Source: Morchella semilibera (Eukaryota; Ascomycota; Pezizomycetes; Pezizales; Morchellaceae). Taken from it: a DNA stretch of 64,000 bases. A program made the translations under genes and the position numbers. Shown here in pieces: positions 1 through 64,000 of this stretch (its first letter is position 1; each line of letters opens with the position of its first letter). The stretch lies in assembly GCA_009192285.1 (NCBI GenBank), contig WBVU01000015.1, positions 1,128,190-1,192,189 on the forward strand, in the 5' to 3' direction. The notes under the pieces were generated by a model, which saw only the letters and a program-made list of their open reading frames with translations, was not told the DNA's origin and made no database searches.

Positions 1-1040
1 TGGAGCCCAAACCCTCCAATCTTCTTCTCACTCAGGCTCCAGAGCTCCGCCTCGCTCTCCGGCGCCCTCGTATCGCGGCGGCCAAGACGCCCCAGGAGGG
101 TCGAGAAGTAGATGGTGTGGCCGTCGACAATGTCGACGCCGGAAAGCGCCTCGTCGTCTTCTGCAGGGCCCGTATGCACCTCTGAGGCCTTGCCGGTGGT
201 TAGGTCGAGGAGGCGGATGCTACCGTCATAGGAGGAGGTGTAGAGGGAAGTCGGGGAGGTGGGATCGAAGGTGAATGCGGATATGGTGCGGGCGTGGACT
301 TTGTACGTTGAGATGTCGGGGGTGGGGTCGCCGTCGGGGGTCTCCTTTGACGTAGAGGCGGCGTCAAAGATACCGAGATTTCCGACCTTGTCGGAGGCGA
401 AGATGAGAGGCTTTGTGGCGGTGGGATGGAATGCGAGGTGGTAGATGCGCTCGGGGGTTAGTTTGAGGTCTTTGGATCGTTATGGGGTGTTAGTCTGGTC
501 GTAGTCAGGAATGGAGGAGGAGGGGATAGGGGATCATACCAGCAATGGGGAACTCATCATAGAGTCTCAGGCCGCTCATCTTCTCCCGCATACTCCTGAG
601 ATCCTTATCACTCGTCGCCTTGATATCCTCCTCGGTGAAGGTGCTCTCAAAACTGTCCCTCCCCATATCCGCCAGCAACCCCTTCTTCAACTCGAAGCTC
701 AGGTCTCCCGAGACCCTCGAGCGCTTCGCCGCGCTCGCAGCCTGAAGGGCAGCATCCTCATCGATTGCTTTACGCTTCGCCGCCTCAGAGTCTGCCGGGA
801 GGCCCGCGAGACGACTAGAGGTTCGACGCGGGAGCGGAGACTCGGCGGGTACCTTTCTAGGGGCACGCTTTCGTGTAGAAGCGGAGGAGGTTGTGGAAGA
901 AGATGCCTTTGCTGTGGGGAGGCGAGGACGGGTCGTGGGATCGAGGGAGAGCTGAGCGAGGAGCTCCTTGTTTTTGAGGATGTTTTCTGGCGGAGACGCT
1001 CGTATTCGTTTTCTTCGTCTTTGGTGGATTCGGGCTTCAT
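1..1040 (-). CDS. CMR1: CMR1-like WD40 DNA-damage-binding protein (partial)
   Basis: Two exons are visible, 540..1040 and 1..469, split by a 70-nt intron with a GTATGA donor. The 3' part lies beyond the window. The N-terminal third is charged and ends in the family segment FELKKGLLADMGRDSFESTF; after the intron comes LTPERIYHLAFHPT and the first WD40 blades (NLGIFD, SYDGSIRLLDL). This arrangement matches Cmr1 (WDR76 relatives), a nuclear WD40 protein linked to replication stress and DNA damage sites. The start at 1040 gives MKPESTKDEENEYERLR, which fits the family N-terminus. Just after it, near position 991, the conserved sequence ENILKNKELLAQLSLD continues in a different frame, as if one base were missing; no in-frame ATG exists upstream in the second frame. 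Identity is firm; the frame break may be an assembly error. Confidence 0.85.
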
Positions 1041-1926
1041 AGTTGGTTGGTTGGTTGTGATCACTATATGATATAATAATTACTTTTTTTTTTATTTTTT
1101 TTTTGTTATTATTGTTGTGATTATTATTACCCTCCTTTGTTTTTTTTTATTTGTTTATTTATTAATTGGTGTGTGGTGGTGAGATGAGATGGTGGTGATG
1201 GTGGTGTTGTGTTGGAAATGTTCTCTTTGGCAGGAATTTCTGGGGGCGACGCGATTTCTTGTACAATTGTGTGGTGTTGAGTTTTTTTTTTTTTTTTTCT
1301 CTTTACGCGTGTGTCACTGCGTGTGTGTGTGTGGCAACGAGTGAAGAAAGTATTAGAGATGAATATAGACAACTTACTTTCTACATGTAGATTCTAGTTA
1401 ATTAACATGTTGGAGCAAGTAATAATGCAGTGTACTGATTGAAAAGCTTCTAGAAGACCTCACCGCCGCCACATGCAGTTCACCACCACCACCACCAAGC
1501 CACACACCCGCACTCCCCCAGCGCGTGCCACTGAGACCGAACCGAACTTCACTTCAAAGCATTGAGTCGATCCGAGTGTCGTGTGCAGCCAACGGTCGGG
1601 GCTCGGCAATTTAATTTAATTTTGGTTGGCTGCACCACCCACCCCCCGCTAGCCAATTGCAAGGAAGAAGAAAAAAATCAAACCAATTCGATCCGCCATC
1701 ACGAATTGCATATTATATTGGTGTTGAGCAAGGCAGCAGCTCTCAATCTCAATCTCAGTCACCAATACGGACATCCAATCCAAATCCACATCTTCATCAC
1801 TTACCCAGGCACTTACACAGACATCATCTTCTACATAGGCTTACAGGAATCTCAGGTATACAAGTATCGATATAGACACACTGATTCACCACCACCACAC
1901 GCCCTCCCCCCCCCCCCAAAACCACA
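1041..1926. promoter_or_regulatory. Divergent intergenic region, CMR1 / Mtf2-like gene
   Basis: This stretch separates two divergently transcribed genes, so it should contain both promoters. It has T-rich runs (1084-1104, 1279-1299), a short GT microsatellite (about 1319-1332), a CCACCA stretch near 1480-1500, one TACATGTA palindrome at 1382 and a C-rich run directly before the ATG at 1927. No gene was recognised in it. Confidence 0.5.
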
Positions 1927-3084
1927 ATGGCTTCATGCCTCCTCAAGCAGCAATATCAGTGCTCCCAGCTCCTCACGACAGTCCGTAGGCCCCTCTACCT
2001 CACTAGTCTCGGATCCCTCCCCGATCCCTCACCCACCTCACCCCCGGAGCCCACCCCACCCCCACCACCGATAATGATGACATCCCCCTCGACACCATCC
2101 TCCTACAGTGGCCACCCACGCCCCCAGAAGACCCCTGGGCCTTCCTGCAAGGCACCGCACCGCGAAAGCCCAACACGCTCCCCTACATTGTCCCCACCTA
2201 TCGTATGCCCACCCTCACCTCCTCCAGTCTCTCCCGCACCTCAAGCCCCTTCGTCACCAACCCCTTCTCTATTTCCCGCTCCAAGAAGCCCATTGACACG
2301 GTAACCCTCTGCGAGCGTGAGCGCCTCGTCTTCAAGGAGATATTCAAGCAGATCCTCTCCAACAAGACCGTCTTCGCGCCGCAGCCCCTTGGCGCACCCT
2401 TCCCATCGCCGTCCCTCAACGCTCTCTTCGAGTCTGCGGTCGGTCCGCAGCAGTACGGGAATGAGATCTCTTTTGGCCCGAGGGAGGACCGCGACATCAC
2501 CGTTGCGCGCCTGGCGCTCGCGAGCAATTTCGAAGACTTTAGTCCGGCGGTGCGTGCGGCGGCGGCCAAGGCGGCGGCGTCGTGGGCGGCAGCGTGTGGA
2601 CTTCGAGGGAGATGGAGGAGATCAAGGAGCAGCTGGGCGACAAGATACTCGAGATGAAACCGCTGCGAGACGGATTTTGAGCTCGGGTCGTGGATGGAGA
2701 AGCACGTCTTCTCCATGGTGCGGGGCGACCGTGACGAAGGGGGTCACGAAACGTTCGTTCCCGCCCGGGACCTACTCATACCTCCTCGCGGAGGGCATGC
2801 GGATCCTGCGAAGCACGTTCAACGATCTCCAGGGCGTGTTTTCAATCTTCAACCGGATCAAGACGCTGGGTGCCGAGTCGTACGTGGTTGGCTGCAGCGT
2901 GGACGTGTACAACCAGGTTATTGCTGCAAGTGGGAGGGCACGCGGGACCTGTTCAAGGTCAAGGACCTGGTGGACCGAGATGGACTCGAACGGGATCCAG
3001 GGAAACCATAAGACGCTGGAGACGATCAACCAGATCATGCAAGATGTCAGAGCGGTCCGACAACAACAAATTGTGGACGCATAA
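1927..3084 (+). CDS. Mtf2-like mitochondrial protein, reading frame disrupted
   Basis: The likely start at 1927 gives a basic, hydrophobic N-terminus (MASCLLKQQYQCSQLLTTVR) like a mitochondrial presequence. Downstream, conserved sequence appears in alternating frames: DIPLDTILLQWPPTPPEDPW and KEIFKQILSNKTVF in one, MEEIKEQLGDKILEMKPL in the next, then DFELGSWMEKHVFSMV, then YSYLLAEGMRILR with GAESYVVGCSVDVYNQV, then WEGTRDLFKVKDLVD, then MDSNGIQGNHKTLETINQI. Order and content match the C-terminal region of fungal Mtf2/Nam1-type proteins, which act in mitochondrial RNA expression in yeast. At least five one-base frame switches are needed and no intron boundary explains them. With such good residue conservation, base errors in this GC-rich stretch are as likely as a pseudogene. 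Family assignment is from memory of the motif pattern. Confidence 0.6.
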
Positions 3085-3879
3085 TCTATTTAGCGAGGGG
3101 AATGAAACGGTGGTTGAGGGGTTGAAGGGGAAGGTGGAGGTATGGGAGAAGCCAAAGTCCCATGGGGGGGATTGAGGAAGCGGTTGGAGGGCGTCAGTTT
3201 CTAGAGGTCCTCCAGGGAAAGGGGGGGGGGGGGGGCGGAACCCGGAGAGGGAGAGGTGGAGAAGAAATGGAAGCGGATTTCTCTGTATTGTAGCTATAGG
3301 TGGTTTGGGTTATGGGGGCGGGGGGCAGAAAAAACGGATGGAGTTTTTTGTGCTTTTGGTTTTTTTTTTTTTTTTTGACATTCTTTTCTCTAAATATAGT
3401 TTGTCTCTTTTTTTGCCCTACTGCCTGCAAAGAGAGAAAAAACCGAACCTGTATCTATATACTCGCCCTCTCATTCTTTTCCATTTTCATTCACTTTTAT
3501 CATTGGCTTTTTTTTTTCTGTTCCTAGCTTGCCGCTTTGGCTTGCCTGTCTTGGCTTAGCTCAGTATCCTTGGCTTGGCATGGATTTTGAACGGTTGGTC
3601 TGAGTTGATTGAAACTGTATCTACAAGAGGACCAACACACCCGCACCCGCACTCATGCACACCCGCACGCACACAGAGAGAACATAAAGGAAAAGAACAT
3701 GCTAACATATGTACCCACTTTCCCTATTTACTTCAACGCAAGGCAATGACGGTAGAACGAACAGAGAGGAAGAATAGAGGGAAAGATGGTTAATTTATTT
3801 ATCCACATTGAAAGTGGGAAACAGAGGGGGCGGGGGGGTAGCCGCCCCAGGAATAACAAAATATATCGCTTGGTACAGT
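3085..3879. other. Convergent 3' intergenic region
   Basis: This lies between the converging ends of the Mtf2-like gene and NDUFS8. It holds a 15-base G run at 3221-3235, a long T run near 3359-3376 and CA-rich text near 3640-3670. I see no coding sequence; it is probably the two 3' untranslated regions. Confidence 0.5.
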
Positions 3880-4924
<1,045 letters not shown>

Positions 4925-5597
4925 TGCTACTAGGGTTATGATATGAATGGATGGATGGTGGTGGGGTAAATGTTTCCACGTTATAAGTTATGGGGGGGGG
5001 GGGGGGGAGAGAAGTGAATGAAGGTTGCAGAGCAGTGCCCGAGAGCAATTGGCGCTGTGGCGTGAATGGGCACCCTGGGGGGTGGGAAGGTATTTGTAGG
5101 GGACCTTGAGTGGGGATTTGGGGTGAGTGCGGGCAGATGCGGTGGAAGGCGGCGGGTGAATGCTTATACGGGAGGGCCCTGATTGGCTGGAAGCAACGAC
5201 TGTAATTCCTGACTAACGGTTTTTTTTTCTCCCAAAATTTACGCGAGTGATATCTCATCAGAATAGATGTAAAACATTCATGGTTTGTAGATACTTTTCT
5301 TTATTCTATTCCTTTGCAATTGTAGGCTTAAAAGAAAGCCGGGCCCGGGATTTGGGGGGGGGGGGGGGCTCGACTAGAGTAAAAAGATGGACCTCTGGGG
5401 CCCGCTTTACAGCAGGAGCCGAGACTTGAGAAACGCTGCATCGCGAAGATAATCGTCACTAGTCCAACTCCGACCGACACCACCATCCTTCTCTTCCCCC
5501 TCCAAACATCAAACAACCACCCCCACCACCAACTATAACCCCACATCAACACACACACCCCCCCCCCCCCAAACCCACTACCACCAAAAAAACCACA
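4925..5597. promoter_or_regulatory. Shared divergent promoter of NDUFS8 and mitochondrial ACP
   Basis: 673 bp separate the two start codons, so both promoters must lie here. It contains a 16-base G run at 4992-5007, a 15-base G run at 5354-5368, a pyrimidine/C-rich leader before the ACP start and CCACC-rich text near 5510-5530. No TATA box placed convincingly for either gene was found. Confidence 0.5.
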
Positions 5598-6388
5598 ATG
5601 TTCAGAACAGCTGCTGCTCGCGTATCGCGCTCATTCTCATCCACTGTCCTCGGTGCCAGGGTTTCGGCTCCGATCGCTGTTGTCCGGCCAACTTGTGTGC
5701 TCCCGGCAAAGCCCTTCGCTGCCATTAGGTGCTATTCGGCGCCGGCTTCGTTGTCCAAGGACGAGATCGAGGGGAGGATAGTTGAACTGCTTAAGGGGTT
5801 CGATAAGGTTCGTTATTCCGGGACTGGAGGGGTTTGTTGAATTTGAATTGGTCACTGATTGTTGGGCCTTTTATCTATAATAGGTCGACAAGAACAAGCA
5901 GGTAAGTTTTTAAAATGGTTGTACATACGTCAGTAGTGAGTTGCCAATTGATCATGGTATAGGTCACTGGTACTTCTCACTTTGCGAACGACCTTGGCCT
6001 GGATAGTCTCGATACTGTCGAGGTCGTCATGGCCATTGAAGAGGTTTGTGATCCCCCAATCGGCAATTATCGCACAACTGTGAATTGCCAGAATTAACGA
6101 ACCCGCCCTCTGTAGGAATTCAGCATTGAGATCCCCGACAAGGAGGCCGATGCCATTCAGAGTGGTATGTGAAACTTCATGCCAAATTTTAATCGCTTTA
6201 CGGTTCATGGCAACTAACTCGTTTCTCCTCCTCAAAAAACAGTCGAGCATGCCGTCAACTACATCGTGTCTCAGCCCGATGGTCAGTGATAATTCCATTG
6301 TTCTTTCTTTTTTTTCCTTCGTCCGTGCGCGCAACGGCTTTTTTTTTTTTCTTTCTTGGTGGTAGTTGCTGACAGCGCCTATCAATAA
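5598..6388 (+). CDS. ACP1: Mitochondrial acyl carrier protein (NDUFAB1/ACP)
   Basis: Six exons give 139 residues: 5598..5807, 5884..5901, 5963..6043, 6116..6164, 6243..6281 and 6366..6388. Residues 1-50 are a presequence (MFRTAAARVSRSF...). The carrier core begins at SKDEIEGRIVELLKGFDKV. The 4'-phosphopantetheine attachment Ser lies in the DLGLDSLDTVEVVMAIEEEF block, the DSL motif. The protein serves mitochondrial type II fatty acid and lipoate synthesis and is an accessory complex I subunit. Exon 2 is only 18 nt and encodes VDKNKQ; it is needed to keep the helix I/II loop and the frame. The final exon has 23 nt. Each intron has clean GT...AG ends. It is divergent from NDUFS8. Confidence 0.96.
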
Positions 6389-7582
6389 TTAGCCCACTAA
6401 ATCATTGATCGTCCGTTCTTTCTTAATGGGTGAGACCAGCTCGGTTGGGTTGACTCTCTCTTGTATTCCACACCCCTCCATATTGTACATGTTCGGCGGG
6501 TAGTCGTTGTTTTTTAAGGCAATGATAACTTTGCCATGTTGTTGAGATTACTTAGAAGGTGGGACCTGGGGGAAAAAAAGTCTTCAAAAATATTGCCCCC
6601 ACTGGATACAGTTGAAAAGGTTCCCTTTTTCTAGGGGTTGTAATCGCCACGAGAACTTATTTTTAGATATTTTTAAGCTACGAGTAGAGAAGGTCCGATT
6701 CTATCAGTGAAAAGAATACGGAATTTCCGGGGGTTTGAAGGTAAGGGCTTTTGGGTGAGGTTGGGGGTCATGAGCTATGATGTCTGTGAGTATTCGGGGG
6801 TGAGCGAAAGTATCGTGCATCACCATATTACTAGCGTATAAGATGATTGGGGGTAGACAAATACCAGTATCCATTCGCGGAGCAGCATTTTTTAAGTGCA
6901 ATGCAATGAATGGAGCTTTAACGAAACCCCCCCCCCCCCAATTCGGCCAACAAACCACACAAGAATATCATCATCATACATGGCGCACATATAGGAATCA
7001 GAGCAGTAGCGGTAGTAGTATAGAGCATAATGAATTGAGTACATACAGCCGATTAACTATTGTAGTAGCGAGTTGCCCATTCAGCATCACCACCCTACAA
7101 TATGCTGCAGCCGAGTATCCCCTTTTTTTCCTTTCAAGCTTTCTTATGGGCTACAGGTTACAGGCCTATTCCTGGTGCCTCTATTTCAGACGTCGGAATC
7201 TGATAAACGTTCCCTTACCCTTATAATTACAGTAAGAGATTCACAATTATATCTCCGCCGATTACCAGAGAGCACAGCCCCCGCGCCCGTCCATCTCCAT
7301 TCTGGTCCATATTCATATATCCAACCCCCCCCCCCCCCCCCGGTACTATTCTCCCCCAGTTCCTTTCCTGTTCCACGCGTCAACTTCCTTCTTGCTACCA
7401 ACGCCTCCTCGATAGCTCTTTCAACCTACCTCCATACCTAAGCAACTACTTACCACTCGCCGGTCGCTTGCTTACCTTACCCTTCCTCGTCGCGTTGCAC
7501 CAAGAGCAACCTACAGCCTCTCCCACATCTCAAACACAACCTTGACGACGATACTCCCCGCCCACCACTATTCCCCCCCACC
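6389..7582. other. Intergenic, upstream of VPS74
   Basis: No gene was recognised. It includes the ACP 3' region with T-rich text, a C run near 6931-6939, a 17-base C run at 7325-7341 and a CT/AC-rich leader ahead of the VPS74 ATG at 7583. Several short ORFs here have no recognisable content. Confidence 0.45.
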
Positions 7583-9011
7583 ATGGCTTCGACTGCAGGA
7601 CTGACACGACGGAGAGGAGGCGGTGGAGGAGGCAGCAGCGGCTCTGCCGGGAATGACGACGAGGGCCGCAGCGGATCACCGAGCACGAGCACAAGGCCCA
7701 GCGAAGCGAGAACAGGCGGGGAAACATCATACACTACGGAGAATGGACACAAGATTGGTGAGCTGGAATTGAATCGCCGTTTTGTGTTTTTGTTTTTTGC
7801 GTGATGGGGCGCGCGGAAGTGGCAAGTTAAGTGGGCTAATGCAGGGAGAATGGGCGGGTTTGCACAGCGTTTGACCCGAGAGATATCAGCGAGAATCAAG
7901 AGAGGAATAAGCAGCCCAAGCTGACCTTGATGGAGGAGATCCTTCTGCTGGGACTGAAAGACAAGCAGGTGTGATATTCTCCCCCCCCCCCCCCACCCTT
8001 AGATACCGTTCTGCCCCCCCCCCCCCCACAACTAACTAGATATGTTGTATTATATTGTCTGAGGTATCTACAGTTCTGACTGCTGAAGCCGTCCAAATAG
8101 GGCTACTTGTCATTCTGGAACGACAATATCTCATACGCCCTTCGAGGCTGTATAGTTCTCGAGCTCGCCTTCCGTGGACGTATCTCTATGCAGAAGGACT
8201 CCTCCCGCCGGCGTTTCCCACTTGCAGACCGCATCATTGAGGTGGTCGACGACACACAAACTGGCGAGGTGCTGCTCGACGAAGCTCTGAAAATGATGAA
8301 GGCATCCGAGAAGATGAGCGTGAGCTCCTGGATCGATCTCATGAGCGGTAAGGCTGTAAGCTGCACTTTCTTGTTTCATTACTGACCATAATACAGGTGA
8401 AACATGGAACCTTATGAAGATCGGCTACCAGCTTAAACAGGTCCGTGAGCGGCTCGCAAAGGGTCTGGTGGACAAGGGGATCCTCCGCACTGAAAAGCGC
8501 AATTTTTTGCTTTTTGATATGGCTACTCACCCAGTCGCCGATGGAGGTGCCAAGGACGAGATCCGCCGGAGAGTCAGAAATGTGTTGACATCCCGCACGG
8601 TTGTGCTACCGGGAAACCCCTTCCTGCCCGAAGAGATGGAATTCCGTTTTCTACGCACCGTGGCGATGGTCTGTGCGGCATATGCTGCGAATGTTTTGGA
8701 GAATGCACTGGCGACACTTGGACACGAGGCCAGGGAACGGGCATTTGCACATGTTGACGAGCTACTGGCTGAGTATAGCCAGTGGCCGTTTGGGAAGAGG
8801 AATACAGCCGGGGGAGTTGGACAGAATCTGGGGCAGGCTACGAGTGAGGAGGTGAATAATAATAAGGACAGGGAACTCCAGTTGGAGGTGAGCTATCTTC
8901 CCAACGCTACAATCATTACCCTTTGGATTTAGCTAATTATTATTTGTTTACCACTTATAGGTAGTATCAGCTGTTCTGAGCGTCTTCACTAGGCTAGACT
9001 CACTCCTGTAG
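7583..9011 (+). CDS. VPS74: GOLPH3-family phosphatidylinositol-4-phosphate-binding protein Vps74
   Basis: Five exons give 354 residues: 7583..7757, 7868..7968, 8101..8347, 8397..8887 and 8961..9011. The N-terminal 55 residues are Gly/Ser-rich and disordered. The GPP34 domain starts at [20 protein letters not shown] and runs through [46 protein letters not shown] and [14 protein letters not shown]. The family protein binds PI4P on Golgi membranes and holds glycosyltransferases there through COPI. The C-terminus ends VFTRLDSLL, as in homologues. An Asn-rich, poorly conserved insert (EEVNNNKD) precedes the last exon. The 132-nt second intron carries two 14-base C runs (7981-7994, 8014-8027). No lesion was seen. 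Confidence 0.95.
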
Positions 9012-9460
9012 TGGAATACACTAGTGATTATTTTCCTTTCTTCGCGCATATCTTCTCAAAGTGTAATTGGTTTGTTACTTGCTACTATCCTCTATTATTC
9101 CTCTTATTTTTTTTAAAGTCCTGATGAAAAGAGAAAAAGCGAGACATTATTTCTGGGATTCTGGCATGCTGTTTGGGAATCTAAAATGAATGGGTGTATG
9201 TCTTTGTGTGTCCAAGTGTGCGTTGGTTCTCTGCCCGATTATGTTCTTTGGTGCATCTTATTTTGTTTTTCTTATTGCTATCCACCCAACCTACCCTTGC
9301 AAAAGCAGTTATTGGTGTCCTACGGGAAAAGGAGAATGAATTTATCGCAGAACAGTCAATTTCAAAGAAGAGACACAGCCTATGTCCCCAAGCAAAGCTG
9401 CATTTCCCTAATTCTAGCTACCGTACCAATCCTTATATCCACATTATTCCCTTACCCACA

Positions 9461-10446
9461 TCACGAGCCACTACTAGCTCTCTGCCTCTGGGGAGTTGTG
9501 GTCCTCTCGCTCCTCCCGAAGATTGGCGTTGCAGCTCTGCTGCGGGTTGCCTCCCTGTCGGTCATGTAGCGCTTATCGGTTGTGAGGCCCCCAAAGTACT
9601 GCTCGACCTGGACATCGAACGAGTAATCCAGCGGGATGAAGCCCTGGCGGTTCCGCTTATCCGTAGTTGCGCCCCGGTCCACGAGCGTGCGGATCACTTT
9701 ACGGTGCCCGTAAGCAGACGCGAACTTGAGTTTATCTCTGTTCAGCTGTAATGACTAACTAGCGGCCCCGGACGGAGTGACATTAAGAAGACGAGGGAGC
9801 TTTCGTACATGTAGTGCAGTGTTTCCCAGGGCATCCGTCATATCTATATCCGCGCCCAAGTCCACCAATGTCTATTCCCTCAGTCGTGCCTAGTTAGCTC
9901 GGATATCTCTCACGAGCTTTCCCATCTTGGTTGAATTAAAAACTGAGCACTCACATTGACCACCTCATCCCACCCTTTCTGTGCCGCATGCATCATCCCC
10001 GTCAGCCCCGCCTTATTCCGCCAGTCAATGCAGCGCTCAAAGGCACCCGCCAGAAAGACCACGACGTCCTCGTGCCCGCCGCCCGCCGCGAGCATCAGTG
10101 GCGTGTCACTGGCAGCATTCTTAGAGATTCCGGCGTCCTCGTGGTGGACGTCGGCGACGAGGTACTGGACGATACTGAGATGGCCCTTTTCAGCGGCGAG
10201 GTGGAGAGAGGTGTTACCGGCATGGTCGGGATTGTAGAGCGCGTTGGGGTGGTTTTTCAGGATGCGTTTGGTCCTGTGGGTGTGGGTGTTAGTCCTTGGT
10301 TGGTTGGTGGGAGGAAGGTTGCGAAGGGATGGAGTTTACAGTAGGAGGTCGCCAGCGAGGATGGCGTGGCGCAGACGGATGGAGACTTCGATCCTAGTGA
10401 TGGGTTAATAAATCATGAGGGGTTTGGGGATAGAGAGAGATACATT
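9461..10446 (-). CDS. AVO2: Avo2-like ankyrin repeat protein (TORC2 subunit candidate)
   Basis: The model is 10444..10446 (start), 10340..10393, 9955..10273, 9809..9871 and 9461..9724, about 233 residues. It opens with SIRLRHAILAGDLLLTKRIL, which strongly recalls the N-terminus of yeast Avo2. Ankyrin repeats follow (GNTSLHLAAEKGHLSIVQYL; DTPLMLAAGGGHEDVVVFLA; LTGMMHAAQKGWDEVVN; GNTALHFASAYGHRKVIRTL; QGFIPLDYS), then a Ser/Arg-rich tail. Avo2 is a non-essential TORC2 subunit in yeast. No ATG lies in frame inside the first long exon; an intron with GTATCT donor (10443..10394) would join AT to G and create the start codon. Functional assignment is by pattern only; another ankyrin protein is possible. 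Confidence 0.7.
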
Positions 10447-11646
10447 ATTTCGTGGGTATCGTTATCATGATATAGCGAGTGCAGGTGAGCCCAACTTATG
10501 AGCTAGGTGAGAGGAGGAGGTGGAGGTGGAGGTGGAGGAGGGAGGGGACTTGGGTGAGGTTGGAGCTATGGTCAATGACCGTTGTGCCGTGCAGATGCCA
10601 AGAATGCTTCTATTTGAGCCGCAATATTTGGCTGGTCTAGATCTACATGTACTGTATGTGTAGTCTCTATCTAATGGATATTATAGTTTGAGAGGGGCTG
10701 TAGGTAAGGGAAATGTCTGCCGGACGGATGGGATTTCTGTGAATCAGAATCAGAATTGACCTGGGATCTATTATAAGCTATATATCTATATATGGGGAGA
10801 TAAGCTAAATTAGCTATTTGGGTAAATACATGTACATATACCCTGACCGGGTTCAGATGGCGGGTGGCTGCTGAGTTTTATTGCGGGTTGCATTTCTGGA
10901 TCGTGCAATCATTGATATGTTTTCAGTTGCTAGCTTGGTGTGCCTGCATGTACCTACAGGAAGAAGGTATAGCTTCAGGGTTTCGGGCTCACTGTAAATT
11001 AAATCAGTTGGACCTGGGCTGTATTCCGGTAATATGACACGTCGAAAAAGCTCTATCGTAGCGTGATTAGTGGGTCGTCTTAGACGCATTTCATCAAATC
11101 TATCGCAACTTCATATTACATGCCATACAAAAACGCAGTCTTGGCGGTTTTCTTGCGCGTATGCAATATATTAGTATTCAAAAACGCAACACCAAGATAA
11201 GAAGATATCTAGAGGGAAACTTTAATTCCCCAATAAAGTTTTCTGAATCGAACACCGATAAGGGATAGGACTTTCCCCGTGGTCCGGGCAACCGGAACCA
11301 TCTGAGACACGAGAGGTGTATTTTCGGCCAATAACACGGTGGTAATGATCAATTCGGGTGTAAAATATGCATAGGGCTAGGGTTAGTTCATCAAGATGGC
11401 ACAAATATCTTGTCCGCACTTAGGATCTAGCCTGTACCTACATCTTACGTGTATTAGCATTCTATGGATAAGAACTAGCCAAACGGCCCCCCCCCCGCGT
11501 TGTCACACCCGGGGTCATCGCATCTCGGTACGTGGGATAAACACACGAGGTGAGTGAACCTACATGTAGGTACCGATTCCTTTAAAGACCCGTCCTTCAG
11601 CCTCTTCTCATATCCCTAAACTCATTCCCATAAAAAAAAATAAAGG
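10447..11646. other. Intergenic between AVO2-like gene and mitochondrial carrier
   Basis: This divergent spacer has no recognisable gene. A GGAGGT-type purine repeat lies near 10508-10545, and TACATGTA palindromes sit at 10644, 10827 and 11561. Short ORFs on either strand (for example 10853-11089) show no known motif. Confidence 0.45.
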
Positions 11647-12925
11647 ATGGCAGACTTTTGGGCTGGGTATAACTTCCCCCCCCCCCTATCTCGCCCCTAT
11701 TAATTAAATACATGCTGCTGCTGATGTTACTTCACAGCTACATCTCTGGTGCAGCCTCTATCATAATCGGATCCCCCCTTGACATAATCAAAGTCCGCCT
11801 CCAGTCGGGTCCCCAGATTAGCTCAACCCAACTGTACACCTTCGAGAATCTCGGCAGCTTAGTTAGAGGTCTTACCATGACTCCAACTGTCCAAACGTGA
11901 CTAACACACCTCCAGGCGCTGCAGCTCCGCTCGCAGGCTATGGAGCTCTAAACGCCCTTCTTTTCGTCTCTTATAACCGCGCACTTGAGTTACTCGGAGA
12001 TACACCTGCACATCCAACTAGTCTCTGGAAGATCTGGGTTGCAGGAGCAGCCGGAGGACTGGCTACTTTCTGTGTTTCTTCTCCCACTGATGTCTGTCTA
12101 CCTGCTATTACTCTGCCTGTTAAGCTCTCCAAAATCATAAAGCTTACAGATATCAAAATAACAGTTGATTAAATGTCGCGCTCAATTAAGCTCAAGCTCT
12201 CAGTCTTCCTGGAGCATAACTAAGCAGATTCTACGCTCTCAAGGAGTTCGGGGGTTGTATTTCGGGGGAGTGGTTACAAGTCTTCGTGACTCAATTGGAT
12301 ATGGCTTCTAGTACCATACCTAAAATATGCTTATCCATTTTTAACTACTAACAGAGCCGCCGTAGCTTTCTACCATACCAGGGTATCCAAAGGCTCTTAG
12401 ACGCCAATTTTGATATGAGCGACCACTATGCCTTCAAGATCTTATTTTCGGGAGGGATTGCCGGGTGCATCTCGTGGGCTTCCATCTATCCACTAGATCT
12501 CGTCAAGACCCGATATCAGACGCAATTTACTGCATCGGAAATATCGTTGATTCCGAACCGAAACAGCGGTGCTGCGCCCATGGGCGCTGAGATGGGTACA
12601 TGGGAGTGTGCGAGAGCTGCATACAGAGAAGGCGGAAGAAAAATCTTCTTTAACGGGCTAGGAATCTGGTAAGTTTTACTCTTACTCTCCTACCAGTGTA
12701 GACAAGATTCTTATGATTCTATCTTTCGGAATAGCATGGTGAGAGCTTTTCTGGTAAGTACCGACCTCTCCCTAGTTATAGTAAGACATGATTGATAACC
12801 CATGATCCTCAGGTAAATGCAGCAGGTGTAAGTTGAGATGATCCGAGTTTTAATCCCTCTTTCCCATGTATGTTGCAGTTCCGCTGAAACGTTTGAGTAG
12901 TTCTTTGTGTACGAATGGGCCTTAG
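11647..12925 (+). CDS. Mitochondrial carrier (SLC25 family), C-terminus apparently damaged
   Basis: Exons: 11647..11666, 11738..11868, 11916..12091, 12165..12310, 12357..12668, 12735..12753, 12813..12825 and 12879..12925. The three carrier repeats each show the PX[D/E]XX[K/R] signature: SPLDIIKVRLQ, SPTDLIKCRAQL (split by intron 3) and YPLDLVKTRYQ. The N-terminus MADFWAGYISGAASIIIGSP matches a fungal carrier group of unknown substrate related to acylcarnitine/basic amino acid carriers. It would exchange metabolites across the inner mitochondrial membrane. Exons of 20, 19 and 13 nt are needed. After RAFLVNAA the frame that resembles homologues (SAETFE, FFVYEWALAQL) is out of phase with the splice site and contains a TAG, so the last transmembrane helix may be truncated. 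The substrate cannot be told from sequence. Confidence 0.82.
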
Positions 12926-14268
12926 CCCAGTTACAGCCCTCAGAGAAGTTCAAGATACCGGTGGTGATGGGTGTTTAGCTGTGGCTCGATAGATCTATAG
13001 ACATGGTTGGTTTAGAGCGTTAAGTGATCGCTAGTAAGATAAATTCTATTTACTTGGCTACTTTTTAGTGGCAGTTGCTCCAAACTTTGTGAGATGTAAA
13101 GTTTCGTGGACTATGGCGCAGCCTTCTAGTTGTACCTACAACCCCCACCTACTTATTTCACTCCTTTTGCCTTCCGCTTAGCCTCTCGTCCATTAGACAC
13201 CTATCAAAATCGTAATACTGTACCGCCCTAGGGCAGCTATACCCCATGCCAGCCATTCCCTAACGAGCCCGGACATGGATAGCCCTGATAGTCACACTGC
13301 AAACACTGGAGGACTTCCCGTAAGCTATAGAAGCTACTCTATCGCTATTTAGGTTCTATTTGAGGTTGCAACGGATAGAACATGGGGTATCTATCATAGG
13401 AAGTTTTCTATCGTTAGGACCCCCTCTCAAAGTGGGGGGGGGTCCTATCCATTTTGCTCCTTCTATATGATTTCTATTGCTTGTTGCAATGAGTACAATC
13501 CACGCACCTTCCGCTACTGGACTAGTAATCGAATAGAACAGAGAGATCTTTCTTTACCTATAAAGAAAATAGGGATAGAACAGCTTCTATAGCTTACGGG
13601 AAGTCCTCCACTAATATGCGCTACTACCCGTTACACTCTTCTCCCAGAGAGAAATCTCTAGCCATAGACTACTACAATACTTGTCGCAATAGTGGTATCT
13701 ATATTTGCAAAATTTTTATACTCTACCACTAGTGCCTAAATCAGTCGATATAGATGATAATAATTACATTTGGCATTATCAGGACCGGGCCGGCAGGTGG
13801 CGTTTAGACAGTTTCTAATATACATGTAGATTCAATATTTAGCTAGTGAATACCCAACGATATTTAACCAGTCCCAACCGGACACGAGTGATAGGGGATG
13901 AAGGAAATATGATTTTCTTTGCCCGCAGATAGAACAAGTCTGGGTAATAGGACGGAGACGTGCGCGAGCAGGAAGTATAGTATAAAATTACAAAATAAAA
14001 TTGACTATGTTTTGCTGTGATGCCAAAGAAAAGGATTAATCCAATTTTTTTGCTCGAGAAAAAAGGTGCCTTGCCGTCCAATCCTACCCTGTCCTATCCT
14101 GTAATGCAACATATTTTTCCTATTGTAAATTCAACCAGCCCAGAATGAAGAAAGCGTAATACAAATGAATATATATCAATAAATGAAATAGAAATGTAGA
14201 GGGCACCCAAACGCCAACTGCTCTTAAATGAGCACATGGGTCACCAGAGCTAAAAACACAAAGAAAAC
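12926..14268. other. Intergenic with a MITE-like element
   Basis: It contains the inverted-repeat element at 13308-13609 and one TACATGTA at 13821. The rest, between convergent carrier and noxB 3' ends, shows no gene. Confidence 0.45.
13308..13609. mobile_element. MITE-like element, 302 bp
   Basis: The ends are long inverted repeats. The text at 13307-13335 (TGGAGGACTTCCCGTAAGCT and on) reappears reverse-complemented at 13582-13610 without mismatch over 29 bases, and matching continues for about 15 more with three differences. The trinucleotide ACT lies on both outer sides (13305-13307 and 13610-13612), consistent with a 3-bp target duplication. No ORF is inside. A GGACCCCC/GGGGGTCC hairpin lies near 13419-13446. 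A 3-bp duplication would suit the PIF/Harbinger or CACTA groups; the family is not settled. Confidence 0.7.
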
Positions 14269-16346
14269 TTAGAAATTTTCTTTTCCCCAGACGAAGGAGA
14301 ATCCTGGCTCCGAGTATTGATTGCACTTAACGTGGAGCGCTGAACCAAGGGGTTTGGGTCCACAGAAGACTAAATTCAACTAGTTAATAATAGTTCTAGT
14401 TATCGGGAACAAAGATAGGAAAACTTACAAACTCCAACATCAGCTGGTGTATGCATAGCGCGAATGCTTTTGAATACAGTGTCCCAGTTGGGTCTACCGA
14501 AGTTTGTAGGAGCTCTTAAGCCTGTAATGGCATCTTTTTCGGCATTTGCATCGTTAATCATGATGTTTGTAGCGTCGTCAGGCTTAATCTTAGCTGTTAG
14601 GTATGTGTGGATCTCGATGAGATGGCCAATATCTTGGGCCTCAATGGCCAAAAGTAGAGAGCGGAACCACTCGAAGGATCCGAAGTCACGACAAATCCAG
14701 AAGAAATAAACTTTATGGAGTCTTGTCTTTTTCTGTGGATAATTGCTCCTGTACCAGATACTCTTCAAGATTGACGCGAAAGGAGTGACACCAATGCCGG
14801 CACCAACAAGAACTGAAACCTCGTATTTGAAAACGTCCTCAGAAGCGGATCCAAAAGGCCCATCGATGTATACTCTGGGCAGAACCCTACGAATAGCGGG
14901 GTCAACATCCTCTTTAGTATTTTTGTCCACACCAATAACTCTTGACTCTCTGCGCTTCGCTTTCTCAGCTTTATCGTCGGCGCCTCCGGGAGCCTTTTTA
15001 TCGATGTTACAGCCCAAAGTTTTACCAAGTTGTTTAGTGAAGTCTCCAACCATACGAACATGGACAGAAATATAATCCTCCTCCGGAGCACTGGTTAGTG
15101 TGAAAGGGTGATATTGATAGATTGAAACTTCCGGACAGCAAAGAAAAATGTATTGTCCAGCTTTGGTGACGGTGCGGTCTTTCTTGATCTGGATCTCGAC
15201 AACATTGCTAGGATGTTCGATGACCTTGCTGATGTATGTCTTGTGCTTGCCGCGGATCTCACGCATGGTCCTCTCTCCAAGATAAAGGAGACCGCCGACC
15301 ATCCAAAATTTCCAGAAAACACCAATACCATCACAGAAAGGGGGTCGGTCAGGCTTGATCATGCAGAAGGCACCGTGAAATGACCAGAAGAAAAAGAAAA
15401 TCATAAAGAGGTGGTGAGAATACCTTTAAGTTGTTAGTAATCCACAGTTCAGCCTAGAGATAGATACTTACCAAAATCTCTCGAAATTAGCCCTACGCGG
15501 TTTCTCCATTGCCGTTACAGCCATAATCATCAAGGAAATAAGCATGATATATCCAGTCCAACCAGGACCAGAAACAAAATTGGCCTGTAACCATCCTACA
15601 AACCCGAGATTATTCTTGATTGCCAGCTGGGCAAAATTATTCCAATGGGCACATGTGTGAAGCCATGAGAAAAAGACGATAGACCACGCGGTCACTAACA
15701 AAAAACTATTAGCGGATGTATTTCGTATATCGGCAGGCATAAATACTCTTGTGAAAAGTGATATTCTTGTCAAATTGAATAATCCCATTGAGGGCGGTTT
15801 GTCGAGCCATCGAGATAAGGTTACGGCAAACGGCTATATAAACAAAATTATTAACTTGAAGTTATAGGGAGTTATAGACGAGTTTGCTTACGCAATAAGA
15901 TCAGGGCTACGTCTACATGCAATACTAATGCAGCAGATCGCGCTATAGGCAGTGTGATTCCAAACACCTCTCGAGCCCCAACAAGTGTGTCCTTAAGGGT
16001 ATAATGAATAAAACCAAACCCAAACACCAGCATGTGTAATAATATGAACAACCCGACAAAACTGACTAAATATCAGGACCTGTAACGTTTCAGTATGGCG
16101 AATTGAACTTATAACTTACATCCGTCGGTAACCTTCGTTGACCATCCTAATAATTCTATTAGCTCTAATATACATCAATAATAATATAGGTTGTTCAAAG
16201 TGCACGTACCAGCGGTCGATCTTTTGCTTCAAAGTGAGAAGCTTGACATCATGTTTACTGATATCTGCAGAGCTCATCTTTGCCATCAGAGCCGGCCAGC
16301 GAGACCGCTCTGATTGAGAGCCTAATTTTTTGAAGCCGCTACTCAT
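14269..16346 (-). CDS. noxB: NADPH oxidase NoxB (gp91phox homologue)
   Basis: Seven exons give 579 residues: 16210..16346, 16120..16146, 15892..16061, 15747..15833, 15472..15694, 14429..15423 and 14269..14369. The extended N-terminus with ISKHDVKLLTLKQKIDRWMV identifies NoxB rather than NoxA. The ferric-reductase-like membrane domain carries the haem His motifs ITFHKMTAWSIVFFSWLHTC..H and FWYSHHLF. The FAD motif is YQYHPFTLTSAPEED; NADPH motifs are IDGPFGSASED, VLVGAGIGVTPFASILKSIW and RAPTNFGRPNW; the protein ends VWGKENF as expected. It makes superoxide for hyphal differentiation and, in many fungi, ascospore germination and host penetration. The second exon is only 27 nt (MVNEGYRR). An acidic/basic insert (about KKAPGGADDKAEKAKRRES) sits in the FAD-NADPH linker, where family members vary. 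All seven pieces keep phase. Confidence 0.95.
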
Positions 16347-16955
16347 GGCTGCCTCTTTTTCCCCCTCTGCTCCTAGAAAACTTTGGTGGGTATGGCGACT
16401 AACGCGTGAGGGCGGGTCCTCGAATAAGATTTTCGCAGTTTCTTTTCAGGACCAGCTGAAGAGCAAGCTGTATCTGGGAAGGGACGATGTACGCTGATCT
16501 CGCCCGCCTGCGATGCTCCTTTGAAGGATATCTTAGGTTAAGTTGAACCTGTGGGGTGAAAATGGAAAACGCCGAGAAACCAAAGGAGAGACTCGAGGGT
16601 TTGAACGAAAGAAGTGGAAATTATTGAGATGGGGAGCTAGCGAGGGGGGGGGGGGTAAGAGAAGAAAAGAAAAAGGGAGAGGAGAGCGAGGCGTTAGTGG
16701 GATAATGAGAGACAAAGGGGGGGGGGGGGGTCCAATGGACTGATTCAAGTAAGGGATGGTCTGGAGGAGGCGAGCGGGAGTCGGCTTCTATTCGAGTTAA
16801 AATCGTAGCGGTTACCACTGGTGCAAATGGTGCCTGAACCAGGGTTGCAAGCTTGCGCGCTAGTGATGTGATAAAACTTTGGAATCAGCTTTTATCGCCT
16901 GACGTTGCTGCCCAAATTCCCTACATACTCTACTACTCTACTTCGAACCGCCGCT

Positions 16956-17064
16956 TACAGCGATGGGGAAAATTATTGTAGAAGGGGTCTAAAAACAGGT
17001 CTGAATGGCTGATCTGGCCAATAGGGCTCCCCATACTTCTACAATAATTTTACCACACGCTGTA
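16956..17064. mobile_element. Short inverted-repeat (MITE-like) element
   Basis: The left end TACAGCGATGGGGAAAATTA and the reverse complement of the right end TACAGCGTGTGGTAAAATTA share the following TTGTAGAAG, with about four differences over 29 bases. The enclosed region has no ORF. A second copy of the right end lies inverted about 1 kb away, at 18042-18076. Confidence 0.55.
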
Positions 17065-18041
17065 CTACCTGCAGTCGTGACAGGAGGGCCATTCGGCATG
17101 CTGTGCATTCTTGAAAATATCGGCATGGTGGGTCTTTTCTATGCGTATTATAGCAGCTTTGCTATCTGCTTTTAAACGGGCTTATCCTGACCATATTAAT
17201 CACGGCGGTTAGGAACTGAAGTTTCATGTACGAGACTCCAAACACCAACAGTTTAAGCGAAAGGTTTTACCTCAGGTGAGGGTTACATGTCATCTAGCTC
17301 CAATCAATTCTCCGTTCCTGCTTTTTCTAGATCCGTTCTTCAGTTCCCAAAGGGAAAATAACGTGTGTTACCCCTTCCCCTCCCAAGCTCGTGACAATCC
17401 CTGGAGAAGATCAGGGGTCCTGAATTTGTTAACCAGCTCCAAACGAACCCCACCAAGACACGGAAACGATAAGAGCGTCAAAGTTTTTAGAGAATGTGCC
17501 GTTTTTACATGCAAGAAATCGGATGCAAGTCTTAACGGAAAACGGGCCTCTCCAGCCGGGTATAATGACTGGTTTTGTGAGATACATTGTATAAGAAATT
17601 CAATGTCCTAGCCACTAAAAGGGTAAGCCATTATGACGAGGTTTTACCCACCCTCCAGACACCTACAAATATAATTTATGTGTAGGGCAAAGTTTTCCTT
17701 TGCGCTTCAAGGTTAGGATACATTAGTAAGTATGTATGTAAGTACGTCTCTTCAGGAAACTATGTTCATGTACTTACTTATGTACCTAAGCACATACGTG
17801 ACTTTCGAGTGTAGATACGCCGTAAAGTTAAACCTCGCCGGAAAACATATTACATACCGGAGAAAGCCAGCACTGACACCCGGTGAATAGAGCCTATACG
17901 CCTGGCTTTTGTGAAGAACTTTGGTACTTACATATGTAATTGTCCATAGATCTGATATATGATGTATGTACATACATGTATCTATCGTAAGGTCTTTATG
18001 AAGGTGGTGGAAACAATAAGGTTTGGTGCGTTTTATGAAGG

Positions 18042-18106
18042 TATAGCGTGTGGTAAAATTATTGTAGAAGTATGGGAAGAGTCCTAGACCCCTGTTTCTA
18101 CACATT
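18042..18106. repeat. Fragment related to the 16956-17064 element
   Basis: Positions 18042-18076 match the reverse complement of 17029-17064 at nearly every base (AGCGTGTGGTAAAATTATTG core). The other terminal repeat is absent or heavily changed (TTTCTACACATTCTT near 18095), so this is a deleted or decayed copy. Confidence 0.5.
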
Positions 18107-19701
18107 CTTGGCATTATTCGCCTGACACTACATGTACCTACTACATGAAGCGGTGAGATTGAGGCAGCTCGTATTGTATAGAAACATCTAGTAATTTTCC
18201 GCCTGCTATGTAGCTTTAGGATTGTTTTAAGTATCAGTGTATTATAATGACATGTAGGTACATCTTATCCAGCTCAATTGTGGCCCTAGTGTAACATGAT
18301 GTACATGTAGGTACATGTAGGTACATGTATTAGTGCTTTTGTATGCATTAGGTAGATGCTCCGAAATGCTTGCTCTGTAGCATTCCTACCCAGTAGAGTA
18401 GGGTTCTTCCCCGCATTAGGCATTCATGTAGCAATATGTATGCCTAGTCAACCATGGACTTGATACGGTCTTTAAGTGTAGGCTAGATGTCATACGCATT
18501 CTAATAAGCTTGAGGCTGAGAATAAGCATTCCAAAAATTAAACCAATTACATCTATCATGGTCTCAATTAGAACATGCCTAGACGTCAACTACATGTTAC
18601 ACTAAACGGGACAAAGATGTGGGATTCTCCGCCGAAGAGACTTACTGATGGCCTCGGAGGCCCTAGAGAATGTCTATCATACGCGTAATAGTATACGTAT
18701 CGCATCTATACAGGGCTCATCGCCGCGCGTATGAACTGTTAAGAAGTGGTTACATAATTCACTGCTCTTGGTACAAGTACGTACAGTAGAACTCCTCACT
18801 TTCTTAGGTATATGTACTTGGTGGCTTCCAGGAGGAAGCCAGAAGGCGCAGTAAAGTACGTACAAATACTCTTGGTGTTATGCCCCCCTAAGCCCCTCCT
18901 CATACATGGATTTGGATTTTTCCACATGCACACCTTGTGCACCCAGGAGTAATAATAGTGATACCTAGAAGAATATGGCAAATTGGATGCTCCTGTGCTC
19001 AGCCTCCCGCTCTGTAGTTCGTCCCTTGCACGTGTGAGAGATCTCGAGGAGGGGTCTAAAAGGTTGAAAATCATGCTGCCTGCTCCTCATCCCCTCAAGG
19101 GCCAACAGCAACTAACTGACTGTATTCTATAGCGAGTGATCATCGCCACTCTTCTCGCCATTTCCTTACCTTGTAAACCATACCTGCTGCTCAGCTCCAG
19201 GTCTTCCCTCAATTTCTGCTATCCCAGCTGGTGCAGACTGCAACTCTGACATCTAACAACTGCCCTTTTGCCTTGCGGCCCGGTCGGCAAGTCGTCATCT
19301 AATAATTTGAGTCTAGTCGGAATAGAGTCCCGATTCTGTGTATTTTGTGAGATCCCTCATCCAATCGTTGCAGCACTCCTTTCCGCAGAGAAACCCGCTT
19401 CTCGACAGCGGAAGGACCAAAGCTCCTGGTTGCTAGTGCGGGGTGAAAATTATCATCCATCGCATCTCTTTACTACAGTAGTTAAATAATTCAAGGGTTA
19501 TTTTTCTTCCGGAGAACGGCAAAGACGCAGTTCCGGTGCAGAAGTACTGCTTTGGGTAGTAGACTTGATCCTTATAAACAGGTGAGTAAAAAATGTGAGC
19601 TTTGATGCACATTTTTGTCTTCATCTGCCTTGGGGCTCCGCCCTGACTTTTCTTCTTAAGTTGACCGACCCTTCTTTGGCCGCACAGATCCTCGACGGAG
19701 T

Positions 19702-22700
19702 ATGTCCGGCATGGGCGCCACTTTCTATCCCGGAAATGATGATTACATGATGCCCGAACTCAATATCGTGTCTCCAGCCCCTCAGAGGTTTGTTTCTCCT
19801 TTGTTCTTTTACTAGCACATATATACTTCTTGGTTTTCTCTTTTGATTTGGTGACTGTCCACTGTCGAGTTTGATTTAACGTTTTCTGTTGTTGCCCCCG
19901 CAACCCCTCCAACCTCCTATTGCTGCCAACTTACATCTGCCAGAGTAATGCCCGAAGTTCCTGGACACATAACAGACAGTTTGAAGCATCTCGAAATCGA
20001 CGGCAGCAAAATGATGAATCAACGAAACCAAGGGAATTATCCCCAGGGAAACCACTCCGATCCCTATTCTACACCATCACAAGGTCGACCTTTAAGCGAC
20101 GACCGAGGGGTTCGATCTAGTTATGCCTCGTCGTACCACTCATCGATAGGAGATGACTACCGGTTTTCAGGAATAGAGGAACCAGTATTCTCTCCGTTCC
20201 CAAGGCTTATCAACCCTGGTCCAAACATCCCCCCAACAGATGAAGAGAAGGAAGCGCAGATTGAGGGTGCTCGTTTGGAGGTCCTCTCATCGAACGACCC
20301 TGAGATGCAGTTGATATGGGCCCAGGACGCGTTGAGCTATGTTGAAGTTTCGGTAGCATACCATAACCGAATCTATGAAGGCACAGACAGACCAATGACT
20401 CCCGCACTTGAACACCAAATCAAAACAGATGCCATTAGTGTTGTAAGCTTTTTAGCTGATCAGCACCATCCAAGGGCAGAGTTTATGAGGGGAAACTGGC
20501 TGGAGTTCGGAAAGTTTGGATTCAGGATAGACAAAAAGGAGGCCTTCAGGTGCTATGCCCGCGCAGCGGAAAAGGGCTTTGCCCGCGCTGAGTATAGGAT
20601 GGGGATGCAATTTGAGAATTCCAACGAACCTATGAAAGCTATTAAGCATTACAACCAGGGAGCGGCTTTGGGCGACTCGGCATCCAACTACGTAGGCTTA
20701 TATCTATGAATCACGTTTTAATAGTTACTAACCCCTTGGCAGAGACTCGGGATGATGACATTGCTGGGGCAACACGGTCAGAAGCAAGACTACGCAAGAG
20801 GTGTTCATCTTATTAAGCAAGCAGCTAACACGGCCGACGAAAACGCACCCCAAGGGGCATATGTAAGTACATCAAAGACCCTAAGTAATCAATTTTAACC
20901 TAGCTATAGGTTTATGGCATGCTGCTAGCCAGAGAGCTCCCTGGTATAGAGATCCCAGATCTCTTCTTGCCTATGGATATCAGGCAGGCCAGAGAGATGA
21001 TAGAGAAAGCAGCTTTTCTCGGATTTGCTGTAAGAGAAGTAATTCCCACAAATGATTCACTCACTGACAGCTACCTAGCGTGCCCAACTCAAGATGGGAA
21101 CAGCGTATGAATTGTGTCAATTAGGCTGCGATTTCAATCCAGCGCTATCTCTCCATTACAACGCTCTGGCCGCGAGGCAAGGTAACTAACTATCTTCGAG
21201 GTCCCGATTTTTCAAGAACAATCGCTGACGACCTTTTCAGGCGAGCCGGAGGCAGATATGGCCATTAGCAAATGGTTTCTATGTGGCCATGAAGGTGTAT
21301 TCGATAAAAATGAAGAATTGGCTTTCAAGTACGCTCAACGAGCAGCAGCAGCCGGGCTTGGAACCGCTGAGTTCGCAATTGGTATAGAATCTACTCCGAA
21401 CCCCCAAATATTCACGAATAACTGCTGATATCTTTTAAGGATATTTTTATGAAATCGGGATGTATGTCCAGGTAGATTACAAAGAAGCGCAACGGTGGTA
21501 TGCCAAGGTAAGCAACGGTGCGCATCGGCAGCAAAACCGCTACTAACTCGGAATTAGGCTGCGGCACATGGTAATAAGGACGCCAGCGGTCGAATTGACG
21601 GTATATCACGCTCAAAGACATTGTCCAGAAAGGATCACGAAGCTGTTGCCATCTCGAAGATTAAAGCACGACACGGCTCCCAAAGACTTCGCAACAATCC
21701 TATTACAGAGAGACAGCAATCGGCCGCGGCCCCCATCATGAGTCCGCTAGCAGAAGCCGTGGATATGCCCGATCCCACAATTCCTGGAGGTAATTACAAT
21801 TATAATTCTGGTCCCCTACCCGGTCAACGCCCCGTAAGACAAGCCACCATGCCCAACATCAACCCAGGTTTTATTTCGCCAGAAATAGCTAGCCATTTGC
21901 AACCCTTTGGTGCTCCCCAGTCTCCTATTCAAGCAAGGCCTGGTTCCGCTGCCCCATACCCTCTCTCCGGCCCTCCTGCACCTGGGCCCCACCCACGTGG
22001 ACCGGGCGCTTTTGGTCCGCAACCCCGACAGATCTCTGGAACGCCTGGAACTAACAGACCTTATTCTATAGTTGGAGGTCCTCCTCCTGGAATGATCCCA
22101 CCCGCAGGTACATACCCCACCGGCCCACCTCGCCCGTTCACTGCTATGAGCGACGGTAGCCCTAGCCGGAGACCGTCCGGAGCGGGAGGGCAGCCATACG
22201 GCCCTCCACAACAGCAACAGCAGCAAGGATACCCACCACAATCACCAGATCCTGGCTATCCTGGAGGATTTAACGGTGACGCTGTTCCCCGTATCCACAC
22301 ACCAAAGCCTCCAGGTCTCCCATCAGGCCCCGCCCCCATCAACATTGGGTTCGAGGCACCCGATAGGCCGAAGCCATCAAAGACCGCTCCTCCTGGTGGG
22401 CCAATAGCGCCCCCTCCTTCAAGTTCTGGAAGGCCCGGAACATCTCAAGGTCCAGCGCCGCCAAGAGCGCCCATGACATCTCAGCATGGAAGTGCGCCGG
22501 TTGGCCATGAGCTTCATGATGGTCCACCCACCCCTACAAACAACCCCCCTAGACCAACCACAGCTGAGTCTACACCACCAAAACCAGCTCCGGCACCGCT
22601 TCCTAAACCCCCAGGCAAGGGTCCCAAGACATTCGAAGATATGGGTGTCCCCCAGGCCCCCAAACAAGATGGAGATTGCGTGAGTATTCAATATCCGAAG

Positions 22701-22754
22701 AAATTCAAAACCGGTTCTTTGCTAATTTTTCTGCGCTTCTAGGTTATCATGTGA
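19702..22754 (+). CDS. SKT5: Chitin synthase III activator Skt5/Chs4 (Sel1 repeats, CaaX box)
   Basis: Nine exons give 839 residues: 19702..19787, 19944..20691, 20743..20862, 20910..21029, 21079..21181, 21241..21381, 21440..21507, 21558..22679 and 22743..22754. Residues about 140-520 are Sel1-like repeats (AEFMRGNWLEFGKFGFRIDK; AEYRMGMQFENS; LGMMTLLGQHGQKQDYARG; AEFAIGYFYEIGMYVQVDYK). The following ~300 residues are Pro/Gly-rich and disordered. The protein ends CVIM, a farnesylation CaaX box, as in yeast Skt5, which activates Chs3 at the plasma membrane and bud neck. The CaaX box is split: exon 8 ends with the Cys codon and the 12-nt last exon encodes only VIM and stop. The 63-nt last intron is a multiple of three, so retention gives a longer tail without CaaX. 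The start at 19702 is chosen because its exon splices in phase; a second ATG at 19948 could serve a shorter form. Confidence 0.93.
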
Positions 22755-25700
22755 AACAAGTCACCTACTCAGTGCTCCCCCATTCATTTCATTTTAGTTT
22801 GTGTATTTGTGCCCAAACTGGGCTGGCGAATTGGTTTTTCAGCGTATAATTAATATTGCAGATCTATCTATCATGAGTGAAAGCGTGACTCTGGCGCCTT
22901 ATCATCGGATGGGTCTTCATCCCATCTTTACTTTTTCATTTTCATTTTCTTTTTCCTGTCCTATATCCCCCCATTATTCTTCGCTTTATCTCTTGCACCC
23001 TAATCTCTCTCATTTGCCGTCTTTAAAGTAAATAAGTATGGTTTATCTGGTGAACGGCGTGTGCTATGCTATGTAGCTGATTCTTTTTGGTTAGTCTCCC
23101 TATGTTGCTGTATGTACAATGATTTTATATCGCATTTATTTTTTCATCCGCAGTAAGAAAACCTTTGTAGGCTGGAGTTCTGAATAATTAGACTGGAAAG
23201 TTACTTAATTTTAAACGTTCAAGTCTATATCTCGCGCTGTAATCCTGTCTTGTGATAAAAGCTGTACTACTGGGGGTGGTGGCCGAATCAGAATCTGTGA
23301 TCCAGTGACCATTTCAATTGGATTTTTTCTTCCTTTTTGGTTTAATCCACACCCCTTTCAATTGGACATCCCAGACCCGCGGCCTGAAGAGTCAGAAGGA
23401 CTTTCCAGGCCTATGGTTAGTCCCTAGCCGAGCTGTATAGTAGTTCATCGACTAGATAATTAATGTTAGTCTATGCAACCGGAAATACAAACGACAGCCA
23501 GGGTCGAGATCTTCGGTGACTACTTACATGTACTATAGGCTGGTGCATTTACCCTTTCTTGGCGAAGTAACGATTGACACCACCGCCCTCGACTAAGCCG
23601 TTATACAGCCATGATGATACTAGGGCTCGCACCTGTACTAGATGCATATGAAGTAAAATTTTTTTTTAAAAAAAGGCTTTAGCCAGGAGGGTGAAGATAA
23701 TTTTGGCGCATAGTAGCCCCTAAACAAGGGCAATCATAGTAGTTGTGGGTTACCACAAATCTCAACTACATGTATATACGAGTACAAAGGATATATGTCG
23801 GAGAAAACATGTATTATCCCGGGCGAAATCGAGAAGTACTATGAGAGCAAGGGTTTAATCGGACTACCTTTTACGTTAGTACTACAAGGTAATTAGCCTT
23901 GCAATCTAGTGATTTGAAGGATAGGAGCAGATACTCTGAGGGACTAGAGTTACATAAAAGGGACAGTCTTGGTTTATCTCGAGCAGCTTTTTATCTAGTG
24001 AATAGGGCGCGCGGTCAGACTATCCCTTATACACAAATTGAGGGGCCAAAGTCAAAGTCACCTTTCATCCCCTCGGACAACCACTAGATCAGTTCAAAGG
24101 CGTCGGGCGAAACAATTAAGGCGTAGTATATGGAGAGGTTTTGTAAATGGGAACAAATGCAGTGCAAGAAAAGAAAAAGGTGACGAGATTGACCTTTTAG
24201 AGCCCCTTTGTAGAGCTGCAGCCGTGTTGCCTCGTAGCCTGATGGCATCATCGGATGTCACTCGATCGCCAAGGATACGCCCTACACGACCTGTGCATGA
24301 TATGGGCCCCTAGATTCGCCATGATCATTGCAAATGACTCGGGAGTTGATGTCCTCTATGGCCTTTCGTATACCACATTTTTCACTGTACACCACAGGAA
24401 TATAGACCCAAGCAACGGCCCAGAACTCTTTTTTATCATTTGATAGGCCGCAATGAAAAGGTGTCTGGAGATTGACAACCATAGGACCGGGAACATCGAT
24501 TCACGAGCCATAGCCATACATGCAGCTAAATACGAGCTATCCAAACCCTTATATGGTGTAGTCGCCCCACATAATTCATGATGTGGTTACACTATCAGCA
24601 ATAAGATAAGCATTATACTGGTATCAACACATCCAGGTCTTACTCAGAAAGACATATGCACATCGTGTCTTCTTTACTCTAGGCTACACCTACCAGGCCG
24701 AAATCCTTGGTGCTGTGCAGGATTTTCGTTAACAAAGTGAATATCTCACGGAAGGGACTGGTGCTTATGCGTCGGCAGTTGTAATATTTATGGCGAGAGA
24801 AGGCATAGGGGGTGGGTGTGTTGACTTTAGAAGAACCGTTTTTGTATGGGAATTAGAGAAAACCCGCCCTCAAGCTAGGCGCTAGTGCAATTATGGGAGT
24901 AGATCTCCCAATTTCTATAGACTGATCGGTTGCAAATGCCGTTACACACCTACCCTCCATAGCTTCTCGAGCCATATATTTTTTGAGGATTAAAGAACCT
25001 AGCAGTTAACATTGAACGAGAACTATATATACGGATCCGGTATTGATGACGGGATTATCCTCTTTACGTACCTTATAGATGTAGAAATGGCGGGATTAGA
25101 GTGGTAGAAGAGAGAACAACCGCACCATCAAGCTAGGTAGTTTCTCGTCCTCTATCTTTCATTGTTCATAATTCTCAGTGTGTGCTCCGGTGCATCATGA
25201 ATCTATGCTTTCTACGGTGACAAGATAGACCCGAGTGATTAGTGCGATTAGGACACATGTAAGCTCCATGTCCACGTTGTGGGTGTCACCTTGGTGTATG
25301 GGGCGTCCGTTTTAAAAGGGGTAAGTGAAGAAAGGGAGAAGGAGGATAAGGAGCGGTTAGTTTGCAGATTGCCTATCTTCAATGCTCATGCCTAGCCCTA
25401 GAGCGTGTGTATCCGTTGCGTAGCGAGATGCCCTCATGTACGGGGATTGACGGTCAGACGTGTGTAGCTTCAGAAATCAAATCAAGCCTGAACCCAAGAC
25501 AACCCAACACTACGTGTAATAAGGGAGTGGGTTCGATCAGCCATATATAGTAGCCATTGGGTGGAGGGTGTGTGTGTGTGTGGGCTGAGGGTGTGTGTGT
25601 CCAATTTGTGGCGAGGGGGGGGGAGAGAGGGAGAGAGAGAGAGAGAGAGAGAGATACAGTACGGGTAGGTTCGCTCGTTCGCTCCATACTAAATGGGGTT

Positions 25701-26628
25701 CCATGATCCAGCCAATTATCACCGCCCATGAAGAATTGAGACACGTGCACATGTACATACGACAACGACAAACCACATACATGCTCTCTTCGGGCTCTGG
25801 ATGACAAAGAACACAACATCCACCTACTTCATAAGAAAAGTCTTCTCGCTTACCATCATAGGTACATGGTACATGTACATACATGTATCTAAACTACATG
25901 TAGGTAGTTGCATCATAGATCATCACTCGACTCATCTTCGCAAATACTACATGTAACCAGCTACCGTCGATCTCCGCTGTTTGTAAAACAAGCATCACTT
26001 GCAGCTCCATACGTAGCCGGTAGAAAAACCTGTATCCCAGAGATCGTCGGAAATAAGCGTAACCTGCAGGGTTGGCATCTCTAACGCCGATCACGTATCC
26101 CGTTCCTGATCCGATATGGGGGGGGTTCAGATCAGGTGGAAGGGGGGTAGAGTAGGAAGACCCTAACCCTACATTATACATTGTAGGATATTGTGTTGTT
26201 GCATCTGCACTTGAGAGGTGGTTAGAAAGGGACTGGGACGCTATATATAAGCCACCACAGGTAGTGGGTGGCTAGTGATGGTTGCCTAAAATACCAAGTC
26301 TCTTCCTATCCCTTTTAAGGCGGTGTAGCAACTGGTAATTATCTACCTACATACGTACAGGACCTGAAGAGGAAGAAAGAATATAGAAGTTGCCCAATAA
26401 AATGAAGAGTGTGCGAGAAAAACAAGTATACAGGTAGTTACTATCTAGGTAAGTAATTATGTCTGCGTGCCACATCAGCCTGGGCTGTAGGTACATTGTC
26501 GTGAACACTTTTATCCCGTCCGTAATTCGTCATATACAACGTCTGTAAGGAGGTAGAATAAAAAGTCCTTCAGGGGTTAAGGGAAAATAGGATAGAAAAG
26601 GGAAGAAAAAACAAAAACAAATAACGCC
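22755..26628. other. Large gene-free region
   Basis: 3.9 kb between convergent genes with no recognisable protein. Short ORFs (23899-24087, 24038-24313, 24255-24443 and others) show no motif I know. It holds TACATGTA palindromes at 23525, 23767, 25870, 25880, 25895 and 25948 and microsatellites near 25569-25655. Decayed mobile-element sequence is possible but I see no terminal repeats or enzyme motifs. Confidence 0.45.
25565..25655. repeat. GT and GA microsatellites
   Basis: Two GT tracts (about 25569-25582 and 25591-25600) are followed by a G run and an almost pure GA tract (about 25621-25655). Confidence 0.85.
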
Positions 26629-27695
26629 TTATGTAGATAATATCCCAAGAATAGGAGAAAAAGGGGTGTGAAAGGAGGGGAAAGGGGGGGGGGGGGGAAG
26701 GGGTGGGGGGAAGAAGGAATTCATTCCAATCTTCCAAAGCTCCACCCCAATAACCTCAAACTTCTCCCCATCCTCCGATAACGGCTCGTTCCCAAAAGTC
26801 ATGCAGCTCTGTGACACTCCCTTCTCGAAGATGTCATCAAGCCACAACCCGTACTTGCCGTCACTAAACACACGCCCATATCAGTCGGGACTCGCCGGAA
26901 AGGGGGGGGGGAGATTAATTAAAACGGGGATGGGGGGGGGGGGGGAGAATATTTACCCCCGCCTACTGATAACGATGTGTTATCGCATAGGATCATATAA
27001 TCATTGATCCCGCTGTACGGAAAGGCCTTGAACCTAATTCTGTCCGTATTATCCGGTGTCGACGTCCCCGACGCCGACGAGCGGGTCGGGAGTATCGACG
27101 CCTTCCATAGGAAACATCGCCGGTACCGTAGTAGCGTCCCGACGGGTGGAAGGGCTCGTTGACGAAGGCACCAAAGATCTACATATTATATATATATAGC
27201 GCTTAGTTAATAAAAAACTATACTGTAAATGTGACTACTACCAGACCGCCAACAATCACGATCGAACAGCCTAGAAGTAATATAGTAAAAAGGCACCTAC
27301 CCCGCCAGCAGAATCCTTAACTACGAGGACAAAGCTCCCTTTCATACCTCGGCGGTATAGTGTCGCTAAGCTGACGCCATGCTGCTCAAGCGAGTAGGCC
27401 AAAGTCCATGTCTCGTGCAGCTGCAGTCGCGCCGGCAAGAGTAATCGGATCTCCTCGGCGAGGGCACGGGAGAGGAGGCGCGAGTTCGTCGAGGGGGGCG
27501 TAGCCAGTGATTTGGAGTGGAGCGAGCGGTGGGGGAGTGAATGACGAGGAGGACGGGGGCAAGGGGGAGCGAGGCGGACCGCATCTTCTTTGCGGTGGGA
27601 GTTGCTGTATCAGAGGTGAAGCGGTGGAGAGTCCATGTGAGGGCGGAGGTAATGGTGCCGGGAATACTGGGATAAGAGGCTGATGCGGTGCTCAT
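26629..27695 (-). CDS. OXR1: OXR1-like TLDc-domain protein, reading frame disrupted
   Basis: Three exons can be placed: 27301..27695, 26957..27178 and 26629..26863. The TLDc domain is evident: [89 protein letters not shown], then [39 protein letters not shown] and LW. OXR1-type proteins protect against oxidative stress, and TLDc proteins bind the vacuolar ATPase. The conserved text is spread over more than one frame: a switch lies near 27500-27560, one G seems missing in the Gly-Glu-Cys stretch near 27094, and one G near the second splice donor. No stop within the domain is otherwise needed. This may be a consensus-sequence problem in G/C runs or genuine decay. The C-terminal Pro-rich tail after ELWKIG is probably not conserved. 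Confidence 0.75.
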
Positions 27696-29900
27696 GGCTG
27701 CTGCAGTGATTGGGGGGGGGGGTATGGATATGTATGGTATGGTATGGTGTGGTATGGTATGGTATTAAGAATCAATCGGATTTTTTTTTTTCTTTCTTCT
27801 CTTTGGATTTGTTTCTTTTGTTCTGTCTGAGGTTTTTTTTTTCTTGGGGGGGGGGGGCGTGTGTGTGTGTCTCCTTTGATCAGCTACAAGGAAGGTGAAC
27901 TATGTAGAGGATTGAAAGCTGTGGAATTGAAAAACGAAATCGAAATCGAAGGGGTAGGCAATCAAGGGTTCAATGATGCTTGCTGCCTGCTCAGTATGAA
28001 TGCTACTTAGCTATCCGGGTATTGGTATATTGTATGTATGATAGTAAGTAATGTAGTATGTAGTGGGTAAGAAGTACATGTACTTACCTAGTGCTGTAGT
28101 TATATGTAATGTGTAGAGCAGGTAGATGTATGTAAGAAGTATGTAGAGCAATTGATTCGATGCTTGCTGCGAGGACACGATATTTCAGTGTCGTGTCTGT
28201 CGACAGGCTCCACCTTGCTAATTATATGAATCACCTTACAGAAGACATGGATATGGTACCTATTCTATGGTGTGCAGCAGGCAATAGCGGCACTCTACTG
28301 AGCATGAGTCTATCTACATATTTTATCTATTTTTACCTTTAGGAGCGGATCAAGACAGGCGTAGATAAGTCTTACGTACATGCATACATGGAGGTACTTA
28401 ACGCGGAGCTTTTCTCTCCTCGCCCACACAATTTAGATCTATGTAGAGCAGAATTCAAACCAGTAATATTTATGCCTTCTAGGCGTTTCCTTTGCCTAAT
28501 AAGCGTTTAGAGTACATACATAGAGCACTTACATACTAACATGGCAGGAGCATGTGCAGGCAGATCAGGCTGGCTCAAGCATATGTCATTTACACGAGAG
28601 TCTGGAGTGGTAGTGATGCCTTTTTTTTTCTTTTTCTTTTTTCTTTTTTCTTTTTTTAACCAATTGTGCAATTAATAATAGATAATCTCTGTAAGAGGGT
28701 ATCACGGGCTCAATTCTTACTTGCTCATAGCAGGAGGTTTGTTTACCGCCATACCTTCGGCAATTGGGCGTAGAGTGGCGACACACGGACCGGTAGAAAG
28801 AAACCAATAACCATTTGGGTCGGATCTGAGCTCCACGGGAGGGAGGGGGGGAGGGAATGGAGCTATGTAGGGTTACAGAAAGTAAGTCGGTGGGGTGTCA
28901 TTCGAAACCCGACCCAGTGCAATGGAGAGAGGAGAGGTTTCAAGCGATTGGTCCATTGGGAAAGAAGAAGAAAAACAGTATTTTTGGTGGCCGGCCGTAT
29001 TATTTATGAGGTACCAGTAATATGCTGAGGCTGTGTAATATGCAGCCTGGCGCTTCCCCCTCCCAGCAGGCTCGAATGAGTGAGATCTTAATCAGGAATT
29101 GGACAGGCTTACGGGTCCGCGGGAAGAGAGCGTTATCTCCATAGGCGTTTTTTTTTTCTTTTCTTATTTCTTTTCGTCCTTTTATACTCACTTTCTGTTA
29201 ATGGGTGGGTGCGATGGCCCCAGCTGGATGGATACGGGGGGTCATGGCTGTTGCTGTGGTTGTATTTATTTATTTATTGAAACAGCCATCCCCCCCCCAA
29301 CGTCGCCCAGCTGCGAAACATTCCGGGAAAGTGGTCTTGCTAGCGGCTTTTCCTTATGGGACGTTTGCAACGAATTGAAAACTTCATGTAGATATCTCTT
29401 TCGTCGTGCTCTTCTTTTAGTTCTTCCTCCTTCTTAATACTTTGACTCGATTCACTCATTTGTTCGTTCCCTGACGTCCCCGAGTCAAGTTGTTGTCCTG
29501 GTGCTAACTGCAACGGTAGTGTTAGATTCATACTTACCTCATCTCATCTCGTACCCCCTCCACCCCCAAATCTTTTCTACCATCACCAGCACCACAGTAA
29601 CAACCCCCCCCCCCCATCCCTCCAATCTTCTCTCCCGTTGCAACAACATTAAACCCCCCCCTCCTTTCATTCTTTCCAGCCCTCTCCTCTCCCCTCACTC
29701 ACTCCCGGTCGCTATTGCCCTCTCACCGCAATTTTTTCGTTCACAACATCCCATGGGCAGTGGGCTATAATCCATACAGAAACGAGAGAGCGAGAGCGAG
29801 ATAGAGTCCCTGGCACGAGAGTTGCACGGCTTTGCTTCTCCTGCGGGTGTCACTACTACTCCCCCCTCACACTCCCATAGCATTTCTACACCCACCTCCA
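27696..29900. other. Divergent intergenic region OXR1 / SYF1
   Basis: 2.2 kb without a recognised gene. A GGTAT pentamer repeat lies at about 27722-27765, with a T run and a G/GT stretch at 27833-27870. One TACATGTA is at 28075 and a T-rich run near 28620-28657. C runs precede the SYF1 start (29290-29298, 29604-29614), followed by a CT-rich leader. Confidence 0.45.
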
Positions 29901-32562
29901 ATGCCCGGAGAGCTCCTCATATCATCCGCGCCAATGGAGGTTGATTCTGCATCCAACAGCACCAGCACGCTCACGATCCAAAAGAAGCTTGCCGGAAATG
30001 TCGCGAAGAACACCATCGATCTGTACCTGATCTCCGATGAGGACGCACACTACGAGCAGGAGATCCTGCGGGATCCCTACTCCTCGCTGAAGCCATGGAT
30101 GAGGTACATCGAACATAAGATGAAGACAGGAACCATTCAAGAGCAAGTTTTCGTCTTTGAGAGGGCTTGCAAAACGCTCCCGAGGTCGTATAAACTATGG
30201 AAGATGGTGTGTTTTGCTTTGTTTCTCGAAATTTCTTTCGCAACCGTTTTGCTGACGCGTCTTGGCGTAGTATCTTGATCTTAGAGTTAAGCACGTTTCG
30301 CCCCTTAACCCGGCTAGGTATAGGGAAGAGTATGAGAAGGTCAACGATTGCTATGAGCGCTCACTTATCCTTCTCAACAAGATGCCCCGCATCTGGACCG
30401 ATTACCTCGCTTTCTTACTCAAGCAGTGCCATGTTACAAAAACCAGACGTACCTTCGATCGTGCCCTACGTGCCCTGCCTCTAACCCAACACAACCGTAT
30501 TTGGGCTCTCTACATCCCATTCGCTAACTCGGCCTCCGGGGAAACCGCCATCAGGATATGGAAGCGTTATATGCAAGTACACCCGGAGGAAGCTGAAGAA
30601 TTCATCGAATTGTTGGTCGAGATGGAGCGATATGAGGAGGCGGCACAGAAGTGGATCCAGGTGCTAGACAACCCAAACTTCCGCAGCAAGCAGGGAAAGA
30701 GTCATTTCCAGATGTGGAGTGAGCTGTGTGATCTCCTCGTCGACAACGCAAGGGAGATCAAGAATATCGACGTGGAAAAGATTGTTCGGAGCGGGATTGG
30801 AAAGTTTAGCGACCAGCGGGGGAAATTGTGGACGTCGCTGGGAACTTACTGGATCTCAAAGGGCGACTTTGAAGCTGCTAGAGATGCATTTGAGGAGGGT
30901 GTTACTACCGTCATGACTGTGCGTGACTTTACGCAGATTTTCGACTCGTACACCGAGTTTGAGGAGTCCGTTATTGGGACCTTAATGGAGGCTGCCGCTG
31001 AGCGGCAGATGAAGGGGAAGGTTGATGAGGATGCGGATTTCGATCTTGATATCCGTATGATGCGGTTTGAGCAGCTAATGGACCGACGACCGTTCTTGGT
31101 TAATGATGTGTTGCTAAGACAGAACCCCAACAACGTTATCGAGTGGGAGAAACGGGTTGCGCTTTGGGGTGATAACAAGACACAGATTGTGCAAACATAC
31201 ACCGACGCCGTGGCAGCCGTCAACCCGAAAAAGGCGGTGGGACAATTCCACTCGCTCTGGGCTGGATACGCCAAATTTTATGAGAAGCACGGGGATATAA
31301 GGCAGGCACGGATGATAATGGAGAAGGCTGTTCGGGTCCCGTTCAAGTCGGTACAGGAACTTGCAGAAATGTGGGTGGAGTGGGCTGAATTAGAGCTCCG
31401 TAATGATAATTTCGATGAGGCAGTCAAGATTATGGCTAAGGCAACCCAGGCACCGAAGAGGAGCACAGTCGATTATTTCGACGAGACTTTGACTCCTCAG
31501 CAGCGAGTACACAAGAGCTGGAAGCTGTGGAGTTTCTACGTCGACCTTGTGGAGAGTGTTAGCTCACTAGAGGAGACGAAGAAGGTCTATGAGAGGATTT
31601 TTGAGCTTAGGATTGCGACACCGCAAACTGTTGTGAATTATGCTAATCTTCTTGAGGAGAACAAGTACTTTGAGGAGAGTTTCAAGGTAAGAACTCTCAT
31701 TTGTCAAATATTGATTAAATAGACTCATGCTGAACTTTACAAGGTTTACGAACGAGGATTGGACCTTTTCTCATACCCAGTTGCGTTCGAGCTATGGAAC
31801 TTGTATCTTACCAAGGCCGTCAACCGTCAAATCGATATTGAGCGACTTCGCGACCTCTTCGAACAAGCCGTTGAGGGTGTTCCACCCAAATTTGCCAAAG
31901 TCCTTTATCTCATGTATGGGAACCTCGAGGAAGAGCGCGGTCTGGCCCGTCACGCCATGCGGATTTACGAACGCGCCACCCGCGCTGTCGCTGACGAAGA
32001 TCGATTTGAGATGTTTGACTTTTATATTACTAAGTCTGCTTCTAACTTTGGTCTGACCTCCACGCGCCCCATCTACGAACGTGCCATCGAAGCCCTTCCG
32101 GACAAAGAAGCCAAGGAGATGTGTCTCAAATTTGCCGAGATGGAGCGCCGCCTTGGCGAGATTGACCGTGCCAGAGCCATTTACGGCCACGCATCCCAGT
32201 TCTGTGATCCCCGTATTAGCCCAGAGTTCTGGAGCAAGTGGGAGAGCTTTGAGATTCAACATGGTAATGAGGATACGTTCAAGGAAATGCTCAGAATCAA
32301 AAGAAGTGTCCAGGCACAGTATAATACCGACGTTAACTTCATTGCATCCCAGGCCTTGGCAAGAGGGCAGCAGAAGGGTGCGCAGGATGAGGATGACGAA
32401 GACGATGAGAAAACTGATGCCATGGCTGCACTTGAGAGGGAGGCGAGAGCCCCACAAGGCTTCGTTGCTGCAAAGGAGGGCAATATTGTGCCAAGTGCTC
32501 CCAAGAATGCTCCAAAGGTTGACAGCAACCCGGATGCTATTGATCTAGATATGGAAGGCTAG
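29901..32562 (+). CDS. SYF1: Pre-mRNA-splicing factor Syf1 (XAB2 homologue)
   Basis: Three exons give 846 residues: 29901..30206, 30271..31686 and 31744..32562. The protein consists of HAT (half-a-TPR) repeats from about residue 40 to 740, for example SSLKPWMRYIEHKMKTGTIQ, FVFERACKTLPRSYKLWKMY, NRIWALYIPFANSASGETAI, VYERGLDLFSYPVAFELWNL and IYERATRAVADEDRFEMFDF. The C-terminus has an acidic patch (DEDDEDDE) and ends NPDAIDLDMEG. Syf1 is a scaffold of the Prp19 (NineTeen) complex in the activated spliceosome. Length agrees with fungal orthologues (about 830-850). The start at 29901 directly precedes the family-typical region; upstream in-frame ATGs would add only unconserved residues. No lesion. 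Confidence 0.96.
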
Positions 32563-33637
32563 GTTAGACTAGACATCACGTGGAAGATTATCATAAGACT
32601 TTTTATATACCTAGTCTAGTCGTATTTTGCTTTTGGCGTAGTGGTTGGTTGGCGGAAGGAGGGGGGCGGGGGGGCACAGTCTGTCATTGTTCGTTCGTTC
32701 GTATCTTTGTAAACTGTGATTATTGTATTCTGTCTGTGCGGTTGGTCTTCTTTTGTTTCCTAGTCTATTAGGGCGGGTCTGCGAGGCGTTTTTATTTTTT
32801 TATCTTTTTCCATTTTCAGCATTTCTTTTTCTTACTATTATTACTGCTACTACTGCGACTATGAAACTCTCCTCGAACGGATGCGCGCGCGCCTCTTGAA
32901 ATCGATGGCATCGCGACACTATACCCACGCTCTCTATCCACGTACACTCGTACACTCATTCACTCATTCACTCTCATTATTCACCTCTCATTGACTCTCA
33001 CTCTCATTCGGTCTAAAATCTCATATACCTGCTTTTATTTCCTTTTTTTTTTTTGGGTTCAGTAACTGTTAGTACTGTAAATAAACTAGCCAGCCTAGTT
33101 ATAGTCCGCAAAGGCTCCACCCTGATCTGTCCCTTGTAGTATTGGTATTGGTATTGGTGGTGGTGGTGGTGGTGGTAGTAGTACTGTAGCCGTTGATCAT
33201 TTATTCCTTGCCGTTTTATATAGAGAAGATAGAGGAATTTAGATAGGGCAGGGTTTTCTTTTTTCTTTTTACCTTTTACGGAGGGGGGGGGGGGGGACAG
33301 GTTATTTAGGGTTTGGTGGTGGTGTAACAAGTTAAGTATCTAATAAGTTACAATACTCAGTCATGTGCACGTTGAAGGTTCCGAGAAGTGTGCTACTTCG
33401 GAACGCTTGGGAAGATGTGGAAGTGACTTATATCGACGGGGAGGGGAGGGGATGGAACAGAATATCTGTCCTCCTCTTTATTCTCCCAAGCCGGCGTTTT
33501 TTTACCAATATCTACCTACATATCTACTTTTAAGTACATACTCACCTTATCTCTAAGACCTGCTCATATAGCATCTACAAACTGTTAATTCATATTCCTA
33601 AAAGGGGGGGGGAAGGAACAAATAATAATAGTTACCC
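32563..33637. other. Intergenic between SYF1 and the secreted protein gene
   Basis: No gene recognised. A TTGGTA/TGG microsatellite lies at about 33140-33185, a G run at 33282-33296, ATTCACTC-type repeats near 32950-33010 and a further G run just upstream of the next ATG (33604-33612). Confidence 0.45.
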
Positions 33638-34132
33638 ATGTTCTACGCCCTTTTCACGCTTATACTCACCATTCCCCTTAAGCTCACCTCTGCCCACCCG
33701 CACACACTCCCCACTCCCTCCTGCCCACCGACGCCCCCTTCTCCACTCGGCGCCAAATGGCACAACCGAAACACCTGCTACTACCCCAGTAAATACCTCC
33801 CGACCTCCTTCACCTGCGAGACATCGTCTGCCTCTCCGCGCACATCCGATGTCCTCACGGCCATTGACGACCTGCTCGCACGTAAAGGCGAGTTCTGGTG
33901 CGAGCAGGAGAACCCCGGAGGGAGTAAGTGCACGGAGGTTGTGAGCGGGATTGCGATCTGCGGGCCGCTGGGGAGTAGGATGCTGTGCAGGACGCTGGCG
34001 GGGGTGGTGGAGCAGCTGGTGGACTGGTGTGATGGCGGAGAGGTGGGGAGGGTGGGAGGAGTGGTGGGGGTTGGGGCGGAGGAGGTCGCGGGAGTGGTGA
34101 GGGTTATGGGGAGAAAGGTTGTTGTTTATTAG
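33638..34132 (+). CDS. Small secreted cysteine-rich protein, function unknown
   Basis: A single-exon ORF of 164 residues. Residues 1-19 (MFYALFTLILTIPLKLTSA) form a clear signal peptide. The mature part has eight cysteines (29, 47, 60, 88, 98, 108, 117, 131), an even number compatible with four disulfides, and no further membrane segment. The block DVLTAIDDLLARKGEFWC, then SGIAICGPLGSRMLC, is followed by a Gly/Val-rich tail ending RKVVVY. I do not recognise the family with certainty; size, secretion and cysteine content fit the broad class of fungal small secreted proteins. The coding sequence is GC-rich, in contrast with the AT-richer flanks. It stands alone, with 1.1 kb and 3.4 kb of empty sequence on its sides. 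Confidence 0.7.
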   Translation: MFYALFTLILTIPLKLTSAHPHTLPTPSCPPTPPSPLGAKWHNRNTCYYPSKYLPTSFTCETSSASPRTSDVLTAIDDLLARKGEFWCEQENPGGSKCTEVVSGIAICGPLGSRMLCRTLAGVVEQLVDWCDGGEVGRVGGVVGVGAEEVAGVVRVMGRKVVVY

Positions 34133-37100
34133 GAGAATGGCTATTGGTACTAGTCGTTTATAGGATCATGGGTGGTCACTCGATTGATTTGGTATTTTGT
34201 TTTTGTTGTTTTCGGGGCTGATGGAGGGTACTGCTTTGCGGGGTTGTTTTTATTGGCCTTCTTTGTGTTAGAATCGTAACGAGTATGACCCTAGTGCTGC
34301 GGCTGAAATATTTCTTCAGTAATATCATTTTCATCCAATATTTTTGGCCCTTTGGGTCTTGACCTTCACCGATCATTGCCATTTTATGGGAAAAGGTGGG
34401 GGAGACATTGGGGGGGAGATGGAGTGGAAGTGGAGTGGTGGGCACGGTGGGCACGGTTGGTGCAGATAGATGGATACTTAAGTACTTACATGTAGATACT
34501 TGTGTTGGTGATATAGAGAGGATCTTTTCTGGCCTCTAGAGATGACCCGGCTGTGTAGTATGCTTTTCTATAGTCTCTTTCCCAGGCCCAATCGGTATTT
34601 CATTTGGTGGCTGGTGTGGGCTAATATAAAAAATACTACAACACCAACCACACCAAAATAAGGGATGGGCATAAAGACCAGAGGGTCCAAGAAAGGTGAT
34701 AAACAGGGCAAGTCGGCCCCAATATTGTACCGCCAACTGATAGTTTCCGTTATGTAGCTTTACAGCTTTTATGCAAGAATCATAATCCGGTATCGTGCTG
34801 GCCCAACTGATGGGAAGAGGGGGAAAGAAAAAAAAAGCCCACAATTGCCGAGCGAGAATAAGTCTCCAGAGCTTAAATGCCCCCGAGTTCCAAATAAAGG
34901 GAGAAGATTATATCCGCTTAGTGACAATCATCCGATCATGTCAGCAGGTCAGACGATCACGCGGCTGTTTCTAGAGGTCTCTCCAAATGGCAGATATAAA
35001 GTTGATGATCAGATCATATGATGTGACATAGGGAGCAAAAAAACTCTGAGCCAATACTGGGGTTTTTTTGTATGTCGCAGTAACGCAGTGGGAAAAGGAG
35101 TGGGGAGGGGGTGTGTGTGTAGTAGTATTTCAGGAGGCTTGTACTGTTCGGATAATGAGCGGGGTGACTTTTGAGCTGCAAGTGAACATGGGCCGAGATA
35201 CGTGGATCTGTAGCAGGATAAATGAGGCCTAAGTATTTACTTATCCCTTGACCTCCCCGCCAGGCGGGGATATGACTGTGGTGGCCGTGGCCACGTCATA
35301 GAATATCACTTGCTATTCGCCCTTTTTTTTCCTCGTTAATTGCAACCCACCCCCCAATTATGCTAATGGACGGGGTCCTGTAGAAGTTGGGTAGGGACTG
35401 TATAAAACATATTGTGATGCAGTAGCCTTGATACTGTAAAAATTTAAGGTCTTCTACTAGGAGATCATTGCCAATAACTATCTTCGCCCCCAGTATACCA
35501 AAAAAGGTTCTATTTAATTTGTGATGCCCACACACGTATACAGACTTGGGGTTCAGCGTCAGCCCAGAGCAGGTCTGCTCAATTACTAGTTAATTAATAG
35601 CTTTGGGGTACTCCAGTATACGAGTGGCAGCCGAATGGGTACTGCAGGATGCGTACAGTCTGCCTGGCCGGGGATATTTGAGCTCTTGATGTCATAAAAC
35701 ATTGCCCTGCCTAGTATAGGGAATATAGAGTTGCTGCTAGGGGTGAATGGTCGTAGGCTGTTTGCAGGTACTCAGGCCAGGGAGAGACAGCTTATACCAT
35801 CACAATAAACTTAAGTCTCAGATAAAGGTATTGTGATGCACACATGACTGGAGAACGGCGCTGTGCCTTGAAACTGCCCCTCTCAGAGAGTTCTGTGTGA
35901 GGGTAGGGGGAGAGGAACATCTTAAGGTCATATACACTTTATATGCTGAGACGAGATAATCCGTCCTATCCAGTCTCACTGTGCTTCCGCGCTGTTTTTG
36001 GTCGTGTGGGGTAGATGAGGCTGAGTGTTTAGATTCTTCCTTTCTAAACCCTAGATAAACGATTATCCAACTTCAACACTGACTTAACGAGGACTCCGTT
36101 ATGGAATGGTTATTAGTTATGATTTATTTTTGAATACCTTTAAGTTGCAGGAGGGTCTTTTGGTGCATGGATCTATAGGTATGTTAGATCTATATATCCT
36201 CGCCGTTCGATAGTTGGGAGCGGCAGGAGGTGGCAGAGCCATCCAAGGTAGTAGGAGAGTGGACTCGTTGGCTATTAGAATTATATTGCTTCTGTTAGAA
36301 ATTTGTCTTAGTGATTTCAAAGGTGTAAATCGTGAGGCTAGTCTCCTGGTTTGGCCTCTGGAAGAGAAAACGCAATGACTTTCGGCCAGGTGTGAGTATG
36401 TGGTTGTAATATGTCTTTCTAAGCTGAGGGTCCTCTAGGCTCTGTGATTTTGGGGCTGATATGAGAGAATCTTGCTCGTAGCCTTCATACCCTCCCCCCC
36501 CCCCACCCTACTCTCGTAGATGGTATATTTCAGTTTACCTAAAATATTTATTATACCTTCGATCTCTCAACTGTAAGAAGGGATTTTCATGCCCCGCTAA
36601 GCACACAGCTTTCGGTGTCAGCTCCCATCAAGCCATTTCCGTAATTGGAGCGCATAGATGAATATAAGATCTCCACTAGGAGCCAATAGTAATCCTTAAA
36701 TAGAGTTGCCCTAGTGTACCTTCGATGCTGGTTATCCATGGATAGTGCGTTTATGACAGCGTCGCTGCGCAACTTATGCGCTGATGAGGCGCAGACAATA
36801 TATATATGTGTCATCGCAGTTCACCTACTAGCCCTAACAAAGTTTAAGCATCTAATATCTAGATCCATGGACCAGTAACAGGGAAATCGTGGACACGGGA
36901 GTCAGGCATTGTTGAGCCGGCCGTATTGGAGCGGTTGTGGATGTAATGGATGGAGGTTTGGTGTGAATGCCAATTGATGACTTAAACCGTGATGTAATTG
37001 GTGGAGTCTTAATCTAGTTCGCCCTAGAACATCATGTTGCTGTCGGGGTGTCGGGGTCGTTGGTTTCCGGGTAATTCCACCATACTATCGATCACTAACG

Positions 37101-37521
37101 AGCACTCGATCGCCTAACTACATAGCTTGGCATTCCGAGCCAACCAAACAGACTCAGCTTCAACTCTGAACAAAAAAACCCGGCAAATGGGCTTGAAAAA
37201 AATTAATTTGCTCTAAGCTTGTAAGGCAAGAAGAATTATGACTCTTTCGCAGCTTCAGCCGTCCCTCTGACTCACGTTCCGAGGGACGCTAGTCCCGATC
37301 AGGTTCTAATATTTGGTAGAGACTATCAATCAATCCACATCAACACCGCGCTACTCTACCGCTCACAGACTTTTGCCAAAAAAAAAATACCTCAAATATC
37401 TTTTCGTTAGGAGACAAATAAGTACTTATTATTGGGACGCCTGGTTTCTCCCTAAGGTATATAACGGCGGTATTCCGCCCCCTCAATTCCAATTCCTCAT
37501 CCTCAAGAGCCATACTCCTCC
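34133..37521. other. Large gene-free region
   Basis: 3.4 kb without a recognisable gene on either strand. One TACATGTA is at 34487. A short inverted repeat with 10-bp arms, CATCACAATA...TATTGTGATG, lies at about 35798-35840, and GTCCCTC/GAGGGAC arms lie near 37260-37286. Short ORFs (35296-35535, 36117-36320, 36587-36814) show no motifs. Confidence 0.45.
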
Positions 37522-40163
37522 ATGGCCCCGAGAAAAAACACCTCTATCAACCCCCGTCTTCTCTCGCGCCTCAACAATGATCTAAAAGATCTGTTTGAAA
37601 ATCCCTATCCAGGGATTGAAGTGCACGCTCTCGAGGAGGACTTTCGAAAGTTCTGTCTGGTCCTGTCGCCCCAGAGCGGCCCCTTCTGGGGGCTCCGTCT
37701 TCATTTCGTGGTGTACCTGCCAGAATCCTGGCCTAGTACCCCACCGGAGATAGAAAGCTCGTCTGACCTGAACCACCCGAATGTCTTCAATTCTTTTATC
37801 TGTGCGGATCTGTTAAAGGTGGTATCATACGGGCCGGTTGGGTACACAGGGGGTTATACCCCAGCCTTTACGCTGAAGGGACTCTTTATACAGTTCCTGT
37901 CCTTCTTTTCGTCGGAGCAGGTAAGATCTGCGCCTCCCATCCTCCGCAATTGGTAAAAGATAATATTGCTAAAAATGATTTCTACAAATAGGTTGAACAG
38001 GATTACGGAAATACTTATGTATATATCGGAAACCGTTTCGAAAGATTCTTCCTCAAATCGGAAGAATACAAGAGACAGCCCTATCACTCTTTTACTCATG
38101 GCTACGATCCCGCCAAGTTTCCAGAACGCTTAATCGACGAAGCCTACATGAAAGAATATGAGGCTGGAGGAAGAGATGAACGCGTTATTTCGCGCCCGAG
38201 TATTTTCACTATATGGCGGCCAAACTCGAAGGGCGAGTATCAGAATGTCAAGGTCACCTGGGAAAATCCAAGGCATTCCGATACACGAAAGAAGATCAGT
38301 AAATTCACGTGTGGAAAGTGTGGATACGGGACAGCTTCAATGAGTCGAACAATTCCCGTCACACCTCCAAAAGAGCACTCAGGGAGCCAACTCGATGATA
38401 CGGCGGTGGACGTACTTGTATACAATAGACAGCTCTCGAAGCTGAACAAGAAGCTTCGCGAAATCAGCTCGCTCAAGGAACGCCAATTAGCTGGAGAACA
38501 GCTACAAGCAAACCAACTCTGGAAGATATTGACATATGACGAGACCATCAACAAAGTCAAGGAGGTCGAAGCTGAGTTGGCGAGGGAGATATCGTCCACG
38601 AAGTCCCCTGAGACCCAACCACCCAAAACACAACCCCTCAAAATACAGACCCTGAAATCAGACAATCCAAGCCAAAGCTCAAGCAAACCCAAAATTTGCT
38701 ATCTCCAGGCTCTCAACGATGATGCTCTCCTCGCTATCGCCGAGATTTTGCCTTCAGAGTCCCTAATAAGCTTTGGGCAAGCGTTTCCCCGCATGCATGA
38801 TCTTACCACAGCTTACAACCTTATTCTCCGGCGAGAGCTTAAATGCTTCTTCCTCCGGACACCCCTCAACAAACCCTCAACTCTTCTTGGAGTCGGGGTT
38901 CATGTTGAAGATACAGGTGTACTCGAAAGCTCGTTCGACTGGCTCTCGATGGATGCATTCGAGAATTTCAAAGTCCGAAAGAGTGTCGACAAAAAAGACT
39001 TCGAGTTCTTCCTTCCGCTAGCTTTCAGCCGGGCCCATTTTGACAGGGCCTATGACAGTGGGAAGTTGTTTGAGTACATCGACAAAATTGGGGCCAAAAA
39101 CACTAAGAGGTGGGGTACGAGATCTAGTAACCCACTTTTTGCCCCAAATGCCGCTGAGATACGTCTCAACGTGCTGTACAAGTTCTGTAACTCCATTGTT
39201 GTCTCATTGATGCGTACTACAGATGAGCTTTATGCTACAGAGACTACGGGGGCTGCGGGAAATAATACTAGCAAAACACTTTTGTTTGCGAGCGAGAAGG
39301 CTTGTATAGGGTATCTCCAGATATATCACTTGTTGCTGTGTATCATGCGCCGCGAGCCAGACCTCCGGGAGAGGGCATTGATGAGGCTAAAGGCTTTCTG
39401 CTCTGATGATAGGAACAGGTCGAAGTCGCTGGTTCCTGATCTTGGAGAGTTTCTAGTAATGGCTGCGGTGGTTGCAGGAAGCAGGCCAGACAGGAGCCAA
39501 ACTATTCTGACCCGTGCCCCAGGGCCAGCTAACCCCCAAAACAAAGCCGAAGTTGAGGAAGGCTGGAGCGTTGTCGGGAAAAAGAAGCACGAAAGGAAGC
39601 AGAAGGGGCCTGGAAGGGATAGCCTCTCGTGGAGGGACAGCCTAGTCGAGCCCTTTATGAGTGAAGTTCTCGCCCGCGGTGCGAGGTGGGCCATCATGAA
39701 ACATCGCTTCCTCGAAAATCCCGACCCAGAGGCGGTAGATGTGAAGACCCGACTACGCAGTACATTCGAGGCGAGCAGGACCTCCATTCGGCTGGTCATG
39801 TTCCAAGTATTCTTCCTCGAGACGTTCACCGCCGAGCACATCACCCAGCAGATGGATAACCAGTATGGGTTTACTGGTCCGGAGGTGCCGGCGATGATTA
39901 CGAAGGGGATCAAAGAGATCTACGAGATTAAAGGATATAAGCTATTCTGCGAAAGGGTCGGATTTGTAGATGCGGTGAGAAGGGGTCCAAGAGAAATGAA
40001 CAGAATGCTTGTAGATGCGGTCGTTAGAAGTGAGCGGAAAAGGTATCATACTCCAGGTCAGAAGTATAAGGTCTCCGTTCCCAAGCCTAAACCTTCGACT
40101 ACACCATATTGTGAAATATGTGGGGGGAGATGTGGGGTGGGTCTGGTTTGGGGGACAGTGTGA
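37522..40163 (+). CDS. E2 (UBC)-like domain fused to an F-box-like large protein
   Basis: Two exons give 856 residues: 37522..37920 and 37992..40163. Residues 1-150 look like a ubiquitin-conjugating (E2) fold: YLPESWPSTPPEI, then HPN (85-87) and, seven residues later, Cys94 in ICADLLK, the layout of the E2 active site. Residues ~239-245 have a CxxC pair (FTCGKCGYG). A basic coiled-coil-like stretch (SKLNKKLREISSLKERQL) follows. An F-box-like segment begins near residue 370 (LQALNDDALLAIAEILPSES), then a long all-helical region to ~790 and a C-terminal CEICGGRCG zinc-like motif. I infer a role in ubiquitin-type conjugation; no orthologue with known function comes to mind. The frame is intact. 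A bacterial or viral origin is not suggested. Confidence 0.75.
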
Positions 40164-40407
40164 TTGTAGATATTATATATTATGTATATAGACGTATATT
40201 TTGTTTAATTTGTCTAGCTACGTTAGAATAGTAGGTAATTAAGTAAGTACCTATTAGCTCGAGAAGAACTCCCTATACCCAAGTATACATAGCCAAGCAA
40301 AGACGGGCACCAGTCGAGCCGGTATAGACAGGAGACCTCGAGCACGGTTTAAATAAAACCCACATCCAGCGTCTTCATTGCAACACTGTAGAATCAGCTC
40401 AGATGGA

Positions 40408-40620
40408 CAAAAAAAGGGAAAAAAGGAAAAAAGGAAAAAAAGACAAAAGACTTACGTGATCAGTATCATCCCTCAAGAGCGTCGCTACCATGTTGGGCAT
40501 TCTGATCACCGCTCCCACCCGGAGTTGAACCGTAGGTGTCTCGTTACGAAGCCCAGTGAATCACCACTTAGGCCACGCTTCGGCGGGAACATTTCGTTCT
40601 GGGAAGTATAAGTGCAGCGC
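40408..40620 (-). mobile_element. tRNA-derived SINE, copy A
   Basis: Read on the minus strand it has a pol III A box, TGGCCTAAGTGG, at 40564-40575 and a B box, GGTTCAACTCC, at 40521-40531, 32 bases apart as in tRNA genes. It ends in a T/C-rich tail (A/G-rich on the plus strand, 40408-40450). The sequence is near-identical to copies B, C and D over about 160 bases. No ORF. Confidence 0.85.
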
Positions 40621-40792
40621 TACAAACACGGCAGGGCAAGAGCACGATCTAAACAAAATCCCACACCGAGAGCCCCCACGAACCGCTCTATAAGCTAGGG
40701 ATTGATTGACTGATACTTCTATAAGCTAGGGAGGAAGGAGAGAGAGGGGGAAGGTGGGGGACAGACCCGGGTGGGGGGGGGGATAAAAGATA

Positions 40793-41070
40793 AAACACTC
40801 CCCCGAGAGTTCTCACAGACCACTCTGTAGGCCAAACTACTTAGATGAGGGGAAAAAAGGGAGAGGCCAAGGGACAAACAAAAAAGAAAAAGAACAAAGA
40901 ATAAAAAGACAAAAGACTCCCTCGAGAGTTCTTATGGACCACCCACTCTGTAGGCAAAGTCAGATGGGTGAAAAAAAGAGGGAGAAACCGAAGGAACGGC
41001 TTCCTCGAGATTTCTCTCAGACATTGAACTCTGTAGGCTAAATGAGATGGAGAAAATGGTGGGGGGCCGG
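40793..41070. repeat. Degenerate minisatellite
   Basis: Units of about 85-120 bp share CTCGAGAGTTCTCACGGACC-like text, then CACTCTGTAGG and AGATGGG plus an A-rich block with AAAGACAAAAGAC. Units start near 40800, 40920 and 41005, and a fourth near 41716. The A-rich block also precedes SINE copies A and B. Confidence 0.55.
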
Positions 41071-41175
41071 GGGGAGGGGCGAACAAAAAAGAAAAAGGAA
41101 TAATCATAGAAAACAATGTTTCAATAATCCTCCGTTAGTAGATGGGAAACGGAGAGATTTCGAAATGGAGCCTTA

Positions 41176-41542
41176 GGGCGCGTTCGGAAACACTATGAAA
41201 ACCGAGTTTTAGGAGAAACTCCGTTGAAGAAGAAGTGAGTGCGTTTGGCGTCCCACTACAATACTCTGTTTTCGATGAGATAACGGAGAAATCTGCGTTA
41301 AATTAGAAAGTACATGTAGGTAGGACCTAACTTAGGGCCCGTTTAGCAACCAGACAAAACGGGGTTTCCAAGGATCAAGGCCTAACAAAAAGATCATTGT
41401 AACGGAGTTTACAACGTTTTGGCCTGTTACCCAAACGGGCCCCTAAGTTAGTAAGTAAGTACTTTTCAGAAACTCCGTTAACAACACAACCAATGTTTTT
41501 CCAAAACGGAGTTCTTACTTTGAAAGGTTCCCGAACGCGCCC
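41176..41542. mobile_element. Tourist/Harbinger-like MITE, 367 bp
   Basis: The termini GGGCGCGTTCGG and CCGAACGCGCCC are inverted repeats and both are flanked by the trinucleotide TTA (41173-41175 and 41543-41545), the target duplication usual for PIF/Harbinger elements. There is no ORF. A second inverted-repeat element lies inside at 41331-41447. Confidence 0.7.
41331..41447. mobile_element. Inner inverted-repeat element nested in the 41176 MITE
   Basis: The left end CTTAGGGCCCGTTTAGCAAC and the right end GTTACCCAAACGGGCCCCTAAG are inverted repeats with a few differences. A similar lone right end (CCCAAACGGGCCCTAAAG) stands at 41679-41697, outside the outer element, so the family has at least one more broken copy here. 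Confidence 0.6.
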
Positions 41543-41790
41543 TTAAGCATTTTCATGGGGTTAACATCATTGTTTTCTTGCCCGCAAAATGGGTCGCTAA
41601 GCACACAACACATCTTCTCAGAACGGAGTTTCCACTAAGTAGAGCGGAGTTTTAAGCCCCATAACCCGTTTTAGGTGGCTCCCAAACGGGCCCTAAAGAA
41701 TAAAAAGACAAAAGCCACCCTCGAGAGCTCTCACGGACCACTCGCTCTGGCAAAATCAAACGGGGGGGAAAAAAAGGGAGAAAACCAAAG

Positions 41791-42015
41791 GAAGAAAAAA
41801 AAAAAAAGGGAAAAAAGGAAAAAAGAGCAAAAGACTTACGTGATCAGTATCATCCCTCAAGAGCGTCGCTACCATGTTGGGCATTCTGATCACCGCTCCC
41901 ACCCGGAGTTGAACCGTAGGTGTCTCGTTACGAAGCCCAGTGAATCACCACTTAGGCCACGCTTCGGCGGGGACAATCCGTTCTGGGAAGTACAAGTGCA
42001 GCGCAGGGTAAGTTG
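41791..42015 (-). mobile_element. tRNA-derived SINE, copy B
   Basis: Same family as copy A. The A box is at 41948-41959 and the B box at 41905-41915 (minus strand). The tail is the A/G-rich plus-strand text at 41791-41832. The 5' side shares CTTCCCAGAACGGATTGTCC and CTGCGCTGCACTTGTA with other copies. Confidence 0.85.
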
Positions 42016-43043
42016 CGCTTCCCTCTCTCTGCGAGATCATCCCCCGGGTAACACACCCCCCCCCCCTCCCGCACGGCGGGTGGACGGGTTTCTCCAGGTC
42101 CTCAGCGCGGTAGCCAGCGCAGCTTAAACTTGGAAGAGCGGGGAGATCGACCTGGGCTCTTGACTCTAGGAACACTTATGTATAACCGCTCCTTGTAGCA
42201 CTCATGCCCCATGAGGTACGGTACCCAGCGGCCTGCTGGCCTAGATGCATGTATTTCTCCGCCATAAACCCATCCCCCATGCAGCACGAACAGTAAGATA
42301 CAGTAACCCCACATCTTCCATCTCAGGCTCGAGCCACGAGTATACCTTCGGCACCGCACTGCAGGATTCGTCCTTGCTCAAGTCCTGGCGAGCAAGATAC
42401 GAGCAGACAGCTCAAGCCCTCAGGGAGAGGTCGGGGGAGTGAATACATGTACCCGCACCTCCGCCCCGTCTCCATCCGTGCCAAGCCACCCGAGTGACGC
42501 CCCATGAGCCATTGCATCACCCTCTCTCACTCGCTAATCACCAAAGCCTACCGTGACGTCAGAGAAAGCAAAAAAAAAAAAAAGAAAAAAAAGAAGAAAA
42601 AAACGATCGCGCCAGGGAAAGAAGATGATATTCTGATGAAGCCGGATATTGTAACATAACACGTGTAGTGCCACAGTAAAGGAGACAAGAAAAGACACAA
42701 ACATGGGACTAGCAAAACAATTACACTAACTAAACACATCTGGCCAACCCATACCAACCCATACCATACCCCGCCCATCCATATTCTCATACCGAGTCTT
42801 GCAAGTAGGAGGTCTTCGGGCCCCGAGTCACTAATCCCGAACACAGATGTCCGCAAAGAACGGTAAAAATGCGAATGAAAAAAGAAATGAAACGAGTGAA
42901 AAAAAAAAAAAACCCCCACAACGTAAGCACATAAAAACACAAGGAAACGCCAATTCTACACCACAGCTATCAATTTAGGCAAAAGAAAAATAAGGAAAAA
43001 GAAAGAAGAAAAAGAAAGAAAAAACAAGTTAGTAAGTCACAAT

Positions 43044-44565
43044 CTACTGCAGTCCCTCGTCACTATCATCGTCAAAAGCTTCCACCTCTGCGATTGCGTC
43101 GTCTCTAGGCCCCCCTGTGTGTCCATGAACATTTGGCTCCGAGTCGGCTACATTAATAACTTTCTTTCCTTGTACCTAAAACCCCCCATAGTAATTATTA
43201 GCCCCGAACCCCCCCAGGTTTAGCAGGGAGACCATACCTCGCTGACGCCTCGTCGCCACTCCTTCCAGTCTGCTTCGTCCTTTATCAAAAACGCCAAGAG
43301 CATACTGGGATCCATCTCTCTGAGATTTAATCTTCGCAGACGGCGAGTGTGACACGTCTCAATCTCTTCGGGGGCGTATTCATCTGGATTTGCGCGGTAA
43401 GGGAGCAGTGGGCGGGCTTGGTGCGGGTCGAGATAGAAGAAAGTGTCACCTTGAACGCCGATAAAGTAATGTGACGATGATGGACGACCGCTGCGATAGG
43501 AGTACAGTTAGTAATGGTTAACATAGGATGAAAGAGAGAATAGAGAGCTACCCAGCGATACCGACAGACTGCGGCATCTGTACACAAGCCTTTAGAGCTT
43601 CCCAGTAGACTGGTGTTACTCGCTCGATGCCAAGACGGATCCCAACAAGGACAAGCGTGGGCTTAAAGACCCCGTTGACAGTCGCAACATTGCGGAAAGC
43701 ATCTTCGTAGACATCACCGCCATCGCGGGTAATATACACACGGAGGCCTGCGGGTTCGTAGTTGTTGGATAGTTCCCTGTACATAGCCCGTTAGACAAGC
43801 CATTCTGAAACCCAAGCTAGACCAGTCAGTGCGTGAGCTTACTGAATACACCTCGCGGCCGCCGACGGGCCAAACCACTCTCCCGGATGCTTCCCACAAG
43901 CCTCCTCGCCATGCTTCACAAAACGATGAATCGAGAACGGAGCTCTCGGGTCGTCCGCAAACAGCGCCAATAGTCTCTTCTCTGCCGCTGGGTCCTGTCC
44001 TCGTCGCCAATCTATACTATCTATTAGCTTCTAGGCCCGCGATATGAGACGAAACCACCAGAGCAAAAAAAAAAAAAAAAAAAAAAAAACACGCACCCCG
44101 ACCAAGCCGCAGCTGGAGAAGTGTATTCGCAAGCACACACTGTCCCGAGCGTATCATACACCCCCATCCACTATCACTCGTGAATCCCGCAGCCTGATTC
44201 GGCATCTGACTCCTCAAGTTCGTAATGAACGAGAGCCCCGCCGCGTTTTCCGGCGACTTTGCGATGGGCGCAAAGTCGTTACGGTACGTCATCCATATGC
44301 GGGACTCAAAATCGTCTAGGAACGGCTTTGGCCATGAGGACTCTGCCTCCGTCTCTGTTCGTGTAGCGGTGATGGCGGCGGGCAGGTTGAGGATGCCACT
44401 CGTCTCGGCGGAGGGAGGGGGGGCGCCAGGGCACTGAGGGGGAACGCTCGGATACTCGCGGCCGAGGAGCCAGATGGAGTTCATGGCGTCTGTATTCTTT
44501 GGTTCGGGGTCCCACAGGAATTTCTGGACGAGGCGGTGGATTCCCTCGTTGCTGAAAGTGAACAT
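43044..44565 (-). CDS. ATG4: Autophagy cysteine protease Atg4
   Basis: Five exons give 415 residues: 44097..44565, 43843..44011, 43552..43776, 43238..43490 and 43044..43175. The C54 peptidase core is clear: [35 protein letters not shown] with the nucleophile Cys136, [15 protein letters not shown], and [11 protein letters not shown] with catalytic Asp309 and His311. Atg4 trims Atg8 before lipidation and later releases it from membranes. I start at 44565 ([20 protein letters not shown]), which matches the family N-terminus; the longer frame to 44727 adds only low-complexity Cys/Arg/Pro runs. The first intron holds a run of about 25 T. The C-terminal 40 residues are acidic ([12 protein letters not shown]), as in homologues. 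It is divergent from SQS1. Confidence 0.95.
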
Positions 44566-46336
44566 ATTATGTTCGGGGGAGGCGGCTGCTTTTTCTATGT
44601 TGCAGCAGCAGCAGCAGCGGCGGCGACGGCGGCGACAGGATGGTTGGGGGGAAAGGGGAGAGGAGGAGGAAGTGGGGGGGGGGGTTGTTTGGAATGGACC
44701 AAAGTGGGTCTGCTGCCACCAGACCACGGAATGCTATTGTGACTGTTTGGTGAGATGTTTGTGGCCGAATGAGTAAAGGTAGGAGTAAAGACATGGGGGG
44801 GGGGTGGTGAGTGGTGGTGGAGTGTGGGGGGGGGATTACTGACTCTGACTGGAGAGGGGGGGGGGGGCTGGGAGAGACGTGTTGTGTCTGAATCCTGTGT
44901 GTAATAGAATTTAGGAAGAGATGATGATGTCGATGATGATGGAGAAGCTGTCTGGTAGTGTAGTGTAGCTGGACCCCTCTCTCTAGCTTTCTCGCTCACT
45001 CACTCACTCTCACTCACTTGCTCTTCACTCTCTTCACTCTTGAGGTCTATGGGCAGTTGCTAGCAGCAGCAGTAGCAGCAGCAGCAATACGCAATATCAG
45101 GGACCTCTGCACGGGAAACACAGCAAACAACCATGCAATAGGGGGGGGGGGGGAGTTGAGTTGAGTTGATTCTCTACAGAGTTATGGTATGTACGGACAG
45201 CTGTGTAACTCTAAAGAAGAGCTGACATCTCTGTCTGTGATGGGATGGTCCCCCGGTGATGGTTGTGGATGCGGTTGACGCGAGAAGAGAGCCAAGACCC
45301 GGGGAACGAAGAGAGGGGCGATTGTGATGTCAGATATGTATTATTATCGCTCCCTATCTAAAGTAGGCCATAGGTACAGTCCCACGATGCTAAGTATGTA
45401 CCCCCAAGCAAAATCTAATGTAGACTCGCACGGTTCACAAGACGAATGAACGTGGACACTGGACAGCAGCAGCAGCAGCAGCGGTTGTGCGTTTCACGAG
45501 GGCGGTTGGTCTCGTTACCGGGGGTCCAGTGCCAGTCCCTAGGGTAGGTACATGTGTAGGTAGGTAATGATTGAAACGTTTTTGAAATGCCAGCAGAGAT
45601 TGGATTATTCACAGCTGGTCCAGTTCTCAAAATGGCTCATCATGATCATCATCATCGCGGTGACTCTGTACCGCGTGTGTGTGCCTCTTCTCCTCTTCCA
45701 CCCGGTACCTTGAAACAGCTCCTCGGCCCCCACCCAGAATCGATCCCTGTAAATCAGAGAGCTTCGGCACCCTTGCCAGACTAAGATAACGGTTGATCTG
45801 ATAAGATTGTTCATAGTTCTGTCTTTTTAAGTGTCAGCGTATATCTCATACCCTTGTATAATCCAACCCAAATTCATCTGCTGCAGCTAGAAGATAGAAT
45901 TTCAAATACGCATCTAATGATCTCGATGCTCATTACCCCCAGTAGTAGTAATAATAATAATAATAATAATACTAATGATAATAATAATACTAGTAATAAT
46001 AATAGGAAGGTGACCAGTCAAAGTCGGGGGCCTGATAATTTCTGCCCCATTGCATTTCTCCGCGCACCCACATTCGCTCAAGTTCAATTGAATTCAGGCA
46101 ACCGCGCGATCCTCCCGCGGGGTCTTCTTATCTTATCAGGCGGGAACACCTAAAAACCAAATGTGAGGGACACAACCTGCTTATGTGAGAATATCCCATA
46201 CCACCACCATCATCATCACATCGATCCTGTTTCTTCCTCCCACCCTCAAAAGCTACTCCATATCCCCCTGCCCTTTCCCCCATTTCATCACACAAATCGA
46301 ATTGACCACTGGTTTCAACCCAATTCTCAGCACTCA
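44566..46336. other. Divergent intergenic region ATG4 / SQS1
   Basis: No gene recognised. It is microsatellite-rich: CAG-type repeats at 45061-45088 and 45463-45482, an AAT-type repeat at 45943-46006, and G runs at 44673-44685, 44800-44806 and 45141-45153. Both promoters should be here. Confidence 0.45.
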
Positions 46337-48938
46337 ATGGTTCACCGGGGACGTGGCGCAAATAACTTCCGTGGCGGCGGCGGCGGCGGCGGCGATTTCG
46401 GTGGCCGCGGCAGAGGTAACAGAGGCGGAGGTAACAGAGGCGGAGGTCGAGGCCGTGGAGGAGGTCGTGGAGGCTACTTTCGACAATTAGGTACATCTCG
46501 ATCTTTCCCCTGATTCCAAAAACCACCAGTGCTAAGATCGTGGCAGAAAGCGAATACCGCAACTTCACCCTAGCAGACGAGGCCAAAAATACAGAACGGC
46601 ACCACGGGAACCACGCCAGTGGCTCACTCCGCCATGCAAAGATCTCGTTTATCGCCGCTGGGCACCTGGAGCCCTCTGACCTGCTGAAACCCATAAACGC
46701 AAACATCCCACCCGTCGAAGAGGGGCAGAGCCTGCAGATGCAACCACGGGCTCGACGAGCAACATCTGACTCGACAGAGGCGGAGGAGGAGGAGGGGGAG
46801 GATTTGGACATGCAGAGCGGCTCGCCTACTCAGCCCGCTGCCAGCGAGTTGCAGGATGACCTGAATCTGGAGAAACTCGATCTAAACCCACCGGAACAAC
46901 CGTTCGTCGTGGACGTCATTGGAGACTCCTCGTTGAAGCCAAAGGGGAAGAGCCCGTTCGCAATGCCCTTCTACTCCCCGGCCCGCGAACAGTCGCCCCA
47001 GAGACCGGGTTCCGCATGCTCCTCAAGCAGCGAACGTATTGTCTTCATCCCTCGTAACAGGCGGCCCGGCCTCTCACGCACCAGCTCAATGGCCAAGCAA
47101 CCAAACTCTCCCGCACCCAAGAAAAAGGCCCCATCCCCTAAGCGGGAGCCCATGCCACCTCCAAAAGAACCTACGCCATCCCCATCCCCACCCCCACCAG
47201 CGGAGGCCAAAGCCGTCGAAACCGTCGTCTCTCACACCACCATCACAACCGTCACAGATACCCTTCCCGCTGCCCCCACTCTCGACACCAAGCCCTTCAC
47301 CCGCTCCACAAAAGGCAACAAACGGCGCAAACCCCACCGACGCAAACGGGACGAAGAGGAAGAAGAGATCATCCGCGACTACATCGAGAATGTCGCCGCC
47401 ACTATGCGCGCCGAGGATGCCGAGGAACGTGGCGAAGCCGCCCCTGCCGTTAGCATGCGGGACCTTGGCGGTGACGACGACGACCACGACCCAGAGGATG
47501 CATGGTCATCTACTACAAACTCAGAGGAGGAGGCGGAAGATTCCGATGCGGTCAATGCGTACAAGTCCGTCTGGGAGGAGCACGAACTCGGTGACCTTGA
47601 TGCCCTCAGCACAGATTCCGAGGGCCCGCGAGGGCCCGTCGATACCGTCGTGGGGAAACGTAAACGCCCCAGTGGCGTGCAGTACCTCATCAAGTGGAAG
47701 GGGTATGAGACCGATGATGCAACTTGGGTCCTCGCAAAAACGCTCGACTCTGTCGCCGAAGAAAAGGTTACCGTGTACGAGAAGATTCTCCTACAGAAAG
47801 CCATCGACGCCGCGAATGCCGCCTTAAGCTCAGATGACAGCGATGACGACGGCGATACAGATGACAGTGACTGCGTTGACGACGAGCAGCTTGCGCGCTT
47901 CCTGCAGCGCCAGGAGGAAATGGGGATCACCGAGTCGGACCTGGAGCTCAACCTTGAGCTCGACGAGCTCATGGAACTCTCCTTCCCTGGCGGCGCCAGC
48001 AGCAGCAAGAAGAAGAAAGGCAAAGGCAAAGGCAAAGGCAAGTCCCGCTACCCCGATATCGCCGCCGACCCACGCACAGGGGAGTTCCCCAACGCTACTA
48101 GATTCGCCGACGCCTATGACGACTTTGACCCCATGGACTGGGAGCGTCCGAGCATCTCAATGAATAGGAAAGGCAAGAAGGGCAAGGGGAAGCAGATTGC
48201 GGTGCTAGGACTCAGCGACTCGGAGATGGAGGAGAACATTCGTAGTTCGTGGCAGAAGGATAGGGAGAAGAAGAAGGCACGGAAGCAGGAGAGAGAGGCA
48301 TTGAGGGCCGAGGGGCTCTTGGGACGAAATAGGACCGTGAGGGACCCGAAGGCAAAGTGGAAGGAGGGGATGAGTATGAAAGACCTCAAGGATGAGATTG
48401 CGCAGTTCCTACGCAGCGAGCTGTTAAGGTACCTATCCACTCACGTAAAAAGACTAAGAGAGAGGCGAACTAACAAAAGTCCAGCATGTCCCTTCCCCCC
48501 ATGTCCAAGGCAGACCGCAAGATGGCACACACTATCGCCGCCAACTTCGGGCTCAAGTCCAAGTCGTTCGGCAAGGCCAGATCTCGGTACACAACACTCT
48601 ACAAGACATCTGCCTCTAGCCGCTATGCCCAAGACGAAGATGCCATCCTCGCCATAATGTCACGCAAGAAGTTCTTTGGCCGCCCCGATGTCGGCGGCGG
48701 TCGTGGTCGTGGCGGTGGTGGCCGCGGCGGCGGTGGCAGCGGTGGTGGTGTAGGACATCATCGTGAGGGCGACATCGTCGGTGGCTCAGCCCCGGAGATT
48801 GCGGAGGATAATAAGGGCCGCAAGATGCTGGAGAAGATGGGGTACAGGACGGGGATGGCGCTGGGCGTCGATGGGAATAAGGGGATTGTGGTGCCGGTCG
48901 CGGCGGTGGTCAAGATTTCGAAGGCGGGGTTGGGCTAA
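46337..48938 (+). CDS. SQS1: Sqs1 (R3H and G-patch protein) with an internal chromodomain-like segment
   Basis: Three exons give 829 residues: 46337..46490, 46547..48428 and 48485..48938. The start is an RGG-rich N-terminus (residues 1-50), followed by [14 protein letters not shown]. The R3H domain is at about 679-740 ([20 protein letters not shown]), a Gly-rich linker follows, and the G-patch is at about 785-829 ([20 protein letters not shown]). This layout is that of Sqs1/Pfa1, which activates the helicase Prp43 in ribosome and spliceosome work. Unusually, residues about 416-470 read as a chromodomain ([20 protein letters not shown], then TW, then [17 protein letters not shown]) between acidic stretches. 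The frame is open across it with no splice site, so it is not a split neighbour. The splice acceptor at 46546 was chosen because it alone keeps the conserved frame. Confidence 0.9.
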
Positions 48939-50310
48939 TGCGGTACGGGGGGAAGATTTGGTCGGGCTTCGTTTCGGCTTTTCGCTTCTCTTTTCTTCTC
49001 TTCTTTTGTATTATTACTGCTGGTATGCTTTCCATGCTGTGGGAGGAGTGATGATTTTTCCCAAAGGGTAGGAAAAGGAATGGAGGGAAGGTGGAGGGGG
49101 GGGAGAGAGAATTGTAGCGCCTGTTTCATGTTGCCGGCAAAAGTTTGTCCTTTTTTTCTTTTTTATCTCTTTCGTTTTTTTTTTTTATTTTACATATATT
49201 CTGCTGCTTCTGATATTTCCTGTTGAATCCGGGACTGGTTTATCAAAGTAATCACTTGTGGAAACTTCATAATCGAAAACTTCATAATCGAGCTTGACGC
49301 ACTTGTCGGTACCAATCTGCTTCCCGTCTGTCTGTTCTGTTCTGCTCGTTTGATCGAAAAACGATGATGGGCTATATATAGATTAGTGGTGTGAATCATG
49401 GCCTCTCACTCGTGTCTTGGCAGATGCAATATCGACCGTGGAGATGCGGGAGATGAGGTGGGAGAGATAAGAAATCCGAGTGGGAGAGAGGGAGGGGAAG
49501 AAGAGTTTGGGGTATGCAACACATATAGATTAAGTACATGTACCTACACGTGGTCTCTCCTTACCACTGCAATTAAAGCCTGGGAAAGTCAATTCCAGCG
49601 TACGTTTCTTCCCAGCTAGAGTACATGTACGTACGCGTACGCCTCAACGACGGAGCCAAACGTCCTACATGAGCTACATGTACGTATGTAATAGAGAGTA
49701 CATGTAAGATGTACATACTACATGTATGTATGTCTGATGTACATACATGCGTAAAGTGATCGAAGGGAGCCGTATGTATTACCCCAGTAAACCAGCAGGA
49801 AGGAGGAACGGTGTCGAGAAAGAGCTGCATGCTGCCCCCAATCCCGGAGATCTTGTTGTCTCCCTTATTACATACATACATGTACATGTAAACAATTGAT
49901 CTCCCATACAGACCCCGACCCTCTATTATCTCCCGGATGTCCAAGACATTTGCGAAATCTCATGTATTAGTGTGGCCTATGTAGGAAATGATGAACCAAA
50001 GTAAAGCAGCCTGCGAAGTTTATGGACTCCTTAAGTACATACATGTAGATATTCTAAAGACTGATAATATATATATAGTAAACTACATGTACTTACTTGG
50101 ATGCTTTTAACAGTAAATACTCAAGATCACATGACCTTTATACATCAGAAAATTTCGCAATTGTCTTGAACATCCGGGAGATAGGGGGGCCAGCATTGGC
50201 AGCTTAAGGGATAGAGTGATCTATGAAGACGATCGATGTGGGGTTTTGTTTAGCTCGTGCTCGAGATGCTCTGTCTTTGCTGTGTCCTTGCCCGGCCATG
50301 TTTGTTTGCA

Positions 50311-50529
50311 GTGCAACTTACCCTGCACTTATACTTCCCAGAAAGAGTTGTTCCCGCCGAAGCGTGGCCTAAGTGGTGATTCACTGGGCTTCGTGCCGAG
50401 ACACCTACGGTTCAACTCCGGGTGGGAGCGGTGATCAGAATGCCCAACATGGTAGCGACGCTCTTGAGGGATGATACTGATCACGTAAGTCTTTTGTCTT
50501 TTTTTCCTTTTTTCCCTTTTTTTTTTTTT
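50311..50529 (+). mobile_element. tRNA-derived SINE, copy C
   Basis: The only copy on the plus strand. A box TGGCCTAAGTGG at 50365-50376, B box GGTTCAACTCC at 50409-50419, 32 bases between. The 3' end is a T-rich tail (about 50490-50529). The head shares GTGCAACTTACCCTGCACTT-like text with copy B. Confidence 0.87.
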
Positions 50530-52050
50530 GATGCGTGCTTTTGTGGGGGAGGTTACGGCTTTTAGCACTGCCCCGCGCCTGCCCGGCTCGGTGGCGGGGT
50601 AAAAGGCTTACAGGGCATTATGTATCTGAGAGCCTTTCTATTTACTGTCTTGTAATCGTATTATTTCTCAATCTGCTCCCCTCCCTTTCTCTATCCGCTA
50701 GCTACAATGAAGTGACCATGATAAAAACCCATATGTGGAGGGGTTACATACTGATAGCCGGAAAGGGGGGAGTGTGCAGGTGTTCACAGTGAGTGAGGGG
50801 GTGTCAATAGATGGTGATGATATCGTCGGTGATAGCAGAAGGTGCCTAGGGTGCTGGGCGCAGGGCGCAGGAATGGAGTGTGTATAGAGTTTTGTGTTTA
50901 ACTTTTCTAAAATGGTGGGGAGTGCAAAGTACATGTACCGAGCTGCTGCTAGCTCTGATGATACATGTAAGTACCTGGTGTCTACGGGGTTCAGTCTTTG
51001 GATCAAGATGAGGGTGTTGTACTACTACATGTACTATACACCACGTTTCTGGGCGGGGTGGAATATACATGTCCATGTAGCTCGGCCGTGTAGGGCCTTT
51101 GTGGTAGGAGAGCGTAAGTTTGTTCTCCTTCCTCTCGTGGTTTAGAGGGATATCCACCTCCCCTTTTTATTCCCCCTAGTCCTGCTTAAAAGTACTCTTT
51201 TCTCATGGTGATAGCTCTTAGCAACTTTTGCTTTTCCTTGGGGGACCAGCACCCAGAACTCGCCCAGCCAACCACAAACACCACGGCACCGAGCTACTGA
51301 AATTACACAAAGTAACATGCGATCCTTAATACTGGCTGTCCGGTTGACCCTAAAACTATGTAATGTTACATACTATGGTATTAATAAATACCCCAGGTCC
51401 TCAATGTTCAGTTTTCAAAATGCACTGGCAAATGGTGAGTACTATGCTGTAGCGGGCACTGGGATTGGAACAAGCCCTCGTGCTGACATTTGTGGCAGGG
51501 CCAAAATGGCACTGACGCTGACATGTGAGGGAGGCATCGGACAGGACAGTGAATGTGAAAAGAAAAAGGTAGGCTTCGGGGCGCTTGATAGGCTTTGGGG
51601 AAGGGGGGGGGGGGGGTTGTTTAATTCATTAATTGTATATGCATAAGCTTCGGGACTTGGTAAGCTCAGGGCTTGGTAAACTTTGGGGCTTGGTGAAAAC
51701 GAAAAAAAAAAAAAAAAAAAAAAAGCCCTCCCATTGTAGTAAATGATCCATTTTAACCTAGCGGTTTTGTACTCTTTCTCCTTCCTACAATTAAGATTGT
51801 GAACTGGTTGATTAGAACCTATTGCTCCTCCTTCATTATTGACTATATACATCTTCTGCAGATAGCCCCAAATTTATGGGATACTTGAACCACTGACATG
51901 ACATTGTCCCATAATTAATGGGCGCGGCCATATGAAGTATGTAACTCCTGACAGCTGATATCCCAACCCCCGCGCTTGCTATAGTATATAGTTTTCTCTA
52001 GACCCAAGATGTACCGAATACCACAATACCCATTTTTACTTTGGGGAAGA

Positions 52051-52272
52051 TATTGCGGGTTGACAAAAGTTCTCGTGATTTCTGCACAGCAACCAGCAGA
52101 AACTTTCTAAGGACTTAAACCTAGGTACTATGTTCTAATAGCCTTCAGCTCTCTAGTCATACCAATATCCTTCTCGTATCTCTACTTAGTTACATGTAGT
52201 AGTCGCCAAGTTATAGTCGTTTCGTGACCTATCCTTGTATAAAATCACGAGAACTTTTGCCACCCTACAATA
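52051..52272. mobile_element. Inverted-repeat element (MITE-like), TATTGYGGGT family
   Basis: The left end TATTGCGGGTTGACAAAAGT continues TCTCGTGATT; the reverse complement of the right end reads TATTGTAGGGTGGCAAAAGT then the same TCTCGTGATT. The inner 18 bases, CAAAAGTTCTCGTGATTT, match perfectly. No ORF. A related element with the same terminal start lies at 56624-56772. Confidence 0.6.
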
Positions 52273-52285
52273 CGTATGCTATGGG

Positions 52286-52577
52286 GTATGGTGCGGTAAA
52301 TGTGTCAAAGGTAATTTTACCACCGGTGGCATAGGCGCTGAATTTCAGTTCTTGTTCCAGTATAAAAGCTAATTTTCAGTCTTCTTGCTGCGCTATCATG
52401 ACTACAAACACTTATGAAGGTTTCCCACCAGTAGAAAAACTCCCCACCGGTAGACAATAGGGCTCATACATTGGCCATAAAAAGTGACATCATAGGTCAT
52501 GGTATTATTTTCACCACCGGTGGTAAAATAATTTACTATCGTTGGTAAAATTACTTTTGACACATTTGCCGCTCCAT
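52286..52577. mobile_element. MITE-like element with 9-10 bp target duplication
   Basis: The left end TATGGTGCGGTAAATGTGTC and the reverse complement of the right end TATGGAGCGGCAAATGTGTC stay similar for about 40 bases. ATGCTATGGG stands directly outside on both sides (52276-52285 and 52578-52587). A 9-10 bp duplication suggests a Mutator-type origin. CACCGGTG palindromes occur inside. No ORF. Confidence 0.7.
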
Positions 52578-52689
52578 ATGCTATGGGACCAGGCTTGCCA
52601 TAGTATCGAATACCCCACCCAACCGAACGAGCTCTTAGGAGATAAATCAAACCAAATGGGAAAAGGAGGGGGGGGGGGGGGGGGGGGAT

Positions 52690-52890
52690 GAAAAACAAAA
52701 AAATAATATAGAGAAAAAAAAGGCAAAAGACTTACGTGATCAGTATCATCCCTCAAGAGCGTCGCTACCATGTTGGGCATTCTGATCACCGCTCCCACCC
52801 GGAGTTGAACCGTAGGTGTCTCGGTACGAAGCCCAGTGAATCACCACTTAGGCCACGCTTCGGCGGGGACAATCTGTTCTGGGAAGTATA
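52690..52890 (-). mobile_element. tRNA-derived SINE, copy D
   Basis: A box at 52844-52855 and B box at 52801-52811 on the minus strand. It shares the same body as copies A-C, but its head is shorter, ending at the GGGAAGTATAA text near 52890. The tail abuts the 20-base G run at 52668-52687. Confidence 0.85.
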
Positions 52891-54054
52891 AAACCAGGAC
52901 TCCACACGCACACCGTGCGCGCTAGCCGCATGTAGCGGAAAGGCACTGCAAGCGGGCTATACGCACACACATCTGGTACGGGAGAAATGATGTAAGTGTA
53001 CATATTGTATGCACATACAATATCTTATTCCACTGCTCACTCCATTGAAGTTGGTGAACATATAAACAGAACCCATACCCGCACCAGAAACTCCATCATA
53101 TGATATCACTCGCTGCCCAGAACCCAGCTAATTGGGAGGGTTTCTTCCACCGGCAGGATACTGGGATCCGGGAATCACCTCATCTGACCGACAAGCGTCA
53201 AGCCCAACCCAATATACCTCTCCTAAAAGAAATCTGGCGCGGTGTAACGTCTATATTTGCGATTAATTTTCGCATCGCATTGATGTCTAGTCCAACTAGC
53301 TAGCTGCAGGGAGGGTGCTGTGGACTCTGTACAGTTTACGCGCAGTCTCCCCCTTTCTGTTTCTTTTAGAAAGAGAATGTTGGGGGGGGGGGGGGTTACT
53401 CACTCGGTCGTCTCTATATGTATAGCCGCGCCCGTAAAGTTTTGGCACCCTGTAAAAAAAATCTGCGGTTACAAAATATTTCGACCCCCCCCTCAAAAAA
53501 TAAGTACATGTACTTAACATTACAAAGCGTCGTGATAGACAGCAGTGTGGAAATATGTAGGTACATATGTAGCTATAAACTTCTCTTTGCAGTCATTCTT
53601 ATCCGGTTTATATCACGATATTTTGAGCTCATGAGCTTCGAGACTGGGGGTGTCAAAACTTTGTGAACCCGGCTGTATTTCCCACCCAAAACTCGTTTTT
53701 TTGGACCACATAACCAAGCATACATGTACATGTATGTATGTATACAGCATTAAAAAAACGGGGTGGAATCACCATCATAGGACCATCAAATTTAGCGACC
53801 AACACTATACCGTATTCTTACTATATTACTAGTGAATCCATAATCTTTTTCCTGTACTGTAATTTTCAATACGCCGCGCCGGGCCAAAAGAACAAAAGAT
53901 AAACACAAGAAACTTTTAAAATCTAAAACACATAAAAAAAAAGGAAAGCCCAGCATCTATCTAGTCCCAATAACAAAAACCAACCCAACGCTAAAAACGC
54001 CAGATAGGACCCTCTTTTATTCCCTCCCCCACCCCGCTCCTAAAACATATACCT

Positions 54055-55978
54055 CTACTTCCGTCTCCCTTTCCCCTTCCCCTTCTTCCCCCCACCCCCG
54101 CCACCGCCACCGCCAGCACTAGGAACCGGCGTAGCATGTGAAGGATTATCACGCAAATGATTAAACATCTTCGTATTCGATGGAAAACTCTGTCTACACG
54201 TCGCACATGTATTCGCTTTCCCCTCTTCCGAGCCCGTTGATGCAGCGGCTGCTGCAGCAGCTGCACGCTTTGCCTTCTTTGCCTTTGCCTTCCCAATTTT
54301 CGTGGTGGGGGTGGCCCCTGGTTCGGCGTCGGAAGTGTTAAGGGCGAGGTTTGACAGGTCTGACTCGGTACCGCGGAGGCGGGAGTTGAAGGTGGAGGTG
54401 GAGACGTAGTCGTCATTCTCGGAGTCTTCTGCTTCGGAGGAGGGGGGAGGGGAGGGCCTTATAGACTCTTCTCCTTCTTCTTCCTTGGGCTCTACCGGCT
54501 TCACAGTAGGCTCTTCTTTACGCGCCTCTACATCGGAGAGCACATCTTCCACCTCTTCTACGGCGGATATATAGTCGTCTTGTTTGGCATCGTCGCCGTC
54601 GATAGGCTTATACTCCTCCGGCCTCTTCCACCCACGCACATCCCGGTCGAGATCAAACTCCCTGTTTTCCTTCCGCATCTGCTTCTTCAGCTCCCACACG
54701 GCCTTTGCATGCTTTTTCGAGCGCTCATGCGCATTCATTGGCCCCTCCGACCCAAACGTCTTTTTGCAGACAATACACTCGTATCGTATCGGCTCCTCCT
54801 CCTCCCCCTCCTCCTCTTCCTCCCCCTCCTGCCGCCCCCGCGCCTCACTATCCTCGTCGGCATCATCTTCGTCGCCCGAGGCGGGCTCGGTGTCATCATC
54901 GTACAGTTCGTCGAGGACCTCATCGGAGACGACAGTCCAGTCGGCAGCTTTGTAGTTGCGCAGCTTTGCGGCGTTTTCGGCGCGCTGGCGGGCGGCTTGC
55001 TCCTTTGAGGCAGCGAGGAGAGCGGCTTGCCGCTGCTTCTCATTCTGGGCGTTGGGGATAAAGCGGGGGTCTCGTTTTCTGATAAAGAGGGCGAAGGACT
55101 ATTCTCGTCAACTGTGAGCTCGTCTACAACACCAGGGTGGATCAAAAAGGTTTGGGGGGGTTGATTGCGCGACATACCCGCACGGTGTCATTAAACTCCC
55201 GTATAGCCGCATCCCGCAGTTTCTTATTCTCCTTCTCCATTAGCCTCTTAATCTTCCTGTCCGGCGCATCTGAGTATCGGTAAACATCACACCAGCTGAA
55301 TGACTTCACGGTACAAAAGTTCCCCCACGCGGAATAGAAACCCTTAACCCAATCGCCATGCTCGCTCCCAGCACCCCCAAAGTCTGGGTAGTACACGGGG
55401 TCAACATGCTCCCACTCGGCCGCTGACGCCTCCTCTTTAGCCAGTTTCGCAAACGCCCGGCCTACAACGACATAGAACGACTGTGGGTTCTTCTCGTCAT
55501 ATGACAGCTTCGTCCCAAACCGCGAGAACCACCCCATGACATCCTCCGTGGTCGTGAGATTCGTTACCCCGCTCCCGGCGCTACCGCTGCCGCCACCGCC
55601 AACATCCCCACCGTCGTTGCGCAATATAGCGTCGCGATGAGAGTCGTACCAGGCGCGCTCCTGCGGATCGGAGATCACCTCGTAGGCTGCCTGCACTTCC
55701 GTAAAGAGCTTCGTTGCGCGCTCCGTGTCGTTGTAGTTGCGGTCCGGGTGCAGCTCGAGCGCCTTTTTCTTGTACGCCTTTTTGATACTACCCCATCACA
55801 TTTCTTTTAGATACTAGCTACTCCTCACAAAAAGGGAAGGAAGGAAATGAAAGTCATACTCGTCCTGCGTGGCGTCGCGCGGGACCCCTAGGAGTTCATA
55901 GTAGCAAGTCTTCACTGCCGTCGAGTCGGTCCCAGAGGCGCTGCTGGGGTCGCTTTCTGCGGAGCTGCCTTGACCCAT
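54055..55978 (-). CDS. JJJ1: Jjj1-like J-protein with two C2H2 zinc fingers (DNAJC21 homologue)
   Basis: Three exons give 590 residues: 55860..55978, 55178..55787 and 54055..55098. The J domain starts at about residue 25 (CYYELLGVPRDATQDDIKKA), carries the HPD motif in LELHPDRNYND and ends QAAYEVISDPQERAWYDSHR. The zuotin-like middle follows (YYPDFGG, GFYSAWGNFCTVKSFSWCDV). Two zinc fingers come after: CIVCKKTFGSEGPMNAHERS and CATCRQSFPSNTKMFNHLRD, with acidic stretches between, and a Lys/Gly-rich C-terminus. Jjj1 stimulates cytosolic Hsp70 to recycle Arx1 from pre-60S ribosomes. All parts are in frame. Long Glu runs near 54790-54830 (minus strand) are low complexity but typical. Confidence 0.95.
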
Positions 55979-57016
55979 CGTGAGTTTGGTAGTGGTGGGG
56001 TTGGTGGGGTGTGTTTTGGTAGGTGGGTTGCTATCACAAAATTCAGGCCGCGATCCTGGTACAAAGTCTTGGTATTTTTTAGTAAATTAACCCTAACCCC
56101 GATGAACAGTACTGTTATAGTAGGTGTTTGAATTTTTTCTGGGAATGATCTGAGTGGCCCTCTTCTTCTTTTCTTTCTAGGTGGTTTTGATTTGAGAGAT
56201 GGTGGGCCGTATTGAGCCTGTCTTGAGTGGATGTTTGGATAGACGCAGGGTGTTGTGGTTGGAAAGCAGAGAAGATGATGTCCTGGGAAGATTTGAAGTA
56301 GACGGACGGTGTTGCAGACAAAGAAAGAAAAATTACAGATATCATTATATCTACAACAAAGTACGTGGCCTCAAATGCCGGATATCTCCATGGGAATACG
56401 TAGCCGGCGCAGACATTTGGTAACGAGATCATGGGCTATCACTCGGTGCTTTACCATCTTTTGTTATACGTAGTAATACACGTCAAGTATTATCCATTCA
56501 CCCCTCTATCGGCACTTAGGGCTGCATCTCACTTCCACAAGCTACAAAGGGTATAGGCCTTCTCTTCCCCATCATTCATAATCTTGAAGGTAGTGTTGGT
56601 ATACTTTTGCAACCACCTATATGTATTGTGGGTTGTCAAAATTACCCGGACACCTGATGCAAGACCGTCAAGCTATATACCGGTATTAAATAGGCTGGCG
56701 AGTATTTCTTAAATTTCTTGGAGAAATTTAGGACTGTTTGTTGCATCCGGATAATTTTGGCAAACCGTAATATCAAGGGTATACTAGGAAAAGAAAAAGA
56801 CCAAACCACTCTAAGAATGAGAAAAGTCCAAGCCCCCCAAATTGAACAATACATCGCCTCACTCCATTTATATATTAATAATAAACTATAGATATGAAAG
56901 GAACACACTAGGCTAGAAGCTCCAAATATATAATCCTTGGCTCAACTCGTAAAAGGCGGACATTATTTGAATCATCTAAACTAAAGAATGGCCGGGGCCT
57001 AAATTACTACATGTAA
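55979..57016. other. Intergenic between JJJ1 and the DUF3638 gene
   Basis: About 1 kb with no gene recognised; it should contain the JJJ1 promoter and the 3' end of the DUF3638 gene. An inverted-repeat element lies at 56624-56772, and TACATGTA at 57008 sits just past the DUF3638 stop codon. Confidence 0.45.
56624..56772. mobile_element. Inverted-repeat element (MITE-like), TATTGYGGGT family
   Basis: The left end TATTGTGGGTTGTCAAAATT and the reverse complement of the right end TATTACGGTTTGCCAAAATT continue as ACCCGGA/ATCCGGA, five differences in 27 bases. The terminus resembles that of the element at 52051-52272. No ORF; no certain target duplication. Confidence 0.5.
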
Positions 57017-60000
57017 TTACTCGTAATCATCTTCGTCGTAACTCTCATCGGAAGGGAAATCCTCTGACTCGTCGTCATCGAATTGGCTTTGATCCTCATT
57101 TCTGCTCCATCCCCGCTCATCATCCACCACCATCTCCCCCTCCTCCCCCTCCTCCCCCTCCCCCTCCCCCTGAATAGCCTCCGTAACAGTGCATTCATAC
57201 CGAAAGTCCTTCCCCGTCATTATTTTTCCGTGAAGAATCTGGCCCATGTGCGTAGATGTAAAGGGCTGTCCTTTCCGCCGACAACTCATCAGCTTCTTCA
57301 GGAATGGAACGGGACTTTTAGTAAAAGGACCGGGTTCCATTCCCAAAGCAATACGGGTTGGAGCACTTCCTACGAAACCATCCCTCTCGATGAGACCTCC
57401 CTCCACAGAGGAAACGCTCTTCAAACACAAACCCAGGAAGCTCCCCAGACGCTCGTATGCCTCGTAATCTTTTAGAAAAAGCTGTCCGGAAAAGATGTTG
57501 AGCTGATCCACCAAATCTTTTGGGGCACTCCACCCAGAGCCTGAAATTGGTGGTATAGTGCAAAAATTCAAGTCTTCAAATGTACGCATGTGCTTGGTGA
57601 CTTTTGGTGCATACATATGAAGCCTCACGGCATCATATGAGATTATGGTGGGAAGCAGCTCATTAACTTCATATGGGCTCATTATCACTAGGTATTTGTC
57701 CTCAACGAGACTTGATACCAGCCAGTTCACTGGGGATAGGAAGTCATCCATACATGTCGATCGCGACCCGTCTGTGGTTGTTGTTGTAAAGTCTTTGGTG
57801 ACGAGTAGTTTCTTGCTCCAGGCTTCATTTTGAGACGCTTCCCGTGATTCCTCGAAGAGATTAAAGGCCAGGGTAACAGCCGCGGATCCTCCCAAGATTT
57901 TACCCGACCTCACAAAACCTATTATATCTGGGTGGATGGCATGAGGTCTCGCAGTTACGGGAAGAGGTAGTTCTCTTTGTTGCTCGCGCTCAACCTCAAT
58001 TTCGAGCTCTCGTTCTTGTTCTTCATCTACTTGAGATCCTCTCAGTGATGTAATGGAAAATTTCTTGCAGTTTTCCTCGATCAAAGATACTTCGTGTTGT
58101 CGTTCTTGCGGGATAGGTCCTAAATGGAATAGTTCGTTGTTAGGCTTCAACGGTCCAAATCGTTCTTCTAGAGATTGTGCGTCCGGTTCGACCATTGTTG
58201 ATTCCATTTGCTTAAGATCTTTGTGGTTCCAGGCCACATCCCGGTTTTGGTAGCTAATTCCTTGTCTTGCCCACGTCTGCACGGAATTCTTGGTGCTGAT
58301 GAAAGTTTCATGCATTGACCACCTCAATACATCTGAGACGCTGACAGAGTCCGTTGGACATTTTCGCGCAGCTGTGAGGATCCTATGGTGAATCTCTGGA
58401 GGTGCGCAGAAAATTACTGACTGACCTTGACCAAGCTTTCGCATCCTCATGCACGCTGTACAATATTAGTAGGTATCAAACAACTTTCAAGAAAAGATTA
58501 CTGACCCTGTACAAGTCTGTCTTTTGTCAGATTTGGGCCCAATGTGACCGCCGCTCTGGTTTCTTTTGGTAGCTTTAGGTCTGTACCTCGTGTGTGTACC
58601 TCGTCAAGATACACAAGACACTCGTCCATTTGTTTGGCAAATGCTGATATCATTAACGGTTCCGGGTATCCATCACGAGTAATGACAGTAAGCTCATCTT
58701 CCTCGTTAAAGTAAACAGAAGCCTTGCACTCGGGCACGCGACTGAGCCAATCTCTTGCTACCTCAAAATTCTGTTTTTCCAACACCTGTGCCCCCACATC
58801 AAGGAGAACCCGAATTTGCGGGTCCTGTTGAACCAATTTATCTAGTAAGCTATCAACGTCAAGCCGTTGTTCGTTTTCGCCCTTAGCACACAAGTAACTA
58901 TTCTCTGGTTGCAATAGATAGCTGAGGACCTTTGCGTTTGTGCCCAACTGCCCTTCAGATTCGTGTTGTTTAATCGATAATGGGAGAAGGTGTCGATTAT
59001 CGTTTGTTCCACTAAAGCCAGTTGTTGGATGAGTTTTTGTTTCCGCAATATCCCAACCTGATGACGACAGCTTGTACGGGAACTCCCTTACTTTGGGGAA
59101 CACCACCCAAGCCAGGTAAAAGTCAATGACTGCTTTGTTATGTCGAAAGCGGGGGAATATAAGATTTATGCGCTGTTGTTTATCAGCCAAATTAATACCA
59201 CTTAATTCTCGTAGCGTTGTTGGCAAAGTTGTGTCTTTTTCAACCCAAAATTCGTACTCCATTCCCGGGTTATCGGATTTTAAGAGAGTCGCAAAGCAAT
59301 GTTCCAATTGCGACTCCGTCAAACCAGCGTAGTAGTAACTAAGACAAGTCAGAGTAATTACAACGTCTGGATGGCTGAATTCTGCCCTCTGTGCTGGGCA
59401 ATCCTTCGCCCGATATGGAACGGCCAACATCGAACGGCTTAGGTCCAAGCCATACTCTACTCGCCACCGTTTTTTCCTCAACATGTTGCACAGAATGTCA
59501 CCAGCTATTAAGCCTCTTAGTAACAACAGAGAAAGTCTTGATGTCTCGTCTATATCCTTGAATAGAGGCTCACTTTCAGCCTCTGTCATACCCTTATCTG
59601 TGACGAATTTAATCGCTAGTTCGCGGATGTAATCAGGAAAGAGTCTGAAGGAAACGGTTTTGAGGCGGCCTACAAACACGTCTTCGGTAATTCGGGACAC
59701 CAATTCATCTCCGGATTCGGGCTCCAGAATACGGATAATCGGAAAACTCCCCGGAAAGCTTTGGGGAATGTACTTTACTTCTAAGCCTCCCACAGTCGTG
59801 GCATGCACCTGTATATGACCAAAGATCTCCTGCACAATGGTCCAACGACTTGGAGAAAGCTCTACAGGGTTACTAACACCAACAGTATATATGAGCTCGT
59901 TCTTTGTGTGTAAGATTTCGTCACTCTCGTCAAGGATGTCTCGCGAATTCCTCTCAAGCCAGCGCTGGCACTGAATCAATGCTGTGGCGACACCCTTATC

Positions 60001-63000
60001 TCCTTTGTGCATGAAAAGGAGGTCAAGCCCCATGAGTTTAAAGGACAAAAGATGCTCTGGTTGAACCAGAAGAATCCCTCCAACCTCCATACACTCTTGA
60101 TATAGATCTCGAATACTTTCTGCGGCACTCTCATCCAACTTTACGTTCCGAGAGAAAGGCATGTAGAAGATCCGTCTGTTTGCTAGTCCGCCCAATTTTT
60201 GCACAAGTAACCGGAACATCTGTCCAGATAACGGCTTCAAAACAACGACCCGAACAAGCTTCTTACCATCTGCTAAGGCCGCAGAAATAATAGGCACAAT
60301 GACCGAGGATTTTCCTTCCCCCATATTTAATTGCAGAGTCTGGTTTTTTCCAGAGGAAGGCGCGATCATTTCTAGCGCAATTTGCGTTTGAACAGGGCGT
60401 ACGAGGATGTTGTTGTCAATGGATATGAGAAGCCAGTCTGGATAGGCAGCTTGATTCCGTCCTTGACCACCAGGGTTCTCCAATTCTCTAACAAAATCGT
60501 CGCCTCCGTTCTCAAAGTAGTCTAAAAGGCGTTCAGCACGTTGAAACATAGCCACTGCTTCGCCATACTCTATGAGTGTTTGCTTCCATCCAGGGCTTAA
60601 ATCCACCGAGGCATTACTTGCTAGCCGCTGAAGCAATGATATGGGTGATATGTTTGGCCACAGGCCTGCCATTCCTATTAGGTTTTGAGCCTCTGATATT
60701 GGCCCTAGTGTTTTCTCGATAATCTTGAAGATTGACTGCGTACGATTTTCGGACTGCAATCGATGCTTGAATAATGCTTCCTTTGATGGTAATCCTGAAG
60801 TTACCGCTGCGCTTCCTTTCTGGAGAGCTTCATAACTCGTAAGCATGTTATTAGCATACTCTTTCTCGAACTGATTGGAGTGTGCCTCCTCGAGCTCCAG
60901 TAATAGTGACTTCAGCTCATTTTCGCCTTGAGATATGGTTGGCTGCATGTTTATAGGGATTGGAATGCCGGTAATATCTGGTGGAATTCTCGAAAATATT
61001 CCTTCTAGTGTGACCTTGGAGTATGAAGGAGCCCTGACCCTCCTATGTGGATCAAATGCATACTTTGGGCGGACTTCTTTGGGCCACAGGTCCATGTTGG
61101 ATAACTCTTTTTGAACCTCGTCAATATGCCTATAAAGTTCCGTATTTTTGTAGCAGCTCTCAAATATTGGAAAGATGTTATTCATTGCACTTCCAACATC
61201 AAGGTGTGTATACACCTCCATAGAGCCGCTTGGTGGAGCGTTGGGCTTAAGACAAGGCCATTGAGACTGCAGAAATGAAAATAAAATCTCCGCCTGGGAT
61301 TGCCAACTACTTTCGTATGTATTTTTTCGGCGTCGGTGCAGTTTTGATGCCTTTTCTCCGGGTCTCGGTGGAAGGAGGGCCTCCGGACTATGCTCAAACT
61401 TAACCACACAACTTTTCACCAGCCCTACCTGCAGTTGAGGCCTTTCTCCATCATTTATTACGTACGATGAGAACGGTGGCGGGTCGATACGTGAGAAGTT
61501 TTTATTTGTCATGAATGCCAATAACGTGCCAATGATTGGCATATCCTGTTTTCCTGAATACGCAATTGTGCATAACACAAACATCAACTGATATTTACTC
61601 CGAGGTACGGTAGTTCGAAGAGCATTGTATAGATCAACCCAGCAGGAACCGAGATGCAAGTTCAGGGCCTCGCGATTATAACGAAGCGCCATGGCTCTAT
61701 CCGAAGCACCAGAAACCCTTCCCCAGCTTTTGAATAAAGTCTTCAAATCATGGCATATCTCTAGATTCGAGGACCAGTCTTCGACGGATCTTACAATATC
61801 CCAGACCTGATTCTTCAATTTATCGTTTAAGGGAATAAAATCCCGCGAATTATAAATCGAATCATTGAGTTCGGTGTAATTTGAGCCCCCAAACTCGTCC
61901 CTTCGGATTATAGAATAACGAATGGCTGCTCTGACCAATAAATGATTGCTACCACTGGGTGAAAAAGTCTCCGATCCCAATGCGTTACCGTCGACTCTAA
62001 ACATATGAAAGCGGCGTGCGTGTTCGAAAATTGAGGTTACAAGCAGCTGAAAATCCTCGTGCTGCGCAAGACACGACAGATCGTTCCATTTTATCGTCTG
62101 CATAACCTTCTTATGCGTCGGATAGTAAACGCGGGGTGGGGTAAGCGACATTATCAGCTTTAGAAGCTTAATCTCCTCTTCCCCCAGCTTTTGGAAGGAC
62201 CATGTTGTCGCTGATCTAAGATTTGCAAGCGCCTCCTCAGTACCCGTACGTCGGGTAAGTTTATCCGGCAAACAATGTGTAGTCAAGGCATGGAGGTATA
62301 TTTTGAAGAGATGACTGGTTAGACTGTCGTTTCCTACCAGTCGCCCGAGCTTTGTATCGATCACGTAGTGAAGGTAGGAAACTCTATCCAACTCGTCGTT
62401 ATCCGTCTCTACCTCAACTCTAACATGATTTCCCTTGATTGAATAGCTGACATCGCCATATGGAATGATAATACTGCGTACCGATTTCTGACGCATAACG
62501 AGTCGGTTCACGAGGCCAGTGAATGTCCCAGTATCTTGACTAAAATCAACAACCATGCCCCGGAATTGCCGGCACTCAATCTCGCCTTTCTCATTTATAA
62601 AAAAATCCAACTTTAGTCGAGGTAAATGGATTAAGACCGTGCGACTATCGAGTGCAAAGGTTACATCGATATACTTTGGTGGTTCCAACCTACCCAATAC
62701 TGAAGTTATCATGGAAAATGAAGCTTTTCGATTGTCCATCATACGTTCATCTCGCAGTACCATGCGAGAGACCAGCCCTAAATAACTCAAGCGCCAATTT
62801 GAGGGCGATGATTTCCACGGTTCGCACCTGGGCCTGAACTCGAGAACACGGGTCTTGATTTCCAGCCAATGGAAGTAGTTTTTGGTAAACCCGGCTGGAA
62901 AGTCGCCTTGTAATTTTGTGTGGGGTACAAGCTCATACTCGACCCCATTGATCTGAGCTTTTATGAGGAGCTCGTCTTGATGCATACCAAAATGTACCTT

Positions 63001-64000
63001 TGGAGTTCGTCAGAAATTTCCCTGTGGTCAAGGGCATGGGGGTATACCTGATGTCCGAAGATCTGATGCCGGGCTTGGAACACCATCCCAGGGAGGTTTG
63101 ACGGGAATACATCGAAAACTTTCTAAAAGCAGGCCTTTGTCAGCCTCAGCCCCGGAGCTTAGATCCAAATACTGACCTCTGAGAACAATCGTTTATAAGT
63201 GGGGTGTAGGGTATAGCTTGCCCCCATTCTAGAAAGCGGTAATCCATCCACAAGTAGTTGACCACTAAGCAAGTTGTACCGCACCTCCTGTGACACGTTT
63301 CCGGATATTGGAGTAGTATTTGATTTCATCCATCTGCTATCGGTCGTACCAAGGGGTTCCCATGGTGACCCTGCTTTATATGCTGTCCACACCCGTGAAA
63401 TACATTTATTGAGACCATCATTATTCGAAAGTATCAACCGCCGAAGGTGATCTTCAATTGCGACAGATAATCTTCGATCCCTATCTAGAAGAAAGCAAGT
63501 ATGGAGAGGAAAAGTGTCTATGCTTGCAGGAGTGTTGTTATGAATGATTATGGCGCATTCGACCAAAGTTGCGACATCTCCTCCCGAGCTCAGGACATGC
63601 CAAAAGTCACTGTGATCAACATCATAGGTTGCTCGGCATATGGCAGCCATTTCTAATGCCCGATTCTTCAAATCCTCCAACTGGCCCTCCTTCTCGCATT
63701 CCTGTATGTTGCCAGCCAACTGACGAATCCATTTGAATGTTACAGCACGGGCCCTGCGCAACAAGCGAAATGCGCAATTTCTAACATCCGAACTACTCGC
63801 GGCGGTCAAAAGACGAGTAGTTAACCATATCGCTGACTTTGCAGAAACTCCCTCCAACCAGTTGGCCTCGATACTAGAAAGCAAACTAGAAAGTTCTTGG
63901 AGGAGATTACCCCCAAAGACAGGATCTTCGAGTATTGCAAAGCATTTCCGAGTCGCACTCAAGTTATCACTATCAGGAGGCCCGGTAAACCATGCAGCTT
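57017..64000 (-). CDS. Giant DUF3638/DUF3645-type protein (partial, 5' end outside the window)
   Basis: Four exons are visible: 63177..64000 (continuing past the edge), 63048..63122, 58506..62997 and 57017..58455, together about 2,275 residues of C-terminal sequence. It belongs to the ~3,000-residue fungal family carrying DUF3638 and DUF3645, often labelled ubiquitinyl hydrolase without direct proof. The nucleotide-binding-like motif LQLNMGEGKSSVIVPIISAA (about 60,320) is followed by IFYMPFSRNVKLD, LVQPEHLLSFKLMGLDLLFM and a DEAD-like ILDESDEILHTKNELIYTVG (about 59,930), a layout recalling helicase or SecA-type ATPases. The last 60 residues are acidic and end ESYDEDDYE. The 4.5-kb exon is uninterrupted. 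Upstream the frame stays open to base 64000, so the true start lies beyond. Function is unknown. Confidence 0.88.

Follow-up and report, generated by a model that had tools for sequence, protein, structure and literature searches.

Four dispersed repeats in a 64,000-nucleotide stretch of Morchella semilibera DNA (the window) raise the question of whether they are recent copies of a tRNA-derived SINE, as originally predicted, or members of a gene family. Re-reading the window located all four at the predicted positions and strands; from head to terminator they occupy 40445..40586, 41829..41970 and 52725..52866 on the minus strand and 50354..50495 (aligned columns 1-152) on the plus strand. Compared over 182-184 bases with the plus-strand copy (taken as 50345-50530), the other three are 96.7%, 96.7% and 94.0% identical to it, and all four lie outside ORFs of at least 250 aa, in keeping with their description as occupants of gene-free islands.

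The plus-strand copy displays the parts of the element. A TATA-like box, TTATAC (50329..50334), stands 25 bases upstream of the head, which contains an A box TGGCCTAAGTGG (50365..50376) and a B box GGTTCAACTCC (50409..50419) at the predicted spacing of 32 bases. The conserved 3' domain (50421..50484) begins with GGTGGGAGC and continues as a hairpin with 5' strand GTGATCAG (50431-50438) and 3' strand CTGATCAC (50477-50484), enclosing a 24-base core (50451..50474) that is exact in 97 of the 99 copies read throughout the genome. A pol III-type terminator, TTTT (50492..50495), follows, and the T/C-rich tail (50496..50530) lies past it.

A genome-wide family with one gene plan

Searching the genome with the core at up to three mismatches gave 120 matches, at least 100 of them exact, while the reversed pattern gave none in the same search, excluding chance. 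Dropping the duplicate contigs C13 and C10 left 104 loci, of which 99 were read: 12 of type A, the form found in the window and the one bearing the T/C-rich tail, and 87 of type B. The repeat thus occurs on many contigs beyond the window, and this dispersal rules out a tandem array or one segmental duplication as the source of the copies. One pair of loci (L026 and L119) does represent a recent segmental duplication, with 9 differences in 1116 flank sites. The exact core was absent from GTDB contigs and from IMG/VR (prokaryote and viral collections).

Motif scanning and alignment showed that nearly all 99 copies follow a single pol III gene plan, so that the boxes are retained far from the window. 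The A box is present in 97 copies and the B box in 96 by scan or 97 by eye, the scan having missed that of L092 because deletions there shift the box outside the scanned stretch. The terminator is kept in 98 of the 99 copies, and none contains a premature internal TTTT. Upstream, 66 of 97 aligned copies carry ATAAAC at -25, and TTATAC or TTGTAC takes that place in 8 of the 12 type A copies; of 83 type B copies, 68 have C[AG]TAAA in the 45 bases before the gene (67 at one position), compared with 5 of 83 in a shuffled control. In type B pairs, divergence close to the gene (12.5% of sites over 75 bases upstream and 40 bases downstream) is hardly below the 13.4% of the far flank, so promoter constraint appears confined to short motifs.

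The family architecture is a degenerate tRNA-like head followed by a 3' hairpin whose inner part hardly varies. For 80 distinct copies, 94.6% of cells in the drawn structure are paired, and two-sided changes were observed at 6 pairs and in 36 cells, against 2.7 and 5.6 in shuffles that do not correct for relatedness; these values were reached in 2 and 0 of 500 shuffles, respectively. Slid versions of the structure gave only 0-3 two-sided pairs, and RNAalifold recovered most of the drawn helices unprompted. Some drawn pairs are often broken among the 80 copies: columns 12-39 are unpaired in 71, 87-136 in 21, 8-43 in 11 and 85-138 in 8. Folding energy is unremarkable for type A (z -0.58) but stands out for one type B sequence (z -3.0).

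Familiar identities did not fit. ARAGORN called a tRNA in none of the 99 copies, vs. 20 of 20 tRNA controls, and called none in the window; Rfam (release 15) gave no gathering match in the window, and the ten hits with E<5 on three loci (one type B, two type A) all fell outside the gene. C/D box snoRNAs carry box C (RUGAUGA) and box D (CUGA). By eye, type B has GUGAUGA at the hairpin ends without CUGA, and type A has CUGA with GUGAUCA, so that this class was rejected. Protein coding was rejected because the alignment has insertions after GATGA, 1 to 4 columns long, that would shift any frame, and because a third-position pattern is absent (by eye), and a spliced-leader RNA because the GTAAGT near the 3' end reads ATAAGT in many copies (by eye). 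When antisense matches were sought to 5S, to U6 and to 12 of the 20 tRNAs that had been read, no sense strand exceeded shuffles (21 of 200 at best); the antisense strand of U6 was equalled by 4 of 200 shuffles, which we took as chance. An SSU rRNA pattern had no match in the assembly at one mismatch. The core letters, searched as five forms of 15-19 bases, were in no searched paper, and topic searches of the literature (mostly titles and abstract openings) returned no description of such a family.

Divergence of core, transcript and flanks

Type B copies often share sequence well beyond the transcript: 60 of 83 have at least 150 aligned far-flank sites in common with another copy. The resulting 298 pairs differ at 13.4% of flank sites and 3.7% of transcript sites, and at none of 7151 core sites; transcript divergence equals or exceeds flank divergence in only 5 of them. 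In 23 disjoint pairs, differences number 809 of 6676 in the flank (12.1%), 123 of 3321 in the transcript (3.7%) and 0 of 552 in the core (core vs. flank, Fisher p = 4e-30), in place of the decay that follows insertion of a SINE. For 800 sampled pairs among the 83 copies, the mean p-distance rose from 0.002 in the core to 0.049 in the transcript and 0.178 in the 45 bases immediately upstream. Within type B the 3' domain is kept no better than the head (5.8% vs. 4.2% differing), a consequence of the variable 3' strand of the hairpin (12.4%). Among type A copies, heads differ at 699 of 4289 sites (16.3%) and 3' domains at 135 of 5016 (2.7%), with no difference in 1848 sites at columns 99-126.

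These values bear on the original prediction that few differences mean recent spread: the four window copies are indeed close to each other, but the inference fails for the family as a whole, given the divergence of type A heads. Nor do head lengths vary through 5' truncation, since all 12 type A copies read have the full head. What stands of the predicted SINE is a dispersed, tRNA-like multicopy repeat with pol III boxes; its SINE status and recent family-wide spread are not supported, in view of the shared diverged flanks, the invariant core and the near absence of target-site duplications. For type B, a recent SINE burst is ruled out by shared, diverged flanks around an invariant core.

A SINE origin would have a LINE copying pol III transcripts into DNA, with the core kept for the reverse transcriptase and with type A, given its tail and its often unrelated outer flanks, as the mobile branch. 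We consider this unlikely, although a SINE would likewise carry pol III boxes (A and B) in its 5' part and be dispersed through the genome as single copies. The genome holds 61 matches to LINE-type endonuclease (60 above cut-off, some on duplicate contigs), four of them in ORFs over 1300 aa, so that retroposition of some type A copies is possible. The type A repeat unit is mixed, the longest shared stretches running from -94..-208 to +57..+214; several copies share only about 180-260 bases, as a SINE would, and L014 shares flanks with the 41829-41970 copy from -208 to +196 at 78%. A plausible target-site duplication was found in 1 of the 12 type A copies, L013, which the 9-base repeat GAACAGGAC flanks, in a search for which we estimate about 0.3 chance 9-base matches; the longest flanking repeats of type A average 4.6 bases vs. 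3.3 in swapped flanks, and those in type B far flanks 7.6 vs. 7.2. Against a SINE, the repeat unit often extends past the transcript: homology in some type B pairs reaches about -400 and +385 around the core, and diverged flanks are common to some type A pairs as well. The T/C-rich tail sits past the terminator, and genome searches at up to three mismatches revealed neither orphan or decayed heads nor decayed cores. Five places in the genome that match 3' flank sequence lack a core match (C2:2306251, C2:5539441, C19:722873, C11:224705 and C15:355398). If only source copies were constrained, moreover, the cores of old copies would not have stayed intact.

Uniform transcripts within diverged flanks could also come from homogenisation, in which gene conversion or recombination with the family's own cDNA keeps transcripts alike and no selection acts on the single copies. 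The core is intact even in the two copies that have no A box and in the one that has no terminator; selection on each copy explains this poorly, and homogenisation would account for it. Transcript variation nevertheless persists, clustered at some loop and stem positions and in several cases two-sided, and the contrast between type A heads and 3' domains is likewise not what homogenisation would leave, so that we give this explanation somewhat less credence than a SINE. Least probable is that the loci work as cis-acting DNA, as insulators or boundaries bound by TFIIIC, with a transcript of no importance: the A and B boxes are retained and the window copies avoid long ORFs, but the core is more invariant than the boxes, and RNA-type covariation, the fixed TATA spacing and the terminator all indicate a transcript.

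A candidate RNA gene family and comparable systems

From the sequence, we think it probable that these are a dispersed family of pol III-type ncRNA genes, with about 104 loci and an RNA of about 145 nt. RNA polymerase III would make the transcript via TFIIIC from a promoter carried by the head. The predicted fold of the head comprises a short acceptor-like stem, a T arm and, where a tRNA would have its D and anticodon arms, a single long hairpin. All types have in common the 3' hairpin and its fixed inner sequence CCCAAYATGGTAGCGACGCTCTTGAGGGATGA, and this hairpin may be the part that does the work, by binding a protein or partner RNA; the type B head would be under constraint similar to that on this hairpin. 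Each copy may have been kept for its contribution to the dosage of a single RNA, in the way of dispersed 5S rRNA genes. Duplications that took flanks along would account for most of the spread of type B, and some type A copies were possibly retroposed. More tentatively, and at somewhat less than even odds in our judgement, the 104 loci are true genes rather than repeats. Their product would then be an abundant housekeeping RNA, so far undescribed, for which this fungal lineage has a number of genes similar to that for 5S rRNA, and their ancestor a tRNA-like (perhaps SINE-like) unit in which an added 3' hairpin has become indispensable.

An annotation of repeats would probably mask these loci, taking them for SINEs. 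Should they be genes, about 104 loci of a eukaryote serve one uncharacterised small RNA; the same genome has 38 distinct 5S matches (a lower bound), and the larger number suggests that the task of this RNA is central. The invariant hairpin offers a ready bait for a partner search, its occurrence under two types of head would show promoter and effector separating, and the family provides a concrete test case for the transition from repeat to gene family.

5S rRNA genes are dispersed in filamentous ascomycetes too, and in this genome at least 47 were scored (at least 38 without the C21/C22 duplicates). Like the family described here, they are many, partly scattered single genes whose stems covary (among 16 copies compared by eye, helix changes compensate one another), several with CTTTT directly after the gene. 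The present family differs in its type 2 (A/B box) promoter, its unrelated sequence and its shared type B flanks, whereas 5S flanks look unrelated by eye (upstream in 6 copies, downstream in 16). The TMERs, tRNA-miRNA genes of murine gammaherpesvirus 68, likewise combine a tRNA-like pol III head with a following hairpin, but here the head lacks the tRNA fold and one common hairpin is found at about 104 loci. Fungal SINEs such as MgSINE (about 100 copies), Foxy (about 160), SINE2-1_BG and AfuSINE2 are tRNA-derived (PMC5063351), as the head here is tRNA-like; going by parts of their descriptions, the present family is set apart by an invariant core amid diverged shared flanks and by the near absence of target-site duplications. 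The HaSE1 and HaSE2 SINEs, as portrayed in part of their description (PMC3272025), share with it the order of a tRNA-related head and then a conserved central domain, from which our family differs in being conserved copy by copy while its flanks diverge.

Repeat copies across the genome

The original prediction took four repeats in the window (contig C12, 1128190-1192189; 64 kb, 48% GC, with protein genes including those for a DUF3638/DUF3645 protein, a Syf1-type splicing factor and a ferric-reductase-like oxidase, in keeping with fungal DNA) for members of a recently spread tRNA-derived SINE family. The repeats are real, as reading of the sequence bore out, and the family extends genome-wide: in 56.76 Mb and 23 contigs, its 24-base core had 120 matches at up to three mismatches (reversed pattern, 0) and was exact in 100 of 100 places among the matches listed. 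Because C13 (13 core places) repeats C12 and C10 (three) repeats C9, at closely similar positions, removal of duplicates leaves 104 loci. We read 99 of these: 12 of type A, the window's form, and 87 of type B, the majority form. Beyond the window's four, type A copies lie at C12:1282473, C3:1861552, C3:329809, C22:2299881, C6:189791, C9:1966367, C2:2622575 and C4:1413081.

Three contig pairs (C12/C13, C9/C10 and part of C21/C22) are near-duplicates in which loci of the family, of 5S and of tRNA reappear at much the same places; these pairs are either separate haplotypes or assembly redundancy. Around the window's first two copies (40600-41800) are more short repeats, of CTCTGTAGGC and GAGAGTTCTC type; by eye, similar stretches adjoin other type A copies.

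Anatomy and divergence of the probable genes

On the best reading, the family is probably a set of dispersed noncoding RNA genes with a putative transcript running from head to TTTT terminator. Type B copies consist of GCATCGTGGCG, A box, long hairpin, T arm containing the B box, GGTGGGAGC, a hairpin GTGATGAG...CTCATCAC enclosing the core, and RTAAGTCTTTT; type A has a different head (CGCCGAAGCG...) and GTGATCAG...CTGATCAC, and locus L084 is intermediate, its head type A-like yet accompanied by GTGATGAG. Among the 99 copies the A box is present in 97, the B box in 96 by scan (that of L092 was missed owing to its deletions), the terminator in 98 and the exact core in 97, with all four together in 93 and a premature TTTT in none. 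Upstream of the head, 66 of 97 aligned copies carry ATAAAC at -25, where 8 of the 12 type A copies have TTATAC or TTGTAC. Of 83 type B copies, 71 also have a loosely placed TTGCCAAGG-like motif (at most one mismatch) between -71 and -45, versus 0 of 83 shuffled upstream regions.

Flanks beyond the transcript are common to many type B copies, their divergence approaching the shuffled level farther out (0.300 vs 0.326 at -160 to -90). From 60 of 83 type B copies we drew 298 pairs, each aligning over 150 or more far-flank sites. Divergence in these pairs was 13.4% for far flanks, an understatement because no-longer-alignable flanks drop out, 12.5% for the near flank (75 bases upstream and 40 downstream), 3.7% for the transcript and 0 of 7151 sites for the core; the transcript was less divergent than the far flank in 293 pairs. 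Twenty-three disjoint pairs gave 809/6676, 123/3321 and 0/552 for far flank, transcript and core. From sequence comparison, selection appears to act on each copy. Head and 3' domain differed by 16.3% and 2.7% within type A and by 31.9% and 8.3% between types (gap placement in type A heads being approximate), and by 4.2% and 5.8% within type B, where the 3' domain exceeds the head because the hairpin's 3' strand varies at 12.4%. The core hairpin is therefore the part common to both types, and the type B head is held too.

Search for decayed copies and signs of retroposition

The type B head matched 101 places at up to three mismatches (79 exact; control, 0), one a type A copy, and core matches account for all 101: 95 listed places by position (by eye), one more, outside the listing, which has to be L096, and five by arithmetic, from five core places outside the matches listed. 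Since every type B head match is covered by a core match, there are no clear pseudogenes at up to three mismatches in head and core, except for L092 and L093, whose A boxes carry deletions, and L066, which has no terminator left. One type B 3' flank also matched five places lacking a nearby core match (C2:2306251, C2:5539441, C19:722873, C11:224705, C15:355398), so that either this flank, carried along with the gene, is a repeat in its own right at those places or the gene was lost. Loci L026 and L119 (C23:2156203, C19:4057342), with nine differences in 1116 flank sites, are a recent segmental duplication.

Direct repeats, expected of a SINE, were plausible beside one of 12 type A copies, L013 (C22:2299881), whose nine-base GAACAGGAC is the best target-site-duplication candidate. 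The mean longest direct repeat was 4.6 in type A vs 3.3 in swapped flanks, and 7.6 vs 7.2 in type B far flanks. LINE-type endonuclease had 61 matches (60 above cut-off, some on duplicate contigs), so retroposition machinery exists in this genome, and type A may still be a mobile branch or descend from one.

Predicted RNA structure and likeness to known RNAs

A hand-drawn structure of 29 pairs was paired in 94.6% of cells over 80 distinct copies. Both-sided changes affected six pairs and 36 cells, equalled in 2/500 and 0/500 shuffles, relatedness of copies left in. The clearest are T-arm pair 59-71 (AU 61, CG 13, UA 4, unpaired 2) and hairpin pair 88-135 (GC 48, GU 21, CG 10, AU 1, unpaired 0); at 89-134 the GU intermediate and completed change occur in L095 and L096. 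Unguided RNAalifold recovered most of the drawn helices and added an acceptor-like stem, 2-5/72-75. Counting against the structure are pairs broken at columns 12-39 (71 of 80 copies), 87-136 (21), 8-43 (11) and 85-138 (8).

ARAGORN called a tRNA in 0 of 99 family copies versus 20 of 20 tRNA controls, and Rfam gave no match in the window at the gathering threshold, nor one inside the gene at three loci at E<5. A tRNA-Ala gene (L163) is followed 3' by GTCTTTTTTGCCGGC, closely resembling the type B 3'-side sequence GTCTTTTGTTGCCGGC. U6 had a single match in the genome, and 5S rRNA genes at least 47 scored ones, or at least 38 once the C21/C22 duplicates are removed. Within 5S copies L130-L145, compensating changes between copies were seen by eye in one helix. 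The family resembles this genome's 5S rRNA genes: both are numerous, the 5S genes partly scattered and partly clustered (L130-L145), and 5S helices likewise covary, by eye, between copies.
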